Source: an uncultured Brachyspira sp.
GTDB lineage: Bacteria; Spirochaetota; Brachyspiria; Brachyspirales; Brachyspiraceae
NCBI RefSeq assembly: GCF_944393015.1
Contig: NZ_CALXYQ010000001.1
Span: 124,001 to 188,000, forward strand
Reading direction: 5' to 3'
DNA length: 64,000 nucleotides
Shown here one piece after another: positions 1 to 64,000 of this stretch. Numbering within the stretch: the stretch's first letter is position 1; each line of letters begins with the position of its first letter. Under the pieces are notes generated by a model, which saw only the letters and a list, made by a program, of their open reading frames with translations, was not told the DNA's origin and did no database searches. The position numbers and the translations under genes were made by a program.

Positions 1-2
1 CT

Positions 3-728
3 GCATGGCTAGAACAGCCTTATGTAAGCGGACCAGCAAGATACAGAGGATATGGAATATATAGTAATGCAGCAGTAGAAAAATACGTTGAAAAAGCATT
101 AGATGATGAAATGCAGCTTCAGGCTCATTGTAATGGAGATGCAGCAGCAGATCAGTATATAAATGCATTCAGCAATGTTATGCAAAGAAGAAATACCACT
201 AACAATTACAGAGCAGTTTTAGTTCATAGCCAAATAATAAGAGATGAACAATATACATCAATGTCAAATCTAAATATCATACCTTCAATATTCGTAGCAC
301 ATGTTTATCATTGGGGCGATGTACATATAGAAAATTTAGGTATGGAAAGAGCTTCACAGATAAGTGCATCAAAAACAGCATTAAACAATAATTTAGCCTT
401 TACTTATCATCAGGACACACCAGTAATAAAACCCGATATGCTTGAAACTATTTGGTGTGCAGTTAATAGAATAACAAAAAATGGTGTATTATTAGGAGAT
501 AATCAAAAAGTTACTCCTTATGAGGCTTTAAAGGCTATAACTATTAATGCCGCTTATCAAAATAAAGAAGAATATTTAAAAGGAACTATTGAAGAAGGAA
601 AATTGGCTGATCTAGTAATATTAAGTGATAATCCTTTAACCTGTGAACCTATGAAGATAAAAGATATAGAAGTAATTGAAACTATTAAAGAAGGTAAAAC
701 ATTATATACGAAAAATACTGCTTTATAA
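3..728 (+). CDS. Amidohydrolase family 3 (YtcJ-like), C-terminal part
   Basis: The frame is open from the left window edge, so the N-terminal part lies outside; the first in-window ATG (111) is internal. The visible 241 residues match the C-terminal half of YtcJ-like metal-dependent amidohydrolases: a QAHCNGDAA stretch with a metal-type histidine, a second histidine segment (VLVHSQII), a long catalytic-barrel section, and the typical end LKAITINAAYQ followed by GTIEEGKLADLVILSDNPL, which is the family's closing beta-sandwich signature. Substrate cannot be told from sequence; family members hydrolyse amide or N-substituted bonds. Cytoplasmic or exported status is unknown because the N-terminus is missing. 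A strong hairpin terminator follows the stop. Confidence 0.85.
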   Translation, partial: AWLEQPYVSGPARYRGYGIYSNAAVEKYVEKALDDEMQLQAHCNGDAAADQYINAFSNVMQRRNTTNNYRAVLVHSQIIRDEQYTSMSNLNIIPSIFVAHVYHWGDVHIENLGMERASQISASKTALNNNLAFTYHQDTPVIKPDMLETIWCAVNRITKNGVLLGDNQKVTPYEALKAITINAAYQNKEEYLKGTIEEGKLADLVILSDNPLTCEPMKIKDIEVIETIKEGKTLYTKNTAL

Positions 729-752
729 ATGATTAAACAAAATTAAAATAAC

Positions 753-800
753 AAATTACTGCATTAATTATTTTTATAATAGTAAATGCAGTAATTTTTT
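753..800. terminator. Bidirectional intrinsic terminator
   Basis: Inverted repeat AAATTACTGCATT / AATGCAGTAATTT with a T-run on the plus side and an A-run on the minus side. It sits between the convergent amidohydrolase (+) and MATE gene (-) and can end both. Confidence 0.85.
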
Positions 801-805
801 TATAT

Positions 806-2128
806 TCAAATATTATGTTTTTCTAATTTTAAAATTTTTCTTATTTTAGTAAAATAAATTATATATATAATCACTGTAGATATTAAAATGGCAAGCCCGA
901 ATCTTAAAGTGATATTCAAAAGCGTAATCTCATAAGCACCTTTTAAATATAAAATAAAATATGGTATATTGAAAAAAGTATTAACTATAAAAGACTGAAA
1001 AAGCATATATTTAATCTGTCCTATAGCGTACAATAAATTAGATATGATATTATAATATGCATAGAATATATAAAAAGGAAATAGTATCATAATCAATGAC
1101 ATAACAGATTCAAGATTCTGAGCATTCATTATATACTTCATAAAATACTTATATGTAGGTATTAATGCTATCCATATAAGAACGCATATAGTTGTAAGAA
1201 GAACATAAGGCTTTAAGCTTCTGTTATGATCTTTAGATAAATCTGTTCTTATTAATGTACCTATTTGATTTATAGGGATTAAAAGCCAAGCCCAATAGAA
1301 TGAATTTGCAACCCAATAATTACCTTGCTCCCCTACAATATTAATCATTCTTACAAGTACTATGCTGTAAATCAAATTTCTATAAAATGATTCAAGCCCT
1401 GATACCACATTTAATGAACTTACTTTTTTATTCCATAAGAATTGAACTTTTATTTTATCAAAAATATTATATCCGCATTTACTTAATAGTATTAAAGCTA
1501 TTATTACAGAAATTAAATTTGATATTATATTATTATAAGCTATTCCATTAACTCCGAAATTTAATGATATAGGATACTGAGAAACAAAAAGTATATCAAG
1601 AATGATAGTTAAAAACATCTTTATAGTAGTTATTACAAAAATAGATTTATAATTTTCCAAAGCAGTATGAACTATTATTACCAAATGAAATAATACTATT
1701 GCAATATTAGCTAAAGATTCCAATCTTATATACGTAGTAGTTTGAGCATAAAGTTCTGTCTGCTGCTTCATAACAGTAACTAAATTGCCGGCAAATACAT
1801 TTATAATAAAAGCCATTATTATATATATAAAAGTTATTATTAATATAGAACTTCTCACTTTATTTATAAATATATATTTCTCTTCAAATGAATCTTTATC
1901 TTTTATCTTACCGAAAAAGAAAAAAAGCGGTGCTATTATAGCTTCTTCAAATACCTCATATATGATTCCAAGCCACATTTGCTGAGATGCAATATTTATA
2001 CCGCTTGCACTGGGATAGCTGTCAAGCAAATATATTCTAAATGTTGAATAAATAGAAGGCATCAAGGCTTGTATCATAAGAACAATAAAAAGTCTGAAAT
2101 TAATTTGCTTTAATGAATTTAAATACAT
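806..2128 (-). CDS. MATE family cation-coupled efflux protein
   Basis: A 440-residue integral membrane protein made of about twelve hydrophobic helices in two similar halves, as in MATE (multi antimicrobial extrusion) transporters, which usually export cationic drugs or metabolites using a Na+ or H+ gradient. Recognisable local features are the N-terminal half with QMWLGIIYEVFEEA, the loop SGLESFYRNLIYS opening the second half, and the NQIGTLIRTDLSKD region. Length fits the family (about 440-460). No signal peptide is expected. The gene is alone on the minus strand between a convergent terminator and the divergent EF-G-like gene. Substrate cannot be predicted. Family assignment is by topology and scattered motifs, so it is good but not certain. 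Confidence 0.75.
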   Translation of the reverse strand: MYLNSLKQINFRLFIVLMIQALMPSIYSTFRIYLLDSYPSASGINIASQQMWLGIIYEVFEEAIIAPLFFFFGKIKDKDSFEEKYIFINKVRSSILIITFIYIIMAFIINVFAGNLVTVMKQQTELYAQTTTYIRLESLANIAIVLFHLVIIVHTALENYKSIFVITTIKMFLTIILDILFVSQYPISLNFGVNGIAYNNIISNLISVIIALILLSKCGYNIFDKIKVQFLWNKKVSSLNVVSGLESFYRNLIYSIVLVRMINIVGEQGNYWVANSFYWAWLLIPINQIGTLIRTDLSKDHNRSLKPYVLLTTICVLIWIALIPTYKYFMKYIMNAQNLESVMSLIMILFPFYIFYAYYNIISNLLYAIGQIKYMLFQSFIVNTFFNIPYFILYLKGAYEITLLNITLRFGLAILISTVIIYIIYFTKIRKILKLEKHNI

Positions 2129-2278
2129 AATTCTATTCCCAATTTATTTACTATTGCTATATAATTAAAATATAATATATAAATATATTTTAAATATATA
2201 GCAAGCATAATAAATAAAAATTAGTATTTATTATCAACATAGCTATTATTATTTAATATCAAAAATAGTACATAAAAT

Positions 2279-2307
2279 TTGATTTTTGAGATTTTTTTTA
2301 CTATACT
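2279..2307 (+). promoter_or_regulatory. Sigma70-type promoter for EF-G-like gene
   Basis: TTGATT (2279-2284), 17-bp spacer, TATACT (2302-2307). It would give a 5' leader of about 125 nt before the EF-G-like start. Confidence 0.5.
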
Positions 2308-2440
2308 TGAGTTATCATGCATTACTTAGTTTTCTATGAATCAGCTTATTCTTTAAGCTTCTTTAGAAACAAATCAAATAATATAATAAATAATCTATTA
2401 TATCATCAAAATAATTTCTGTTACCAAAGGAGGAATGTTT

Positions 2441-4531
2441 ATGGGAAAAATATATAACCCAGAAAGTATTCGTAATGTCGCACTTCTAGGACATGTAGGA
2501 AGCGGTAAAACTAGTTTGAATGAAGCCTTACTCTATAGAGCTAAATCTATAGATAAAAAAGGTGAAATCGAAAGAGGAACTACAGTCAGTGACTATACAG
2601 ACGAAGAAATTAAGCAAAAAATGTCCATCAGAACTTCTTTAAGTTTTATAGAATGGAACGATCATAAAATTAATTTGCTGGACATTCCTGGGTCTGGTGA
2701 TTTTAGCGGTGAAATTAACCCTGCTTTAAGAGTAGCTGAATCTTGTATTGTTGTTATAGATGCAGAATTCGGTATACAAATAGAAACTGAAAAACATTGG
2801 CAAATGGCTAATAATTTTAAAAGACCTAGAATAGTCTTTATCAATAAAATAGATAAAGAAATGGTTGATCATAAAGCTTTATTAGAAAAAATCGAAAATA
2901 ACTTTAAAGAACCTCCTGTAGTTCCTATACAAATACCTATGGGTAATGGTAAAGATTTTAAAGGTATAATAGATGTTATTTATCATAAAGCATTATTTAG
3001 AGATGAAAGCGGCAAAATTGTAGAGGCAGAAATTCCTGAAGAATATTATGATGAGTACAGAGCAACACGCGACAGATTAAAAGAATTAGTATGCGAAGTT
3101 GATGATGAACTTATGGAAAGATATTTAGACGGCGGAAAGTTTACAGATGAAGAATATATTGAAGCTTTAACAAAATCTATACTTCAATATAAAGTAGTAC
3201 CTATACTTTTCGGTACATCTATAAGAGATATAGGTATGGGAGCTTTACTCGATACTATTATCAGATATATGCCTTCTCCTTCTTATGTACCTGTTACAGA
3301 TGGTACTGATCTTTTAACTAATGAGCCTGCAACAAGAACTATATTAGGTGATAATAATCCTTTTGCAGCATTTGTATTTAAAACTACTATAGATCAATAT
3401 GCTGGAAGAATATCATTCTTTAAAGTTCGTTCAGGAAGCATAAAAAGCGGAGATGAAATATACAATTCCAGAACAGGAAAGAAAGAAAAAGTTTCCCATA
3501 TATACATGGCTAGAGGAAAAAAACAAATAGAAAGTGATACTATTACATCAGGAGATATAGGAGTATTGGCAAAACTTTCAGACTGCAGAACAGGCGATAC
3601 TATAAGTGTTCCATCTGCTCCATTCCAATTCCTACCTCTTAAAGTACCTCAGCCTATATACTTTACAGCTATTAAAATATTGAAAAATGATATAAAAGCT
3701 CTTGAAGTTCTTGATACTATAGCTCAGGAAGATTTAACATTTAATGTAGAATATGACAGCGAAACTAAAGAAACTATTATCAAAGCTATGGGTGCTTTAC
3801 AGGTAAAATTAGCATTAGAAAGAGTAGTATCTCTTACTAAAGCCGAAATAGAACAAAGCGTTCCTAGAGTAGCTTATAGAGAAACTATAAGAAAACAGGC
3901 TCAGGCTCAATACAGACATAAAAAACAATCTGGAGGAAGCGGACAGTTTGGAGAAGTTCATTTAGAAGTTTCACCTCTGCCACGTGACGGCGGTTTTGAA
4001 TTTATAAACGATATATTTGGAGGAGCTATACCTAAACAGTATATACCGGGAGTAGAAAAAGGTATACAGGATGCATTAGCACAAGGACCTTTGGGTAAAT
4101 ATCCTATGGTTGATATTAAAGTAAGACTATTTGACGGTAAATACCATGATGTAGACTCTAACGAATTGTCATTTAGAATAGCAGGTTCTATGGCAGCAAA
4201 AGAAGCATTCAAAAATGCAAGCCCTGTATTATTAGAGCCTGTGATGAAAGTTACAGTCTATGTGCCTGAAGAGTTTACTGGTTCTATAATGAATGAACTT
4301 ACAGGTAAAAGAGGCAAAATTTTAGGTATGGAGGCAGCATCTAATACAATACAAATGATTAAAGCCGAAGTGCCGCTATCTGAAATGCTTACTTATTCTA
4401 TAGAGATGAAAGCATCTACTTCAGGAAGAGGTACTTTTGAAATGGAGCATTCTCACTATCAAGAGCTTACAGGTCCTTTGGCCGATAAGGTTATAGAGGA
4501 AAGAAAAGCATTGCTTGGCAGCGGAGAATAA
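2441..4531 (+). CDS. Elongation factor G-like GTPase (EF-G paralogue)
   Basis: 696 residues with all five EF-G domains: G domain with P-loop GHVGSGKTS (17-25), switch I around TTVSDYTDEE (48-57), NKID (135-138), then EF-Tu-like domain II, and domains III-V including GGSGQFGEV and the closing ribosome-binding region GRGTFEMEHSHY. The start is set at 2441 because AAAGGAGG (2426-2433) lies 7 nt before it; the ATG at 2435 is only 1 nt from the same site. It belongs to the EF-G-like group found beside a canonical EF-G, not to translocase FusA: switch II reads DIPGSGDF (81-88) where EF-G has DTPGHVDF, so the catalytic His is replaced by Ser. Role is unproven; translation or ribosome handling is likely from the conserved domains IV-V. 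Confidence 0.9.
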   Translation: MGKIYNPESIRNVALLGHVGSGKTSLNEALLYRAKSIDKKGEIERGTTVSDYTDEEIKQKMSIRTSLSFIEWNDHKINLLDIPGSGDFSGEINPALRVAESCIVVIDAEFGIQIETEKHWQMANNFKRPRIVFINKIDKEMVDHKALLEKIENNFKEPPVVPIQIPMGNGKDFKGIIDVIYHKALFRDESGKIVEAEIPEEYYDEYRATRDRLKELVCEVDDELMERYLDGGKFTDEEYIEALTKSILQYKVVPILFGTSIRDIGMGALLDTIIRYMPSPSYVPVTDGTDLLTNEPATRTILGDNNPFAAFVFKTTIDQYAGRISFFKVRSGSIKSGDEIYNSRTGKKEKVSHIYMARGKKQIESDTITSGDIGVLAKLSDCRTGDTISVPSAPFQFLPLKVPQPIYFTAIKILKNDIKALEVLDTIAQEDLTFNVEYDSETKETIIKAMGALQVKLALERVVSLTKAEIEQSVPRVAYRETIRKQAQAQYRHKKQSGGSGQFGEVHLEVSPLPRDGGFEFINDIFGGAIPKQYIPGVEKGIQDALAQGPLGKYPMVDIKVRLFDGKYHDVDSNELSFRIAGSMAAKEAFKNASPVLLEPVMKVTVYVPEEFTGSIMNELTGKRGKILGMEAASNTIQMIKAEVPLSEMLTYSIEMKASTSGRGTFEMEHSHYQELTGPLADKVIEERKALLGSGE

Positions 4532-4542
4532 AATTAGGGTTT

Positions 4543-4578
4543 AGTATATAAAAATAAAGTTGATATTTTTTATATACT
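4543..4578 (+). terminator. Hairpin after EF-G-like gene
   Basis: Twelve-bp perfect inverted repeat AGTATATAAAAA / TTTTTATATACT ten nucleotides after the stop codon. It is AU-only at the core and lacks a clean U-tail, so it may be a weak terminator or a processing hairpin. Confidence 0.5.
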
Positions 4579-4617
4579 ATCATATAATATTGAATATGTA
4601 TAAAACTAGGAGATTGT

Positions 4618-5436
4618 ATGCTCAAAATAATTGACAAAATCACAAAAGAACATGTATTTGAAGATTTGGAATCAAAAGACAAAGAATCACTTTTTAGAGC
4701 GTTAAGTGAAAAAATTGCACCAGTTGCTTCTGCATCTGCAGATGCTATCTTTGATGCATTCAAAAAACGTGAAGATGAATACACTACTAATATTGGAAAC
4801 GGGGTTGCTGTTCCTCATGGAAGAATACAAGGTTACGGAAAAACAGATATATTTGTTGGTTTCTTAAAAAATGAAATTAACTACGATTCAGACTCTGATG
4901 AAAAAAGCCCTGTTAAACTTGTATTTGCAATACTTTCAGATCTTGATAACCCTCAAGATTATCTTTTAAATCTTTCTCAAATTTTCTTCTTGGTTAACCA
5001 GAAAGAAATACTTGATAAAGTAATGGCTACTAAAAGCTATGATGAACTTGCTGCTGTTTTAGAATCATTCAAAAAATTAGATGAAAAATTTGAGGCTGAA
5101 AAACAAATCAAATTCTTAATCGAACTTGAAAGAGCTGAAATACAAATTAAAGCTTATGAACTTTATAGCTCTACTCACTCTCAGCAAAAATCTGATGTTG
5201 TTTTAGAAGAGTATAAAAAATATAAAGATACTATTCTTAGCAAAATAGATGTTGCTGTTTTAGAAAATTATAAGAGAATTAAAGAAAATAAAGGTGAAGC
5301 TTTAGCTAAAATTGAAAATTACAAATGCAGTGCTTGTAATGTAGCTATACCTAAAATGACTGTTAATGAAGTTAGAAGACAAAATCAAATTATTATGTGT
5401 TTCCACTGCGGAAGAATATTATTCACTACTGACTGA
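4618..5436 (+). CDS. PTS EIIA (Fru/Ntr-type) domain fused to a C4 zinc ribbon
   Basis: 272 residues in three parts. Residues 1-145 are a PTS EIIA type-2 (mannitol/fructose/Ntr) domain with the phosphorylatable histidine in NGVAVPHGR (His67). Residues about 150-235 are charged and helical, probably coiled coil. Residues 237-264 form a zinc ribbon CSAC...CFHC followed by GRILF, resembling the C4 ribbon of zf-RING_7/DUF164 proteins. No EIIB or EIIC partner is nearby, so a regulatory PtsN-like role is more likely than sugar uptake. RBS AGGAG lies before 4618. The downstream lipoprotein gene starts 8 nt after the stop, suggesting co-transcription. The fusion is seen directly; its function is inferred. 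Confidence 0.85.
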   Translation: MLKIIDKITKEHVFEDLESKDKESLFRALSEKIAPVASASADAIFDAFKKREDEYTTNIGNGVAVPHGRIQGYGKTDIFVGFLKNEINYDSDSDEKSPVKLVFAILSDLDNPQDYLLNLSQIFFLVNQKEILDKVMATKSYDELAAVLESFKKLDEKFEAEKQIKFLIELERAEIQIKAYELYSSTHSQQKSDVVLEEYKKYKDTILSKIDVAVLENYKRIKENKGEALAKIENYKCSACNVAIPKMTVNEVRRQNQIIMCFHCGRILFTTD

Positions 5437-5444
5437 TAACATTA

Positions 5445-5855
5445 ATGATAAGTAATTTATTAAAAATATGGACAGCTAAAAGAAATATTTTAATAATACT
5501 TCTTTTAGCTTTCCTTTATATTTCATGTTCACCTAATAAACCTAGCTCAAGCATTTCTGAGTTTTATAATTATCCTAATCCATTTAGTCCGTCTAAAGAG
5601 AATACTACTTATAAAGTTTCTATTAATAGCGGAGAAATTATAAGTGCTAAAGTAGAAATATACTCTCAAAACGGCGATTTAATGGACTCAAAAGATTTAA
5701 CTATTGATGCTTCAAAGAAAACAGCCACTTGTATATGGTCCGGACTTGATAAAAATGGAAAATATCTTCCTTCTGCTGTTTATGATGCTAAAGTAACAGT
5801 AAAAGATAATCAAGATTCCACATTTACAGCTGAATTCAAAACTTCTATAAGATAA
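5445..5855 (+). CDS. Lipoprotein with FlgD/T9SS-like Ig-type domain
   Basis: 136 residues. An N-terminal hydrophobic signal ends in lipobox LYISC (Cys near residue 28), so the mature protein should be lipid-anchored in the periplasm or outer membrane. The mature part begins FYNYPNPFSPSKENT and continues with alternating strands and GLDKNGKYLPSAVYDAKV; this pattern (YPNPF, then D.xG..l.sGvY) is that of FlgD_ig and of secretion-sorting Ig-like domains. The gene follows the EIIA/zinc-ribbon gene after 8 nt and is probably in its operon. Specific function is unknown; sorting machinery of the T9SS kind is not seen in the window. Confidence 0.7.
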   Translation: MISNLLKIWTAKRNILIILLLAFLYISCSPNKPSSSISEFYNYPNPFSPSKENTTYKVSINSGEIISAKVEIYSQNGDLMDSKDLTIDASKKTATCIWSGLDKNGKYLPSAVYDAKVTVKDNQDSTFTAEFKTSIR

Positions 5856-5862
5856 AAACTAA

Positions 5863-6464
5863 TATATACCTAAACAACTATATTTTATCAATCTTTGCTT
5901 TTTTATGAATATAAATTATTATTTTTTATAATACTAAATATTATCTAATATTGGTTAAATATGTTTTATCTCTAAGATTACTTATTATTTTTTGTGCAAT
6001 AATAAGTAATCAGCCGCACCACGTATAGAGGACATTCTTTAAGAATAAGTGATACTGTGCGGGAAGGTGCCCGCAAAGCGTACCGAACAAAGTTGAGGTA
6101 GAGCTAGCGGTTGAGAAACTTAAAAATTTTTAAGTTTCTCAATGTTTTTGTTGTTCTTTTTCCCGCAGCACGCCACAGGCGGACAGCGTCAAAGAACCAA
6201 AAAGTGCAAATGTAAAATTAGTACTAAATAATACTAATTTTGTTTTACATGTAATATAAACTATTAATTTAAGTTAAAATATAGCCTTTCGCGAAGCGTA
6301 TCCGAGCCTGTCGAGGATATTGCTTCTCGCCGCAGGCGGGCTTCGCCTGTGGCAACAAAAGAAGTGGGGTGCTGCGTAAGCACGCAGAGCGGTGGGCAAG
6401 GCCCTGCAAATATTTTAAATTTAAAAAATTTATTTTTGACAAAATATAGTTGTTCAGGTATATA
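5863..6464 (+). repeat. Modular intergenic repeat, copy A (602 bp)
   Basis: This fills almost the whole 716-bp gene-free stretch 5856-6571. It is bounded by two copies of the right-end motif facing outward: on the left TATATACC...TATCAA (minus-strand TTGATA, 17 bp, TATATA) and on the right TTGACA (6436-6441), 17 bp, TATATA (6459-6464). Inside are, in order, an X module (CCGCAC 6014-6019 paired with GTGCGG 6057-6062), the core with the palindrome TTACATGTAA, a REP-like insert with CGCGAAGCG, and a hairpin run. It is the largest copy and appears to combine X and core modules also found separately elsewhere in the window. Confidence 0.85.
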
Positions 6465-6499
6465 TAAAATATAAACAGTTATTTTTTTATTTATATAAT

Positions 6500-6533
6500 A
6501 AAAAATCAGCTGACAACTAAATTATCAGCTGAT
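6500..6533 (-). terminator. Intrinsic terminator for the 6572-7696 gene
   Basis: On the minus strand ATCAGCTGA / TCAGCTGAT forms a 9-bp perfect stem followed by a run of six T. It lies about 40 nt past the stop of the minus-strand gene. Confidence 0.85.
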
Positions 6534-6571
6534 CCTTTATAGATTTAAAAGTTATAACATAACTATATTTT

Positions 6572-7696
6572 TTATGAATTAGAATTTTTTATTTTTTCTA
6601 TCCAACTATTATATTCCTCATCTGATATCTCATCTAGTATTTTTACATAAGGTTTCAATTTCTGATGAGGTTTTGTGAAGTAGCTTATATCCCATTTTAC
6701 AGGTTTTGCCCACATTCCTTCACTATCCATAATCAATATATGAGTGCCATCCAAGTCAGGAATTTCTTCTGGAGACATATCGCTGTATAATATTTTGTAG
6801 CAATCCAATTCTCCATTCTCATCTTCAATATTATAAGTACCGTCTTTTTGAAGAGCGTACATAGTGTAGTATTGCTGATGTGCCTCCGCTTCCATTAATT
6901 CCTGAGGATGCTCATTTCCAGTGGCTATATTATAAATAGTTTCATTAAACTCATAATTATCTATACCGTATCTTTTTAATAATCCTTTTTTATATAATTC
7001 TGCTTCTAATAAAGTTATAAGATAGTATCCATTACTCATATCTGAAGCCTCTATATAAAAACCTCTCTGTACTTTAGGAGAAAGAACTAAAATTTTTGTT
7101 TTATAGCAAGCCTCTATACCAATATGTACATAAGATAAAGCATTAACATAACCTTCTAAATATTCTATATGATCTTCAAGTCCTAAATTTATAAAATATT
7201 TTCTTAAATCCTGATTAGAACATATAACTGTCATAACAGGAGGTATCATCATATCAATTCCAATAAATGCCTCTAAAGGTTTATAATCAAGTCTGTACAT
7301 AATATCTATATTAATACGGGCTATATCATCATCGGTAAGATCATCTTCATCTACATTATAAAGCTGAGCGGCATTTTCTATGAAACGGCAGGCATTATCT
7401 ATATTTCTAAAAAATAAATTAATAATATTTTTGCCTATTTCATCATCTATTATATCTTCATGATGAAGTGAATGTCCTACAAAATTAGCAGCATAATATG
7501 ATTTTAGTATATCCATATTTTCAAATTCTGATGCTATTTGTCTGCATATATCCAATTCTTTATCATGATTTTCTTTTACATATTCTTTTAATTTTAAAAA
7601 TTTTTCATTTTGAGATACAAGTTTTTTATTTGCTACCTCTTCAATATTTGATTTTTGCTTAGTGTAGTCAATATACTCTTTTACTATGTCTTCCAT
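6572..7696 (-). CDS. Hypothetical protein, 374 aa, acidic cytoplasmic
   Basis: Not recognised. It has no signal peptide and no membrane segment, and is rich in Asp/Glu, Ile and Tyr. Residues 1-60 look like amphipathic helices; a middle section (about 75-215) is helical with HSLHHED and an acidic DVDEDDLTDDD-like stretch; the C-terminal third (about 285-370) is more strand-like, with HILIMDSEGMWAKPVKW. RBS AGGAG lies 9-10 nt before the ATG. It is the last of four minus-strand genes (pheA, aroK, DUF554, this) and is followed by a strong terminator, so it may be the end of that transcription unit, though 45 bp separates it from its neighbour. Confidence 0.7.
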   Translation of the reverse strand: MEDIVKEYIDYTKQKSNIEEVANKKLVSQNEKFLKLKEYVKENHDKELDICRQIASEFENMDILKSYYAANFVGHSLHHEDIIDDEIGKNIINLFFRNIDNACRFIENAAQLYNVDEDDLTDDDIARINIDIMYRLDYKPLEAFIGIDMMIPPVMTVICSNQDLRKYFINLGLEDHIEYLEGYVNALSYVHIGIEACYKTKILVLSPKVQRGFYIEASDMSNGYYLITLLEAELYKKGLLKRYGIDNYEFNETIYNIATGNEHPQELMEAEAHQQYYTMYALQKDGTYNIEDENGELDCYKILYSDMSPEEIPDLDGTHILIMDSEGMWAKPVKWDISYFTKPHQKLKPYVKILDEISDEEYNSWIEKIKNSNS

Positions 7697-7741
7697 TGAT
7701 AATATCTCCTAACATTTATAATATTATATTAATATATTATA

Positions 7742-8440
7742 TCATAAAAATTGAATATAAGGTATAAGTAAAACAAGTAAAATAGAATAAATTAATGCAG
7801 GAAGGAAATCTCCTGTCTTTATTTTGGCTAATTTTAATAAATTGATTCCTATCATCATAACAGTAGCACCTCCTACAGCGGAAACCTCATTAAGCATAGT
7901 TTCAGAAACATAAGGCTCTAAAAAAGATGAAAGTATAGTCAAAGCTCCTTGATAAACAAATATGCTTATTATCGAAAAAGCAACACCTATACCATAAACT
8001 GTAGACATAAACACTGCAACAAATCCATCTATTACGCTTTTGGTAAATATTAAATCATATACGCCTTGAGTTCCTGCCTGAAATGAACCTACTATAGACA
8101 TTGAACCTGAACAAAAAAGTATTGAAGAAGTAAGAAAGCCTAAAGCAAAATTTCCTGAATTTTCTTTAAATGCAAATCTATTTTTTAAAAACTCTCCGAA
8201 TAATTCTATTTTTTCTTCTATCCTAAAAAATGTACCAGTAACGCCACCAAGCATAATAGAAACTGCAAATATTAATATATGCTTTGTAGTTATAGCCATA
8301 GTTATACCTATAGTAAGAGATATTATACCGGCAGCAATAAAAACAGGCTCTTCATACCTTTTTGATAATTTATTTTTGAATGCAAAACCTATAAGAGAAC
8401 CAACAAGTACAGCTATCATATTAACGAAAACGGCTATCAT
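7742..8440 (-). CDS. DUF554 family membrane protein
   Basis: 232 residues with seven or so hydrophobic helices and the family's glycine-rich beginning NMIAVLVGSLIGFAFKNKL, then IMLGGVTGTFFRIEEKIE, SGSMSIVGSFQAG and AVGGATVMMIGINLL. DUF554 proteins (for example YdfK/YqgA) are poorly characterised putative transporters of the cytoplasmic membrane. Length is normal. It lies downstream of aroK with an 88-bp gap that holds its own possible promoter on the minus strand (TTGATA, 17 bp, TATATT), so expression need not depend on pheA-aroK. Confidence 0.85.
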   Translation of the reverse strand: MIAVFVNMIAVLVGSLIGFAFKNKLSKRYEEPVFIAAGIISLTIGITMAITTKHILIFAVSIMLGGVTGTFFRIEEKIELFGEFLKNRFAFKENSGNFALGFLTSSILFCSGSMSIVGSFQAGTQGVYDLIFTKSVIDGFVAVFMSTVYGIGVAFSIISIFVYQGALTILSSFLEPYVSETMLNEVSAVGGATVMMIGINLLKLAKIKTGDFLPALIYSILLVLLIPYIQFL

Positions 8441-8528
8441 ATTTTAATCCTAACATTATTATAATATATAATTTGCTATATAAATAAAATAATATAATAC
8501 TTCTTTTTGTTTTTATCAATAGTAATTT

Positions 8529-9056
8529 TTAAATATAATCAATGATACAATCATAAAATTTTTTAAAAGTATTATCAATATTATCTTCCCAAGTATTATG
8601 TGTGAATATAATATGTGCTGATTCTATGTATAAGCTATCTCTTTGTTTAGATAATTCTAATAATTTATTTTTATCTTTAGCTAGAAGAGGTCTTTCTGTA
8701 GGGTCAATATTTTCAAGTATAATATTAGGATTTCTATCTATAAAAATAGTCAATCCTTTATCTTTCATGATCTTTCTATTTTTTTCAGCTAGAACTATAC
8801 CGCCTCCTGTTGATATAACAGCATTATTTAAATTACTTAATTCTTCAAGAACTTCGCTTTCAATATTTCTAAAATAAGACTCTCCATTTTCAGCAAAAAT
8901 ATTTGTTATAGTCCTGCCCTCTTTTTTTTCTATAAAAGAATCCATATCGTACAAATCATAATTTAATTTTTCAGCAAGCATTTTTGATAATGCACTTTTT
9001 CCGCATCCTGGTAAACCTACAATAAATATAATTTTATTATTTTTTATATTATTCAT
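8529..9056 (-). CDS. aroK: Shikimate kinase
   Basis: 175 residues. It phosphorylates shikimate at the 3-position with ATP, the fifth step of chorismate synthesis. Seen: Walker A GLPGCGKSALS, the shikimate-binding DMDSFIEKKEGRTI (Asp of the DxD-type motif), ESYFRNIESEVL with the conserved Arg, STGGGIVL, and the lid TERPLLA. Length fits. A GTG start at 9065 is possible, but the ATG at 9056 overlaps the last 8 nt of pheA (ATGAATAA), a usual coupling arrangement. With pheA upstream it forms an aromatic amino acid operon; the DAHP synthase of the same pathway is encoded separately at 38.5-39.5 kb. Confidence 0.93.
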   Translation of the reverse strand: MNNIKNNKIIFIVGLPGCGKSALSKMLAEKLNYDLYDMDSFIEKKEGRTITNIFAENGESYFRNIESEVLEELSNLNNAVISTGGGIVLAEKNRKIMKDKGLTIFIDRNPNIILENIDPTERPLLAKDKNKLLELSKQRDSLYIESAHIIFTHNTWEDNIDNTFKKFYDCIIDYI

Positions 9057-10173
9057 TATACACACCTAAAACAATTAAATTTTCTACACTCTTTTTGAAC
9101 TCTTCAAATTCTTCTTTACTGTTTTCAAAATCACCTGTCATATCAATATAAAAATAATACTGCCATTTTCTTTCAACATGCGGACGGCTTACTATAGAAG
9201 TTAAATTAAAACTTTTCAATTTATTCAAAGAATCTGCCAAACTGCCGTTTTCATGAGGAAGTAAGAATCTTATAGTCATTTTATTACCTCTTTTTAAAGC
9301 ATTATCATAATTAGCAACTATAATAAAACGGGTTGTATTTCCTTTAATATTCTCAATATTCTCTTCAAGCATTTCTAAATCATAAATTTTACAAGCATGC
9401 TTATTTGAAATTGAAGCCAATTCTTTATCATCTCCATTAGAAACTATAAAAGCTGCTTCTGCAGTATTAGATGCTGTTATCTCTTCAAAATTATTTTCTT
9501 TTATAAAATTAGAACATTGCTTCAAAGCCTGATGATGAGATATAACTTTTTTAATATCCTTTATACTAGCACCTTTTTTTGCCATAAGTCCGTATTCTAT
9601 AGGAAGGTAAACCTCTCCTACTATTTTACAATTATAATCTGCAAGTATATCCAAAACTTCATTAACCATTCCTGTAGAAGAATTTTCTAAAGGTAAAACA
9701 CCGTAATAACATTCTCCGCTTCTTATACTCTCAAGCACATCATCAAAATGTTCTTTCTTTATTAGTTTAGCATTCTCTCCGAAAAATTTTAAAGCAGCTT
9801 CATGTCCGTTTCCACCCTCTCTGCCTTGATACACTATTTTTTCATCATATTTTATATTTTCTTTATCATCTTCTTTTTTATCTTCTTCAGCATTATATTC
9901 ATCAATCAAATGTTTCTGAAGCTGTTTTGATGTATACATTATATCATTATAAATAGTAGTAATTAAACTAGCCAATTCTTTATTTTCAAGCAATTCTATT
10001 TTTTTTGCTATAACTTCTTTTTCTCTTTTTGGGTCGAATATAGGGGCATTATATTTCTTTTTTGTCTCCCCTACTTTCAAACTTACTTTCATTCTTTCAT
10101 CTATCAAATTTACTATTTGCTTATCTATTCTATCAATATCTTTTCTTAATTCCTGTAATTCATCATTAAGCAT
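9049..10173 (-). CDS. pheA: Bifunctional chorismate mutase / prephenate dehydratase (P-protein)
   Basis: 374 residues, converting chorismate to prephenate and then phenylpyruvate for phenylalanine synthesis. Residues about 1-90 are an AroQ-type mutase (LRKDIDRIDKQIVNLIDER, then FDPKREKEV). Residues about 115-290 are the dehydratase, with the catalytic Thr in NTTRFIIV. Residues about 300-372 are an ACT domain (HENGSLADSLNKL). Two regulatory or catalytic motifs vary: the ACT motif usually ESRP reads VSRP (IVSRPHVERKW), and the dehydratase opening lacks the common SYSE, reading YQGREGGNGHEAA. RBS AAAGGA precedes the ATG. The promoter appears to come from the end of an adjacent intergenic repeat. 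Confidence 0.93.
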   Translation of the reverse strand: MLNDELQELRKDIDRIDKQIVNLIDERMKVSLKVGETKKKYNAPIFDPKREKEVIAKKIELLENKELASLITTIYNDIMYTSKQLQKHLIDEYNAEEDKKEDDKENIKYDEKIVYQGREGGNGHEAALKFFGENAKLIKKEHFDDVLESIRSGECYYGVLPLENSSTGMVNEVLDILADYNCKIVGEVYLPIEYGLMAKKGASIKDIKKVISHHQALKQCSNFIKENNFEEITASNTAEAAFIVSNGDDKELASISNKHACKIYDLEMLEENIENIKGNTTRFIIVANYDNALKRGNKMTIRFLLPHENGSLADSLNKLKSFNLTSIVSRPHVERKWQYYFYIDMTGDFENSKEEFEEFKKSVENLIVLGVYNE

Positions 10174-10206
10174 AGTTGTGTCCTTTTATAATTTTAAATA
10201 TTTAAG

Positions 10207-10235
10207 ATTATACCTAAACAAATATACTTTGTCAA
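10207..10235 (-). promoter_or_regulatory. Repeat-derived promoter for pheA-aroK
   Basis: On the minus strand TTGACA (10235-10230), a 17-bp spacer, TATAAT (10212-10207): exact sigma70 consensus in both boxes. It is the right-end motif of repeat copy B pointing out of the repeat, and puts the transcript start about 25 nt before the pheA ATG. Confidence 0.75.
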
Positions 10236-10473
10236 AAAATAGTTTTTATGTTTTTATTATTTTCGGGGACTAGCCCCCGAACCCCCACTTCTTTTGTTGC
10301 CACAAAGAAGCAAAAAGGCTATATTTTAGCTTAAATTTAATATTTTATCTTACATGTAAGACAAAATTAGTATTATTTAGTACTAATTTTATACTTGCTC
10401 TTTCGCCGTAGGGTACTTCGTATGGTTCTTTGACGAAGTCCGCAGAGCGTATGCGGCGGGAAAAGTTGATAAT
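10207..10473 (-). repeat. Modular intergenic repeat, copy B
   Basis: Reverse-orientation copy. It starts with the right-end promoter motif, continues through the GGGGACTAGCCCCC-type hairpin, the CTTCTTT/AAAGAAG hairpin, the TTACATGTAA palindrome and the TAGTACTAA core, and ends in the CGGCGGGAAAA segment. The usual second terminus (TTGACAAACTT...) is not recognisable, so this copy looks truncated at its far end. Confidence 0.8.
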
Positions 10474-10710
10474 TATTAAAGCTATAAATTTATTTTGAAT
10501 CCCACCCTTTAAAATTAGAAATTTTATATTGAAAAAACATTTTATTTATATTTACAGCCAATCAAGAAAAAGCATGCCCACCCAAACGTTTTTTAGTTTA
10601 GATACTTTAACAGCACGCGGTAAGCATAATTTTAAGTTATAGTAAATGTTTAATTATTGATTAATTTTATTTTTAAAGCGAGTTCAACGCGTGGCGAGAT
10701 GACTTTAAAA
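10474..10710. other. Gene-free sequence, unassigned
   Basis: About 240 bp without a convincing reading frame. It is not part of the repeat family. It contains two short GC-richer blocks in an AT background, CCCACCCAAACGTT near 10580 and GCGAGTTCAACGCGTGG near 10680, plus CACGCGGTAAGC near 10615. These could be a decayed gene, another repeat type or a structured RNA; no second copy is in this window. Confidence 0.4.
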
Positions 10711-10748
10711 TAAAAAACCTGCCCCAATAAAACTATTAAGACAGGCTT
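10711..10748 (-). terminator. Intrinsic terminator for lipoprotein gene
   Basis: On the minus strand AAGCCTG ... CAGGTTT forms a stem (one G-T pair) followed by TTTTTTATTTT. It lies about 30 nt after the stop of the lipoprotein gene at 10777. Confidence 0.75.
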
Positions 10749-10776
10749 TATTATATTATTATAATACTAATAATTT

Positions 10777-11148
10777 TTAATTAACTTTAATCATCTCTAT
10801 ATCCATTCCGCCTTGATTCATAATGCAATTAGAAACATCTTTAAATGTAAGAGTTATTGTATATCCTTGTATGCTAAACTCATACACTTCATTTCCTTTA
10901 TCTGTTATCTGATTTTTTTGTATAGTTGTACCTTCACTATCATGCATATTGATTGAGCCGTCAGAATTTATTGTAAAAGTACCTCCATATGGTTTACTAG
11001 TATCTTTAGGCTTCCAATTTCCTTGATATGTTTCTATACCTTTATTAGGTGAAACTTTAGCAGGATCTGTAGTTTTATTACCGCATCCAATCATTAAAAA
11101 ACTTACTAAAATTACAGCAGCTGCAATTGATAAAATTTTTTTAGTCAT
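10777..11148 (-). CDS. Small lipoprotein, function unknown
   Basis: 123 residues with signal peptide MTKKILSIAAAVILVSF and lipobox LMIGC (Cys22). The mature domain reads like a small beta-barrel of lipocalin/META size: YQGNWKPKD, GTFTINSDGSINM, EFSIQGYTITLTF. The WxG..Gt.tin.dGs pattern is shared with the other lipoprotein of this region (14851-15327: LGTWDADS, IIVKDDSSIDFYF, HILTMTFEE), so the two are probably distant paralogues. It is followed by its own terminator and is likely monocistronic. Location: lipid-anchored in the periplasm or outer membrane. The biochemical role is unknown. Confidence 0.75.
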   Translation of the reverse strand: MTKKILSIAAAVILVSFLMIGCGNKTTDPAKVSPNKGIETYQGNWKPKDTSKPYGGTFTINSDGSINMHDSEGTTIQKNQITDKGNEVYEFSIQGYTITLTFKDVSNCIMNQGGMDIEMIKVN

Positions 11149-11296
11149 TTTTAAATCTCCTATTTTTTATTTATAACAATTAAAGATTTTTTTAATCTTT
11201 AATAAGTTATCAAATGTTTAAAAGCATTTATATATATTAAATATATTTGCTCTTTATTCAATGTTATTAATCAATAAAGTAGTCATCTAAGTATGG

Positions 11297-12043
11297 TCAG
11301 GTATGATTTTTATTATCGCTTATGATACTGTAAAAATGCTTTGAGAATTTTTTCCTGTCAAATGAATTATTATCATAAGAATTATACAAACTCAAAAGTA
11401 TTAAAGATAATAATAATATGCTTGATTCATCAGGATTTAAATTGCTCTTTTTATAATCATTTAATATAGTGTTTAAATATTTATCATTAAAAGTATCTTT
11501 AAAATCATCATCATTAATATTAAATATTTTTTTCACTTCAGTGCATATAGAACCTACTAGCTCATCTTCTATATGTTTTATGTTTTTTATAATATCTTTC
11601 ATCTTCATAAATAACTCCTTATTTTTTATTATTTTTGATAAGAAAAGTATTTCAAAAGATTTATTTTCAAAAATTATCTTTTCTGTCTCTCTTATCTCAA
11701 GCCCATAGGATTTAAGTCTTACTATCTCTTTTACAATATCAAGATGTTCCATTATGTAGTATCTGCTTTCTGTTCTGATCATTCCTCTTTCAACTCTGTA
11801 TGCTGGAAGAAGTTCTTTATTATCCCATTCTCTTAATAAATTAATACTCATGTTTTTCATATTATTTTTTTCTAAAAGATTTAAAAATTCTCCTATGGAC
11901 ATCAATCTTTTTTTGCTTTTCAAAATAAATGAATATTTTGGCAAGTAATATTTTTTATTTTTTATAAAATAATATAAATCAAAATTGTTTATGTCTCTCT
12001 TAGCATTTATATCTATATTGTTGTTTTCATCTCTTCTAGCCAT
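11297..12043 (-). CDS. MerR-like HTH protein, function unknown
   Basis: 248 residues. Residues about 45-115 have the layout of a MerR-type winged helix: MSIGEFLNLLEK, SINLLREWDNKELLPAYR, then RTESRYYIMEHLDIVKEI and the dimerising-helix-like RLKSYGLEIRETEKIIFE. In MerR proteins the same order is SIGEvA..., LRyYe..GLLpP.R, R.Yt..dl..l..I. The remaining 130 residues are helical, Lys/Ile/Asn-rich and unrecognised, so a ligand domain cannot be named. An ISTRYY-type segment very like this one (LPSYR ... DTRYYTLESLIVLDEIL) occurs in the 650-residue protein encoded at 12764-14716. It lies 19 nt downstream of the 93-residue gene, suggesting co-transcription. DNA-binding is inferred, not certain. Confidence 0.6.
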   Translation of the reverse strand: MARRDENNNIDINAKRDINNFDLYYFIKNKKYYLPKYSFILKSKKRLMSIGEFLNLLEKNNMKNMSINLLREWDNKELLPAYRVERGMIRTESRYYIMEHLDIVKEIVRLKSYGLEIRETEKIIFENKSFEILFLSKIIKNKELFMKMKDIIKNIKHIEDELVGSICTEVKKIFNINDDDFKDTFNDKYLNTILNDYKKSNLNPDESSILLLSLILLSLYNSYDNNSFDRKKFSKHFYSIISDNKNHT

Positions 12044-12062
12044 TTTATATTTACCTTATTTA

Positions 12063-12344
12063 TTAAAAAGTTATAATCATAGAGCCATTAGCTGTTTTTT
12101 TATTTAGTTTGTACTTGTATCCGAAATCTTGATATCTTTTAGCTTGTCTTAAAACAACAAATTTCAAAACAGGTATTTTATTTTTACTATGAAGCCCTCT
12201 GCCAAATACCACCTCCATATCAATGTTTAAACTATCTCCAAATACTATTTTTAATATGTATAGTATCTTTAATAAATTTGTGAAATACTCTCTCGCTTCT
12301 TTTGCTCTTTTTCTATGTAAATCAATAAATAAGTAAATGTTCAT
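12063..12344 (-). CDS. Hypothetical protein, 93 aa, basic
   Basis: Not recognised. A small Lys/Arg-rich protein without a signal peptide; MNIYLFIDLHRKRAKEAREYF is strand then helix, and VVFGRGLHSKNKIPVLKFVVL followed by RQAKRYQDFGYKYKL looks like paired strands. An RBS (AAGGAG) precedes the ATG in minus orientation. It directly precedes the MerR-like gene (19 nt gap), so the two are likely one transcript. The base composition is like its neighbours. Its function cannot be inferred. Confidence 0.55.
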   Translation of the reverse strand: MNIYLFIDLHRKRAKEAREYFTNLLKILYILKIVFGDSLNIDMEVVFGRGLHSKNKIPVLKFVVLRQAKRYQDFGYKYKLNKKTANGSMIITF

Positions 12345-12493
12345 TATACAATCTCCTTAAATATTATTATTAAATTTTTTAATACCTCGTTATAATGAGA
12401 TACATACTTTTTATTATAGCTTTCATTATTTTGTTTTAAGCCGCTAAAAACTAATAAATAATTTGAAGCTGCCCAAATAAATAATTTTATTTA

Positions 12494-12622
12494 TTATTTC
12501 TTTTGATTAGGGTTCAACTGTTTGCCTCTGTTGCCTTGATTCTTGTCATAGGTAATATTTGTTCCAGATGTGCCTTTGTTGGCATTTGAAATGTCAGCAT
12601 TATGATTTGGTTTTTTGTTCAT
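12494..12622 (-). CDS. Small Asn/Gly-rich protein, 42 aa
   Basis: A 43-codon frame preceded by AAAGGAGG (minus strand, 12636-12629) with 6 nt to the ATG, the best kind of ribosome site for this genome. The peptide begins MNKKPNHNADISNANKG and ends QGNRGKQLNPNQKK; it is hydrophilic, Asn/Gly/Lys-rich, without Cys or a signal peptide, and probably disordered. The GNRGKQLNPN ending recalls short uncharacterised bacterial proteins, but I cannot name the family. It lies alone in the gap between the 650-residue gene and the 93-residue gene. A TTGACC box near 12740 on the minus strand could promote it. A real gene is likely because of the RBS and biased composition. Confidence 0.7.
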   Translation of the reverse strand: MNKKPNHNADISNANKGTSGTNITYDKNQGNRGKQLNPNQKK

Positions 12623-12763
12623 ATAGAGCCTCCTTTATAAAAATGATATTTAGTTAGATATGTGTTTTTTATCTAACCATAGTTATATATTAGGCTCTTT
12701 ATATGTTTTTATCATTTGACATATTCGTGTGGAGGTCAATCGAGAATTTTTTTTTTGATTTTT

Positions 12764-14716
12764 TTAAATATTTTTTATAGGAATTTCTATTGATTTGTAT
12801 ATATTATAGAAGTTATTGATTTTTTTTATTATATCTGATGATTCTTCATAGGTTAATTTATATTCTTCTTCTAAAAAGGAATAAAATAATTTATATCTAT
12901 CATATATAATTTTACTTTCTTTTATTGACTCTATTTCTTTTTTTATTAATTGATATATTTTAAAGTCTTTTATACTTTCTTCTATATTTATAAATTTTTC
13001 ATCATCTTGAATTAAATCACAAATATAATTTATTAATTCTTCCAACTTAAAACAATTATATTTTTTATACTCTTCATAATCAATAATATTAATAAAATAT
13101 AAATTATTAAGCATTTTCTTAAACTTATTAATATCATTTTTTATATATTTGAATTCTTCTTTATATATAATTCCGCAATTAAGTATTACACTATCTGGAT
13201 TTTTTTCTATCTCTTCTTTTATTTCTATTCTAGTTTTTATATAATCTTTTTCATCTCTATGATAGCCTACAATATTGTATGCAATACTCATCAATATAAA
13301 CTTATAATAATAAATGTATATTTCTTTATAATCATATATTGAATATTTTTTAATTATTTTTTCTTCATCTTGATAATAGTAAATGTTATAGTTAATGATA
13401 CCATAATCTTTTATATTATACTTTTTTGCTGTTTCATTATTTAAATAAAATTCGTAGAATCTATAAGTATTATGATTTCTAATAGCATTATATTTATAAA
13501 TGTAAAGAGATATTATTTTTTTATATTCTTCTTCATTTATAATTTTTTTATCATTAAATAAATATCCTATAAAATATTGTAAGTAATAAAAAACACTGTC
13601 ATAGTATAAAATGCCTTTTTGTAACTGTTCATTTTCTTCTACATTATAGTCCTTATTATCTCTTATCAGACTAAGTATTGTATTATACAGATAAAATATT
13701 ATATTTTCTAAGTCCTTTATTTGTATAGTTTCAAAATTATTAAGTATATTTTTTATATCGATTTTCTTTATTTCTTTTTGTCTTTCTTTATCATCTTTTA
13801 TATTTAAACAAATTTCTTTTATATATTTTTCACTTTCAATAGTATATATATTTGATTTTACTATCTTATCAAAATTAAATATTTCTTTTGCTATATCTTC
13901 GGCATCATATAAATAGCTTATATTTCTAATAAATACAAACTCTGTACTTTTTATATCTTTGTATATTCTTAATATTTCATCTAAAACTATTAAACTTTCT
14001 AATGTATAATATCTAGTATCTTTTTGTTTATCTTCTTTATACAATCTATATGAAGGAAGAATTGAAACAGTTTTTTTATTGTTATCAAAATATTCCTGCA
14101 TAACTTTTTTTAATCTTTCAATTTCTCTCTCTTTGATTATAAGTTCAAAATTACTTTCTTTTATATCTTTTATAATATCTTTATAATTTCTTTCTTTATT
14201 ATTTAAAAAGCGGTAATTATCATATATTAATTTATAAGGGCTTATTATTTTATTAATTATTTCATATATATAAGTGTAACTGAATTGCTCATAAGATTTC
14301 AAATTATTATATAATTCTAAAAACACACCTATTTCAAAAAAACAAATTTTATTCTCATCTAAAAATAAATAAATATTATCTGTATAATCAGGATCAGAAT
14401 CTATTTCTTTATAACTTAAATCTTTATAAAATTTTATTTCTATATATTTATACTTTCCTCTTTTTAATTGTGTAGGCTTTCCTGAATTCATTGATACTAA
14501 TAATACTTTTATATCATTATTTTTTAAAGTATTGATTTTATTTACTATATTTTTTAGTGAGTGAAGAATATAATAATCATCATAATGTCTATTTTTATTA
14601 CTACTGTATGGAGTATATTTTGAATATATGTCTGAACTGTATTTTTCAATTATGTATCTTCTATCATTATTTTTTATATTGAATTGTTTTGCCTTACTAT
14701 TTTTATTTGAAGCCAT
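12764..14716 (-). CDS. Hypothetical protein, 650 aa, with MerR-like segment
   Basis: Not recognised. Very rich in Lys, Ile, Asn and Tyr, with no signal peptide or clear membrane helix and mostly predicted helix. Residues about 205-275 contain VSILPSYRLYKED, KDTRYYTLESLIVLDEIL and RIYKDIK, matching in order the second half of the MerR-like unit in the 248-residue protein at 11297-12043, so both may share a DNA- or partner-binding element. The first 150 residues have short strands (IKVLLVSMNSGKP, KYKYIEIKFY, NIYLFLDENKICFFEIG). It reads intact over its whole length. Lineage-specific orphan status and atypical composition leave its role open. Confidence 0.6.
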   Translation of the reverse strand: MASNKNSKAKQFNIKNNDRRYIIEKYSSDIYSKYTPYSSNKNRHYDDYYILHSLKNIVNKINTLKNNDIKVLLVSMNSGKPTQLKRGKYKYIEIKFYKDLSYKEIDSDPDYTDNIYLFLDENKICFFEIGVFLELYNNLKSYEQFSYTYIYEIINKIISPYKLIYDNYRFLNNKERNYKDIIKDIKESNFELIIKEREIERLKKVMQEYFDNNKKTVSILPSYRLYKEDKQKDTRYYTLESLIVLDEILRIYKDIKSTEFVFIRNISYLYDAEDIAKEIFNFDKIVKSNIYTIESEKYIKEICLNIKDDKERQKEIKKIDIKNILNNFETIQIKDLENIIFYLYNTILSLIRDNKDYNVEENEQLQKGILYYDSVFYYLQYFIGYLFNDKKIINEEEYKKIISLYIYKYNAIRNHNTYRFYEFYLNNETAKKYNIKDYGIINYNIYYYQDEEKIIKKYSIYDYKEIYIYYYKFILMSIAYNIVGYHRDEKDYIKTRIEIKEEIEKNPDSVILNCGIIYKEEFKYIKNDINKFKKMLNNLYFINIIDYEEYKKYNCFKLEELINYICDLIQDDEKFINIEESIKDFKIYQLIKKEIESIKESKIIYDRYKLFYSFLEEEYKLTYEESSDIIKKINNFYNIYKSIEIPIKNI

Positions 14717-14801
14717 TATAAAACCTAAAATATATTTATAATTTTTGATTTTATATTATAAATATCATTTCATCAATTAAATTTAATTTTAAAAAATAAA
14801 A

Positions 14802-14825
14802 AAGGGAGCCTTTTAAAGCCCCCTT
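14802..14825 (-). terminator. Intrinsic terminator for lipoprotein gene
   Basis: A 24-nt hairpin with a ten-pair stem (AAGGGGGC... / ...GGCTCCCTT, two G-T pairs) and a 4-nt loop on the minus strand, followed by TTTTTATTTTTT. It lies 26 nt after the stop of the gene at 14851. Confidence 0.9.
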
Positions 14826-14850
14826 AATAATTTTTATATTAAAAATTTTA

Positions 14851-15327
14851 TCATGCTCTTCTAACAAAAACACCTTTAACTATTGTACCTGAATTATTTT
14901 CTTCAACACTATAGCTAACATTCATTACAGAAGAAAATGTTCCATTACCATTATCTCTTTCTTCAAAAGTCATAGTAAGTATATGTTTTTTTAATACTAC
15001 ATTATTGTTATTAGGATCTGTTTCATTATATGTAGCCATACTAGTATTTCCAAATTTTAATATTGAAGTTGAAGGGAAACTATATGTTTTTTGGTCTGGT
15101 CTAAAATAAAAATCTATAGAACTATCATCTTTTACTATAATATAAGCACCCAAAAGATTCTGATGAGTTGTATTTCCAGTACTATCAGCATCCCAAGTAC
15201 CAAGATAACTGCTGTCTACTCCAGTAATTGATCCTGTAACTTCGTCAGATGTTTTTTTAAACATATTACAGCTTACAGTAAATAAAGCTATAAATAATAA
15301 AGATGTAATTAATAATTTTCTCAACAT
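14851..15327 (-). CDS. Lipoprotein, function unknown
   Basis: 158 residues with signal peptide MLRKLLITSLLFIALF and lipobox TVSC (Cys20). After a short linker (SDEVTGSITGVDSS) the mature domain has YLGTWDADS, AYIIVKDDSSIDFYF and KHILTMTFEERDNGNGTF, a beta-rich pattern similar to the lipoprotein at 10777-11148. Probably anchored to a membrane facing the periplasm or outside. It is monocistronic: its own terminator follows and it is divergent from pnuC. No enzymatic motif was seen. Confidence 0.75.
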   Translation of the reverse strand: MLRKLLITSLLFIALFTVSCNMFKKTSDEVTGSITGVDSSYLGTWDADSTGNTTHQNLLGAYIIVKDDSSIDFYFRPDQKTYSFPSTSILKFGNTSMATYNETDPNNNNVVLKKHILTMTFEERDNGNGTFSSVMNVSYSVEENNSGTIVKGVFVRRA

Positions 15328-15437
15328 ATTTATCTCCGTTTTCTTAATAAATTCATATTATTTATAAATTTATTTTTTGTCAATAGTAAAATTAACTTTA
15401 TTAAGCATAGTTTTTAATATAGAAAAATTAATTAATA

Positions 15438-15465
15438 TTGATTTTATGTAAAATGATTATATAAT
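15438..15465 (+). promoter_or_regulatory. Sigma70-type promoter for pnuC-nadR
   Basis: TTGATT (15438-15443), 16-bp spacer, TATAAT (15460-15465). A TTG codon at 15465 overlaps the -10 box and so cannot be the translation start; this supports the ATG at 15498. Confidence 0.7.
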
Positions 15466-15497
15466 TGTCAAAAACTATTCAAATTAAGAAAATCATA

Positions 15498-16184
15498 ATG
15501 AAAAATTTTATAAAAAATGAACTTCAAAATTGGAAAGCAGTAGAAGCTATATGGATTATAATTGCAAGCGGTATAATATTATCGCTTTCTATATATTGGA
15601 AAGAAAACATTATTGGTATAGTATCATCAATAAGCGGTATATTATGCGTGATTCTCACAGGTAAAGGAAAATTATCTTCATATATATTTGGAATGGTTAA
15701 TACTATTCTTTATTCTATTATAGCTTTTAATGCTAAATATTACGGCGAGTTTATGTTAAATGTCTTCTATTATATACCTATGAATATAGTTGGCTTTGTA
15801 TTATGGAGCAGAAATATAAATAATGAAAGCAAAGAAGTCATAAAAATAAAACTGGATAATAAATATAAAATTATAATATTTGCTTTATCTTTTATATCAA
15901 TTTTTGTTTACGGACTTATATTAAAAAAATTAGGAGGCTCTCTTCCTTTTGTTGATAGTGCAAGTACAGTATTTGCTGTAACTGCACAGATACTATGCGT
16001 AAAAAGATGTACTGAACAATGGATAATGTGGATACTTGTAAACATTTTAAATATTTCTATATGGTATATTAATTTCTCGAGCGGGGGTGATAATATAGCA
16101 ACTCTGCTTATGTGGAGCGTTTATTTAATTAATGCAATATTTATGTTTATTAAATGGTATAGAGAAGCCAATTTACAAAAATAA
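15498..16184 (+). CDS. pnuC: Nicotinamide riboside transporter PnuC
   Basis: 228 residues with seven or eight membrane helices. It takes up nicotinamide riboside (historically NMN) into the cytoplasm. Family features: SLSIYWKENIIGIVSSISGILCV, then KGKLSSYIFGMVNTILYSII, the substrate-site region FYIPMNIVGFVLWSRN, and CTEQWIMWILVNILNISIWY with conserved Trp residues. The start is ATG 15498: the frame is open further up to a TTG at 15465, but that lies in the promoter -10 box. nadR starts 12 nt after the stop, giving a transporter-kinase pair in which NadR phosphorylates the imported riboside and thereby traps it. Confidence 0.92.
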   Translation: MKNFIKNELQNWKAVEAIWIIIASGIILSLSIYWKENIIGIVSSISGILCVILTGKGKLSSYIFGMVNTILYSIIAFNAKYYGEFMLNVFYYIPMNIVGFVLWSRNINNESKEVIKIKLDNKYKIIIFALSFISIFVYGLILKKLGGSLPFVDSASTVFAVTAQILCVKRCTEQWIMWILVNILNISIWYINFSSGGDNIATLLMWSVYLINAIFMFIKWYREANLQK

Positions 16185-16196
16185 TTCGGAGTTTTT

Positions 16197-17201
16197 ATGT
16201 ATAATGTAGGAATGTATGGAGGTTCTTTTAATCCTCTTCATCTTGGGCATGTAAGATGCATAATAGAAGCTGCTAATCAATGTAAAAAACTTTATATTGT
16301 TTTGGCTGTTGGAAATAACAGAAATGAAATTGATAAAAAAATAAGATACCGCTGGCTTTATCAATTAACAAAGCATATCGGAAATGTTAAGATTATATTT
16401 ATAGAAGATAATGCAAAAACGAAAGAAGAATATACAGAAGATTTATGGGAAGCAGATTCCATAAAAATAAAAAATGCTATAGGTGAAAAAATCGATGCAG
16501 TATTTTGCGGAGATGATTATAAAGATAAAGATTCTTTTTACACAAGGCACTATAAAGAATCAGAATTAATATTCATAGAAAGAAATGAAATAAGTTCTTC
16601 AAAAATTAGAGAAAATGTTTATAAGCATTGGGATTATTTACCTAATATAGTAAAGCCTTATTATACAAAAAAAGTTCTATTATTAGGAAGCGAAAGCACA
16701 GGAAAATCCACTCTCACAATTAATCTTGCAAATTATTATAATACCAACTATATAGAAGAAGCAGGCAGAGAATTATCTGAAAAGTCCGGTACTGATTTGC
16801 TTATGCTTTCAGAAGATTTTACGGAGATACTTCTTACTCATAAATTAAATGAAATAAAAGCAATAGAAAGCAGTAATAAAATATTATTTGTTGATACTGA
16901 TGCTATAATCACTAACTTCTATATGCATTTTTTAGAAGATGAAAATATTATAGATAATGAAAGATTAGCAAAGGCTATTATACATATAAATAAATATGAT
17001 GCTATACTATTTTTAGAGCCTGATGTTGATTTTGTTCAGGACGGCGACAGAAGTGAAATAATAAAGAATAACAGAATTAAATATAGCAACAAAATAAAAG
17101 ATATACTTCATAATTTAAATATAAAGTATCATTCTATAAATGGAGATTATCAGGAAAGATTCAAAAAGTCTGTTTCTATAATAGATAAATTGTTCTTATG
17201 A
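16197..17201 (+). CDS. nadR: NMN adenylyltransferase / ribosylnicotinamide kinase
   Basis: 334 residues in two domains. Residues 1-150 are an NMN adenylyltransferase with the nucleotidyltransferase motif GGSFNPLHLGHV and closing ISSSKIRENVYKHW. Residues 155-334 are a P-loop ribosylnicotinamide kinase with GSESTGKSTL (Walker A) and a LFVDTDAI Walker B-like segment. The N-terminal helix-turn-helix repressor domain of enterobacterial NadR is absent, so this version is purely enzymatic. It turns nicotinamide riboside into NMN and then NAD+. It follows pnuC after 12 nt with an RBS (CGGAG), and the pair should be co-expressed. Confidence 0.93.
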   Translation: MYNVGMYGGSFNPLHLGHVRCIIEAANQCKKLYIVLAVGNNRNEIDKKIRYRWLYQLTKHIGNVKIIFIEDNAKTKEEYTEDLWEADSIKIKNAIGEKIDAVFCGDDYKDKDSFYTRHYKESELIFIERNEISSSKIRENVYKHWDYLPNIVKPYYTKKVLLLGSESTGKSTLTINLANYYNTNYIEEAGRELSEKSGTDLLMLSEDFTEILLTHKLNEIKAIESSNKILFVDTDAIITNFYMHFLEDENIIDNERLAKAIIHINKYDAILFLEPDVDFVQDGDRSEIIKNNRIKYSNKIKDILHNLNIKYHSINGDYQERFKKSVSIIDKLFL

Positions 17202-17234
17202 TTAAAATATGTTATTAGTTTGTAATATGATTTT

Positions 17235-17279
17235 GTATATACTAAAAATTTTTAACTTTGTCATTTTTTTAGTATATAC
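17235..17279. repeat. Minimal derivative of the intergenic repeat end (possible terminator)
   Basis: GTATATACTAAAAA (17235-17248) is inverted at 17266-17279. The left arm plus TTTTTAACTTTGTCA reproduces the left-end motif of the larger repeat family, so this looks like a collapsed or solo terminus. It is 33 nt after nadR and could also act as its terminator. Confidence 0.6.
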
Positions 17280-17397
17280 CTATAAAATAATTCGGTACTT
17301 TACTTTTATTTGTATTTTAGTATAATAATTTATCAAATATTACTTTAATTATTTATTTATGTTTTAATAATAAAATTATGATTAGGAAAATGTGTAA

Positions 17398-18384
17398 ATG
17401 ACTTTTGTATATCCGAAACTTTTATTCTTGCTGCTAACTTTGCCTATTATAATATTTGCATATATACAGACAAGAAAGAATCATTCTTATTCTGTAAAGC
17501 ATCCAAGAGTAAGTATGTCTAAAGTATTAAAATCAAGATATTATGTTAAAGATATACCATTTATGCTTATCATATTGGCACTTGCATTTTCTATCATAGG
17601 TTTAGCCCGTCCTGCAAGAGTTTCCCATTTATCAGATATTAATGGAGAAGGTATTTATATATCTCTTGTAGTAGACGTTTCACCTTCTATGATGGCCGAA
17701 GATATGATACCTACAAGACTTGAAGCTTCTAAAAAAACTATGATAGACTTCATAAAGAAAAGAAATTTCGATAAAATAAGTTTAGTATCATTTGCTTTGA
17801 GAGCTTCCGTACTTTCACCTGCTACATTTGACTATACTTCATTGGAAGAAGAAATAAAAAAAATAGAAATAGATGAAGAAGGCTCCACATCAATAGGACT
17901 TGGAATTGCTACTGCTGTTGATATGCTTAGAAGCGTAAAAGAGGATAATGAAAAAATAATAATACTTCTTACAGATGGAGAAAATAACTCCGGAGAAATA
18001 GATCCTAAACTAGCTTCTGAAATAGCTTCAAATTTCAATATAAAAATATATACAATAGGTATAGGCGATGCGAATGGCAGTCATGCTTGGGTTACTTATG
18101 ATGATCCTAGCTATGGTAAAAGAAGAATAAGGGCAGATTTTACCCTAAATGAAGAATCTTTAATAGATATAGCAGCTACTACAGGCGGTAAATATTTCAA
18201 TGCTAAAAATGCTTCCGCTTTAGATAATGTTTATAATACAATAGACAGATTAGAGAAAAAACCTATATTAGATGATGATCTTATACAATATGATGAATTA
18301 TACAAGCCATTTATTATAATAGCTTTTCTTTGCTTATGCCTAAGCATCATACTCTCTACAACCAGATTTTTGATAATACCATAG
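17398..18384 (+). CDS. BatA-like von Willebrand factor A membrane protein
   Basis: 328 residues. An N-terminal helix (8-24), a second helix (54-72), a VWA domain (about 87-285) and a C-terminal helix (306-326) place the VWA domain in the periplasm, as in BatA of the Bat/MoxR systems. The metal-ion-dependent adhesion site is complete: DVSPS (Asp93, Ser95, Ser97), the Thr of GSTSIGLG, and TDGENNSG. The N-terminal RYYVKDIPFMLIILALAF with LARPAR is typical of BatA. No MoxR ATPase, BatB or BatD gene is adjacent, so the partners must lie elsewhere if present. RBS AGGA precedes the ATG. Confidence 0.85.
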   Translation: MTFVYPKLLFLLLTLPIIIFAYIQTRKNHSYSVKHPRVSMSKVLKSRYYVKDIPFMLIILALAFSIIGLARPARVSHLSDINGEGIYISLVVDVSPSMMAEDMIPTRLEASKKTMIDFIKKRNFDKISLVSFALRASVLSPATFDYTSLEEEIKKIEIDEEGSTSIGLGIATAVDMLRSVKEDNEKIIILLTDGENNSGEIDPKLASEIASNFNIKIYTIGIGDANGSHAWVTYDDPSYGKRRIRADFTLNEESLIDIAATTGGKYFNAKNASALDNVYNTIDRLEKKPILDDDLIQYDELYKPFIIIAFLCLCLSIILSTTRFLIIP

Positions 18385-18486
18385 TTTAATATGTATTATA
18401 ACATTAAAATAATTCTATATACAATAATAATTTAATAAATATTAATAGTTATTTATACTAAATTGTAATAATTCTCAAATATTTAC

Positions 18487-18515
18487 TTGACTATTTATGT
18501 TAACTGATATACAAT
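18487..18515 (+). promoter_or_regulatory. Sigma70-type promoter for metK
   Basis: TTGACT (18487-18492), 17-bp spacer, TACAAT (18510-18515), followed after about 26 nt by the RBS AAAGAGG. The short leader leaves no room for a SAM riboswitch. Confidence 0.75.
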
Positions 18516-18547
18516 GAAACGATTATATTTTAAAAAGAGGTAAAACT

Positions 18548-19732
18548 ATGGCAGAGATAAAGAATTATTATTTCTCTTCTGAGTCGGTAACAGAAGGCCA
18601 TCCTGATAAGATCTGCGATGCTGTAAGCGATGCAGTCTTAGACGAATGTTTAAAACAAGATCCTAATTCTAGAGTGGCATGTGAAACTTTAGCAAAAACT
18701 GGAATGATCATGATTGCCGGAGAAATCACTACAAAAGCTAGATTGGATTATCAAAAAATCGCTAGAGATACCGTAAGGCGAATAGGATACACAAGCAGCG
18801 ATATGGGTTTTGACGCTGATACTTGTGCAGTTATGGAGTCTATTGCAGAACAGTCTCCAGATATAGATATGGGAGTTAGTGCCGGAAAAGGATTATTCAA
18901 TTCTGAATCATCAAATGTTTCTGAAGGTGCAGGCGACCAGGGTATAATGTTCGGTTATGCTATAAATGAAACTGAAACTTTTATGCCTTTAACTATACAT
19001 TTAGCCCATAGATTGGCAGAACGTTTAACTAAGATTAGAAAAGACAAAGTAGTTGACTATTTAAGACCAGACGGAAAAAGTCAGGTTACTGTTGAATATA
19101 AAGACGGTAAAGCTGCAAGAATAGAAGCTGTTGTTATTTCTACCCAGCATGCTGCAGGCGTTGAGCATAAACAAATAGAAGCTGACATTAAAAAATATGT
19201 TATTAATGAAATATGTCCGGCTAATATGCTTGATGAAAACACAAAATATTACATTAACCCAACAGGTTCATTCGTAGTTGGCGGACCTATGGGAGACTGC
19301 GGATTAACAGGAAGAAAAATCATTGTAGACAGCTACGGCGGACATGGTGCACATGGCGGCGGAGCTTTCTCTGGTAAAGATCCTACAAAAGTAGATAGAA
19401 GTGCTTGTTATATGGCTAGATATGTTGCTAAAAACATTGTTGCTTCTGGTATAGCTGACAGAGCATTAGTACAGTTTGCTTATGCTATAGGTGTTCCTGA
19501 GCCTTTATCTGTATATGTTAATACTTTCGGTACAGCAAAAGTACATGATGAAGTATTAGCTAATATAGTTTCTAAAGAGCTTGATTTAACTCCTGCAGGC
19601 ATAATCAAAAGATTAGATCTAAGAAGACCTATCTACGAAAAAACTACTGCTTATGGACATTTCGGCAGAGAGCTTCCAGAGTTCACTTGGGAAAAGACAG
19701 ATATAAAAGATTTGTTTGCTAATGCTAAATAA
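18548..19732 (+). CDS. metK: S-adenosylmethionine synthetase
   Basis: 394 residues, making SAM from methionine and ATP in the cytoplasm. Signature motifs are all present: [14 protein letters not shown] near the N-terminus (ATP/methionine-binding His), [12 protein letters not shown], the phosphate loop [22 protein letters not shown] written here in parts as [12 protein letters not shown] and [10 protein letters not shown], and the closing [13 protein letters not shown]. Length is typical. It has its own promoter and a strong terminator, so it is a single-gene unit. A housekeeping enzyme; nothing unusual was seen. Confidence 0.98.
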
Positions 19733-19768
19733 TTGATTTCAATAAAAATAAAAAAGTTTTAAACATTC

Positions 19769-19814
19769 AAGGCTTGTTAATATTAAATATTAGCAAGCCT
19801 TATTTTTTATTTTT
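19769..19814 (+). terminator. Intrinsic terminator of metK
   Basis: Perfect stem AAGGCTTG (19769-19776) / CAAGCCTT (19794-19801) with further A-T pairing in the loop, followed by ATTTTTTATTTTT. Confidence 0.9.
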
Positions 19815-19897
19815 AAAAAACTTAATAATATAAAACACTACTATTTTTAATATTTTAATATATAATACTTTTCACTACAATATTAAAGGCTTATAAA

Positions 19898-20965
19898 ATG
19901 ATACTTAAAGAACTTACATTACGTTCTTTTAGAAACTACAATGAAAATATATTTGAATTTTCTGATAAAATAAATGTTCTTTACGGACATAATGGATGCG
20001 GTAAAACTAATATACTAGAAGCAATATATATGCTTGGAAATGGTGTGTCATTTAGAACCAGACTTGACAGAGAGCTTGTAAAAAATGGAAATGATAATTA
20101 TTTTTTGAGAGGCATTTTTAGAGAAGATGAGCTTAATTATGATACTAATATAGAAATAGCCTATCAAAAAAAAATAAAAAAAGTATTCATTGATAAAAAA
20201 GAAGTATCTTCAAGAAAGGATTTAATAGGAAGGATACTTTATGTTATATTTCTTCCTAATGATACTGATTTGGTTATAGCAGAGCCTAAATTAAGACGCG
20301 ATTATTTTAACATGCTAATATCAACAATATCATCAGAATATTTGCTTGCATTGATAAAATACAATAAACTTCTTAAAATGAGAAATATTTGCCTTAGTAC
20401 AAAACCTAATGAAGCATATATTTATAATAGCGACATAGCCAAACTTTCTCTTTATATAGCTAATGAAAATAAAAAATATTCTGCTCTTTTAGAAGAAAAG
20501 ATGAATGAAATTTATAAAAATATTTTCAATGATGAAAACCCTTATACTATAAAATACCAATCAACTATAGAAGATATTTTAAATGAAAATGAATATATTA
20601 AAAAGCTTGAAACTACATTGCATGAACAAATCAGAATGCGTACAACATATTTTGGAATACATAGAGCGGAATATCAATTCTTTTATAAAGATTCATTATC
20701 AAAAAAATTCTCATCTCAAGGCGAAAAGAGAATGTTTACTCTTATAATGAAATTGGCAAGCGAAAAAATATTATCAGAATACAGAAAAAAATCCCCTATT
20801 TTATTAATTGATGATGCTATGCTTGAACTCGATAATACAAGAAGGGATAATATACTTGAATACATAAAAACATTAGGACAGGTTTTCATAACTGTTACAG
20901 AAAAAGAAAAAGTGAAAAACTTTGAAAACGGAAAAGTATTCGATATACCAAATATAAGAATGTAA
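19898..20965 (+). CDS. recF: DNA replication and repair ATPase RecF
   Basis: 355 residues of the SMC-like ABC ATPase family; RecF binds gapped DNA and helps load RecA with RecO and RecR. Seen: the start LTLRSFRNYNEN, Walker A GHNGCGKTN, signature motif SSQGEKRMFTL, Walker B LLIDDAMLELD, and a D-loop after it. Length fits. No dnaA, dnaN or gyrB gene is next to it, unlike the classical origin cluster. A DUF285 gene starts 20 nt after the stop and may be read through. Confidence 0.93.
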   Translation: MILKELTLRSFRNYNENIFEFSDKINVLYGHNGCGKTNILEAIYMLGNGVSFRTRLDRELVKNGNDNYFLRGIFREDELNYDTNIEIAYQKKIKKVFIDKKEVSSRKDLIGRILYVIFLPNDTDLVIAEPKLRRDYFNMLISTISSEYLLALIKYNKLLKMRNICLSTKPNEAYIYNSDIAKLSLYIANENKKYSALLEEKMNEIYKNIFNDENPYTIKYQSTIEDILNENEYIKKLETTLHEQIRMRTTYFGIHRAEYQFFYKDSLSKKFSSQGEKRMFTLIMKLASEKILSEYRKKSPILLIDDAMLELDNTRRDNILEYIKTLGQVFITVTEKEKVKNFENGKVFDIPNIRM

Positions 20966-20985
20966 AAATTATAGAGGAGCTAAAA

Positions 20986-21597
20986 ATGAAATATAAACCT
21001 CAGACAAAAGATGAATTAAAAGAATTAGTAAAAGATGAAAATATATATTTAGGTGATATTGATACAAGTTTAATAACTGATATGAGTGCATTATTTTTTA
21101 ATAATATAAGAAAAGATTTTTCAGGTATAGAAACTTGGGACGTTTCTCATGTAACAAGTATGGGCGGAATGTTCAAAAATGCAGTTAATTTTAATTATAA
21201 TATAAATGATTGGGATGTATCCAATGTTACAGTTATGTCTGCTATGTTTTGCGGTGCTAAAAGTTTCAATCAGCCTTTAGATAAATGGAATACTTCTAAT
21301 GTTAAATACATGATGGAGATGTTTAAGAATGCTGAAAGTTTTAATCAAAATATTAATGACTGGAATGTATCTAATGTAGAAAATATGAGCTGTATGTTTC
21401 AAGGAGCTGTTAATTTTAATAGTGCTTTATACAAGTGGAATGTGTCTAATGTAAAATATATGTCATTAATGTTTTGTTTTACTAAAAGTTTTAATCAGGA
21501 TTTAGAATCTTGGAAGTTAGGAGAAAACGTTAATATGAAATACGCTTTTATTGATTCGCCTATAGAAAATAATCCGCCTTCTTGGTATAAAAGTTAA
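20986..21597 (+). CDS. DUF285 (BspA-type leucine-rich repeat) protein, short
   Basis: 203 residues made almost wholly of about six 25-residue DUF285 repeats of the form NWDVSNVTxMxxMFxxAxSFNQxLxxW. No signal peptide or lipobox is present, so it is probably cytoplasmic or uses a non-classical route. The first 35 residues are nearly the same as those of the 772-residue gene at 22242 (KDELK, DENIYLG, IDTSLITDM), so the two are tandem paralogues separated by a repeat element. RBS GAGGAG lies before the ATG, 20 nt after recF. DUF285 repeats usually mediate protein-protein or surface contacts; the target is unknown. Confidence 0.85.
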   Translation: MKYKPQTKDELKELVKDENIYLGDIDTSLITDMSALFFNNIRKDFSGIETWDVSHVTSMGGMFKNAVNFNYNINDWDVSNVTVMSAMFCGAKSFNQPLDKWNTSNVKYMMEMFKNAESFNQNINDWNVSNVENMSCMFQGAVNFNSALYKWNVSNVKYMSLMFCFTKSFNQDLESWKLGENVNMKYAFIDSPIENNPPSWYKS

Positions 21598-21636
21598 AAA
21601 TAATTTATAGCGGATTGTAATATACTTTATAAATTG

Positions 21637-22150
21637 TATATACTGAAATGATTTCATTTTGCCAACTATTCGCCTATACCCATTGGGTACGCTTCGCGGA
21701 GGCTTTCCGCACGGTACTGCAAATCATTATGGATAGCAAACTATACGTGCGGCTGATTACTTATTAATATACAAAAGTCAATAATTTATATTACATGTAA
21801 AACATATTATAATAACAGAAAATAATATTTTATAACATTTATAAATTATAATTACATTCATAAAAAACTAAAAATTGACAATTTAAAATTGTTTAGGTAT
21901 ATACTAAAAATTTTAGAGTTTGTCAAAAAACACAATTTTAAATTTAGGTTATTTGTGGGGACTAGCCCCCACACCCCCAGTTCTTTTATTGGTATAAAAG
22001 AACCAAAAGAACTGCATTTTTATAGGTTATATATTATATTTAATAGGTATATTTTTAATATAAAGTGTAGCAATTAAATTTTCGCGAAGCGTGCCGACGA
22101 AGTCCATAGAGTATATACCACTGGAAAAATTGAGATAAAAAATTGAGATA
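21637..22150. repeat. Modular intergenic repeat, composite copy C (C1+C2)
   Basis: Two elements joined head to tail and sharing one TATATAC (21898-21904). C1 (21637-21904) carries a reverse X module (CCGCAC ... GTGCGG 21748-21753), the TTACATGTAA palindrome, and a right end TTGACA (21875-21880)-17 bp-TATATA. C2 (from 21898) is reversed, opening with the left-end motif and containing the GGGGACTAGCCCCC and GTTCTTTTAT/ATAAAAGAAC hairpins; its far end is degraded into a short ATTGAGATAAAAA repeat. It fills the gene-free stretch between the two DUF285 genes. Confidence 0.8.
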
Positions 22151-22241
22151 AAAAATTGTTTGAGTAAAATACTATAATTTTAAAATTGAAAAATATATAA
22201 AAGAATATAGAATAATAAAAAATGAATAAGGAAATATAATA

Positions 22242-24560
22242 ATGAAATATAAAACTCAGACAAAAGACGAATTAAAAGGATTATTGAAAGATGAAAATAT
22301 ATATTTAGGAAATATTGATACAAGTTTAATTACCGATATGAAATGTTTATTTGCAAATAGCAAGAGAGAAAATTTTGATGGCATAGAAACTTGGGATACT
22401 TCTAATGTTACAGATATGTCTGAAATGTTTATGGGAGCTTCTTATTTTAATTCAAACATAAATAATTGGAATGTTTCAAAAGTTACTAATATGTCTGGTA
22501 TGTTTTCAAGTGCCAAAAAATTTAATCAGCCTTTAAATGATTGGGACGTTTCTAATGTAAAAGATATGGAGTTTATGTTTTCTGAAGCTGAAAGTTTTAA
22601 TATGCCTATTGATAAATGGAATACTTCTAAAGTATTTACTATGAGCTGTATGTTCTATAAAGCTGTAAATTTCAATCAGACTTTAAATGATTGGGATATA
22701 TCAAAGGTTGAAAATATTAGCAACATGTTTGAAGGATGTAAAAGTTTTAATCAGGATTTAGATAAATGGGATACTTCAAATGTAAAAAGTATGAATTCTA
22801 TGTTTTGGAAAGCTAAAAGTTTTAACAAGCCTTTGGATAAATGGAATGTAAGCAATGTCAATACTATGGTTGCTATGTTTTATAATAGCGGTTTTAAAGA
22901 ATATGATTCTCTTAATACTTGGGAGCTTAATGACAAAGTTATAATTGATAATATTGTTGATGATAGTGCAGTTAGTAGTTTAAGTTTGAAATGGATTTTA
23001 TATTTATATACTTTTTCTAATATTAATGTTTTAACTGTTTTAGAAAAAAATATAAAAGAAATTTATGAAATAGCATCAAAAAGTAATAATAAAAAAATCA
23101 AAGCTGTTAAAACAAGATTAGAAAATCTTTATTATAATGATTTAAAAGAATTTATTAATTATGAATTATTTTGTAATATTGAAAAGTATGAAGAAAGTAT
23201 TAATAAAAAATTAAAGAAAAAAGACGAGTCAAAAGTTTCTTATATAGAAAATTGTAATGTATTAATAAAAGATAAATCGAGAGAAGTTGATACTAAAGTT
23301 ATAAAATATATATACTTAAAATATTTAGAATTAAAAAGAGATATTTATCATTTGATTGAAATAGATTCTATTATTAATTTACTTGATAAAGAAAGTTTTT
23401 TGACTTTTACTAAAAATATTTATAAAGAAACATACAAGGAAACCACAGCGATTATTTATAGTTTGTATGGCGGTGATGAGGCTTTAAGAGAAATATACAA
23501 GAAGGAAAAAGACTCTAAATTCTTCTTAATGATTTTGTCTTCAATAGAAATTACAGAAATTACTAATTATGCTGTAAAATTATTGTATGATATTTATTCA
23601 AAAGCTAAAAAACATGAAATACGCAGTTCAGCATTACATTTATTAAAAGAAATATCAAAAGAAAAACATTTATCGCTTGAAGATTTAGAATTGAAATTTA
23701 CCTCAAATTTCGGATTTGATTTAAAAGGCGAAAAAATTATCAATGATGATTACAAATTGATTTTAAATAGTGATTATTCTGTGAATGTATTTGATATAAA
23801 AAATAATAAACTCTTAAAAGCTGTACCTAAAGATTTTACAGAAGCTATAAAAGAAGAAATTAAATACATAAAAAAAGAAATTCCTGATATTATAAAGAAA
23901 CTTTCTTTAAAATTGTATAAATCATTAATGTATGAAAAGAAATATAATTATAAACTTTTCAAAGAAATATTTATTGATAATCCTTTAATGAATAAATTTT
24001 CTTCTTCGCTTATTTGGAATCTATATGATAAAGATAATTTGTTTTTAACTACATTCAGATACGCAGGTGACGGAAGCTATTCAAATTGTGATGATGAAGA
24101 AATAAAAATTAATGATGACAGCTTTATAGGTTTAGCAAGCCCTATAGAAATGAATGAAGAAACTATTACAAAATGGAAAAAACAATTAGAAGATTATGAA
24201 TTACTTCAGCCAATAAATCAATTAAGCATAATAAAATTAGATAAAAATAATTTAGAAAATGAAATAAACAAATTACAAAACATTGAAATAGCTTATGGTA
24301 CTTTTAAGGCTTTCGGTGATAGGTATTCAATGATTCCTAGTTATATGGATTATGGTACAGTTAAAGAATATAATCTAAAAATAAATAATGGAGACAGTTT
24401 TGATATAATCATAGATTCTGAAGATAATATTGATTATAAAGATAAAGTAAAAATAAATATTAAATTCTATAATGAAAATAATGAAAAAGTATCAGAAAGA
24501 TTTATTTATACTTTATTAATTCTTATGATATGGGATTTTAGATTAACAGATTTATTTTGA
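22242..24560 (+). CDS. DUF285 repeat protein fused to a DUF4132-like C-terminal region
   Basis: 772 residues. Residues 1-215 are about seven DUF285 repeats (WNVSKVTNMSGMFSSAKKFNQ type). Residues about 230-500 are helical, with an armadillo/HEAT-like texture and no known name. Residues about 500-770 resemble DUF4132: FRYAGDGSYSNCDDEEIKI, then SPIEMNEETITKWKKQL, EDYELLQPINQLS and the terminal IYTLLILMIWDF. In DUF4132 proteins the corresponding order is FR..dGs, HP.em....W...l.dyeilQPf.Ql. No signal peptide. It is the long paralogue of the gene at 20986. Function unknown; DUF4132 proteins occur in WGR/MolR-type contexts. Confidence 0.75.
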   Translation: MKYKTQTKDELKGLLKDENIYLGNIDTSLITDMKCLFANSKRENFDGIETWDTSNVTDMSEMFMGASYFNSNINNWNVSKVTNMSGMFSSAKKFNQPLNDWDVSNVKDMEFMFSEAESFNMPIDKWNTSKVFTMSCMFYKAVNFNQTLNDWDISKVENISNMFEGCKSFNQDLDKWDTSNVKSMNSMFWKAKSFNKPLDKWNVSNVNTMVAMFYNSGFKEYDSLNTWELNDKVIIDNIVDDSAVSSLSLKWILYLYTFSNINVLTVLEKNIKEIYEIASKSNNKKIKAVKTRLENLYYNDLKEFINYELFCNIEKYEESINKKLKKKDESKVSYIENCNVLIKDKSREVDTKVIKYIYLKYLELKRDIYHLIEIDSIINLLDKESFLTFTKNIYKETYKETTAIIYSLYGGDEALREIYKKEKDSKFFLMILSSIEITEITNYAVKLLYDIYSKAKKHEIRSSALHLLKEISKEKHLSLEDLELKFTSNFGFDLKGEKIINDDYKLILNSDYSVNVFDIKNNKLLKAVPKDFTEAIKEEIKYIKKEIPDIIKKLSLKLYKSLMYEKKYNYKLFKEIFIDNPLMNKFSSSLIWNLYDKDNLFLTTFRYAGDGSYSNCDDEEIKINDDSFIGLASPIEMNEETITKWKKQLEDYELLQPINQLSIIKLDKNNLENEINKLQNIEIAYGTFKAFGDRYSMIPSYMDYGTVKEYNLKINNGDSFDIIIDSEDNIDYKDKVKINIKFYNENNEKVSERFIYTLLILMIWDFRLTDLF

Positions 24561-24574
24561 TTATATAAAATTAT

Positions 24575-24866
24575 AATATAGCTAAACAACTATATTTTGT
24601 AAACCGCGAGCTGCGGCACCTTCCCGCACGGCACTGTTTTATCTTATCAAACGCCAACTATACATGCAGCTGATTACTTACAACTATACAAAATAAACAA
24701 TTTATTTTACATATAAGACAATTATAGTATGATTTACTACTAATTTTATATTTATACTTTCGCTGTAGGTGTACTTTGTCTTGTTCTTTGACTCTGTCCG
24801 CTTGTGGCGTGCTACGGGAAAAAGAACAATAAAAAATTGACAAACTTAAAAATTTTCAGTATATAC
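24575..24866 (-). repeat. Modular intergenic repeat, copy D
   Basis: Reverse copy filling the 312-bp gap between convergent genes. The left boundary is the right-end motif with weakened boxes (minus-strand TTTACA, 17 bp, TATATT); next is a reversed X module (GCTGCGGCACC...), a decayed palindrome (TTACATATAA), and the right boundary TTGACA (24837-24842)-17 bp-TATATA (24860-24865). Confidence 0.8.
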
Positions 24867-24872
24867 AAATAA

Positions 24873-25946
24873 CTATCTTTTTAAATATTCATCAAAAAGT
24901 TTTATTATATCATCTCTTTTCTTTCTTGCCGCCAATCTGTATGCGGTATTTCCATAACTGTTTCTATCAGTAGGACTTGCACCTGCTTTTAAAAGTTCTT
25001 CTATTACATTTATAGGAGTACCAATAGTTCTGTATACTTTTTTATTCAAATTACTATCCTGAATAGGAGCTTCATATTCATACATTACCGCTCTTATTAA
25101 AACAGTATTTCCATTTCTGTCGCGTGCATTAACATCAGCACCAAGCTCTATAACTTTTTTTATCAATTCAAAATCTAATTGCCTTTTTTCTATCAAATAC
25201 ATAAGAAGTGTTTTTCCGTCATTTGTACTCATAGAATTTATATCAGCACCTAAATTGATATATTCATTTAATATTGCAGTAGAATAAGAACTGTCAAAAT
25301 TTGTTGATATAGTTTCAGCATTATATATGATAGCTTCATTTAAATTAGTAGCTCCTGCATTTACTAATTCTTTTATTATATCAATATTAGTTGAAGCTGT
25401 TAATGGTGATTTTCTCTCAGCACCTTTATAATTTCTATATACTTCTATATATGCCCTAGTATTAACATTAGCACCCTTACCTATTAAATATTTTACAACC
25501 TCTAAATGATTACCTTCGCATGCAGATACCAATGCAGGATTAAGATCTTTAGCACCTAAATCAATAAGTTTTTCTACTATATCTAATTGTCCGCCTATGG
25601 CAGCATAAGACAATGCAATATTATAATTACTAGCACCGGACTTCATTATATCTTCTGCTATATTCCAATAACCTTCAGCACATGCCACATAAAAAGCAAA
25701 ATCAAAATCTTTAGCACCAAAATCCAATAATTCCTGAACTATTTCTTCATTTCCAAGCTGAGCCGCATACATTAAAGGACTCATACCATAATTGATATTG
25801 TATAAATCTAAGTTAATGCCCTCTCTCAATAATATTTTTACTTTATCTATATCATTATTTTTTATAGATTCCATTAACTCATCATTTTGAGCAAATACTA
25901 AAGAAGTATTAAATATTATAAATAATAATGCAATTATTTTTTTCAT
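24873..25946 (-). CDS. Exported ankyrin-repeat protein
   Basis: 357 residues. A Sec signal peptide (MKKIIALLFIIFNTSLVFA, cut before QND) is followed by about nine ankyrin repeats to the C-terminus, for example NYGMSPLMYAAQLGNEEIVQ, GGQLDIVEKLIDLGAKDLN, GNHLEVVKYLIGKGANVN, and RNSYGNTAYRLAARKKRDD at the end. A TTG four codons upstream extends the frame, but ATG 25946 is chosen because the signal peptide begins there. The protein should act in the periplasm as a binding scaffold; the partner is unknown. Ankyrin proteins are abundant in Brachyspira (established knowledge of the genus). Confidence 0.88.
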   Translation of the reverse strand: MKKIIALLFIIFNTSLVFAQNDELMESIKNNDIDKVKILLREGINLDLYNINYGMSPLMYAAQLGNEEIVQELLDFGAKDFDFAFYVACAEGYWNIAEDIMKSGASNYNIALSYAAIGGQLDIVEKLIDLGAKDLNPALVSACEGNHLEVVKYLIGKGANVNTRAYIEVYRNYKGAERKSPLTASTNIDIIKELVNAGATNLNEAIIYNAETISTNFDSSYSTAILNEYINLGADINSMSTNDGKTLLMYLIEKRQLDFELIKKVIELGADVNARDRNGNTVLIRAVMYEYEAPIQDSNLNKKVYRTIGTPINVIEELLKAGASPTDRNSYGNTAYRLAARKKRDDIIKLFDEYLKR

Positions 25947-26154
25947 TATAAAATCCAAGTTATAAAATACCGTTTCTATTATCGGAAATAATGAAACTAT
26001 ACTTATAAAATAAAAAATTTACTGAAATTATAATAAAAATTCTATAATTAGTAAACATAACAGCAATTATAAATATAATATGTATTGATATTTATTTTTA
26101 TAGGTTTATAATTCAAATATAGGGGTAGAATTAAATATTTAAGAGGTGTAATTT

Positions 26155-26586
26155 ATGGAAATAAGTATTCGTAATAATGCTCCTTATATAAGAAACACTA
26201 ATAATATAAGAAATAATAACAATAATATCAATAATATTGTTCAGGAAGCAAGCCAAAAAACTCCTATAAGCGAAGTTGGAGTATGTAAAACTTGTGCATC
26301 AAGAACATATCAAGACGGTTCTAATGATATAGGCGTATCTTTTAAAACTCCTACTAAAATAGATCCTTCAAGTGCTCCTTCTATGGTAGCATCACATGAA
26401 CAGGAACATGTTGCCAATAATCAGAGATCAGCAGAAAAAAGCGGCGGAGAAGTAATTTTCCAAAATGTAACATTAACTACTAATATATGCCCTGAATGTA
26501 AAAGAGTTTATGTTTCAGGCGGTGTTACAAAAGCAGCAATAGCTAGCCCTTCAAGCAAAGGCAATAATGTAGATACATACGCATAA
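26155..26586 (+). CDS. Putative HExxH metalloprotein with two CxxC pairs (SprA-related-like)
   Basis: 143 residues. After an Asn/Arg-rich variable N-terminus (1-30) come CKTC (44-47), RTYQDGSNDIGVSFKTPT, HEQEH (81-85), and CPEC (112-115) followed by RVYVSGGVT. HEQEH fits the zinc-protease HExxH pattern, and the two CxxC pairs could bind a second zinc or form disulphides. The arrangement matches small uncharacterised Firmicute proteins, similar to SprA-related putative metallopeptidases; recalled, not searched. No signal peptide was seen. RBS AAGAGG precedes the ATG. The gene is isolated between an ankyrin gene and two repeat copies. Enzyme activity is unproven. Confidence 0.65.
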   Translation: MEISIRNNAPYIRNTNNIRNNNNNINNIVQEASQKTPISEVGVCKTCASRTYQDGSNDIGVSFKTPTKIDPSSAPSMVASHEQEHVANNQRSAEKSGGEVIFQNVTLTTNICPECKRVYVSGGVTKAAIASPSSKGNNVDTYA

Positions 26587-26656
26587 AACTTTTTATAATA
26601 TAAAAAATATATAATACCTATTATTTCATAACTATTAATATAATAATTTATAATAG

Positions 26657-26920
26657 TATATACTGAAAATTTTTAAGTTTGTCAATTTTTTGTTGTTCTT
26701 TTTCCCGCCGCAAAAAGAACCAAAAAGTGCAAATATAAAATTAGTATTAAATCATACCAATTATGTTTTACATGTAAGGTAAATTACTAAATTTAAGTCA
26801 AAATGCAGCCTTTTTGCTTCTTTGTGGCAACAAAAGAAGTGGGGGTGTGGGGGCTAGTCCCCACAAACAATAAAATTAAAAAAACTAAAATTGACAAAAT
26901 ATAATTGTTTAGGTATACAC
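26657..26920 (+). repeat. Modular intergenic repeat, copy E (compact)
   Basis: The cleanest copy, 264 bp. Left end TATATACTGAAAATTTTT with TTTGTCAA (minus-strand TTGACA-17 bp-TATATA); hairpin GTTCTTTTT/AAAAAGAAC (26695-26720) with loop CCCGCCGC; core with TTACATGTAA; hairpin CTTCTTT/AAAGAAG; hairpin GTGGGG/CCCCAC; right end TTGACA (26891-26896)-17 bp-TATACA. It shares its last TATACAC with copy F. Confidence 0.9.
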
Positions 26921-27260
26921 TGAAAATTTTTAAGTTTGTCAATTTTTTGTTGTTCTTTTTCCCGCCGCAAAAAGAACCAAAAAGTGCAAATATAAAATTA
27001 GTATTAAATCATACCAATTATGTTTTACATGTAAGGTAAATTACTAAATTTAAGTCAAAATGCAGCCTTTCGCGAAGCATATCCGAGTTTATCGAGGATA
27101 TAAGCTTCTTTGTGGCAATACCATACCTGAAGGTACTCCCTTCAGTCACAGGTACTTCCTTCGGTCGCAAAAGAAGTGGAGGTGTTACGAAGTACGCAGA
27201 GAGGTAGGGCTAGTCCCCACAAACAATAAAATTAAAAAAACTAAAATTGACAAACTTCAA
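26914..27260 (+). repeat. Modular intergenic repeat, copy F (expanded twin of E)
   Basis: Near-identical to copy E over its first 155 bp, then carries three extra inserts: 27071-27102 (REP-like, TATCCGAG...CGAGGATA), about 27118-27168 (two ACTxCCTTC...GG units) inside a hairpin loop, and about 27183-27208. Its right boundary is a left-type end (TTGACAAACTT at 27247). A 78-codon frame across it is not considered a gene. Copies E and F plus AT-rich sequence fill 26587-27465. Confidence 0.85.
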
Positions 27261-27465
27261 AAATATATAATCCTCAAAAAAAAATTAGTATTTTAAGTAT
27301 ACTATAACTATATAATTTAATATAATCAAATTTCTATCATTTATATTTTATTTGATTCTATTTTGATATATGATAATTTATTTTAAAGATATTTAACAAC
27401 TTCATATAGTAATATTAGATCAAGTAATATAAAACAATAAATAATAAATTTTGTAAAAACTTTTA

Positions 27466-27493
27466 TTGATTTTTATTTTTTTAAATATAAAAT
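27466..27493 (+). promoter_or_regulatory. Possible promoter of GH2 gene
   Basis: TTGATT (27466-27471), 16-bp spacer, TAAAAT (27488-27493), 34 nt before the start codon. The sequence is AT-rich, so chance is a real alternative. Confidence 0.4.
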
Positions 27494-27526
27494 TGCATAT
27501 CAAAAAACATTGGAGTATATACCAAA

Positions 27527-29755
27527 ATGAGAGAAATAATCAATTTTAACACCAATTGGAAATTTACTAAAGAATGGAATGATAATATAAAAATTGAAAA
27601 ATTAAATGGAGAAAATATCACATTGCCTCATACAGTTGCTGAGATACCTCTTCATTATTTCAATGAATCAGATACTTGGCTTGTTTCAGGATATCAAAAC
27701 ATTTTTAAATATGAAAAATCAAAATTAAAAGATAAAAGGATATTAATTAACTTTGAGGGAGCTATGGCTGCTGCTGAAGTATTTATCAATGGAAAAAGTT
27801 TCGGAGAGCATAAAGGCGGATATTTACCTTTTGTATACGATATAACAGATGAATTAAAAGACGGTGAAAATATTATAGCTGTAAAACTTGATAGTACAGA
27901 AAGAGAAGATATTCCTCCTTTTGGTAATGAAATAGATTATTTATGCTATGGCGGAATATACAGAGAAGTACAAATTATTATTGTTGATAATATATCAATA
28001 GAAAATGTTATGCTTACTGGTCTTGCCAATCAAAATATAACAGGAAAAATAAGAATAAGAAACAGCAAAAAAGAAAGCATTAAAGAAACAATAGCTATTA
28101 ACTTGTATAACAGAGAATATCATATATGTGAAATAAAAAAAGAAGTAACTTTAAAAAAAGGTGAATTATTTACTGATATAAAAATAGATGAGCATATAGA
28201 TTCTGACAGAATAGAGTTATGGGATATAGATAATCCAAGACTTTATAGATTAGAAGTATCTATTCCTAGCAATGAAGATAGTTTATCTATAAAAATAGGA
28301 TTCAGAGATGCAAAATTCACTGAAAACGGATTTTACTTAAATGACAGAAGAGTAAAATTAAGAGGATTAAACAGACATCAAAGTTTCCCTTATGTTGGTT
28401 ATGCTATGCCTGAAAGAATACAAAAGAAAGATGCTGATATATTAAAATTTGATTTAGGACTTAATATAGTACGTTCTTCACACTACCCTGCTTCAAGACA
28501 TTTTTTAGACAGATGTGATGAAATAGGATTAATGGTATTTGAAGAAATTCCAGGCTGGCAGCATATAGGTGATAAAAAATGGCAGAAAGTTGCTGTGGAA
28601 AATGTTAAAGATATGATAGAAAGAGATTTTCATCATACTTCCATTATAATATGGGGTGTAAGAATAAATGAGAGTCAGGATAATCACAGCTTCTATAAAG
28701 AAACTAATAAAACAGCTCATGAACTAGATAAAACAAGACAAACAGGCGGAGTAAGATATTTAGTAGGAAGCGAGCTTTTGGAAGATGTATATACAATGAA
28801 TGATTTTAATTATGACGGTATTGCTGATCCTCTAAGAGCACAAAAATTTGTAACTAAATTAGATAAAAATGTTCCTTATATGATAACAGAATATAACGGA
28901 CATATGTTCCCTACAAAGATGCAGGACTGTGAAGAAAGATTAATAGAACATACTAAAAGACATTTTGAAATAATCAATGCTGTTGCTATAGATAATCATA
29001 TTTCAGGTTCTACAGGCTGGTGTGCTTTCGATTATCATACACATTATAATTTCGGTTCAGGAGACAGAATATGCTATCATGGTGTTTATGATATGTTTAG
29101 AAATCCTAAACTAGCTGCTTCTGCATATTCATCTCAAATGTGTACAAAAAATGAAATAATATTAGAGCCTATAACTATATACGCTAGAGGCGAAAGAGCT
29201 ATAGGAGGAATATCACCTTTAATGGTTGCCACTAATTGTGATTATGTAGAAATTTATTACAGAAATGAATTAATGGCAAAAGAATATCCGGCTACAGGAA
29301 AATATCAAGGACTAAAACATGCACCTGTTATAATAAAAATTGATGTAAATGTTCCAGGAGTAAGCGATATGGGTTGGGGTGATATGAAATTAATAGGTTA
29401 TATAGACGGTAAACCTGCTATAGAAAAAAATTATTTGAATAACCCTACTTTCAAAGGTTTGGAAGTTAAAGCAGATGATAATGAAATCAATGCTGTAAGC
29501 AGCGGCTCCACTTGGGACTCAACAAGAATAACAGTAAAAGCAGTAGATGCTATAGGAAACAGACTTCCATATATAAATGAAGCTATTACTATAGAAGTAA
29601 AAGGCTCAGGAGAATTGATAGGAAATGATAATCCTGTACTTGAAGGAGGTTATTATTCTTTCTGGGTTAAATCCAACAAAACTAAAGGAAGCATAAAAGT
29701 TACAGTAAAAAACAAAAGGGTAAAAGAAGAAACAATAGAAATAAAAGTAATATAA
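27527..29755 (+). CDS. Glycoside hydrolase family 2 (beta-galactosidase-like)
   Basis: 742 residues with the GH2 order: sugar-binding jelly-roll (1-160; FNTNWKFTKEW, TLPHTV, GGIYREVQI), Ig-like sandwich (165-265), TIM barrel (270-560) and C-terminal Ig-like domains (to 742; GSGELIGNDNP as in DUF4982/Big-type modules). Catalytic residues are visible: acid/base Glu382 in WGVRINES and nucleophile Glu455 in MITEYNGHMF; RGLNRHQ and SHYPAS are also conserved. No signal peptide, so it should act on imported oligosaccharides. Substrate (galactoside, glucuronide or other) cannot be fixed. It is followed by a hairpin array and a MarR regulator gene. Confidence 0.88.
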   Translation: MREIINFNTNWKFTKEWNDNIKIEKLNGENITLPHTVAEIPLHYFNESDTWLVSGYQNIFKYEKSKLKDKRILINFEGAMAAAEVFINGKSFGEHKGGYLPFVYDITDELKDGENIIAVKLDSTEREDIPPFGNEIDYLCYGGIYREVQIIIVDNISIENVMLTGLANQNITGKIRIRNSKKESIKETIAINLYNREYHICEIKKEVTLKKGELFTDIKIDEHIDSDRIELWDIDNPRLYRLEVSIPSNEDSLSIKIGFRDAKFTENGFYLNDRRVKLRGLNRHQSFPYVGYAMPERIQKKDADILKFDLGLNIVRSSHYPASRHFLDRCDEIGLMVFEEIPGWQHIGDKKWQKVAVENVKDMIERDFHHTSIIIWGVRINESQDNHSFYKETNKTAHELDKTRQTGGVRYLVGSELLEDVYTMNDFNYDGIADPLRAQKFVTKLDKNVPYMITEYNGHMFPTKMQDCEERLIEHTKRHFEIINAVAIDNHISGSTGWCAFDYHTHYNFGSGDRICYHGVYDMFRNPKLAASAYSSQMCTKNEIILEPITIYARGERAIGGISPLMVATNCDYVEIYYRNELMAKEYPATGKYQGLKHAPVIIKIDVNVPGVSDMGWGDMKLIGYIDGKPAIEKNYLNNPTFKGLEVKADDNEINAVSSGSTWDSTRITVKAVDAIGNRLPYINEAITIEVKGSGELIGNDNPVLEGGYYSFWVKSNKTKGSIKVTVKNKRVKEETIEIKVI

Positions 29756-29756
29756 T

Positions 29757-29975
29757 AAAATAAAAATTGTGGGCATCTGCTAAGTTTACTTGGCAGACAC
29801 TCTCAGCGAACAATTTTTATGATAATAACAAAATAAAAATTGTGAGCGTCTGCTAAGTTTACTTGGCAGACACTCTCAGCGAACAATTTTTATGATAATA
29901 ACAAAATAAAAATTGTGAGCGTCTGCTAAGTTTACTTGGCAGACACTCTCAGCGAACAATTTTTATGATAATAAT
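29757..29975 (+). repeat. Three tandem 73-bp units, each a large hairpin
   Basis: Units start at 29757, 29830 and 29903. Units 2 and 3 are identical except at the very end; unit 1 differs at two bases (GGGCAT for GAGCGT). Each unit folds as ATAAAAATTGT / ACAATTTTTAT (11 bp), an internal TGAG/CTCA, and GTCTGC / GCAGAC (ATCTGC in unit 1) closing a TAAGTTTACTTG loop. The array begins right after the GH2 stop codon. With the terminator behind it, it fills the gap 29756-30092. Confidence 0.92.
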
Positions 29976-29980
29976 AAATA

Positions 29981-30020
29981 AAAAAAGAGTTTGAGATGCA
30001 AAATATCAAGCTCTTTTTTT
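29981..30020. terminator. Bidirectional-type terminator
   Basis: AAAAAAGAGTTTG / CAAGCTCTTTTTT stem (one G-T pair), with a T-run on each strand side. It ends the GH2/hairpin-array transcript before marR. Confidence 0.85.
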
Positions 30021-30092
30021 ATAAAAATTTATCTTGTTTTATTTTTAATTTATGTTTAATATTAATAGAAATATTAATAATGGGATAAAGTT

Positions 30093-30533
30093 ATGAAAAA
30101 TGAAGATATAAAAAAATATATGGAAGTCATATATGATTTTTGGTATACTTCTAATAGATTTTATTATCTATGGGCTAAGCAGTACGGTATTACAGATTTA
30201 GCTTTATTCAGTTTATTTATAATCTATAATAGCGGAGAATGCGTACAGAACACTATCACAGAAAAACTATCTGTTCCAAAGCAGACTGTATGTTCTATAT
30301 TGGATAATTTCGAGAAGAAAGGCTATATCAAAAAAAAGATTAACCCAAAAGATAAAAGAAACAGATTAATAAGTTTAACAAAAAAAGGTCTTACATTTGC
30401 AGAACCTATATTAAAAGAATTAGAAAAATTAGATATGCAAATGCTTAAATGTCTTACGGAAGATGAAATCAAAAATTATGTAGAGCCTCAGAAAAAACTT
30501 ATGACATTTATGGAAAATTATTTTAATAATTAA
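30093..30533 (+). CDS. MarR family transcriptional regulator
   Basis: 146 residues with the winged-helix order of MarR proteins: YGITDLALFSLFIIYNSGE, TITEKLSVPKQTVCSILDNFEKKGYIKK (recognition helix; given in two parts here as TITEKLSVPKQTV and CSILDNFEKKGYI), and the wing NPKDKRNRLISLTKKG with the conserved D.R. Such proteins are dimeric repressors released by small ligands. It precedes a cysteine-cluster protein and a radical-SAM-like gene (gaps 61 and 16 nt), which it may control. No operator palindrome was identified. Confidence 0.92.
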   Translation: MKNEDIKKYMEVIYDFWYTSNRFYYLWAKQYGITDLALFSLFIIYNSGECVQNTITEKLSVPKQTVCSILDNFEKKGYIKKKINPKDKRNRLISLTKKGLTFAEPILKELEKLDMQMLKCLTEDEIKNYVEPQKKLMTFMENYFNN

Positions 30534-30594
30534 AATATTGAATTTAATTTAATTATTATTATAATTAAGCAATATTAAAAAAGGCGGTTTTATT

Positions 30595-31035
30595 TTGAAA
30601 GTTATACCTTCAGATAGTTTATTAAAAAATAGAAAAGAAAAAGTAAGTGAAAAATTATGTGCTGACTGCAATTCATTATGCTGTCATGATTTGGTTATGG
30701 AAATATCTCCGCCTAAAAATGAAAGCGAACTTAATACATTAAAATGGTATTTGCATTTCAGACATTCATTTATATTTATATACGAAAATACTTGGTACCA
30801 TATGATAAGAAGCGAATGCAGATATTTAGATAAAAAAACATATTTATGCAAAAATTATGAAAACAGAAATGAAATTTGCTCAAAACATAGCCCTCCTAAA
30901 TGTGAGAGATATGAAGAATGGTACGATGTAATATTTGATGATCAATATGAATTAGAGAAGTATGTATATGAAAATAAAATAATTAAGAAAAAATCTTCCG
31001 GCACAAAGAAGAAAGCAGCTAAAAAAACTAAATAA
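30595..31035 (+). CDS. YkgJ-type cysteine-cluster protein
   Basis: 146 residues. The N-terminal third has CADCNSLCCHDLVMEISP, and the middle has SECRYLD, YLCKNYENR and EICSKHSPPKCERYEEW, giving the CxxCxxxCC and later cysteines typical of YkgJ/UPF0153 proteins, thought to bind Zn or Fe. It ends in a basic tail (KKKSSGTKKKAAKKTK). The start is TTG: AAGGCGG lies 7 nt before it, and the first in-frame ATG would remove the cysteine cluster. It is 61 nt downstream of the marR-type gene. The function of the family is unknown. Confidence 0.78.
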   Translation: MKVIPSDSLLKNRKEKVSEKLCADCNSLCCHDLVMEISPPKNESELNTLKWYLHFRHSFIFIYENTWYHMIRSECRYLDKKTYLCKNYENRNEICSKHSPPKCERYEEWYDVIFDDQYELEKYVYENKIIKKKSSGTKKKAAKKTK

Positions 31036-31051
31036 TATATTTTAATAAAAG

Positions 31052-32515
31052 ATGAAAAAAAAAGAAATTAAAAAAGTTTGTATAACATATCCGCCTTTTG
31101 AATATAATAATGGATATCCATTAATATCTTTAAATAGACAATTTCAATGGTTAAAAAATCCTTCGTATGCCTACCCTATGCTTCCGTCTTATGCTGCTAC
31201 TTTATTAAAAAATAACGGTATTAATGTTGTGTTTTTGGATACAATAGCATCTAATATTACAACTATAGATTGGTTTAATAATATAGATGATATAGCACCC
31301 GACTTAATATTTTTTGAAGTAAAAACTCCTATAATTAATTATATTTGGGATACTATAGAAGCAATAAAAGAAAGATATGAAAATACTTATGTTGTTTTAG
31401 CAGGAGATCATGTTACTGCTTTACCTGAAGAAAGTATGGAAAAATCCAAAACTGATTTTGTATTAACAGGCGGTGATTATGATTTTCTTCTTTTAAATTT
31501 AGTTAATCATATAAATAATGGGGAAAAATTAGGTAAAGGTATATACTACAGAACTTCTAATGGAAATATAAAAAATACTGGAAAATTTGAACTTGAAGAA
31601 TCTTTAGACAGACTTCCATTTATAGATAGAAATCTTACAAACTGGAAGTTATATTCAAAAACTAATGAATATTTTAAAAAAACACCAGGCACATCTATAA
31701 TGTCCGCAAGAGGCTCTTTATATAATAATTATAACAGTAATTCTTCTAATATTCTTTTTGATAAAGTGAGAGTTAGAAACCCAATAAGTGTTATAGATGA
31801 AATAGAATATTTGAATAAAAGATATGGAATAAAAGAAGTTTTGGATACAAGTGTTTATTTTCCTACAGGAGAATGGCTTTCATTGTTTTGCGAAACTATG
31901 AAAGAAAGAAAACTCCATAAAAAAGTTTATATAGACTGTTATGTTTATCTTGGAGTATTAGAATATCAAGATTATAAAATGATGAAAAAGTCAGGGTTCA
32001 AAACAGTTATTTTTAATTTGCCTTCAGGAAATGCTAAAACTATAGAAAAATTAGGTATTACTGATAATACTATAGAAAACATTGTAGAATCCATAAAATT
32101 AGCTAAAAAAGCAGGTCTATTCATAGATATAATGATAAAAATAGGTTATCCATGGGAAACAGATGAAGATATAATAAACACATTCAATATCGTAAAAGAT
32201 TTAATGCTTAATGGATATATTAATTCTATGAATGCTTCTATTTTTGTACCATATCCTGGAACTAAATTATTCAAATATTGCGATGAAAATAATCTTATTA
32301 AAACAAAAAATTGGTTTGATTATGATATGAGAAGAAGCATTATGAAATTAGATATGGATGATGATCAAATATTTAGATATATTGAATATTTTTATAATTT
32401 ATCATTTAATCCTGGATATGTGCTTCAAAAGATAAAAAGTATAAGAGATATTTACGATATAAAATACCATATAAAATCATTTAAAAATGTGCTTTCATAC
32501 TATTTAAATGATTAA
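31052..32515 (+). CDS. B12-binding/radical-SAM-like protein lacking the cluster cysteines
   Basis: 487 residues with the fold order of cobalamin-binding radical SAM enzymes: B12-binding-like Rossmann domain (5-180; ICITYPPFEY-like start, VVLAGDHVTALPEES) and a TIM-barrel part (200-430; VIDEIEYLNKRYGIKEV, MIKIGYPWETDEDI, FVPYPGTKLFKYC). Where the family has RGC.xNC.fC, this protein has RGSLYNNYNS, so all three [4Fe-4S] cysteines are gone (Ser222, Asn226, Ser229). The GxESG motif near 325 is also changed (NLPSG). The frame is otherwise intact, so it is probably a non-catalytic relative rather than a fresh pseudogene. It is 16 nt after the YkgJ-like gene. Confidence 0.8.
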   Translation: MKKKEIKKVCITYPPFEYNNGYPLISLNRQFQWLKNPSYAYPMLPSYAATLLKNNGINVVFLDTIASNITTIDWFNNIDDIAPDLIFFEVKTPIINYIWDTIEAIKERYENTYVVLAGDHVTALPEESMEKSKTDFVLTGGDYDFLLLNLVNHINNGEKLGKGIYYRTSNGNIKNTGKFELEESLDRLPFIDRNLTNWKLYSKTNEYFKKTPGTSIMSARGSLYNNYNSNSSNILFDKVRVRNPISVIDEIEYLNKRYGIKEVLDTSVYFPTGEWLSLFCETMKERKLHKKVYIDCYVYLGVLEYQDYKMMKKSGFKTVIFNLPSGNAKTIEKLGITDNTIENIVESIKLAKKAGLFIDIMIKIGYPWETDEDIINTFNIVKDLMLNGYINSMNASIFVPYPGTKLFKYCDENNLIKTKNWFDYDMRRSIMKLDMDDDQIFRYIEYFYNLSFNPGYVLQKIKSIRDIYDIKYHIKSFKNVLSYYLND

Positions 32516-32604
32516 AAAATATGCTTGCATGTAAAATGTTTTAATGATATTCTTTATAAACGGTTTATATACATGCAATAATTATTATTAAGGATTAAAA
32601 TTAC

Positions 32605-33558
32605 ATGAGAAAAATAATAGTTTTTATATTATCTTTTATTTTTATACAAAGTAATCTTTTATTTAATGATGTTGTAAACAGCATAGTAGGTATAGTAGGT
32701 TCTATGCCTATTACTTATGAAGATTTTTTAAGCAGAAAAACATTTTTAACATTACAGGCTAGATCTATAGGACAAAAAGTTACTGATGATATGGTTTATA
32801 AGGATTTAGTTGAAGAGAGAGTAATGTATTTAAAACTTAAAGAAAATAATTTTGTTATAGAAGAAAATGATGTAAAAAGAAGATTGGAAAGTATTGCAAA
32901 ACAATATAATATGAATGCAGATCAATTTGCTAAGCAGTTAATGGCTGAAGGAATATCTTATGATGAATATAAGAATTCTATAAAAAAGCAAATAGCTATG
33001 GAAAATTTATACGGACTTGTAGTTAACAATACAGAAATTAGCGATAAAGAGGCTGATGAATTTTATAATAATACAAAAGATAAATCCGCATTTGAAGCTG
33101 ATACTTTAGTAAAACTTTCTTGGATATTCTTCAAAGCTACTACATTTACAGAAAAAGGAGAAAAGCAGGAATTAGCTACTAAAGTAAGAGGTATGGCAGC
33201 AAGAGGAAAAGATTTTGCAGAACTTGCTAAGCAATACAGTGAAGATGAAGCTACAAGTAAAAACGGAGGAGATTTAGGATATAATCTTCTTTATGATGCT
33301 GGAAAAAGATCATTACCAGCTCAAATAAATGCCGGACTTAATTTAGCTAAAAGAGGATATAAAGTTGGTACTGTAAGCAGCGTGAGAGAATTAGTTGGAA
33401 AAGGATTCTATATAGTAAAAATAATGGGAATAGAAAAGGATATGGAAAGCATAAGAACTAGAGTAAAAAACTATTTGAGTGAATCTAAAATGAGAGAATC
33501 ATTTATAAAATGGCTTGATGAAGAAACTAAAAGAGTATCCGTTCAAATTTACAAATAA
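32605..33558 (+). CDS. SurA/PpiC-type periplasmic peptidyl-prolyl isomerase
   Basis: 317 residues. A signal peptide-like start (MRKIIVFILSFIFIQSNLLF) precedes a SurA_N-type helical chaperone domain (25-145; GIVGSMPITYEDF, EERVMYLKLKEN, YDEYKNSIKKQIAMENLYG). A parvulin domain follows (about 160-270; LSWIFFKATTF, GKDFAELAKQYSEDEATSKN, GGDLGYN), and a C-terminal helix returns to the chaperone core. It should assist folding of outer-membrane proteins in the periplasm, of which this window encodes several. RBS AAGGA precedes the ATG. It is a single-gene unit followed by repeat copy G. Confidence 0.85.
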   Translation: MRKIIVFILSFIFIQSNLLFNDVVNSIVGIVGSMPITYEDFLSRKTFLTLQARSIGQKVTDDMVYKDLVEERVMYLKLKENNFVIEENDVKRRLESIAKQYNMNADQFAKQLMAEGISYDEYKNSIKKQIAMENLYGLVVNNTEISDKEADEFYNNTKDKSAFEADTLVKLSWIFFKATTFTEKGEKQELATKVRGMAARGKDFAELAKQYSEDEATSKNGGDLGYNLLYDAGKRSLPAQINAGLNLAKRGYKVGTVSSVRELVGKGFYIVKIMGIEKDMESIRTRVKNYLSESKMRESFIKWLDEETKRVSVQIYK

Positions 33559-33562
33559 TTAA

Positions 33563-33870
33563 TATATACTGAAAATTTTTAAGTTTGTCAACTGATGCAC
33601 TTTATATAGAATTATCAACTTTTTTGCCGCACAAAAAAGTTGCTATATCCTCGACAAGCTCGGATACGCTTTGCGAAAACGCAATTGCTAGAACTTTATA
33701 TTAAAAATATATGTATTAAATGTATGGTATAACCTAAATTTAGACTAAAAATGCAGTTCTTTTGGTTCTTTTATACCAATAAAAGAACTGGGGGTATGGG
33801 GCAAAGCCCCAGATATAAAAACAAAAATATAACTTTACTTTTGACAAAATATAATTGTTTAGGTATATAA
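33563..33870 (+). repeat. Modular intergenic repeat, copy G
   Basis: Left end TATATACTGAAAATTTTT (from 33563), then a CAACTTTTTT/AAAAAAGTTG hairpin with a GCCGCAC loop, a REP-like TATCCTCG insert, a decayed core (no TTACATGTAA), GTTCTTTTAT/ATAAAAGAAC and GGGGCAAAGCCCC hairpins, and right end TTGACA (33841-33846)-17 bp-TATATA. It is directly upstream of the carAB leader. Confidence 0.85.
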
Positions 33871-33871
33871 T
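33841..33871 (+). promoter_or_regulatory. Repeat-derived promoter for carAB
   Basis: TTGACA (33841-33846) with TATATA at a 17-bp spacing (33864-33869) or TATAAT at 19 bp (33866-33871). It is the right end of repeat copy G reading toward carA, about 230 nt upstream, with only the attenuator-like leader between. Confidence 0.6.
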
Positions 33872-33998
33872 AATAAAAAAATAATTGTAAAATAAATTAT
33901 TATATGTTATTATAAAGAAAATAAAAATGAAGAAAAAATAATATGACAGGGAAAAAGTTTAAACTAAAGAAAACGCTGCTAATAATGCAGTTTTTTAT

Positions 33999-34050
33999 AA
34001 TCTTAAAAAGATTGGAGATTGACTTTCGGTTGATTTCCAATCTTTTTTTT
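33999..34050 (+). promoter_or_regulatory. carAB leader: antiterminator/terminator pair (attenuator-like)
   Basis: AATCTT (33999-34004) can pair with AAGATT (34008-34013). The same AAGATT is part of the 5' arm AAAAAGATTGGA (34005-34016) of a terminator whose 3' arm TCCAATCTTTTT (34036-34047) runs into eight T. The two hairpins exclude each other. A 45-codon frame (33943-34080) with a poor ribosome site overlaps the structure. Confidence 0.65.
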
Positions 34051-34099
34051 ATTTTAAATAAAAATCTAAAAAAAATTTAGAATTATAGGAAGGTAAAAT

Positions 34100-35185
34100 T
34101 TGAAACGTTACTTAATACTTGAAGACGGAAGTCATTATGAAGGAATAGGGTTTGGAGCAGATAATTTCAAAATAGGTGAATTAGTTTTTAATACATCTAT
34201 GACAGGTTATCAGGAAGTATTATCAGATTTATCTTACTGCGGACAAATTACTGTTATGACTTATCCGCTTATAGGAAATTACGGTATAAACAGGGATGAT
34301 TTTGAAAGTTTGAATCCTGCAATATTCGGGCTTATAGTAAAAGAAGCCTGTAAAAGTCCTAATAATTTCAGGAATTCACAAACCATAGATGAATTTTTAA
34401 AATTAAAAAATATTCCAGCTATAGAAAATATAGATACTAGAGCTATAACAAAGAAAATAAGAGAAATAGGAACTTTAAAAGCAATAATGAGCGATACTAT
34501 AGAAAATAAAGATGATATAGTAAAAATGCTTAAAGAAACACCATATATGAATGATCATGTAAAAATGGTTTCTACAAAAAATGCTTTTCCTATACCAAAT
34601 AGAGGAAAGAAAGTTGTATTAATAGATTTCGGAGCAAAACTCGGAATAATAAGAGAATTAAGCAAAAGAAACTGCGATTTAATTGTAGTTCCTTATGATA
34701 CAGATTTTAAAACTATAATGAGTTTAAATCCTGACGGAATAATGCTTTCAAACGGGCCTGGAAACCCTAAGGATGTTAAAGAATCTATAAATACAATAAA
34801 AGAGCTTATAGGTAAAGTTCCAATATTCGGTATATGTTTAGGTCATCAGCTTATAAGTTTGGCATGCGGTGCTGATACTATTAAATTAAAATTCGGACAT
34901 AGAGGCGGAAATCACCCAGTTAAAGATTTAGAAACAGGAAGAATCAGCATAACAAGTCAGAATCATAGTTATGCAGTAAAAAAAGAAAGTCTATCAAATA
35001 CAGATTTAATTATGACACATGTATCTTTGAATGACGGAAGCTGTGAGGGAGTGAAACATAAAAGATATCCTGTATTTTCTGTTCAGTATCACCCTGAATC
35101 AAGCCCGGGACCTGAAGACAGTAAATATTTATTTGATAATTTTATTGATATGATAAACAACAATTATGGAGAGAAAAATGCCTAA
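34100..35185 (+). CDS. carA: Carbamoyl phosphate synthase small subunit
   Basis: 361 residues, the glutamine amidotransferase subunit that feeds ammonia to CarB for arginine and pyrimidine synthesis. N-terminal CPSase small-chain domain ([28 protein letters not shown]), then a class I amidotransferase with nucleophile Cys in FGICLGHQL and the His-Glu pair in [11 protein letters not shown]. The start is TTG (34100): AGGAAGG lies 6 nt upstream and the protein begins as in homologues (KRYLILEDG). carB overlaps its last 8 nt. Expression probably depends on the upstream attenuator-like leader and the repeat-end promoter. Confidence 0.96.
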
Positions 35186-38100
35186 AAGAACAGATATAAA
35201 AAAAATATTAGTGATTGGTTCAGGCCCTATTATTATAGGACAGGCTGCAGAATTTGATTATGCCGGTACTCAAGCATGTCAGTCTTTAAGAGAAGAAGGA
35301 TATGAAGTTGTACTTATAAATTCAAATCCTGCCACAATAATGACTGATGCCGCTATTGCTGATAAAGTATATATAGAACCTATAAATTTAAACTTTGCTA
35401 AGAGAATAATATATAAAGAAAGACCTGATGCAATATTGGGTTCTCTTGGAGGACAAACCGGTTTAAATTTGGTTGTTGAACTTGCTGAAAGCGGAATATT
35501 AGATGAATATAATGTTGAGATTTTAGGTACAGATTTGAATGCTATAAATTGTGCTGAGGACAGAGAACTTTTTAAAAATCTCATGAATGAAATCAATGAA
35601 CCTGTGCCTGAAAGTATAATAGTACATAGTGTTGAAGAAGCAATAGAATTTGCAAACAAAATAGGTTATCACTTGGTCGTTCGTCCTGCATATACATTAG
35701 GCGGAACAGGAGGCGGATTTGCACGCAATGAAAAAGAATTAATTGAAATATGCGAAACAGGTTTAAAAATAAGTCCGGTACATGAATGTTTGGTTGAAAA
35801 AAGTATTGCCGGATATAAAGAAATAGAATATGAAGTAATAAGAGATAATAATGATAATGCTATTGTTGTATGTAATATGGAGAATGTTGATCCTGTTGGA
35901 ATACATACAGGAGACAGTATAGTAGTTGCTCCTTGTCAGACTTTAAGCGATACTGAAAATCAAATGCTTAGAAATGTAAGTCTTAAAATAATAAGAGCTT
36001 TAAAAATATGCGGAGGCTGTAATGTACAATTAGCTTTAGACCCTGACAGTTTTAAATATTATATAATAGAAGTTAATCCTAGAGTATCACGTTCAAGTGC
36101 TTTGGCAAGTAAGGCTACAGGCTACCCTATTGCAAAAATAAGTGCCAAAATAGCTGTTGGTATGACTTTAGATGAAATACTTAATCCTATCACTAAAAAA
36201 AGTTTTGCATGTTTTGAGCCTTCCATTGATTATGTAGTTACAAAATTCCCAAGACTTCCATTCGATAAATTCCCTAATGCTGACAGACAATTAGGCACAC
36301 AGATGAAAGCTACAGGCGAAGTTATGAGTATAGGAAGAAATTTTGAAGAATCATTTTTGAAAGCTGTTCGTTCTCTTGAAATAAAATGCGATCATATAAT
36401 TCATAATGATGTTTCAGAATATACAACTAAAAAATTATGGGAGCGTATAGAATTAAGAGATGATTTAAGAATATTTATTATAGCTGAACTTATAAGACGT
36501 AAAGAAGATATAAATGATATAATAGAAATTACTCATATAGATAAATTCTTCTTAGACAAAATAAAAAACATAATAATATTAGAAGAAAAATTATATAAAA
36601 ATAAAATGGATATAGATGTTTTAAGAGAATGCAAAGAGAGAGGATTTTCTGACAGTTATATATCTAAAGTTTGGGAAGCTGAAGAAATTGATATATACAA
36701 ATTAAGACATGAAAATAATATAATACCTGTATATAAAATGGTTGATACTTGCGCAGGAGAATTTGAAAGCGAAACTCCTTATTTCTACTCTACTTATGAA
36801 AATGAAAATGAATCTTTTAAAAGCGGAAAAGAAAGCATAATAGTATTAGGTTCTGGCCCTATAAGAATTGGGCAAGGTGTGGAGTTTGATTATTCTACAG
36901 TTCATTCAGTTATGACTATAAGAGAGGCCGGATATGAAGCTATAGTAATAAATAATAATCCTGAAACTGTATCTACTGATTTTTCTATATCCGATAAACT
37001 TTATTTTGAACCATTAACTATAGAAGATGTTATGCATATAATAGAACTTGAAAAGCCTAAAGGAGTTATAGTACAATTCGGAGGACAAACTGCAATAAAT
37101 TTAGCTGAAAAATTAGTTATGCATGGAGTAAATATACTTGGCACTTCTTTGGAAAATATCAATAAAGCAGAAGACAGACATGAATTTGAAGAGATGTTAA
37201 AAACTCTTAATATACCTCAGCCTAAAGGCGAAACTGCCATAACAGTTGAAGAGGCTTTAGTAATAGCAAATGATATAGGATATCCTGTTCTAGTTCGTCC
37301 TAGTTATGTACTTGGAGGAAGAGCTATGGAGATAGTGGATAATGATGCATCTTTGAAAGTTTATATGGAAACTGCTGTAAAAGAAGTAAGCAATAAAGCT
37401 CCTATACTCATTGACAAATATGTTATAGGTAAGGAAATAGAAATTGATGCTATTGCTGACAGTGAAAATAATGTATTTATTCCGGGCATTATGGAGCATA
37501 TAGAAAGAGCAGGAATTCACTCCGGAGATTCTATAAGCGTATACCCTACTCAAACAATATCAAACAAAGTAAAAGAAACTATCATTGATTATGCAAAAAG
37601 AATAGGAATAGGATTTAATTTCATAGGGCTTTACAATATACAATTTATAGTTGATAAAAAAGACAATGTTTATGTGCTTGAAGTAAATCCTAGAAGCAGC
37701 CGAACAGTACCTTTCTTAAGCAAAATAACTAATGTTCCAATGGCTAATGTTGCCACTATGTGCATACTTGGTAAATCATTAAAAGAACAAGGATACAATA
37801 ATTTATATAAAGAAGAATCTGATAAAGTATTTGTTAAAGCTCCTGTATTTTCTTTCTCCAAATTAAGAAAAGTTGATACAATACTTGGCCCTGAAATGAA
37901 AAGTACAGGCGAGGCATTAGGTTTTGATATTAATTTTGAAAAGGCATTGTACAAAGCATTAATAGCGAGCGGATTAAGAATACCTTTACAAGGAAATGTA
38001 CTTCTCACTATTTCGGATAATCATAAAAATGAAATACTTGATTTGGCAAAAAGATTTTCTAATATAGGCTACGGAATATATGCTACAAAAGGAACTGCTA

Positions 38101-38375
38101 ATTTCTTGAGAGAAAAAGGACTTTATGTTAAAGAAGTATCAAAAATTTACGAAGAAGGTTTAGAAAATATAATAGATACAATAAGACTAGGCAAAGTTGA
38201 TTATGTTATAAATACAATAGAAAGCAATAGCCAAACACATTCAGACAGTTTGGAATTAAGAAGAGCTTCTGCTGAAAATAATATATCTTGTATTACATCA
38301 TTAGATACAGCTTATGCTTTGCTTAAAGTTATAGAATCTATGAATTTCACTATAATGGATTTATCTAATATTTAA
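35178..38375 (+). CDS. carB: Carbamoyl phosphate synthase large subunit
   Basis: 1065 residues forming the two homologous ATP-grasp halves (about 1-400 and 550-935), an oligomerisation domain between them, and a C-terminal MGS-like allosteric domain (about 940-1065). Motifs: [20 protein letters not shown] and [19 protein letters not shown] at the starts of the halves, [13 protein letters not shown] and [12 protein letters not shown] as ATP-grasp glycine loops, [16 protein letters not shown] and [13 protein letters not shown]. Start ATG 35178 is preferred to 35166 because GGAG lies 6 nt before it; it overlaps carA (ATGCCTAA). Length is typical. Ends at a bidirectional terminator shared with the convergent DAHP synthase gene. 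Confidence 0.97.
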
Positions 38376-38382
38376 AAAATCA

Positions 38383-38427
38383 AAAACTATGTATTTGTTA
38401 TTATATTTATATCAAATACATAGTTTT
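38383..38427. terminator. Bidirectional terminator carB / DAHP synthase
   Basis: Fifteen-bp perfect stem AAAACTATGTATTTG (38383-38397) / CAAATACATAGTTTT (38413-38427), lying between two convergent genes. Confidence 0.88.
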
Positions 38428-38453
38428 AAAAATTTATTTTAAATAAAAATTAA

Positions 38454-39497
38454 TTACTTAGTATAAATCTTACCGCCATGACGTTCTTTTATTTTGCTTA
38501 CAGTATCAGCCATCATATTAACAGAAGCCATAATCTCTTCAAAAGTATCAGGTTTTATAGATTGAGCTCCATCGCATAAAGCATGTTCAGGATCATTATG
38601 AACTTCTATAATCATACCATCAGCACCTGCAGCAAGAGCAGCTAAAGTGAGAGGAAGTGCCATCCAAGCCTTACCGCTAGCATGTGAAGGATCGCCTATT
38701 ACAGGTAAGTGGCTCATTCTTTTTATCATAGGTATTGCAGAAACATCGAAAGTATTTCTAGTATAAGTTTCAAAAGTTCTTATACCTCTTTCGCATAATA
38801 CTACATTGCTGTTTCCTTTATCCAAAATATATTCGGCACTCATAAGCCATTCTTCCATAGTATTAGCTAAACCTCTTTTTAAAAGTATAGGCTTTTTTAA
38901 TTTTCCTACTTCTTTCAAAAGCTCGAAGTTCTGCATGTTTCTTGCACCTATTTGAATCATATCAACAGTATTTTCAAAATCTTCTAAATGTCTTATAGAT
39001 ACAATTTCACTTACAATTGGTATTCCTACTTCTTCTTTTGCAAGTTTTAATATTTTAAGTCCGTCAAGAGCTAAACCTTGGAAAGCATAAGGAGAAGTTC
39101 TAGGCTTGAAAGCTCCGCCTCTAAGTATTGAAGCTCCTGCTGCTTTTACGCTCTTAGCAATATTAATAACCTGCTCTTCACTTTCAACCGAACAAGGACC
39201 TGCTATTATTACAGGTTTTCCGGCTCCTACTTTTACTCCGCTTACATCAACAATAGTATCCTCTTTTTTGAAAGCTCTGTTAGCTCTTTTGAAAGGTTCT
39301 TGAACTTTTAAAACTCTAGCAACACCAGGTAAAGTAGCCATTAATTCTCTATCAACTTTTGAAGTATCTCCTACTATACCTATAACAGTACAGTCAACAC
39401 CTACTATTTTGTTAGTTCCTAATCCTGCTTCGATGAGTCTGTCTGTTATATTATTTATATATTCTTCTTTAGCATTTGGTTTCATTACAATAATCAT
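38454..39497 (-). CDS. aroF: 3-deoxy-7-phosphoheptulonate synthase (DAHP synthase)
   Basis: 347 residues. First enzyme of the shikimate pathway, condensing phosphoenolpyruvate and erythrose-4-phosphate. Residues 1-70 form the ferredoxin-like regulatory domain of type I-beta enzymes (MIIVMKPNAKEEYIN, LPGVARVLKV); residues 85-347 form the barrel, with AGPCSVESEEQ, GGAFKPRTSPYAFQG, LKRGLANTMEEW, and GDPSHASGKAW with metal-binding His. RBS AAGGAG precedes the ATG. It is not linked to pheA-aroK at 8.5-10.2 kb, so the pathway is dispersed. No T-box or riboswitch was seen upstream. Gene symbol aroF is used in the Bacillus/type I-beta sense. Confidence 0.93.
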   Translation of the reverse strand: MIIVMKPNAKEEYINNITDRLIEAGLGTNKIVGVDCTVIGIVGDTSKVDRELMATLPGVARVLKVQEPFKRANRAFKKEDTIVDVSGVKVGAGKPVIIAGPCSVESEEQVINIAKSVKAAGASILRGGAFKPRTSPYAFQGLALDGLKILKLAKEEVGIPIVSEIVSIRHLEDFENTVDMIQIGARNMQNFELLKEVGKLKKPILLKRGLANTMEEWLMSAEYILDKGNSNVVLCERGIRTFETYTRNTFDVSAIPMIKRMSHLPVIGDPSHASGKAWMALPLTLAALAAGADGMIIEVHNDPEHALCDGAQSIKPDTFEEIMASVNMMADTVSKIKERHGGKIYTK

Positions 39498-39611
39498 AGT
39501 AATTATCTCCTTAAAAATTAAAATATTATGTTAATTATGATTGCTTTATCTTAATAGTTTTCTTATAATTAAAAAATTAATTTATTATGTATTTATTTTT
39601 TATTGTTGTGA

Positions 39612-39752
39612 AAAATAGAATATACTGGCGCCTTAAACGCCAAAAAAGCTAAAGAAAAATGGGAAGCAAAAAGAGTTGCTTATGATAGAGTTAATAAAAA
39701 TCTTATCTTTCATAGTAATATATTATATATAAAAATTGATAAATGTCAATAA
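39612..39752 (+). pseudogene. Possible gene remnant, 46 codons
   Basis: Just after a TGA there is an open stretch whose first half looks coding: TGALNAKKAKEKWEAKRVAY, with Lys/Glu/Ala codons unlike the surrounding AT-rich sequence. It has no start codon, no RBS, and decays into AT-rich codons before TAA. A TGGCG/CGCCA hairpin overlaps its start (39627-39643). It may be a fragment of a Lys-rich protein left by deletion. This and AT-rich DNA are all that the 372-bp gap 39498-39869 holds. Confidence 0.3.
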
Positions 39753-39869
39753 AAAATATATATAATTAACTATATAATAAGAATTATTAAATAAATTCAT
39801 TGATTTTATTGTAAAATATTATAGAATAAGCAGAGGTATATCTAAAATAATTTTTAAGGCGGTAATTTT

Positions 39870-42431
39870 ATGAAATTAAATAAATATATGGTTTCACCAT
39901 CGGTTCCAAAAGAATTAGAGCCACTTATAGAAATTACTAAAAACTTTTGGTGGTGTTGGAACCAGAAAGCAGTAACTTTATTAAGAACAATAGATATTGA
40001 TAATTGGGACAAAAGAGATCATAACCCTATAAGAGTATTAGGAGAATCTCTTCAGGAACGTTTTGATGCTATGCTTCAAGATGATGCAGCTATGATGAAT
40101 TTAGCTGAAGTTTATGATGAGTTTAAAACTTATATGAAGCAGGAAACTTGGTATAATAGCTTAGATGAAAGTCAAAAAACTCCTAATGAAAAAATAGCTT
40201 ATTTCTCTTTTGAATATGGTTTGCATGAATCTTTGCCTAACTATTCAGGAGGTCTTGGTATATTATCAGGAGACCATTTGAAATCTGCTAGTGATTTAGG
40301 TTTGCCTTTGGTAGCAGTTGGACTTTTATATAGAAAAGGATATTTCAGACAATATTTAAATGCTGATGGCTGGCAGCAGGAATATGATATAGAAAATGAT
40401 TTCTTTAACTTAGCTTTAGAAAAAGTTTTAGATAAAAACGGCGAAACTATGAAAGTAGATGTTGATCTTCCTGGAAGAAAAGTTTATGCTCAAATTTGGA
40501 AAGCTAATGTAGGAAGAATAGAGCTTTACTATTTAGATGCTAACATAGAAGAAAACAGTGTTGAAGATAGAGATATTACTGCTCAGCTTTACGGCGGTAA
40601 CTTAGAAACTAGAATACAGCAGGAAATATTACTTGGTATAGGTGGTGTTAAAGCTTTAGAAAAATTAGGAATTAAACCTACTATATACCATATGAATGAA
40701 GGACACAGTGCTTTTCTTTCTTTAGAGAGAATAAGACAATTAATGGAAAATAATCATTTAGATAAAAATACAGCAAGAGAAGTTGTATTTAGCTCTAATA
40801 TATTTACAACTCACACTCCTGTACCTGCTGGTAATGATATATTCCCTATAGATATGGTTCAAAAATATTTCGCAGATTATGTTAAACATATAGATATGTC
40901 TATGGATGAATTCATAAGACTTGGAAGAATCAATCCAGATGATCAAAAAGAAAGTTTCTGTATGACAGTACTTGCTCTTAACCTTTCTGCTGAAAATAAC
41001 GGTGTTAGTGAGCTTCATGGACATGTATCAAGAGCTATGTGGAAAGATATTTGGAAAGGTGTTCCTGTTAATGAGCTTCCTATAGATTCTATTACTAATG
41101 GTATTCACACTTTAAGCTGGATATCTTTTGATATGCAGAACTTACTTGACAGATATTTAGGACATCGTTGGAGAACTAAACCTTTAGAATATGAAATTTG
41201 GGAAAGAGTTCAAAAAATACCTGAAGCAGAACTTTGGAGAACTCATGAAAGAAGAAAAGAAAGACTTATTGATTTCTGCAGAGAAAGATTAAAAACTCAA
41301 ATAACAAATAGAGGATTCACAAAAAGCGAAATAGAACATGCTGATCAAATACTTTCTCCTGAAGCTTTAACAATAGGTTTTGCTAGAAGATTTGCTACTT
41401 ATAAAAGAGGTACATTGCTTTTCAGAGATTTAGAAAGATTAAAGAAAATCGTTACTAATTCTGAAAGACCTGTGCAAATCATATTTGCTGGTAAAGCTCA
41501 CCCACATGATAATGGCGGTAAAGAATTAATAAGAAATATTGCTGAAATATGCAGAAGAGAAGATTTCAGAGATCATATAGTATTTATAGAAGACTATGAC
41601 ATCAATGTTGCTAGATACATGGTACAAGGTGTTGATGTATGGCTTAATAACCCTAGAAGACCTTTAGAAGCAAGCGGTACAAGCGGTATGAAAGTTCCGC
41701 CAAATGGAGGTTTAAACTTCAGTGTATTAGACGGATGGTGGGATGAAGCTTATGATGGTCAAAATGGATGGCCTATCGGTAACAGAGAAGAGTACACTGA
41801 CTTAGAATATCAAGATGAAGTTGAAAGTAAAGCTCTTTATAATGTTTTAGAAAATGAGATTATACCTCTATTCTATGAAAGAGGAAGAGATAATATACCT
41901 AGACAATGGGTTGCTGCTATGAAATGGAGTATGCAAACTGTTTGTCCAGTATTCTCTACTAATAGAATGGTTGCTGATTACTTCCATAAATTCTATAACA
42001 ATGCAAGCAAAAGATATTTCAATATGACTGAAAATGAATTTGCTAAAGCTAAAGAATTAAAAGCTTGGAAACAAGATATCGCTTCAAAATGGTCAAAAGT
42101 TCTTATTGAAAACACAATTTCTGAAATGCCTTCAAGAAATTTAAAAGTTGGAAGCAAATTTGAAGTTAAAACTATAGTTAATCTTGGAGATATAGCTCCT
42201 GATTCTGTAAGAGTAGAACTTTACCATGGTAAGTTAAGCATGAAAGAAGAAATCATAGATCCTATCACAGTAGAAATGAAGCATTCTGCTGATTTAGGAA
42301 ACGGAAGACATTCTTTCTCAGGAACTTTGGAATGTACTAACAGCGGACAAAGCGGTTATGCTATAAGAATGTATCCATATCATAAAGATTTAAGCTATAA
42401 ATTTGATATGAAACTTATTATATGGAGCTAA
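39870..42431 (+). CDS. glgP: Alpha-glucan (glycogen) phosphorylase
   Basis: 853 residues of the alpha-glucan family phosphorylase (GT35, short non-classical type with an N-terminal DUF3417-like segment of about 100 residues). It releases glucose-1-phosphate from glycogen or maltodextrin. Seen: FWWCWNQKAVTLL start, YFSFEYGLHESLPNYSGGLGILSGDH, TTHTPVPAGNDIF, ITNGIHTLSWIS, and the pyridoxal-phosphate lysine in EASGTSGMKVPPNGGLN. RBS AAGGCGG precedes the ATG. Monocistronic, with its own terminator. No glycogen synthesis genes are nearby. Confidence 0.94.
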   Translation: MKLNKYMVSPSVPKELEPLIEITKNFWWCWNQKAVTLLRTIDIDNWDKRDHNPIRVLGESLQERFDAMLQDDAAMMNLAEVYDEFKTYMKQETWYNSLDESQKTPNEKIAYFSFEYGLHESLPNYSGGLGILSGDHLKSASDLGLPLVAVGLLYRKGYFRQYLNADGWQQEYDIENDFFNLALEKVLDKNGETMKVDVDLPGRKVYAQIWKANVGRIELYYLDANIEENSVEDRDITAQLYGGNLETRIQQEILLGIGGVKALEKLGIKPTIYHMNEGHSAFLSLERIRQLMENNHLDKNTAREVVFSSNIFTTHTPVPAGNDIFPIDMVQKYFADYVKHIDMSMDEFIRLGRINPDDQKESFCMTVLALNLSAENNGVSELHGHVSRAMWKDIWKGVPVNELPIDSITNGIHTLSWISFDMQNLLDRYLGHRWRTKPLEYEIWERVQKIPEAELWRTHERRKERLIDFCRERLKTQITNRGFTKSEIEHADQILSPEALTIGFARRFATYKRGTLLFRDLERLKKIVTNSERPVQIIFAGKAHPHDNGGKELIRNIAEICRREDFRDHIVFIEDYDINVARYMVQGVDVWLNNPRRPLEASGTSGMKVPPNGGLNFSVLDGWWDEAYDGQNGWPIGNREEYTDLEYQDEVESKALYNVLENEIIPLFYERGRDNIPRQWVAAMKWSMQTVCPVFSTNRMVADYFHKFYNNASKRYFNMTENEFAKAKELKAWKQDIASKWSKVLIENTISEMPSRNLKVGSKFEVKTIVNLGDIAPDSVRVELYHGKLSMKEEIIDPITVEMKHSADLGNGRHSFSGTLECTNSGQSGYAIRMYPYHKDLSYKFDMKLIIWS

Positions 42432-42456
42432 TATCTAATTAAATAGAATAAAAATT

Positions 42457-42490
42457 AAAAGGCCTTCACATTTTAGTGAAGGTCTTTTTT
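42457..42490. terminator. Terminator of glgP (usable from both sides)
   Basis: Stem CCTTCAC / GTGAAGG within AAAAGGCCTTCAC ... GTGAAGGTCTTTTTT, loop ATTTTA. It lies between glgP and the convergent LysM gene. Confidence 0.9.
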
Positions 42491-42498
42491 ATTATGAA

Positions 42499-43077
42499 TT
42501 AATTATCTTCTGTTTTAATAATAAAAGGATAATCATTATACATATTAGTTGTTAAATCCATTCTTGTTTTAAATGGTATATATTCAAGTTTAGGTTCATA
42601 ATTCCAATATCTAGTTTCCCCTCTTATACTAGGTATAAAAAGTCTTAATCCTATTGGTAGAGAAGTAGTATCATTTATTATATCTTTATTATGGAGATAT
42701 ATAATACGCCAAAAATTTCTCTCTCCATATATAAATGGATATGATGATATTTTTAATAATGTATCTCCTGCCTGTACTCTATAATATCTAGGAAGTACAT
42801 CCATTGTTATATCATATCCTCTATCTCTATACTTTGAAAAATCTATATCATTAGTTATTATTAATACACTATTATTAGTACTTATTAATTTATCATTAGT
42901 TATAACTGATGTATTTTCATTTGTTAATTCTTCTATAGTTTGAATATCACCTTTTTTTTCAGCCTCATCTAAAATTTTATTTTTTATATAAATTTTTATT
43001 GGGGTTTCTTCTATAAATAATGGAGTGGACATTACTATACTGCAAAAAAGAAATATCAAAATTATGATTTTTTTCAT
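42499..43077 (-). CDS. Exported LysM-domain protein
   Basis: 192 residues. A signal peptide (MKKIIILIFLFCSIVMS) is followed by an Asn/Thr-rich linker (TNENTSVITNDKLISTNNS) and a LysM domain at about 100-150 (YRVQAGDTLLKISSYPFIYG, then NFWRIIYLHNKDIIND and LPIGLRLFIPS). LysM binds peptidoglycan, so this protein is likely held at the periplasmic cell wall. The inserted FIYGERNF stretch before the helix is the variant often seen in spirochaete LysM proteins (inference). It is convergent with glgP, sharing the terminator. No catalytic domain is attached. Confidence 0.85.
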   Translation of the reverse strand: MKKIIILIFLFCSIVMSTPLFIEETPIKIYIKNKILDEAEKKGDIQTIEELTNENTSVITNDKLISTNNSVLIITNDIDFSKYRDRGYDITMDVLPRYYRVQAGDTLLKISSYPFIYGERNFWRIIYLHNKDIINDTTSLPIGLRLFIPSIRGETRYWNYEPKLEYIPFKTRMDLTTNMYNDYPFIIKTEDN

Positions 43078-43241
43078 ATTATAATAATATTAATTATTTT
43101 AAATATAATGGTAATTTTTATCGTTAAAATATTTTTTATTTTTAATTAAAATGAATATTTTTATATAAAATTTCTATTTTACTATTTTTATATTGATTTT
43201 AGAAAATAATTTTACTATAATAAAAACAATTAGGATTATTT

Positions 43242-44494
43242 ATGAAATACTTTTTACATGTTGCTTTCTTCTTATGTTTGCATATTCCATATTTATATTC
43301 ACAAGATATAAATACTGAATATAATCAATTTATAACTAAATATTTTCAAATGAATAATAAATATAATCAAGGCTATATCGATTATATTTCTAATAACAAA
43401 TATATAATAAATTTTTTTAATAATGCCAAAAACTTTATAGAAAATATAAATCCGCAATTTTGGAAAGATGTACTTAACAATCCAAAATTAATAGAAAAAT
43501 ATCCTGAATCTCCTAATACAATACTTTTGATGTCAAGTATCGAATTTTTATATGATATTTATAATTTTAATATGTCAGTTGGATATGCAATAGAACAGAA
43601 AATTAAAAGAAAAATACAGTTCAATGCTGCTTCAGGAGATAATTATGGATTAATAATTCCTTTACATTTTCCATTAGGTACTGTAGGTATTGGAGCATAC
43701 TTAAATTTTCAGCTTGAAGATACAAAATCTTCATTAAGTTATGATAATGATTTTGCAGACTAATAAATTCTATAGATAAAGTACCATTTCCATATATTGA
43801 AGTTTTTGGTTCTATTAATTGCTGGACTGCTCCTATGTCCATAGGATTAAGATTTGCATTTATGCCAGGTTACAGCGAATTTTATAATCTTTTTGTTAAA
43901 GATACAAAAATAGAAACATTCGGATTACATAGCGGTATGGACTTAAAATTCTATATTTATAGAGATAAATATTTTTTTGTTGATGCCAGAGCAGATTTCA
44001 ATTTTGATTATGGAAAATTCAATATGGCTTTCATGAATGATAGGTATGTATTTCAGATGCATAATTCCGCAAACAGCACATATACAGGAGCATACTTTGG
44101 AACATCAGCCGACATAAAAAGTAAATGGATAAGTTTTGCTTTAACTCCAAAATTAGTTGGAGGATTAAAATTAAGAGATAAAGTTCCATATATAGATTAT
44201 TTTGCAATATACGGATTTATTGGAGTTGATTTAGTATATAGTTTTGTAGATTCTGATTCTGAATTTGGTATAAATACTGTTACAGAAAATATTAATAATC
44301 AAACTTATGAATTTAATACAAGTATGCCTAAAATATCAATAAAAGATAATTATTTCAGTTATGATATAAGAGTTGGTGCAACTATTGATATATTTTACCA
44401 ATCTTTATCATTTGAATATTCTATATTTTCAAAAAGTTTTTCAGTTATGTTTGTACCATTTGTGTATAGATTTGCTGGAGAACCAAAATTATAA
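43242..44494 (+). pseudogene. Outer-membrane barrel-like protein, broken by a frameshift
   Basis: Two frames belong to one gene. The first (43242-43763) has a good RBS (AGGA) and signal peptide MKYFLHVAFFLCLHIPYLYS, and stops at TAA just after SLSYDNDFAD. The second frame continues from there without a break (INSIDKVPFPYIEVFGSI...) to 44494, but its first ATG (43835) has no RBS. Restoring one base near 43760 gives DFAD-L-INSID and a protein of about 417 residues ending in strands typical of outer-membrane barrels (YDIRVGATIDIF, SFEYSIFSKSFSVMF). The function of the intact form is unknown. Either a recent mutation or a sequencing error in an A/T run. Confidence 0.75.
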
Positions 44495-44507
44495 AGGAGT
44501 CTAATTT

Positions 44508-45257
44508 ATGAAAATAAAAAGTTTTATCATTCTTATAACTATTATTTTAATTTTTATTGTATCTTGTAATATTTAATATTTAAGTCCTGATAATGCATTA
44601 GAAGAAGCAAATAAAATCAATTTTTTTGTATACCAAATTCATTTACCATATACTAGCGGAGGAGGAACTTTTCAATGCCCTGTAATATACGATGCTATAG
44701 ATAGAAGCGGAGGAAGCAGATTAGGAATTAGAGGAATTATAGATAAAACTACAATATTGAGTATAGCAGAATGCCTAAGAAAGCAGCCTGATAAGCATGT
44801 ATTTTTGTATGCAGAAAATGTTATTTTTGAAGGAAATGGGAAGAAATGGCCTAATGAAAGTTTTATGAATGTAAAAAATCTTACAGGTGTTTATTTTCCA
44901 GCTGATATGGAGGCTATAGGAAATAATGCTTTTGATAACTGCACATCTCTTGAAGCTATAGTTTTAGGTACTAATTTTAAAACTATGTATCCTAGTATGC
45001 TTGCTGGTGTAAAAAATCTTAAGCATGTTGTGTATTATGGTACAAGATTAGATTTTACAGGTGCTAATAATGGAGATGCTTGGAAAGGAATAGATCAAAA
45101 ACAAATGACATTATATTTGGGAAATTTTGACGGATATAAAGAAATTATATCAGGAGGAAAAAAATATACTACTACAAATTGGGCTAGATATACTTGGAAA
45201 AAAGTTTATTATAAAGGCGAATTTAGTATAGAAGATATCATAGAAGTATTAGAATAA
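44508..45257 (+). pseudogene. LRR-type lipoprotein broken by an in-frame TAA
   Basis: RBS AAAGGAG precedes ATG 44508. The frame encodes signal peptide MKIKSFIILITIILIFI with lipobox IVSC (Cys20), then stops at TAA (44574-44576, codon 23), and continues in the same frame without another stop to 45257. The remainder has a conserved start YLSPDNALEEANK and a BspA/LRR_5-like repeat (LTGVYFPADMEAIGNNAFDN, CTSLEAIVLGTNFKTM). If the TAA were one sense codon, the product would be a 249-residue surface lipoprotein. A TTG at 44757 lacks an RBS. TAA is one C-to-T change from CAA (Gln). Confidence 0.75.
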
Positions 45258-45366
45258 CTATTAACCTATAATAAATATATAAAAACTTATATATCAATAA
45301 TAAATATTGACTTTTAATATTATAAAGTGTATTATGTAAATAAATTTTGCAAGGAGTATTATTATT

Positions 45367-46323
45367 ATTAGAAATGTTCTTATCACTGCTGCAGCTATTC
45401 TATCATTGGTATTAATGATAGGATGCCAAAAAAGCAATAATCTAAATTATATTTTTGCTACAGGCGGAACAAGCGGTACATACTATTCATTCGGAGGAAG
45501 CATAGCTAGTATATGGAATGCTAATATAGAAGGAATGAATGTTACTGCTCAATCAACAGGAGCTTCTGCTGAGAATTTAAGACTTCTTAACAGACATGAA
45601 GCTGATTTAGCATTTGTACAAAACGATGTTATGGACTATGCATATAATGGTACAGACATCTTTGCCGGAGAAATATTAACTAATTTCTCTGCTGTTCTTA
45701 CTTTATACCCTGAAATAGTACAAATCGCAGCTACAAAAGAAAGTGGAATAAAATCAATAGCTGATATGAAAGGAAAAAGAATATCAGTAGGAGATGCTGG
45801 AAGCGGTGTTGAATTTAATGCCAAACAAATATTAGAAGCTTATGGATTAACTTTCGATGATATAAATAAATAAAATCTTTCTTTTAAAGAGTCAAGTGAC
45901 GGATTACAAAATGGTACTTTAGATGCTTGTTTCATAGTTGCTGGAATACCTAATGCCGCTTTACAAGAATTATCTTTATCAAAAGATATAGTTTTGGTTT
46001 CTTTAGATAAAACTCAATTAGATGAAATTTTAAATCAATATAAATATTATACAGAAGTTACAATACCTGCTAATACATATAATAATGTTACTACAGATAC
46101 TAGAGCAATAGTAGTAAAAGCAACTATCGCAGTTAATAATAATATACCTGAAGATGTTGTTTATAATTTAGTAAAAACTTTATTTGATAAAAAAGCTGAT
46201 TTAGCAACTGCTCATGCTAAAGGCGAAGAATTAAATATTGAAGAAGCTTACAAAGGAATATCTATACCATTCCATCCAGGTGCTTTAAAATATTACGAAG
46301 AATTGGGATATAATGTACAATAA
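45367..46323 (+). pseudogene. TAXI-type TRAP transporter substrate-binding protein, broken
   Basis: The frame reads RNVLITAAAILSLVLMIGC (lipoprotein signal), then FATGGTSGTYYSFGGSIAS, the start of TAXI family binding proteins, and continues with NRHEADLAFVQNDVMDYA, ITAATKESGI-like and FIVAGIPNAALQE to PFHPGALKYYEELGY. Two faults: an in-frame TAA at 45871-45873 (after DDINK, before NLSFKESSDGLQNG), and no ATG/GTG/TTG at the expected start; AAGGAG (45351-45356) is followed by ATT codons (45364, 45367). Both halves are otherwise well kept, so decay is recent. With DUF1850 and the fused permease downstream it forms a complete TAXI-TRAP operon. Confidence 0.8.
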
Positions 46324-46337
46324 TTACAAATAATATA

Positions 46338-46378
46338 AGTGTATTCATTGTTTATATTAATTAAATAATGAATACACT
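46338..46378 (+). other. Intercistronic hairpin
   Basis: AGTGTATTCAT (46338-46348) / ATGAATACACT (46368-46378), an 11-bp perfect stem without a U-tail, between the binding protein and DUF1850 genes. It may protect or set the level of the upstream message, as often seen after binding-protein genes. Confidence 0.5.
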
Positions 46379-46395
46379 AATAATTATTCTGATAT

Positions 46396-46917
46396 ATGTT
46401 AAAGAAAATTATTATATGTATATCTGTCATCATAATAATTATTGCTTTATTATTTGTACCTCTATTTCCAAGACTTATATTAAATAGTGTTAAAAATAAT
46501 AAAGATAATTTTATATTTAATATTAATAGAAAAGAGTTTCTAATTTCATATACACATTCTGTAAATAAAGGAAGAATTAGAGATTATTACATTATAAATA
46601 ATAATAATATTGTACTGGATAAGACTAGATTTGTTTCTTATGGTGCTGGTATGTCAGATCCAGAAGGTAATGAAAAGATAATTATTACAGATGATTATAT
46701 AGAAATAAACAACATTAATAAAAAAATAAAAGACTTATATTTATTTGTCGGCATTGTAGCTGATCATAGAATAGAATTTGACGGAAAAGAAATAAAGTTA
46801 AATACATTATTTAAGCCTCAAACAAATATAAAGATAGAATATAAGAAAGTATCATTATTTAAAATAATTTCAAATATAATGAATAATAAAATATTAAGGG
46901 AGAACAATGAAACATAG
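46396..46917 (+). CDS. DUF1850 protein of the TAXI-TRAP operon
   Basis: 173 residues with one N-terminal membrane helix (4-22). The body contains ISYTHSVNKGRIRDYYII, TRFVSYGAGMSDPEG and GIVADHRIEFDGKEI, matching DUF1850 (conserved SVxkgpv.e.., ..fgaGmp). DUF1850 genes are regularly found between TAXI binding proteins and fused TRAP permeases, and its product is probably a membrane-tethered accessory of that transporter facing the periplasm. It is the only member of this four-gene stretch that is intact. Its last 11 nt overlap the permease start (ATG 46907). Confidence 0.8.
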   Translation: MLKKIIICISVIIIIIALLFVPLFPRLILNSVKNNKDNFIFNINRKEFLISYTHSVNKGRIRDYYIINNNNIVLDKTRFVSYGAGMSDPEGNEKIIITDDYIEINNINKKIKDLYLFVGIVADHRIEFDGKEIKLNTLFKPQTNIKIEYKKVSLFKIISNIMNNKILRENNET

Positions 46918-48883
46918 AAATGATATTCACATTCCAACAGTTGAAGAAATTGATGATTACATGAGTAAATATGACAGTGAATCAAGGTACAGAAGATATT
47001 AAGATTGGAAAAAATATTTGATAATAGTAATATCTGTTGTATTTTGTTTATTTCAATTATATTCAATATTATCTGGAAAAATTACAGCACAGATTGTAAG
47101 AGCTACTCACCTATCATTTGTTATGCTTCTTGCATATCTTTTATTTCCGATGAAAAAAGATATGCCTAAGGATAAACTTCCTTGGTATGATGTTATACTT
47201 GCTGTAATAGGTGCTGCTTCTTGGGCTTATATATCATTTAATTTTGAAGAATTAATAAGAAGAGCCGGAATATACACTACAACTGATGTCATTATAGGTA
47301 TAATAGGGATACTTCTTGTATTTGAAGCTTGCAGAAGAATAGTAGGACTTCCTATACTTATAATATCAATAGTTTTTATTATATATGCCTTGTTTGGAGC
47401 TTATGCCCCTGGTTTTTTGAATCATAGAGGATATTCTCTTCAAAGATTAGTATCACATTTATTTTATAATACTGAAGGAATAATGGGTACTCCTATAGGT
47501 GCTTCAGCTACATTTATATTCTTATTTATATTTTTCGGTGCATTGCTTGATAAAACAGGAATAGGACAATTTTTTATAGATATATGTAATGCTATAGCAG
47601 GAGGATTTGACGGAGGCCCTGCAAAAGTAGCAGTACTTACAAGTGCTATGTTTGGTACAGTATCAGGAAGTTCAGTTTCAAACACTGTAGGTACAGGAAG
47701 TTTCACAATACCTATGATGAAATCTTTAAGATACCGACCAGAGTTTGCAGGTGCTGTTGAGGCTTCAGCTTCTACTGGCGGACAATTAATGCCTCCTATA
47801 ATGGGAGCTGCTTCTTTCTTAATGGCTGAAAGTTTGGGTATACCTTATATGCAGGTTGCTAAGGCTGCTATTATACCGGCTATACTTTATTTTACAGGTA
47901 TATTTATAATGGTGCATTTAGAAGCTAAAAAGACAGGACTTAAAGGTTTATCAAGAGATTCTCTTCCTAAAATAGGCGAACTTTTGATGAAGAAAGGTTA
48001 TTTAGTTATACCTCTTGCTACTATTATATACTTCTTCGTACTTGGTAAAACTGCAATTTATGCCGGATTAATGGGTATAATTGCTGCCGGTTTAGTTGCC
48101 ATTGTAAACTCAATAGTAGATATTATAATGAAAAGACAGGTAAGTTTCGGATTCAAAGATTTAATAGATGTTTTCGTTAATGCTGCTAGAAATATAATAA
48201 GTGTAGCTGTTGCTTGTGCTATGGCTGGAGTTATAATAGGAGTTATTACTTTAACAGGATTAGGTTTAAAAATAGGAGCAGGTTTAATATCTATATCCGG
48301 CGGAATACCTTTGTTATTATTATTCTTAACAATGGTAAGTTCTATTATACTTGGTATGGGCGTTCCTACTACAGCAAATTACCTTATCACTTCAACAATA
48401 GCTGCAAGTGCAATAATAGGTTTAGGTTATGAACCTTTAGCTGCTCATATGTTTGTATTCTATTTCGGAATAATTGCAGATGTTACTCCTCCTGTTGCTT
48501 TGGCTGCTATGGCTGGTGCTGCTATTGCTAAATCAGATCCGCTTAAAACTGGTATTGAAGCTACAAAACTTTCTATAGGTGCTTTTATAATTCCTTATAT
48601 GTTTATATTCAATCCTGATATATTAATGATAAACACTACTATTGCTGATGTTATACCTATACTTATAACTTCTCTTATTGGTATGTTTGGAGTATCTGCA
48701 GGATTAGAAGGATATGTATTTAGAAAATGTAAAGCTTATGAGAGAATATTATTTATTATAGCTGGATTATTATCTATATATCCTGAATTCTATAGTGACA
48801 TTATAGGAATAGCAGTTATAGCGATATTAGTTATCATACAAATAGCAACAAAAAATAAAATGAATACTGCCGCTGCTGCTTAA
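46907..48883 (+). pseudogene. TRAP transporter fused permease (DctQM-type), broken by an in-frame TAA
   Basis: The expected start is ATG 46907, with AAGGGAG before it and an overlap with DUF1850. The frame encodes KHRNDIHIPTVEEIDDYMSK, then meets TAA at 47000-47002 (codon 32) and goes on as DWKKYLIIVISVV to the end, 658 codons in all. The rest is a complete 4TM+12TM fused TRAP permease: LFIFFGALLDKTGIGQFFI, FGTVSGSSVSNTVGTGSFT, EASASTGGQLMPPIMGAASF, GMGVPTTANYL, ADVTPPVALAAMAGAAIA. A TTG at 47018 could restart, losing only the soluble N-terminus, so residual function is possible. The substrate of TAXI systems is typically an organic acid or amino acid. Confidence 0.8.
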
Positions 48884-48910
48884 TAATTAATAATATATAA
48901 AAATAATAAT

Positions 48911-48949
48911 GAGGGAGCTTTAATATTTATAAATGCTTCCTCATTTTTA
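48911..48949 (+). terminator. Terminator of TRAP operon
   Basis: GAGGGAGC / GCTTCCTC stem (one G-T pair) with a 16-nt loop, followed by ATTTTTAT, 28 nt after the permease stop. Confidence 0.85.
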
Positions 48950-49249
48950 TATATACTAAAAATTTTTAAGTTTGTCATTTTTTTATTCAACTTTTTCCCG
49001 CCGCACGCCATACCTAAAAGGCACTCCCTACAGTTGCAGGCGGACAGCGTCAAAGAACCAAAAAATGCAAATGTAAAATTAGTAATAAATCATATTAAAA
49101 TAGTCTTACTTTTAAGATAAATTATTAATTTTTGTGCAATAATAAGTAATCAGCCGCACATATAGAGGACATTCGTTAAGAATAAGTGATACCGTGCGGG
49201 AAGGTGCCGCAGCTCGCGGTTGACAAAATATAATTGTTTAGGTATATAC
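48950..49249 (+). repeat. Modular intergenic repeat, copy H
   Basis: Left end TATATACTAAAAATTTTT (48950); GTC-spaced CCCGCCGC hairpin whose loop carries CGCC..GGCGGACAGCGTC and, nested inside it, a TACCTAAAAGGCACTCCC unit; decayed core; X module (CCGCAC 49154-49159 / GTGCGG 49194-49199); right end TTGACA (49220-49225)-17 bp-TATATA (49243-49248). Together with AT-rich DNA it fills 48950-49386. Confidence 0.85.
49220..49248 (+). promoter_or_regulatory. Repeat-derived promoter for malY-like operon
   Basis: TTGACA (49220-49225), 17-bp spacer, TATATA (49243-49248), pointing at the aminotransferase gene 138 nt downstream with no gene between. Confidence 0.6.
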
Positions 49250-49386
49250 TAAAAATTTTTAATTTATTAAATTAAACATCAACTATCAATATGTATTTTC
49301 TTTTTAATAAAAATATATTATATAATAGATTTATTTTTTATATTATTATAAAATAAATCGGTATAATTTTCATAAAAGGTTATTTA

Positions 49387-50586
49387 ATGATTAATTTTGA
49401 TGAATTAATAGACAGAAGAAAAACTAACAGTATAAAATGGACTAAAGCATTCGGAGAAAAAACTTTAAAAGAAAATCAAATTCCTATGTGGGTTGCTGAT
49501 ATGGATTTTAAAGCTGCTCCTGAAATAATAGAAGCAATAAAGAAAGAGGCAGATTTTGGTATTTTTGGTTATTTTACTTATGATGAATATTATGAATCTG
49601 TTATAAAATGGCATAAAGAAAGATATAATTGGGATATAAAAAAAGAATGGCTTAATTTCACACAAGGATTAGTACAAGGATTTAATATAGCAATATCTGC
49701 TTTAACAAGACCAGGTGAAAGCGTATTAGTTTTAACTCCTACTTACTACCCTATGTTTGCAGGAATAAAAAATCAAGGCTGTCAAATAGTTGAATCAGAT
49801 TTAATATATGATGATAATACTTGCAGATATACTATAGATTATGAAGATGTAGCAAAAAAAGTAAAAGACAATAATCTAACAGCTGCTTTAATAGGCAATC
49901 CTCATAATCCTACAGGAAGACTTTATTCTGTAGAAGAATTATCAAAATTAGCAGATATCTTAATAGAAAACAATGTCAAAATAATTTGTGATGATATTCA
50001 CTGCGATATAATAGTTGATCCGACAAAAAAATATACGCCATTAGCATCTATAGAAAAATACTCCAATCATATAATTTCAATGAATGCCCCTTCAAAAACT
50101 TTCAATTTAGCAGGTGCAAAGGTATCAAATGTTATAATTCAAAATGAAGAAATAATGAGAGCATTCAAATTTCAAATGGAAAGATTCTGCGTATCAGTTT
50201 CTATATTATCATTAGCTGCTTGTAAAACAGCATATTCAAAATGTGCTTATTGGGTTGATGAAATGAGAAAATATGTTTGGGGCAATTATAATTATATTAA
50301 AAACTATATAGAAAATAGTATATTAAAAGATTATATAAAAGCTGTGCCTTTAGAAGGTTCTTATTTGATGTTTGCTGATAATAAAAACTTAATGAAAGAA
50401 TTTAATATGAATCAGGAAGATTTAAATAACTTCTATTATGATTCTTGTAATTTATCATTAGATGAAGGGAATGCTTTCGGAAAAGCCGGCATAGGATTTA
50501 TGCGTTTTAATTTAGCCACTCAAAGATACTATGTTGAAAATGCTATGAATAATATATCAGAAGCTGTAAAAAAATTAAAAAAATAA
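49387..50586 (+). CDS. MalY/PatB family aminotransferase (cystathionine beta-lyase type)
   Basis: 399 residues of the fold-type I PLP family. Seen: FDELIDRRKTNSIKW start and MWVADMDFKAAPEI, both hallmarks of the MalY/PatB group, then YYPMFAGIKN, GNPHNPTGR, CDDIHCDII, the PLP lysine in NAPSKTFNLAG, and the substrate-carboxylate Arg in GFMRFNLA. Members cleave cystathionine or cysteine C-S bonds, supplying homocysteine or sulphide. RBS AAAGG precedes the ATG. A GyrI-like gene and rdgB follow at 20 and 1 nt, so the three form an operon, probably driven by the end of repeat copy H. Confidence 0.9.
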   Translation: MINFDELIDRRKTNSIKWTKAFGEKTLKENQIPMWVADMDFKAAPEIIEAIKKEADFGIFGYFTYDEYYESVIKWHKERYNWDIKKEWLNFTQGLVQGFNIAISALTRPGESVLVLTPTYYPMFAGIKNQGCQIVESDLIYDDNTCRYTIDYEDVAKKVKDNNLTAALIGNPHNPTGRLYSVEELSKLADILIENNVKIICDDIHCDIIVDPTKKYTPLASIEKYSNHIISMNAPSKTFNLAGAKVSNVIIQNEEIMRAFKFQMERFCVSVSILSLAACKTAYSKCAYWVDEMRKYVWGNYNYIKNYIENSILKDYIKAVPLEGSYLMFADNKNLMKEFNMNQEDLNNFYYDSCNLSLDEGNAFGKAGIGFMRFNLATQRYYVENAMNNISEAVKKLKK

Positions 50587-50606
50587 AATAGGAGTTCTAA
50601 AACATT

Positions 50607-51080
50607 ATGGATATAGAAATAGTAGAAAAAGAAGATTTTGAAGTTATAGGAAAAGTAGCCGAAGGAGAAAGTGAAAAACATTCAAAATGGGTATTACCTT
50701 TATGGCAGGAATTTAATAAAAATATTAAAGAAATAATTAACTTAGTAAAAATTGATGAAAATAATAATTTGTCCGGTATATGGGGAATAATGAATGATAT
50801 AGATGAAACCTTTGCCCATTGGGGAGAAAGAGGCAAATATATGGCAGGTGTGGAAGTAAAAGAAAATTCTACTCCTCCTGAAGGCTGGACAAAATGGAAT
50901 ATTAAAGGCGGTAAGTTTATAAAGGTAAAATGCAATATAGAAAATTACAGCAAAATATTTACAAATGTAGTTGAAAATTATGCCCCAAAAAACGGATATA
51001 TAATAATAGGCAATGTTATGGAATATTATATACCAAACAGTAAAGATTTTTATCTATTTTTTAATATAAAAGGAAATTAA
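50607..51080 (+). CDS. GyrI-like small-molecule-binding domain protein
   Basis: 157 residues. The pattern of strands with FEVIGKVAEGESEKHSKWVL, GIWGIMND, YMAGVEVKENSTPPEGWTKW and IKGGKFIKVKC matches the GyrI-like/AraC effector-binding (SOUL-like) superfamily, as in stand-alone relatives such as the integron Cass2 proteins. Such domains bind hydrophobic or cationic ligands, often as part of drug sensing. No DNA-binding domain is attached. RBS GGAG lies before the ATG, and rdgB begins 1 nt after the stop. The ligand is unknown. Confidence 0.75.
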   Translation: MDIEIVEKEDFEVIGKVAEGESEKHSKWVLPLWQEFNKNIKEIINLVKIDENNNLSGIWGIMNDIDETFAHWGERGKYMAGVEVKENSTPPEGWTKWNIKGGKFIKVKCNIENYSKIFTNVVENYAPKNGYIIIGNVMEYYIPNSKDFYLFFNIKGN

Positions 51081-51081
51081 T

Positions 51082-51675
51082 ATGCTTGAAAAATTAGTAA
51101 TAGCAACAACAAATCAACATAAATTAAAAGAAATAGAATCCATATTCAAAGGAACTGTAATAAAAGAAATATTATCAATGCCTTCGGATATAGGTGAAAT
51201 AATAGAGGATGGAAATACATTTATAGAAAACTCACTTATAAAGGCAAAAACAGTATATAATCATACTAAATTACCATCTTTGGCAGATGATTCCGGACTA
51301 TGTGTTAATGCACTTGGAGGAAAACCCGGAATATATTCGGCTAGATACGGCGGAGAGACACTTGGATATAAAGAAAAAATGCAGATGCTTTTAGATGAAT
51401 TAAAAGATAAAAATGATAGAACAGCATATTTTATAACTTCTGCAGTATGTGTATTAGATGATAATTATTATATAGCAGTTGAAGGCAGAGTTAATGGAAT
51501 AATAATAGAAAATCCAAGAGGTTTTGAAGGTTTTGGATATGACCCTATATTTCAGCCTGATGGATATAATATTACTTATGCTGAAATGAGTTTGGAAGAA
51601 AAAAATTCTATGAGTCATAGATCATTGGCTATGAACAAAATGAAAAATATTTTATCTGGTATTTATGCTTATTGA
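51082..51675 (+). CDS. rdgB: XTP/dITP diphosphatase (RdgB/HAM1)
   Basis: 197 residues. It hydrolyses non-canonical purine nucleotides (dITP, XTP), keeping them out of DNA and RNA. Motifs: TTNQHKLKEI at the N-terminus (phosphate-binding TxNxxK), DDSGLCVNALGGKPGIYSAR with the catalytic acid, AVCVLDD, GFGYDPIF, and MSHRSLAM at the end. Length is typical. It is translationally close to the GyrI-like gene (1 nt gap) and is the last gene of that operon. The gap behind it (51676-51948) is AT-rich with nothing recognisable. Confidence 0.95.
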   Translation: MLEKLVIATTNQHKLKEIESIFKGTVIKEILSMPSDIGEIIEDGNTFIENSLIKAKTVYNHTKLPSLADDSGLCVNALGGKPGIYSARYGGETLGYKEKMQMLLDELKDKNDRTAYFITSAVCVLDDNYYIAVEGRVNGIIIENPRGFEGFGYDPIFQPDGYNITYAEMSLEEKNSMSHRSLAMNKMKNILSGIYAY

Positions 51676-51948
51676 TTATATATAATATATGTTTTTCATT
51701 GTATAAATCATAAAAAATGTATTTTATATAAAAAAATATAATAATAATTATTGTTTTTAGAATTATAATAAATATTTATACCCTATTTTTATTATAAATT
51801 TAAACATTCAATTAAATAAATAATAATAAAAACAATTTAATATATAGCAATAATCATACATATATTACAAAAATCATACAATATTTAATAAATCTATTAA
51901 GAATACGATTTTAAATAATAATAATTACTATTTAGTATAGATAACAAC

Positions 51949-51976
51949 TTGACAATGAAAAAAAACTTTATATAAT
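51949..51976 (+). promoter_or_regulatory. Consensus sigma70 promoter
   Basis: TTGACA (51949-51954), 16-bp spacer, TATAAT (51971-51976), 20 nt before the start at 51997. Not part of a repeat copy. Confidence 0.8.
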
Positions 51977-51996
51977 ATATAGCATGGAGAGGAAAC

Positions 51997-52521
51997 ATGG
52001 CTAAACTTCACATTGATAATGAAAATGTAAAAAAGTATATATTTAGTGTTTCAGAAAAATTAATGAGACATTTTGATTTAGAATATGAAATTACCAAAGA
52101 AGATGAATACTTTGATTTGTATGCTTTTCATAGAAACGATTTCTTCAAATCATTTATAACTAAATCTACAGTTTATGAAGGTTATTCTGTATTTGAACAT
52201 ATGCTTTTAAGATTTATTAAAGAGTTAAAGAATGAAGATATAGAAAATTTTCAAAATATGCTTATTAGGCTTACTCCTATATTATCTAATCCTAATAAAT
52301 TTCATAAAAGAAGTTTAATAACAGGAATATTAGTTACAGAAAGTCCTTTAGAAAAAGAATGGGAAAAGATAACAAAAAAATTCTTTTATAAAGTCAATTA
52401 CAAATTACTATTTCATGGCTGGTCAGAAACGCAATATGCTATAGTATCTATGACAGATAAAAATGTATACTTACCTAAAATGCGTAAGAAAGAATTAAAA
52501 CTTCTTCTTTCAGATTTTTAG
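51997..52521 (+). CDS. Hypothetical protein, 174 aa
   Basis: Not recognised. A soluble protein of mixed helices and strands, rich in Lys, Phe and Leu: YIFSVSEKLMRHFDLEYEIT, EYFDLYAFHRNDFFKSF, FEHMLLRFIKELKNEDIENF, and a C-terminal part FFYKVNYKLLFHGWSETQYAI. No signal peptide or metal motif. It has a consensus promoter and RBS GGAGAGGA, and lies 37 nt before the CstA gene, so the two are probably co-transcribed; a role tied to starvation or peptide uptake would be a guess. Confidence 0.65.
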   Translation: MAKLHIDNENVKKYIFSVSEKLMRHFDLEYEITKEDEYFDLYAFHRNDFFKSFITKSTVYEGYSVFEHMLLRFIKELKNEDIENFQNMLIRLTPILSNPNKFHKRSLITGILVTESPLEKEWEKITKKFFYKVNYKLLFHGWSETQYAIVSMTDKNVYLPKMRKKELKLLLSDF

Positions 52522-52558
52522 GAGGTTATAAAATAATAAAATTTTTAAGGAGATAAAA

Positions 52559-54256
52559 ATGAATGCTTTCATTCTTCTATTGTTAGGTATGATTATATTT
52601 TTCATAGCCTATATAACTTACGGTTCATATCTAGCGAAAAAATGGGGTGTAGATCCGGGCAGAAAGACTCCTGCTCATACTAGACCTGATGGCAGAGACT
52701 ATGTTCCTACAGATGCTAAAGTATTATTAGGACACCATTTTTCTTCAATAGCTGGTGCCGGTCCTATCACTGGTCCGATTATTGCTACTATGTTCGGCTG
52801 GCTGCCTGTGTATTTATGGATTATATTCGGATGCGTATTCTTCGGAGGTGTGCATGATTACGGTTCATTACTTGCTTCTTTAAGACATGAAGGTAAATCT
52901 ATCGGAGAAGTTATAAGAAGTAATGTTAGCCAAAAAGGTAAGATAATGTTCACTCTTTATGCTTTCATTACCATTTGTTTAGTTGTTGCTGCATTTTTGG
53001 ATATTACAGCAGGTACTTTCGCAGTAAATGTTCAGACAGTTGGAAATATTGACGCTATAGATTTAGCGGAAAAACAGAAAGCTGCTGCAGGCACTGCGAG
53101 TATGCTTTTTATAGTTTTGGCATTGTTATTCGGTTTTTTGGTTTATAGAAGAGGCGTAAACGTAACTGTTTCAACTGTAATAGGAGTTGTGCTATTAGCG
53201 GCTGTAGTTTTTTTAGCTGATAAATTTCCGTTCTTAGCTTTAACTAAAGTTCATTGGCAAATAATATTGGTAATATATATAATATGTGCTTCTCTTCTGC
53301 CTGTGTGGATACTTCTGCAGCCTAGAGACTATTTGTCTTCTTTCTTATTATATGCTATGGTAGCAGGAGGAGTAGTTGGTTTGATAATTATGAGACCTTC
53401 TGTACAAATGTCCGCTTTCAATGGCTTTTTGCCTAGTGCCGGCAATTATTTGTTTCCTATACTATTTATTACCGTTGCCTGCGGAGCTATATCAGGTTTT
53501 CACTCTTTAGTAAGTTCGGGAACTAGTGCTAAACAGCTTAATAGCGAAAAAGATGCTAAACTTGTAGGTTACGGAGCTATGCTTATAGAAGGTATAGTTG
53601 CAATAGTTGCTTTAATGAGCGTTGCTGCAATTGCAGGAAATACTGAAGGAACTCCAGCTGCTAGATTTGCTTTAGGCGTTGCAACATTTATGAATTCTTT
53701 TGGAATACCTATGGGATTAGGTCAAACTTTTGTTACTTTAGCATTCGCTTCTTTTACTTTAACTTCTTTAGACAGTGCCACTCGTATAGGAAGATACTTG
53801 GTTCAAGAATTGGGTGAATACTATACTGAAGATGGAAGAACAGTAAAAACCGTATTTACAAATCCTTATCTTGCTACAGGTATTACTGTTGCCATATCTT
53901 TAGGATTTACTCTTTACGGCTATGAAAGAATATGGCCTATATTTGGAAGTGCTAACCAATTATTAGCAGGTTTAGCATTACTTGCTGTTGCTGCTTGGAT
54001 AAAAAATACTCAAAAAAGAAACTCTTGGGAAACTATTATTCCTTTAGTATTCATGTTTGCTGTTACTCTTTCCGCTTTATGCTTAGTAGTATATACTAAT
54101 GTTATGAAAGCTACTTTTGACGGTTATGTATTAGCTGCAATAGCTGCTATTATGATAATATTAGCAGTTATAGAATTATTCATCACTGGTCAATGGGCTC
54201 GCGGATTATCTAAAGAAACTGCTTCTAACCCTAATGATCCTATCAAAAACAAATAA
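52559..54256 (+). CDS. cstA: Carbon starvation protein CstA family transporter
   Basis: 565 residues with about fourteen membrane helices. Family signatures: AKKWGVDPGRKTPAHTRPDG, VLLGHHFSSIAGAGPITGPI, GGVHDYGSLLASLRHEGKSI, GFHSLVSSGTSAKQL and SLDSATRIGRYLVQEL. CstA-type proteins import peptides or pyruvate in the cytoplasmic membrane. At 565 residues it is of the shorter type, compared with about 700 in Escherichia coli. RBS AAGGAG precedes the ATG and a strong terminator follows. No LytS/LytT-type sensor system is adjacent. Confidence 0.94.
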   Translation: MNAFILLLLGMIIFFIAYITYGSYLAKKWGVDPGRKTPAHTRPDGRDYVPTDAKVLLGHHFSSIAGAGPITGPIIATMFGWLPVYLWIIFGCVFFGGVHDYGSLLASLRHEGKSIGEVIRSNVSQKGKIMFTLYAFITICLVVAAFLDITAGTFAVNVQTVGNIDAIDLAEKQKAAAGTASMLFIVLALLFGFLVYRRGVNVTVSTVIGVVLLAAVVFLADKFPFLALTKVHWQIILVIYIICASLLPVWILLQPRDYLSSFLLYAMVAGGVVGLIIMRPSVQMSAFNGFLPSAGNYLFPILFITVACGAISGFHSLVSSGTSAKQLNSEKDAKLVGYGAMLIEGIVAIVALMSVAAIAGNTEGTPAARFALGVATFMNSFGIPMGLGQTFVTLAFASFTLTSLDSATRIGRYLVQELGEYYTEDGRTVKTVFTNPYLATGITVAISLGFTLYGYERIWPIFGSANQLLAGLALLAVAAWIKNTQKRNSWETIIPLVFMFAVTLSALCLVVYTNVMKATFDGYVLAAIAAIMIILAVIELFITGQWARGLSKETASNPNDPIKNK

Positions 54257-54275
54257 TTTTATTTAATATAGAATT

Positions 54276-54314
54276 TTCCCCTTTCATAATTATTTTATGG
54301 AAGGGGTTTTTTAT
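54276..54314 (+). terminator. Terminator of cstA
   Basis: CCCCTTTCAT / ATGGAAGGGG stem (one mismatch) followed by TTTTTTATTT. Confidence 0.9.
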
Positions 54315-54447
54315 TTCACTATATTTTAATACTATAACAAATATACAACTATTATCTGAATCAAATTTTTAATCTAATTAAATTTTTAACTTTGTCGATA
54401 TTCAATATGACTTATATTTTAAACAAAGGTGAATATTTTCTAATATT

Positions 54448-54873
54448 ATGTCTAGTAAGAAATTTAAATTAAAAGAAGAAAAAGCTGTGTTTGCTGATAT
54501 TAAATCTGCAATATCTATAGCAATATTTGACAATGAAATCAATAATTATGACGGCAGTGTTGATACAGATGTAAGAAGAGCTGTTATGTACAATAAGATA
54601 GTATTTGAGAACTTGGTAAAACGTCTGTTTTCATATCAGGCAAGCCGCGAAGATAAAAAGGATAGATTAAAAGAACTTTCAATTATAAAAATGATAAAAA
54701 ATGAAAGTAATTTAATATCTAGAGAAAGGATTTATTATATAGAAAATCCTAATGAAAAAACTTTTGAATTTTTAAATGATGTTTTAGAAAAAGACAAAAA
54801 AAAGGTAAGAGGATACAGTGAATATATACTATATTCGCTATTTAATCATTATTTTGACTATATAAAAAATTGA
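54448..54873 (+). CDS. Hypothetical protein, 141 aa, helical
   Basis: Not recognised. A charged, mainly helical cytoplasmic protein: KLKEEKAVFADIKSAISIA, TDVRRAVMYNKIVFENLVK, RLFSYQASREDKKDRLKEL, then a tail ending in GYSEYILYSLFNHYFDYIKN. No signal peptide. It begins at ATG 54448 with a weak ribosome site (AAAGGTG further up) and is followed after 45 nt by the large exported repeat protein, with an RBS of its own. The gene is real by codon use and length but has no assignable role. Confidence 0.6.
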   Translation: MSSKKFKLKEEKAVFADIKSAISIAIFDNEINNYDGSVDTDVRRAVMYNKIVFENLVKRLFSYQASREDKKDRLKELSIIKMIKNESNLISRERIYYIENPNEKTFEFLNDVLEKDKKKVRGYSEYILYSLFNHYFDYIKN

Positions 54874-54918
54874 TAGTTTTAAATATTATCCTTAAAAAAT
54901 AAAGAGGATCATATTATT

Positions 54919-57777
54919 ATGAAAAAAATTCTTTCAATAATTATAATATCTATTTTTATATCATTATCATCTATATTGTTAGCACAGAATGCCGCTCCAA
55001 ATGATGAAAGAAATATTGACAGAGAATTTTATAATGCAGAAAAACTTTTCTTCCAAAAAAAATATAATTTTGCAAGAGAAGCATTTCTTTTATATTTGAA
55101 AAGAAGACCATTATCAACTAATGATATGCTTTATTATTATATAGGAGCATGCTATTTCCAAGATAAACAATATGAAAATGCTATAAATTATTATAAATTA
55201 GCATTCGATATCAATGATTCATATTCATATTGTAATAATATAGCAAACTCTTACTATCAATTAAAAAATTATGAAGATGCTTTACTTTGGTATAACAGAT
55301 CTATAGAACGTCTTCATTCCCCATATACAACTAAATTAAATCATGAAGTATTAACTAATTATACAGTTTCTCAAAATGTAGTAACAAATACAATATTTAT
55401 TTTTGATGTTAATAATACTTCTTCTAATGAATCTATAACTAATATCTCCATAGGTTCAAATGAATCATTAACAAATGAATTTATATCAACTAATATAACT
55501 GCTCCTGCTATAAATACAAATACAATATCAACAAATTTATCATCTGATACTAATGCAATATCTGATGCTATAAATAATCTAAATATTGCAAATGAAAATA
55601 TAAAAAATACCTTGGATAATACATTTACTAAACTTCCATTATTTACAAATGTAGTTATCACAAATACATATACAAATAATTATGAATTTACAAATACAAC
55701 AGTAATATTTGAAGCAAATGCTAATTTTAATTTGGAAGTGGTAAATCCTTCAGTTTCGGAAACTGCCCTTCCTCCTGATAATGTTACTAATGAAGCTGCA
55801 GCAGGAGATTCAAATACTGTTACAATGTCCACAAATTCAACTGTTACAGGATCAAGCTATGTAATAACTGAAGAAAATCCATTTACAGTAACAAATATAG
55901 TTATAATGACTAATGTTATGGATACTAATGGAAATATGGTGGAGATAAAAACTAATATAGCTTCAGTGGATGCATATAATACTTGGGCTTTATATTACAG
56001 TGCTTATCTTAATATGGGGCATACTTTCTTAGCACTTGGCGAAATAACTAATGCCGCTATATCCTATGAAATATTTTTAACTAATGTAGGAAATGATTAT
56101 TATCAAAAAGAATCTTTAGAAAGAGTTATATCTCTTATAAGAAGTAATGATACATCAATTAAATTTATTCCTTTTACTAATAATCATAGGGTAAATACAA
56201 ATAATGACGGAAGTATAACAACAGAAAATATATTCCCTAATTTTTATTATGAAAGAGAAACTATATATCCTAATGGTGTTAGAATAGTTTATGAAAATGG
56301 AAAAATAGAAAAAACTAAAATGTATTCTAATAATTATGAAGTTTCAGATACTATATATCCTTATGGAAAAAGAGAAATAGAAACAGTATTTGAAAACGGA
56401 GATAAAAGATTAGAAACATATATGATAGATAATTCAAAATCTATAAATACAAAAAATTCTAATGGAGATACATTTGAATACACTTTATACCCTGACGGTT
56501 CTTTTATAAATAGAAAAACTTTAGATAGTAATAAAGCATTTGTAGTGGAAAGATCTGACGGCTCTATCACAACAAATTATAAAGATAATAACGGAGCATT
56601 TTTCTACACTAGAAGTTTAGACGGGACAGAGGTAAAAAGAACTGAAGATAATTTTGGAAATATCACAACTGAAACAAAGAGAGTTGATGGAGCTGTTATA
56701 GTAAAAACAGAGAATCCTGACGGAAGCTATGTAGTAGTTGCAAATTATATAGACGGAAGTATAGGTACTACAACAGTAGATACAAATGGAATAAGCAATT
56801 TAAAAATAGTTTATCCGGACGGCAGAGTTGAGGAAAGAAATTCTACAGGAGCAGGTGCCGGTACATTCTCATACAATGTAAAAGCTGATGACGGAAGTAT
56901 TATAACAAAAACTTATAATGAAGACGGTTCATTTACAGTAGTAACTAAGAAGGTAGACGGCACAGTAATAACTGATACAGTTGCTGAAGATACTATAAGC
57001 GAAATAAAAATGCCTGACGGTACTACTATAAAGAGAGTAATAAGACAAGACGGCTCAAGAGAAACTACTACTCTTAACAGAGATTCAAGCACAGTAACAG
57101 AAGTAGTGGCAGCAGATTCCAGCAGTATAACTACAACTATTAAACCTAATGGCTCAAGCATAGTAGTGGTAAAAGATATACAAGGAAACACAGAAACTAC
57201 AACAACAGAGGCAGACGGAAGCACTTCAACTACAAAAACTTATACTGACGGAAGATCAACTGTCAATGAAGTGAGAGCTAACGGAGTTAGTATAGATATA
57301 GAAAATGACGGAAGAAATAAAACTACTGTGGCAAGAGATGCTGAAGGTTATGTACTAGAAATGAAGCAGTACAGAAATGAAAATCCTGAAATAACTTTAC
57401 TTGATTCTTTAGGAGAGCCTGTAGAAGCAGAGATTGCAAAAACAGTAATTAGAAGAATGGATTTAAATATAAGAGTTGAGGATATTGATAATCTTAAATT
57501 ACCTCCGCCTCCTCCTGAACCAGAACCTGTAGAAGATACAACTGTCACTGATGATACTACAGTAACTGATGATACAACTACTACTGAAGACACTACAGTT
57601 ACAGATGATACTGCAGTAACTGATGATACAGCCACTGGAGATACAACAGGAGATACTGCTGCAGATGATACTACAACTACTGGAGATACAACAGGAGATA
57701 CTGCTGCAGATGATACTACAACTACTGGAAATACAACAGGCGATACTACTACGTCACCTACCACTACAACAGAATAA
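54919..57777 (+). CDS. Large exported TPR and DG-repeat protein
   Basis: 952 residues. Signal peptide MKKILSIIIISIFISLSSILLA. Residues about 30-135 are TPR repeats (AEKLFFQKKYNFAREAFLLY, YYIGACYFQDKQYENAINYY, NSYYQLKNYEDALLWYNRS). Residues about 150-350 are Asn/Thr-rich, with many TNT and TNV steps, followed by one more TPR-like unit (MGHTFLALGEITNAAISYEI). Residues about 415-840 contain some twenty strand-turn repeats centred on DG (NEDGSFTVVTKKVDGTVI, RQDGSRETTTLNRDSS). The tail is proline-rich then an acidic Thr-rich repeat (DDTTVTDDTT type). It probably sits in the periplasm or on the surface. The architecture is unusual and the role unknown. Confidence 0.75.
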   Translation: MKKILSIIIISIFISLSSILLAQNAAPNDERNIDREFYNAEKLFFQKKYNFAREAFLLYLKRRPLSTNDMLYYYIGACYFQDKQYENAINYYKLAFDINDSYSYCNNIANSYYQLKNYEDALLWYNRSIERLHSPYTTKLNHEVLTNYTVSQNVVTNTIFIFDVNNTSSNESITNISIGSNESLTNEFISTNITAPAINTNTISTNLSSDTNAISDAINNLNIANENIKNTLDNTFTKLPLFTNVVITNTYTNNYEFTNTTVIFEANANFNLEVVNPSVSETALPPDNVTNEAAAGDSNTVTMSTNSTVTGSSYVITEENPFTVTNIVIMTNVMDTNGNMVEIKTNIASVDAYNTWALYYSAYLNMGHTFLALGEITNAAISYEIFLTNVGNDYYQKESLERVISLIRSNDTSIKFIPFTNNHRVNTNNDGSITTENIFPNFYYERETIYPNGVRIVYENGKIEKTKMYSNNYEVSDTIYPYGKREIETVFENGDKRLETYMIDNSKSINTKNSNGDTFEYTLYPDGSFINRKTLDSNKAFVVERSDGSITTNYKDNNGAFFYTRSLDGTEVKRTEDNFGNITTETKRVDGAVIVKTENPDGSYVVVANYIDGSIGTTTVDTNGISNLKIVYPDGRVEERNSTGAGAGTFSYNVKADDGSIITKTYNEDGSFTVVTKKVDGTVITDTVAEDTISEIKMPDGTTIKRVIRQDGSRETTTLNRDSSTVTEVVAADSSSITTTIKPNGSSIVVVKDIQGNTETTTTEADGSTSTTKTYTDGRSTVNEVRANGVSIDIENDGRNKTTVARDAEGYVLEMKQYRNENPEITLLDSLGEPVEAEIAKTVIRRMDLNIRVEDIDNLKLPPPPPEPEPVEDTTVTDDTTVTDDTTTTEDTTVTDDTAVTDDTATGDTTGDTAADDTTTTGDTTGDTAADDTTTTGNTTGDTTTSPTTTTE
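57637..57747 (+). repeat. 45-bp in-frame tandem repeat in the protein tail
   Basis: Two identical 45-bp units (57637-57681, 57682-57726) and a diverged partial third, encoding GDTTGDTAADDTTTT each. Identity at silent positions points to recent duplication; unit number may vary among strains. Confidence 0.88.
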
Positions 57778-57797
57778 AAATTAATTAATATAAAAAT

Positions 57798-57833
57798 AAA
57801 AAAGAGCTATAAAATTATTTATAGCTCTTTTTT
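57798..57833 (+). terminator. Terminator of the repeat-protein gene
   Basis: AAAAAAGAGCTATAAA / TTATAGCTCTTTTTTT: a long perfect stem with a T-run. Confidence 0.9.
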
Positions 57834-58116
57834 TATATACATAAACAATTATATTTTGTCAAAAATAATTTTTTTAAATTTTAAATATTTGCAGGGCTTT
57901 GCCCCGCACCCCACTTCTTTTGTTGCCACAAAGAAGCAAAAAGGCTATATTTTAGATTAATTTAATAATTTATATTACATGTAAAACTATTTTAGTATTA
58001 TTTAGTACTAATTTCATACTTGCACTTTATTGTTCTTTGACGCTGTCCGCCTGTGGCGTGCGGCGGGAAAAAGAACAATAAAAAAATTGACAAACTTAAA
58101 AATTTTTCAGTATATT
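57834..58116 (-). repeat. Modular intergenic repeat, copy I
   Basis: Reverse copy. Left boundary is the right-end motif (minus-strand TTGACA 57862-57857, 17 bp, TATATA 57839-57834); then GCAGGGCTTTGCCCC-type and CTTCTTT/AAAGAAG hairpins, palindrome TTACATGTAA, the GTCCGCCTGTGGCGTGCGGC segment, and right boundary TTGACA (58087-58092)-18 bp-TATATT. It fills the gap between convergent genes. Confidence 0.88.
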
Positions 58117-58125
58117 CTAAATATT

Positions 58126-59787
58126 TTAAAATAAACCTTTTATCTTACCATTTTCATCTATATCTATATTGCATGCAACAGGAATTTTAGGAAGTCCCGG
58201 CATATCTATAATACCGCCGGCCATAGCAATAATGAATCCCGCTCCTGATGCAAGTTTTATTTCATCAATATTTAATGTATAGCCTTTAGGAGCATTTAGT
58301 AAAGCAGGATTATCTGATATTGATTTTTGAGTTTTTGATATACATATAGGAAGATTACCGAATCCCATATTTTCTATTTTCTTCATCATTTTTAATGCCT
58401 TGTTAGAAAATTTAATTTCCCCTGCTGCATATATTTCTTTACATATAGTTTCTATTTTTTCTTTTATACTTTTTTCTAATTCATATAAAGGCTTATAATT
58501 TGATTCTTCAGAAGCTGCTTTTAAAACTTTATGAGATAAATCTATTGCACCTTCTCCGCCTTTAGCCCAAACTTCGCATAATGAAATATCTACTCCTTTA
58601 CTCTCGCAATGTTTTGTTATGCATTCCACTTCTTTATCAGTATCAGAAACAAATTTATTAATAGCAACTACTACAGGAACATTATATTTCTGCATATTCT
58701 CAATATGTTTATCCAAATTTTCAAAACCTTTAGTTAAAGCTCCTAAATCTTCTTTATTAATATCAGAAGCTCCTCCATGATGTTTCAATGCTCTTATAGT
58801 AGCAACCAATACAATACAATTAGGCTTTAAACCGGCAAGACAGCATTTAATATCAAGAAACTTTTCAGCTCCTAAATCAGCAGCAAAACCTGCCTCTGTA
58901 ATAGTATAGTCGGATAATTTCAAAGCCATTTTTGTAGCAAGTATAGAATTACATCCATGAGCAATATTAGCGAAAGGACCTCCATGAACTATAACAGGAG
59001 TATTCTCAAGTGTCTGTACTAAATTAGGTTTTATGGCATCTTTAAGGAGTGTACATGCTGCACCTTCTATTTTTAAATCTCTCACTCTCAAAGGATTATC
59101 ATTAATATCATAAGCAAATATAACATTTCCTATTTTCTCTTTTAAATCCATTAATGAATTTGATAAGCAGAGTATAGCCATAATTTCAGATGATACAGTT
59201 ATTTGAAATGATGACTGCCTTACAACACCATTCTCACTTCCGCCAAGTCCTATAACTATATCTCTCAAAGCTCTGTCATTCATATCCAAAACTCTTTTGA
59301 ATACTATCTTATTAACATCTATTTTTAATTCATTTCCTTGTTTAATATGATTATCTATACAAGCGGATATTAAATTATGGGCACTGCTTATAGCATGAAA
59401 ATCTCCATTAAAATGAAGGTTAATATCTTCCATTGGTACAATTTGAGAATAGCCTCCTCCGCATGCACCTCCCTTTATACCGAACACAGGACCAAGAGAT
59501 GGTTCTCTTAAAGCAGCAACAGCATTAACCCCTATTTTATTTAATCCTTGAGTAAGCCCTATTGTAACAGTGGATTTTCCTTCTCCGGCTGGTGTAGGAG
59601 TTATTGCAGTTACTAAAACTAATTTTCCATCTTTCTTATCTTTTAATTTATTTAATAATGATAATTCTATCTTTGCCTTATATTTTCCGTATACCTCATA
59701 ATCATCATCAGTCAAATTCAATTTCTCTGCTATTTTTTCTATTCTTTCCAATTTGCACTCTTGAGCTATTTCTATATCTGTTTTCAT
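58126..59787 (-). CDS. fhs: Formate--tetrahydrofolate ligase
   Basis: 553 residues, joining formate to tetrahydrofolate with ATP in one-carbon metabolism. Seen: the P-loop [34 protein letters not shown], the [10 protein letters not shown] and NIAHGCNSI segments, [18 protein letters not shown], and [16 protein letters not shown] near the end. The start is ATG 59787: GGAG lies 5 nt before it, while the upstream TTG that extends the frame has no site. Length is typical. Single gene, convergent with the repeat-protein gene and separated from it by repeat copy I. Confidence 0.96.
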
Positions 59788-59992
59788 ACATACTCCAATC
59801 AAATAATTTTTATATAGATTTAAAATATACTATACTTTTAAAATATTTGATAGTATATAAAATTTCATAAAATAAAAAAATATTATTGAATTTTGTAGAA
59901 TTATTATTATAATCTTTAGAACGTTTAAAATATTTATTACAAATAAAATTTATTTAAGCATTTAATTATTAATTTATAAAAAAGGATTGCAA

Positions 59993-60955
59993 ATGGATAA
60001 AGTAAATATAAGTCTTATAGGTGTAGGAAGAATGGGTCAATTCCATTTAAATGTTGTAAGCCAAATAAATCAAATAAATTTATCAGGCATATACGATGCT
60101 GATGAAAATCATTTAAATGAAATATCACAAAAACATAATATAAGAAAATTTAATAGTTTAGATGAAGCGATAGATAATGCTGATGCTGTTATAATAGCAA
60201 GCCCTACAATGTATCATTTTGAAATAGCTAAAAAAGCTGTAGAAAAAGGAAAACATGTATTAGTAGAAAAACCAATGACAGAAACTTATACTCAGGCTTT
60301 GGAATTGGAAGAAATCGTTAAACAAAAAAATGTTATACTTCAAGTTGGTCATGTTGAAAGATTTAATGGTGCTGTACAGGAACTTCATCATATAATAGAA
60401 AAACCTTATTTAATAGAAGCTAGAAGATTAGCTCCTTTTACTCCTCGTATTACTGATGTTGGTGTTGTATTTGATATAATGATACATGATTTAGATATAG
60501 TTACTTCTTTAGTGAAAAAACCAATAGTAAGATTTTCAGCAAGCGGAAAAAGAATAAGAACAAATAATGAAGATATTGCAAGTGCATTATTAGAATTTGA
60601 AGATTCAACTATAGCAACAATAAGTGCAAGCAGAGTAACTCAGGAAAAAATAAGAACTTTAGCTATCAGTACAGAGGAAGCATATTTTATATTAGACTAT
60701 GCCACTCAAGATATAACTATACATAGACAGGCAGCAAGTCAAAGTAATATAAAAACTTCAGTAGGTATTAATTATAAGCAGGAATCTATAATAGAAAGAG
60801 TATTTATACATAGAGATAATCCTCTAAAATTAGAAGATGAACATTTTGCTAACTGCATATTGGGAAAAGATAAAAGATTCGTATCTATTGAAGATGATGT
60901 GAATACAATAAAATTAACTGAAGCTATTTTAAAAGAAATTAAAAAAACTTGGTAA
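59993..60955 (+). CDS. Gfo/Idh/MocA family oxidoreductase
   Basis: 320 residues. N-terminal Rossmann fold with VNISLIGVGRMGQFHLNVV (GxGxxG), an acidic residue after strand 2 (YDADENH) favouring NAD, and KGKHVLVEKPMTETYTQA with the catalytic Lys of the EKP motif. The C-terminal substrate domain holds DVGVVFDIMIHDLDIVT (the HD motif). Start ATG 59993 is preferred to an upstream TTG because AAGGA lies 6-7 nt before it. Such enzymes oxidise inositols or sugar derivatives, or serve UDP-sugar synthesis; the substrate is not evident. A monocistronic gene with a strong terminator. Confidence 0.92.
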   Translation: MDKVNISLIGVGRMGQFHLNVVSQINQINLSGIYDADENHLNEISQKHNIRKFNSLDEAIDNADAVIIASPTMYHFEIAKKAVEKGKHVLVEKPMTETYTQALELEEIVKQKNVILQVGHVERFNGAVQELHHIIEKPYLIEARRLAPFTPRITDVGVVFDIMIHDLDIVTSLVKKPIVRFSASGKRIRTNNEDIASALLEFEDSTIATISASRVTQEKIRTLAISTEEAYFILDYATQDITIHRQAASQSNIKTSVGINYKQESIIERVFIHRDNPLKLEDEHFANCILGKDKRFVSIEDDVNTIKLTEAILKEIKKTW

Positions 60956-60978
60956 TAATTTTACTGCACATAACAAAT

Positions 60979-61026
60979 ATTGCCTAGTAATTATATTAAA
61001 AATTAATTATATAATTACTAGGCAAT
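60979..61026. terminator. Bidirectional terminator
   Basis: Eighteen-bp perfect inverted repeat ATTGCCTAGTAATTATAT / ATATAATTACTAGGCAAT between convergent genes. Confidence 0.88.
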
Positions 61027-61049
61027 TATAATAATTTAGGAGAAGCAAT

Positions 61050-61676
61050 TTAAAAATAATACCTTCCTCCGATACTCATTCTGCCAAATCCGGCTTTATT
61101 AATTTTTGCAGGATATCCAAGTTCTTTACCGTCAGGAACAAGATGAAGTCCGCCGCCAAACTCTAATACTATACCAACATGTTTACTCACATTAATATTA
61201 AAACCGGCTCCTCCCCCAACCTCCCAATAGTATGGAGAAGCAAATAAAAATTTTCCGCTTTTATCAGGATCAAAAGATAAAAATCCAAAACTAAAAAAAG
61301 CAAATCCATATCTTGATATACCTATCTCGCCAGTATATTCATCGTTATTGCCAAAAGTAAATTTTTGCATAAGTCCTAGCTGATACATTTCTGGACTATC
61401 ATCATATATTTTTGAACCTGTTACAGCAGTATAGCTTTTTATTTGAAAATTATTATATTTCATTATCTTAAAACCAAATTCTATATTAACAGTTGTCTTT
61501 ATAGAATCCGCACTGCTGAATAATCCTATAGAAAAAAATCTATTATCTAATACAGACTGAAAGCCTTTTTTTTCATCATTTTCTTTATTTTCTTTATTAT
61601 CCTCTGAATATACTATAGTAAATAAATTAAAAAATAAAATATTCACCATAAAAATATATCTAATTAGTATTTTCAT
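61050..61676 (-). CDS. Outer-membrane-type beta-barrel protein
   Basis: 208 residues. N-terminal signal (KILIRYIFMVNILFFNLFTIVYS) then a charged Lys/Glu linker (EDNKENKENDEKKG) and about eight amphipathic strands (FFSIGLFSSADS, TVNIEFGFKIM, FAFFSFGFLSF, GGGAGFNINVSKHVGIVLEF), ending with GRMSIGGRYYF; an aromatic last residue is usual for outer-membrane barrels. Start set at the ATG at 61676, 6 nt after GGGAG; the adjacent ATG at 61679 is equally possible. The family was not identified. Probably an outer-membrane protein folded with the help of the SurA-like foldase. Confidence 0.7.
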   Translation of the reverse strand: MKILIRYIFMVNILFFNLFTIVYSEDNKENKENDEKKGFQSVLDNRFFSIGLFSSADSIKTTVNIEFGFKIMKYNNFQIKSYTAVTGSKIYDDSPEMYQLGLMQKFTFGNNDEYTGEIGISRYGFAFFSFGFLSFDPDKSGKFLFASPYYWEVGGGAGFNINVSKHVGIVLEFGGGLHLVPDGKELGYPAKINKAGFGRMSIGGRYYF

Positions 61677-61745
61677 CATATCTCCCAATATCAAACAAAG
61701 GGAAATATCAATAATGCAAAAAATGTTATTATTTATTACAAATAA

Positions 61746-62144
61746 TTATTTATTGCTTTCTTCTAATTCTGCTGTTTCTTCGCCTTCTTTTATAGTTCTT
61801 ATTTGAGTAAAGAAATATACATACTTAGCAATAAAAAGTATTACAAGAACAATTCTAGCATGCAGATTATTTACAAAAATAAATGTAACTATAAGCATAG
61901 CACTTACAGGCAAAAGTATAGTGAGTTTAGCTTTTAAAGTCATAGCCCTTGATTTAACAAAACTTTCTAAATATTTTTTATATAGTTTTGTAGACATAAA
62001 CCAATCATGAAATTTTTTAGAGCCTTTAGCAAAAAAGAAAGATGCAAGCAAAAGAAAAGGTGTTGTTGGAAGTATAGGCACAACTATTCCCACAGCACCT
62101 ATACCTACAAAAATAAAACCTAAACATATAAATAATATTCTCAT
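61746..62144 (-). CDS. DUF454 (YbaN-type) inner membrane protein
   Basis: 132 residues. Begins RILFICLGFIFVGIGAVGIVVPILPTTPFLLLASFFFAKGS (quoted here only as landmarks: GAVGIVVPILPTTPF and LLLASFFFAKGSKKFHDW), the unmistakable DUF454 pattern with the P-LPTTPF turn between two helices, then KLYKKYLESF and two further helices. Acidic tail (EEGEETAELEESNK). These small cytoplasmic-membrane proteins have no established function. It is 18 nt downstream of the YgbA-type gene and probably co-transcribed with it. Confidence 0.9.
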   Translation of the reverse strand: MRILFICLGFIFVGIGAVGIVVPILPTTPFLLLASFFFAKGSKKFHDWFMSTKLYKKYLESFVKSRAMTLKAKLTILLPVSAMLIVTFIFVNNLHARIVLVILFIAKYVYFFTQIRTIKEGEETAELEESNK

Positions 62145-62162
62145 ATAACACCTTCAATAACT

Positions 62163-62585
62163 TTAAATATTTTTCTTCATATTGCGTACAAGCATAACAA
62201 AAACATGTTTCAAAGCAATTACAGGTCTATAAAAAATCATTCTCTTTCCAGAAAAAATCATTATATTTTTTATTTTTTCTCTCATCTCTTTTTTATAGCA
62301 ATGAGAAGAGCATGCACTGCAAAATGTTTTTGTAGAAATGAATCTGCATTTTGAAGTTCTTTCACAAGCATAATTATAAACTTCTTCACATTCTTTGCAA
62401 ATATTTTTACTTCCAAATGTTTTATTATAATTCTTATGATACTCTTTATGATTATATCTACAATACAATTTAATCATATAAAGCAGCATATTTTTTTCAT
62501 AATCTATTTTTCTTTTTATTTTTAATATATTATTTTCTTTATTTTTTAAAATAACTTTCATATTAGTAGTTTTTATATTGGGCAT
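62163..62585 (-). CDS. YgbA-type (nitrous oxide-stimulated promoter family) protein
   Basis: 140 residues. It holds CRYNHKEYH, CKECEEVYNYACERTSKC and TKTFCSACSSHCYKKEMREK, then IMIFSGKRMIFYRPVIALKHV, matching the cysteine-rich YgbA_NO family; the E. coli member is induced through NsrR under nitrosative stress (established for E. coli, not shown here). Eight or nine cysteines suggest metal or cluster binding. The frame extends to a TTG at 62606, but neither start has a convincing RBS; ATG 62585 is a choice, not certain. It lies upstream of the DUF454 gene with an 18-nt gap. Confidence 0.82.
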   Translation of the reverse strand: MPNIKTTNMKVILKNKENNILKIKRKIDYEKNMLLYMIKLYCRYNHKEYHKNYNKTFGSKNICKECEEVYNYACERTSKCRFISTKTFCSACSSHCYKKEMREKIKNIMIFSGKRMIFYRPVIALKHVFVMLVRNMKKNI

Positions 62586-62641
62586 CTTATATTCTAAGAC
62601 ACCCAATAAATTTATTTACCCAAAATCAATAATTTAGCAAA

Positions 62642-63946
62642 TTAAAATTTCCAAGTGATACCAGTACTTCCATTGAAAGCCAAACCTCCTTGCTTACTAT
62701 CTCCTATACTATCAATAGTGGTAGCACTTCCTATTTGAGCCTCAAAATACCATTCCAAATTAGGAATAGGAGTGATATATAATTCTCCATATACTAAATA
62801 TCCAACAGAGTAGAATATAGGAGGTATTCTCATAGGCTTAGCACTGCTCGCATAGGCATTAATTCCCCCTGTAATCATAGAGAAAGATAATGCAGGCTCT
62901 AAATACAATGTAATAAACTCACTTTCAGCAGTAAAACCCACAGGAACAGATACACCTATAAATTGAGGCTTAGTTATATAATATTCTGTACCTCCTATTT
63001 CTATTGAAGCTCCCTCACCAGTAAATGCTATATTGTGAGCAGTAAAATCATAATATGGGGCCATAGTAAAACCTGTATCACCTATTGAAAAAGCACCTAT
63101 AGGATTTGAAGCATCTATATTATAGAGTCCGAATCCTGCTCCTCCTTCTTTAGAGTCCATTCCTGGAGGTGTAACTTTATATGAAGTACCTGTAAAATCT
63201 GCTATAGAACCTTGATATAATACTCTTATTTGAGGCTCTATTAATACAGGATCTGTTGCCGCTATAAAATAACCTCTAACATCTATACCTATAGAATGTG
63301 CTGTAGTATCTTTAGTAAATCCATATTTACCATTCTCTCCTACAGTCCCCATATTCATAGGTAAATTACCGCCTCCTGTTAAATCTCCGCTTCTGCTTTC
63401 ATTAGCTTTTAATCTATACATACCATATTTAAGATTAACTCTTATTCTGCTGAATATATTGTTTCCAGTATAATATTCTATTCTAGTATCTGTTGAAACT
63501 GCTATATCTCCATTATTAACATTTCCGCTTCCTACTCCTATTGTAACAGGTACATTGATTCTCAAGTTATCATTCAAAGCTGTTGCTGTTATTATAGGAG
63601 TATGTGCCTGCCAGCTTCCTGATACATATTTGAATTGATAACCCAAACCTATACCAAAACTTTCTGTTTTATATCCAAATCCTGCTATTGCTGCCGGTCT
63701 GAATGTATTTATTCCTCCTTTAGTACCGCTGTCTAAATTATCAAGCAATACTCCTGCAGTTTCTCCTGATACTCCAACCATAAATCTTAAATTTTCAGTT
63801 CCTGCTAATACGCCGAATCTATCAAGCCTTATTCTTAATTGATTTTCATCAACTAAAAAATCATTGAAATCTTCTACAACAGTATAACTAAATGCACTAT
63901 AAGCAGTTATTAATAAAACCGCTAAAATAAAATATAAACGTTTCAT
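62642..63946 (-). CDS. Outer-membrane surface protein, variable-surface-protein-like
   Basis: 434 residues. Signal peptide MKRLYFILAVLLITAYSAFS, then a conserved-looking start (VVEDFNDFLVDENQLRIRLDRFG) and about sixteen amphipathic strands with Gly/aromatic alternation (FGYKTESFGIGLGYQFKYV, RVNLKYGMYRL, EWYFEAQIGSATTI), ending GSTGITWKF with a C-terminal Phe. The pattern is that of porin-size outer-membrane barrels, and the overall composition fits Brachyspira surface proteins of the Vsp type; this last point is recollection, not search. RBS AAAGGA precedes the ATG. A single gene with no clear terminator before 62606. Confidence 0.7.
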   Translation of the reverse strand: MKRLYFILAVLLITAYSAFSYTVVEDFNDFLVDENQLRIRLDRFGVLAGTENLRFMVGVSGETAGVLLDNLDSGTKGGINTFRPAAIAGFGYKTESFGIGLGYQFKYVSGSWQAHTPIITATALNDNLRINVPVTIGVGSGNVNNGDIAVSTDTRIEYYTGNNIFSRIRVNLKYGMYRLKANESRSGDLTGGGNLPMNMGTVGENGKYGFTKDTTAHSIGIDVRGYFIAATDPVLIEPQIRVLYQGSIADFTGTSYKVTPPGMDSKEGGAGFGLYNIDASNPIGAFSIGDTGFTMAPYYDFTAHNIAFTGEGASIEIGGTEYYITKPQFIGVSVPVGFTAESEFITLYLEPALSFSMITGGINAYASSAKPMRIPPIFYSVGYLVYGELYITPIPNLEWYFEAQIGSATTIDSIGDSKQGGLAFNGSTGITWKF

Positions 63947-64000
63947 ATATAATCCTTTATTTTGTTTATAATTTTTTTTAACAACTTTGTACTTTTATTA

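Follow-up and report, generated by a model that had tools for sequence, protein, structure and literature searches.

Much work has been done on the pseudoenzymes of kinase and protease families. Radical SAM enzymes usually space their cluster cysteines as C-x3-C-x2-C. The radical SAM diol-dehydratase AprD4 carries a cluster and is catalytic; it also has a B12-type domain, yet is not cobalamin-dependent. GenD1, GenK and Sis14, the cobalamin-dependent radical SAM methyltransferases of aminoglycosides, have been reported to use the spacing Cx4Cx2C (PMC4340712), while FliB, the flagellin lysine methyltransferase, carries a [4Fe-4S] cluster, uses SAM and displays a CX4CX3CC motif (PMC8598068). A search of the open-licence literature found no cluster-less protein of the cobalamin-type radical SAM group, nor any pseudoenzyme of this group that is kept genus-wide under selection. 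The gene described here lies in the window, that is, the whole 64,000-nt stretch of Brachyspira DNA that was analysed, and it departs from these systems in its cluster loop and SAM site.

Results

A radical-SAM-like protein without cluster cysteines

The gene and its recognisable parts are the following.

31052..32515, + strand: cluster-less radical-SAM-like protein, 487 aa, with a B12-binding-type domain and a radical SAM barrel (Pfam matches above curated cut-offs)
31187..31468, + strand: B12-binding-type Rossmann domain PF02310, residues 46-139 (Pfam)
31403..31435, + strand: GDHVTALPEES, conserved motif of the B12-type domain, kept (orthologue alignment)
31709..31759, + strand: former [4Fe-4S] cluster loop RGSLYNNYNSNSSNILF, residues 220-236, with the lost ligand columns S222, Y227 and N230 (alignment with RDCWHHRCTFCSW)
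31847..31855, + strand: former DDTG (D266, G268) of the second barrel strand, now T266 and V268 (conserved-column comparison)
31940..31948, + strand: former N297-M-R299 of the third barrel strand, now Y297-V-Y299 (conserved-column comparison)
32015..32029, + strand: former GLESA, SAM-site motif of the fourth barrel strand, now NLPSG (alignment)
32144..32161, + strand: GYPWET barrel landmark, residues 365-370, kept (alignment)
32249..32263, + strand: PYPGT barrel landmark, residues 400-404, kept (alignment)

An earlier note, made from the letters of the sequence, had described an open frame of 487 codons coding for a radical-SAM-like protein with a B12-binding-like domain, and both the frame and the two domains were recovered. 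The PF02310 match is marginal (32.3 bits against a cut-off of 32.1), whereas Radical_SAM PF04055 scores 35.6 bits against 29.5 over residues 236-379; the latter match covers profile positions 22-164 only and starts past the cysteine loop. PF04055 and the radical SAM structures retrieved by Foldseek place the protein in the superfamily by profile and by fold, and the N-terminal B12-binding-type domain (PF02310, with GDHVTALPEES) is that of class B, the cobalamin-binding class. Within GDHVTALPEES, residues G118, D119, H120, T122, P125 and E127 are invariant across the degenerate clade. The landmarks PYPGT and G.PWET lie where the note had seen them, and DYDMR is also kept. An AlphaFold2 model built from 15 Brachyspira sequences is weak, with a mean pLDDT of 63.6 and a pTM of 0.66. 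Residues 223-236, once the cluster loop, fall below a pLDDT of 50, so that the loop's shape is unreadable in the model; the first Foldseek matches of the model are AprD4, MgmA, TsrM and OxsB.

The cluster loop reads RGSLYNNYNSNSS. Its ligand columns could be assigned because a paralogue in the same genome (L031, contig C18:3684-5126, 48% identical) has an intact loop, RDCWHHRCTFCSW (RDCWHHRCTFC), whose Cx4Cx2C motif aligns without gaps. The former ligand codons are therefore those of Ser222 (31715-31717), Tyr227 (31730-31732) and Asn230 (31739-31741). This ungapped alignment rules out a Cx3Cx2C placement of the lost cysteines: that all three are replaced, as the earlier note had it, holds, and so does Ser222, but the Asn226 and Ser229 that it named are each one residue off the true columns. 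The protein's four cysteines (C10, C280, C296 and C410) were considered as replacements and rejected, all lying outside the loop. Three of them (C10, C296 and C410) do not vary among the aligned orthologues, and C280 hardly does. In the pilosicoli group there is a cysteine at 229, off-column.

The residues replaced relative to intact relatives are C222, C227, C230, D221, D266, G268, N297, R299, G322 and E324, the last six being those of the subfamily's SAM site (DDTG, N-x-R, GLES); the altered GxESG motif mentioned in the note is the FNLPSG of the 322-327 region. The loop of the degenerate clade is itself conserved, roughly as RG[SA]xxNNYNSxSSNILF, and newly conserved residues are found both in it (N226, Y227, N228, S232, N233) and elsewhere (Y299, P324, D359, K363).

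The losses were located by means of family-conserved columns, defined as those with a conservation of 90% or more across 23 intact relatives. In residues 1-160, the B12-type part, 39 of 52 such columns are kept and 13 lost, as against 41 kept and 42 lost among the 83 of the barrel (Fisher p=0.004). Within the barrel, the strand-top windows at the cluster and SAM site have lost 29 of 37 conserved columns and kept 8, while 38 of the 51 outside them are kept and 13 lost (Fisher p=1e-6, every column not lost being scored as kept, a value that is indicative since the windows were picked with the motifs in mind). To judge from this sequence pattern, the losses fit a protein in which SAM chemistry would be gone while the fold, and perhaps a ligand or substrate site, is retained. 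Radical SAM chemistry is very likely impossible for such a protein.

The organism uses cobalamin, since a MetH-type B12 protein is encoded in its genome and one cobalamin riboswitch there scores above cut-off. Whether the cluster-less protein itself binds cobalamin is about an even bet. AprD4 illustrates that a retained B12-type domain does not prove cobalamin binding.

Conservation and selection in Brachyspira

The orthologue is present in 25 of 26 Brachyspira genomes at 54-95% identity, named species among them being B. hampsonii, B. innocens, B. alvinipulli and B. pilosicoli; it was not found in G005, whose assembly is 88% complete and split into 990 pieces. The earlier note had asked whether the replaced state is kept across the genus. 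It is: cysteine occupies all three columns in 0/25 orthologues as opposed to 23/23 intact relatives, and no cysteine was found in any one of the three columns among the 25. The cysteines by which radical SAM function is recognised are replaced by S222, Y227 and N230 or, in some orthologues, by other non-cysteine residues.

Maximum-likelihood codon models gave an omega of 0.042 for the whole gene in the degenerate clade (0.046 for the B12-type part, 0.036 for the barrel). The intact paralogue and the neighbouring PF03692 gene have lower values, 0.021 and 0.019, respectively. Pairwise Nei-Gojobori medians, from a comparison in which many pairs are at high dS, were 0.18 for the degenerate gene, 0.05 for the paralogue and 0.057 for the PF03692 gene, all well below 1. 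Since omega is far below 1, the cluster-less gene is not decaying. Loss of catalytic residues combined with purifying selection across species, the sequence signature of a pseudoenzyme, is thus what is found.

Intact homologues in close relatives had been named in the note as the observation that would point to local decay. Within the genus there are none among the 25 orthologues, but genomes G074 and G148, from two sister genera, have an intact gene at the orthologous locus, which argues for an old loss followed by conservation and against a local decay.

The paralogue is found in 26/26 Brachyspira genomes, in one as a contig-edge fragment, and its cysteines are intact in all 13 genomes in which it was read. 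No viral relatives of it were found. Outside the order, three loci (L056, L057 and L059) have the intact gene among glycosyltransferase-like and polysaccharide genes, as judged by eye; this setting suggests, as a lead, that the ancestral substrate was a glycan. A separate observation concerns an intact sister group (L040-L043, L055 and L061) in which the first and second cluster cysteines are further apart, as in RGCGRSDDAPGVCSFC, the spacing reaching several tens of residues in other members, which makes for an unusual cluster motif.

A conserved cysteine-rich neighbour and further losses

Two genes precede the radical-SAM-like gene.

30093..30533, + strand: MarR-family regulator PF01047 (Pfam)
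30595..31035, + strand: YkgJ-type cysteine-cluster protein PF03692, 146 aa, TTG start, ending 16 bases before the radical-SAM-like gene

Both are the neighbours that the earlier note had named, now matched to Pfam families. The MarR gene adjoins in most Brachyspira examined; in some lineages, and in the sister genera, it is not adjacent. The PF03692 protein (28.9 bits, cut-off 23) has 8 invariant cysteines, and its gene lies immediately upstream in 27/27 genomes of the family in which both genes were found. In G074 and G148 it stands beside an intact radical SAM partner, with loops RDCWHHKCTFC and RGCFHNKCTFC, respectively; the gene pair therefore predates the loss of the cysteines. Other Spirochaetota have PF03692 proteins at about 30% identity, and in the seven loci read there the neighbours varied, none being a consistent PF03692 partner. 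The structure model of the PF03692 protein was too weak for use and gave no PDB match. It is moderately likely that the window protein works with this neighbour.

No Rfam RNA, riboswitches included, scored above gathering within the window. Just upstream of the MarR gene, at 29752-29984, a 73-base unit that contains a strong hairpin (TGTGAGCGTCTGCTAAGT...ACTTGGCAGACACTCTCA) occurs three times in tandem; about 30 related copies, 74-100% identical, are spread across the genome, and the unit therefore looks like a dispersed palindromic repeat. Short tandem repeats with periods of 18 and 45 bases, multiples of three, occur at 57535-57747.

A cluster-less copy was also met outside Brachyspira. G066, which belongs to the genus of G074, carries a single copy (L053, G066:C53, 5485-6936), whose cluster-less loop, RYYKCNKSTNSSLP, differs from that of Brachyspira; this copy too is without D266, G268, R299, G322 and E324. 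The G066 and G074 loci both adjoin MazG and FlaA-like genes, four neighbours and the gene itself being 56-67% identical and a fifth neighbour 28%; given these matching neighbours, the two genes are positional orthologues. The G066 loop shares nothing derived with that of Brachyspira, so that, on sequence grounds, the two losses are apparently independent. The gene tree does not reject a grouping of all degenerate rows (p-AU 0.41), rows that have long branches, and the long-branch G066 copy is possibly a true decay. A PF03692 gene was not found in the 98%-complete G066 assembly; the cluster-less state therefore does not depend on pairing with it. The G026 homologue (L027/L071, G026:C19:124245-125672), from a related family of the same order, keeps its three cysteines while carrying N297T, R299F, G322C and E324F, a SAM site eroded by another route.

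Discussion

The window protein is probably a pseudoenzyme of radical SAM origin that has been retained as a subunit for binding or scaffolding, probably together with the PF03692 protein. A functional dead enzyme is more credible than a broken gene because selection is strong and the same cysteine-rich partner accompanies the gene in every Brachyspira species that has it. The ancestor would have been a B12-type radical SAM enzyme of the Cx4Cx2C subfamily, encoded directly after the PF03692 gene. On the Brachyspira stem, all three cluster cysteines would have been lost together with the SAM-site residues, and the gene would then have remained under strong purifying selection within the two-gene unit, while the separate intact paralogue was retained elsewhere in the genome. 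Without a cluster, the protein should be unable to form the 5'-deoxyadenosyl radical; its most likely task would be to hold cobalamin, the substrate of the ancestral enzyme, or both, on behalf of the PF03692 partner or of another protein. I infer the contact with the PF03692 protein, the ligand and the biological role. Of the earlier proposal of a non-catalytic binding or sensor protein with a radical SAM enzyme as its ancestor, the non-catalytic derivation is borne out by genus-wide conservation, purifying selection and the loss of cluster and SAM residues alike, and the binding part is plausible.

A second reading, in which the protein is a repurposed enzyme whose barrel and B12-type domain run a non-radical reaction, such as polar methyl transfer from methylcobalamin, would account for the strong constraint on the barrel (omega 0.036) and for the new conserved residues of the former loop and of positions Y299, P324, D359 and K363. 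It is nevertheless unlikely, as no new catalytic motif can be recognised and the SAM-site residues are gone. Less probable still is a radical enzyme complemented in trans, the Fe-S cluster of the PF03692 partner docking over the barrel to replace the lost one. The conserved gene pairing and the 8 invariant cysteines speak for it, as does the example of FliB, a SAM-using protein with a related motif and a bound [4Fe-4S] cluster (PMC8598068). However, the partner already stands beside intact proteins in G074 and G148, and therefore did not arise as a cluster replacement; the SAM-site residues are lost too (E324P, R299Y, G322N), and G066 is cluster-less with no detectable PF03692 partner. Local decay, a pseudogene or an assembly error could explain the absence of all three cysteines and a substitution rate somewhat above that of the paralogue (omega 0.042 vs 0.021), but for Brachyspira it is refuted by an open frame and an identical loss in 25 separately assembled genomes at 54-95% identity, by an omega far below 1 with a constrained barrel, and by the kept pairing.

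The annotation 'B12-binding radical SAM protein' would be misleading for the frame at 31052-32515, and PF03692, a family of which little is known functionally, gains a conserved genetic partner. A wider view is speculative and on balance doubtful: a cluster-less, radical-SAM-derived subunit of the cobalamin type and a separate cysteine-cluster (possibly Fe-S) protein would form a two-component system that shares a reaction or a sensing task, the radical SAM cluster having been lost at least twice in the family.

Comparison with known systems

The best NCBIfam profiles, HpnJ (TIGR03471, 103 bits) and BchE (TIGR02026, 80.9 bits), match nearly the full length of the protein but score far below the equivalog cut-offs of 577.6 and 481.35 bits, respectively. 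The window protein has the domain order of these class B proteins but differs from them in lacking the cluster cysteines and SAM-site residues, and in an ancestral spacing of Cx4Cx2C. This spacing is the one shared by GenD1, GenK and Sis14 with the intact paralogues, a likeness of spacing alone, from which the window protein is set apart by its missing cysteines. AprD4 (PDB 6fd2) is the top fold match, with E 3.7e-15, TM 0.56-0.60 and 15% identity. FliB and the PF03692 partner are alike in having a related cysteine motif and 8 conserved cysteines, a likeness of motif and cysteine number; unlike FliB, the partner is a short stand-alone protein of 146 aa.

A further comparison is with the intact paralogue and the Spirochaetota relatives of the RDCWHHRCTFC family, which are mostly 42-53% identical to the window protein, equal in length and domain layout, and with which it still shares 104 family-conserved columns. 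They retain Cx4Cx2C, DDTG, CNMRFG and GLESA, all of which the window protein has lost, and of their loci that were read, only those of G074 and G148 have a PF03692 neighbour. Since the same genomes hold an intact paralogue and the sister genera hold intact orthologues beside PF03692, the family offers a natural before-and-after comparison of a radical SAM scaffold freed of its cluster.
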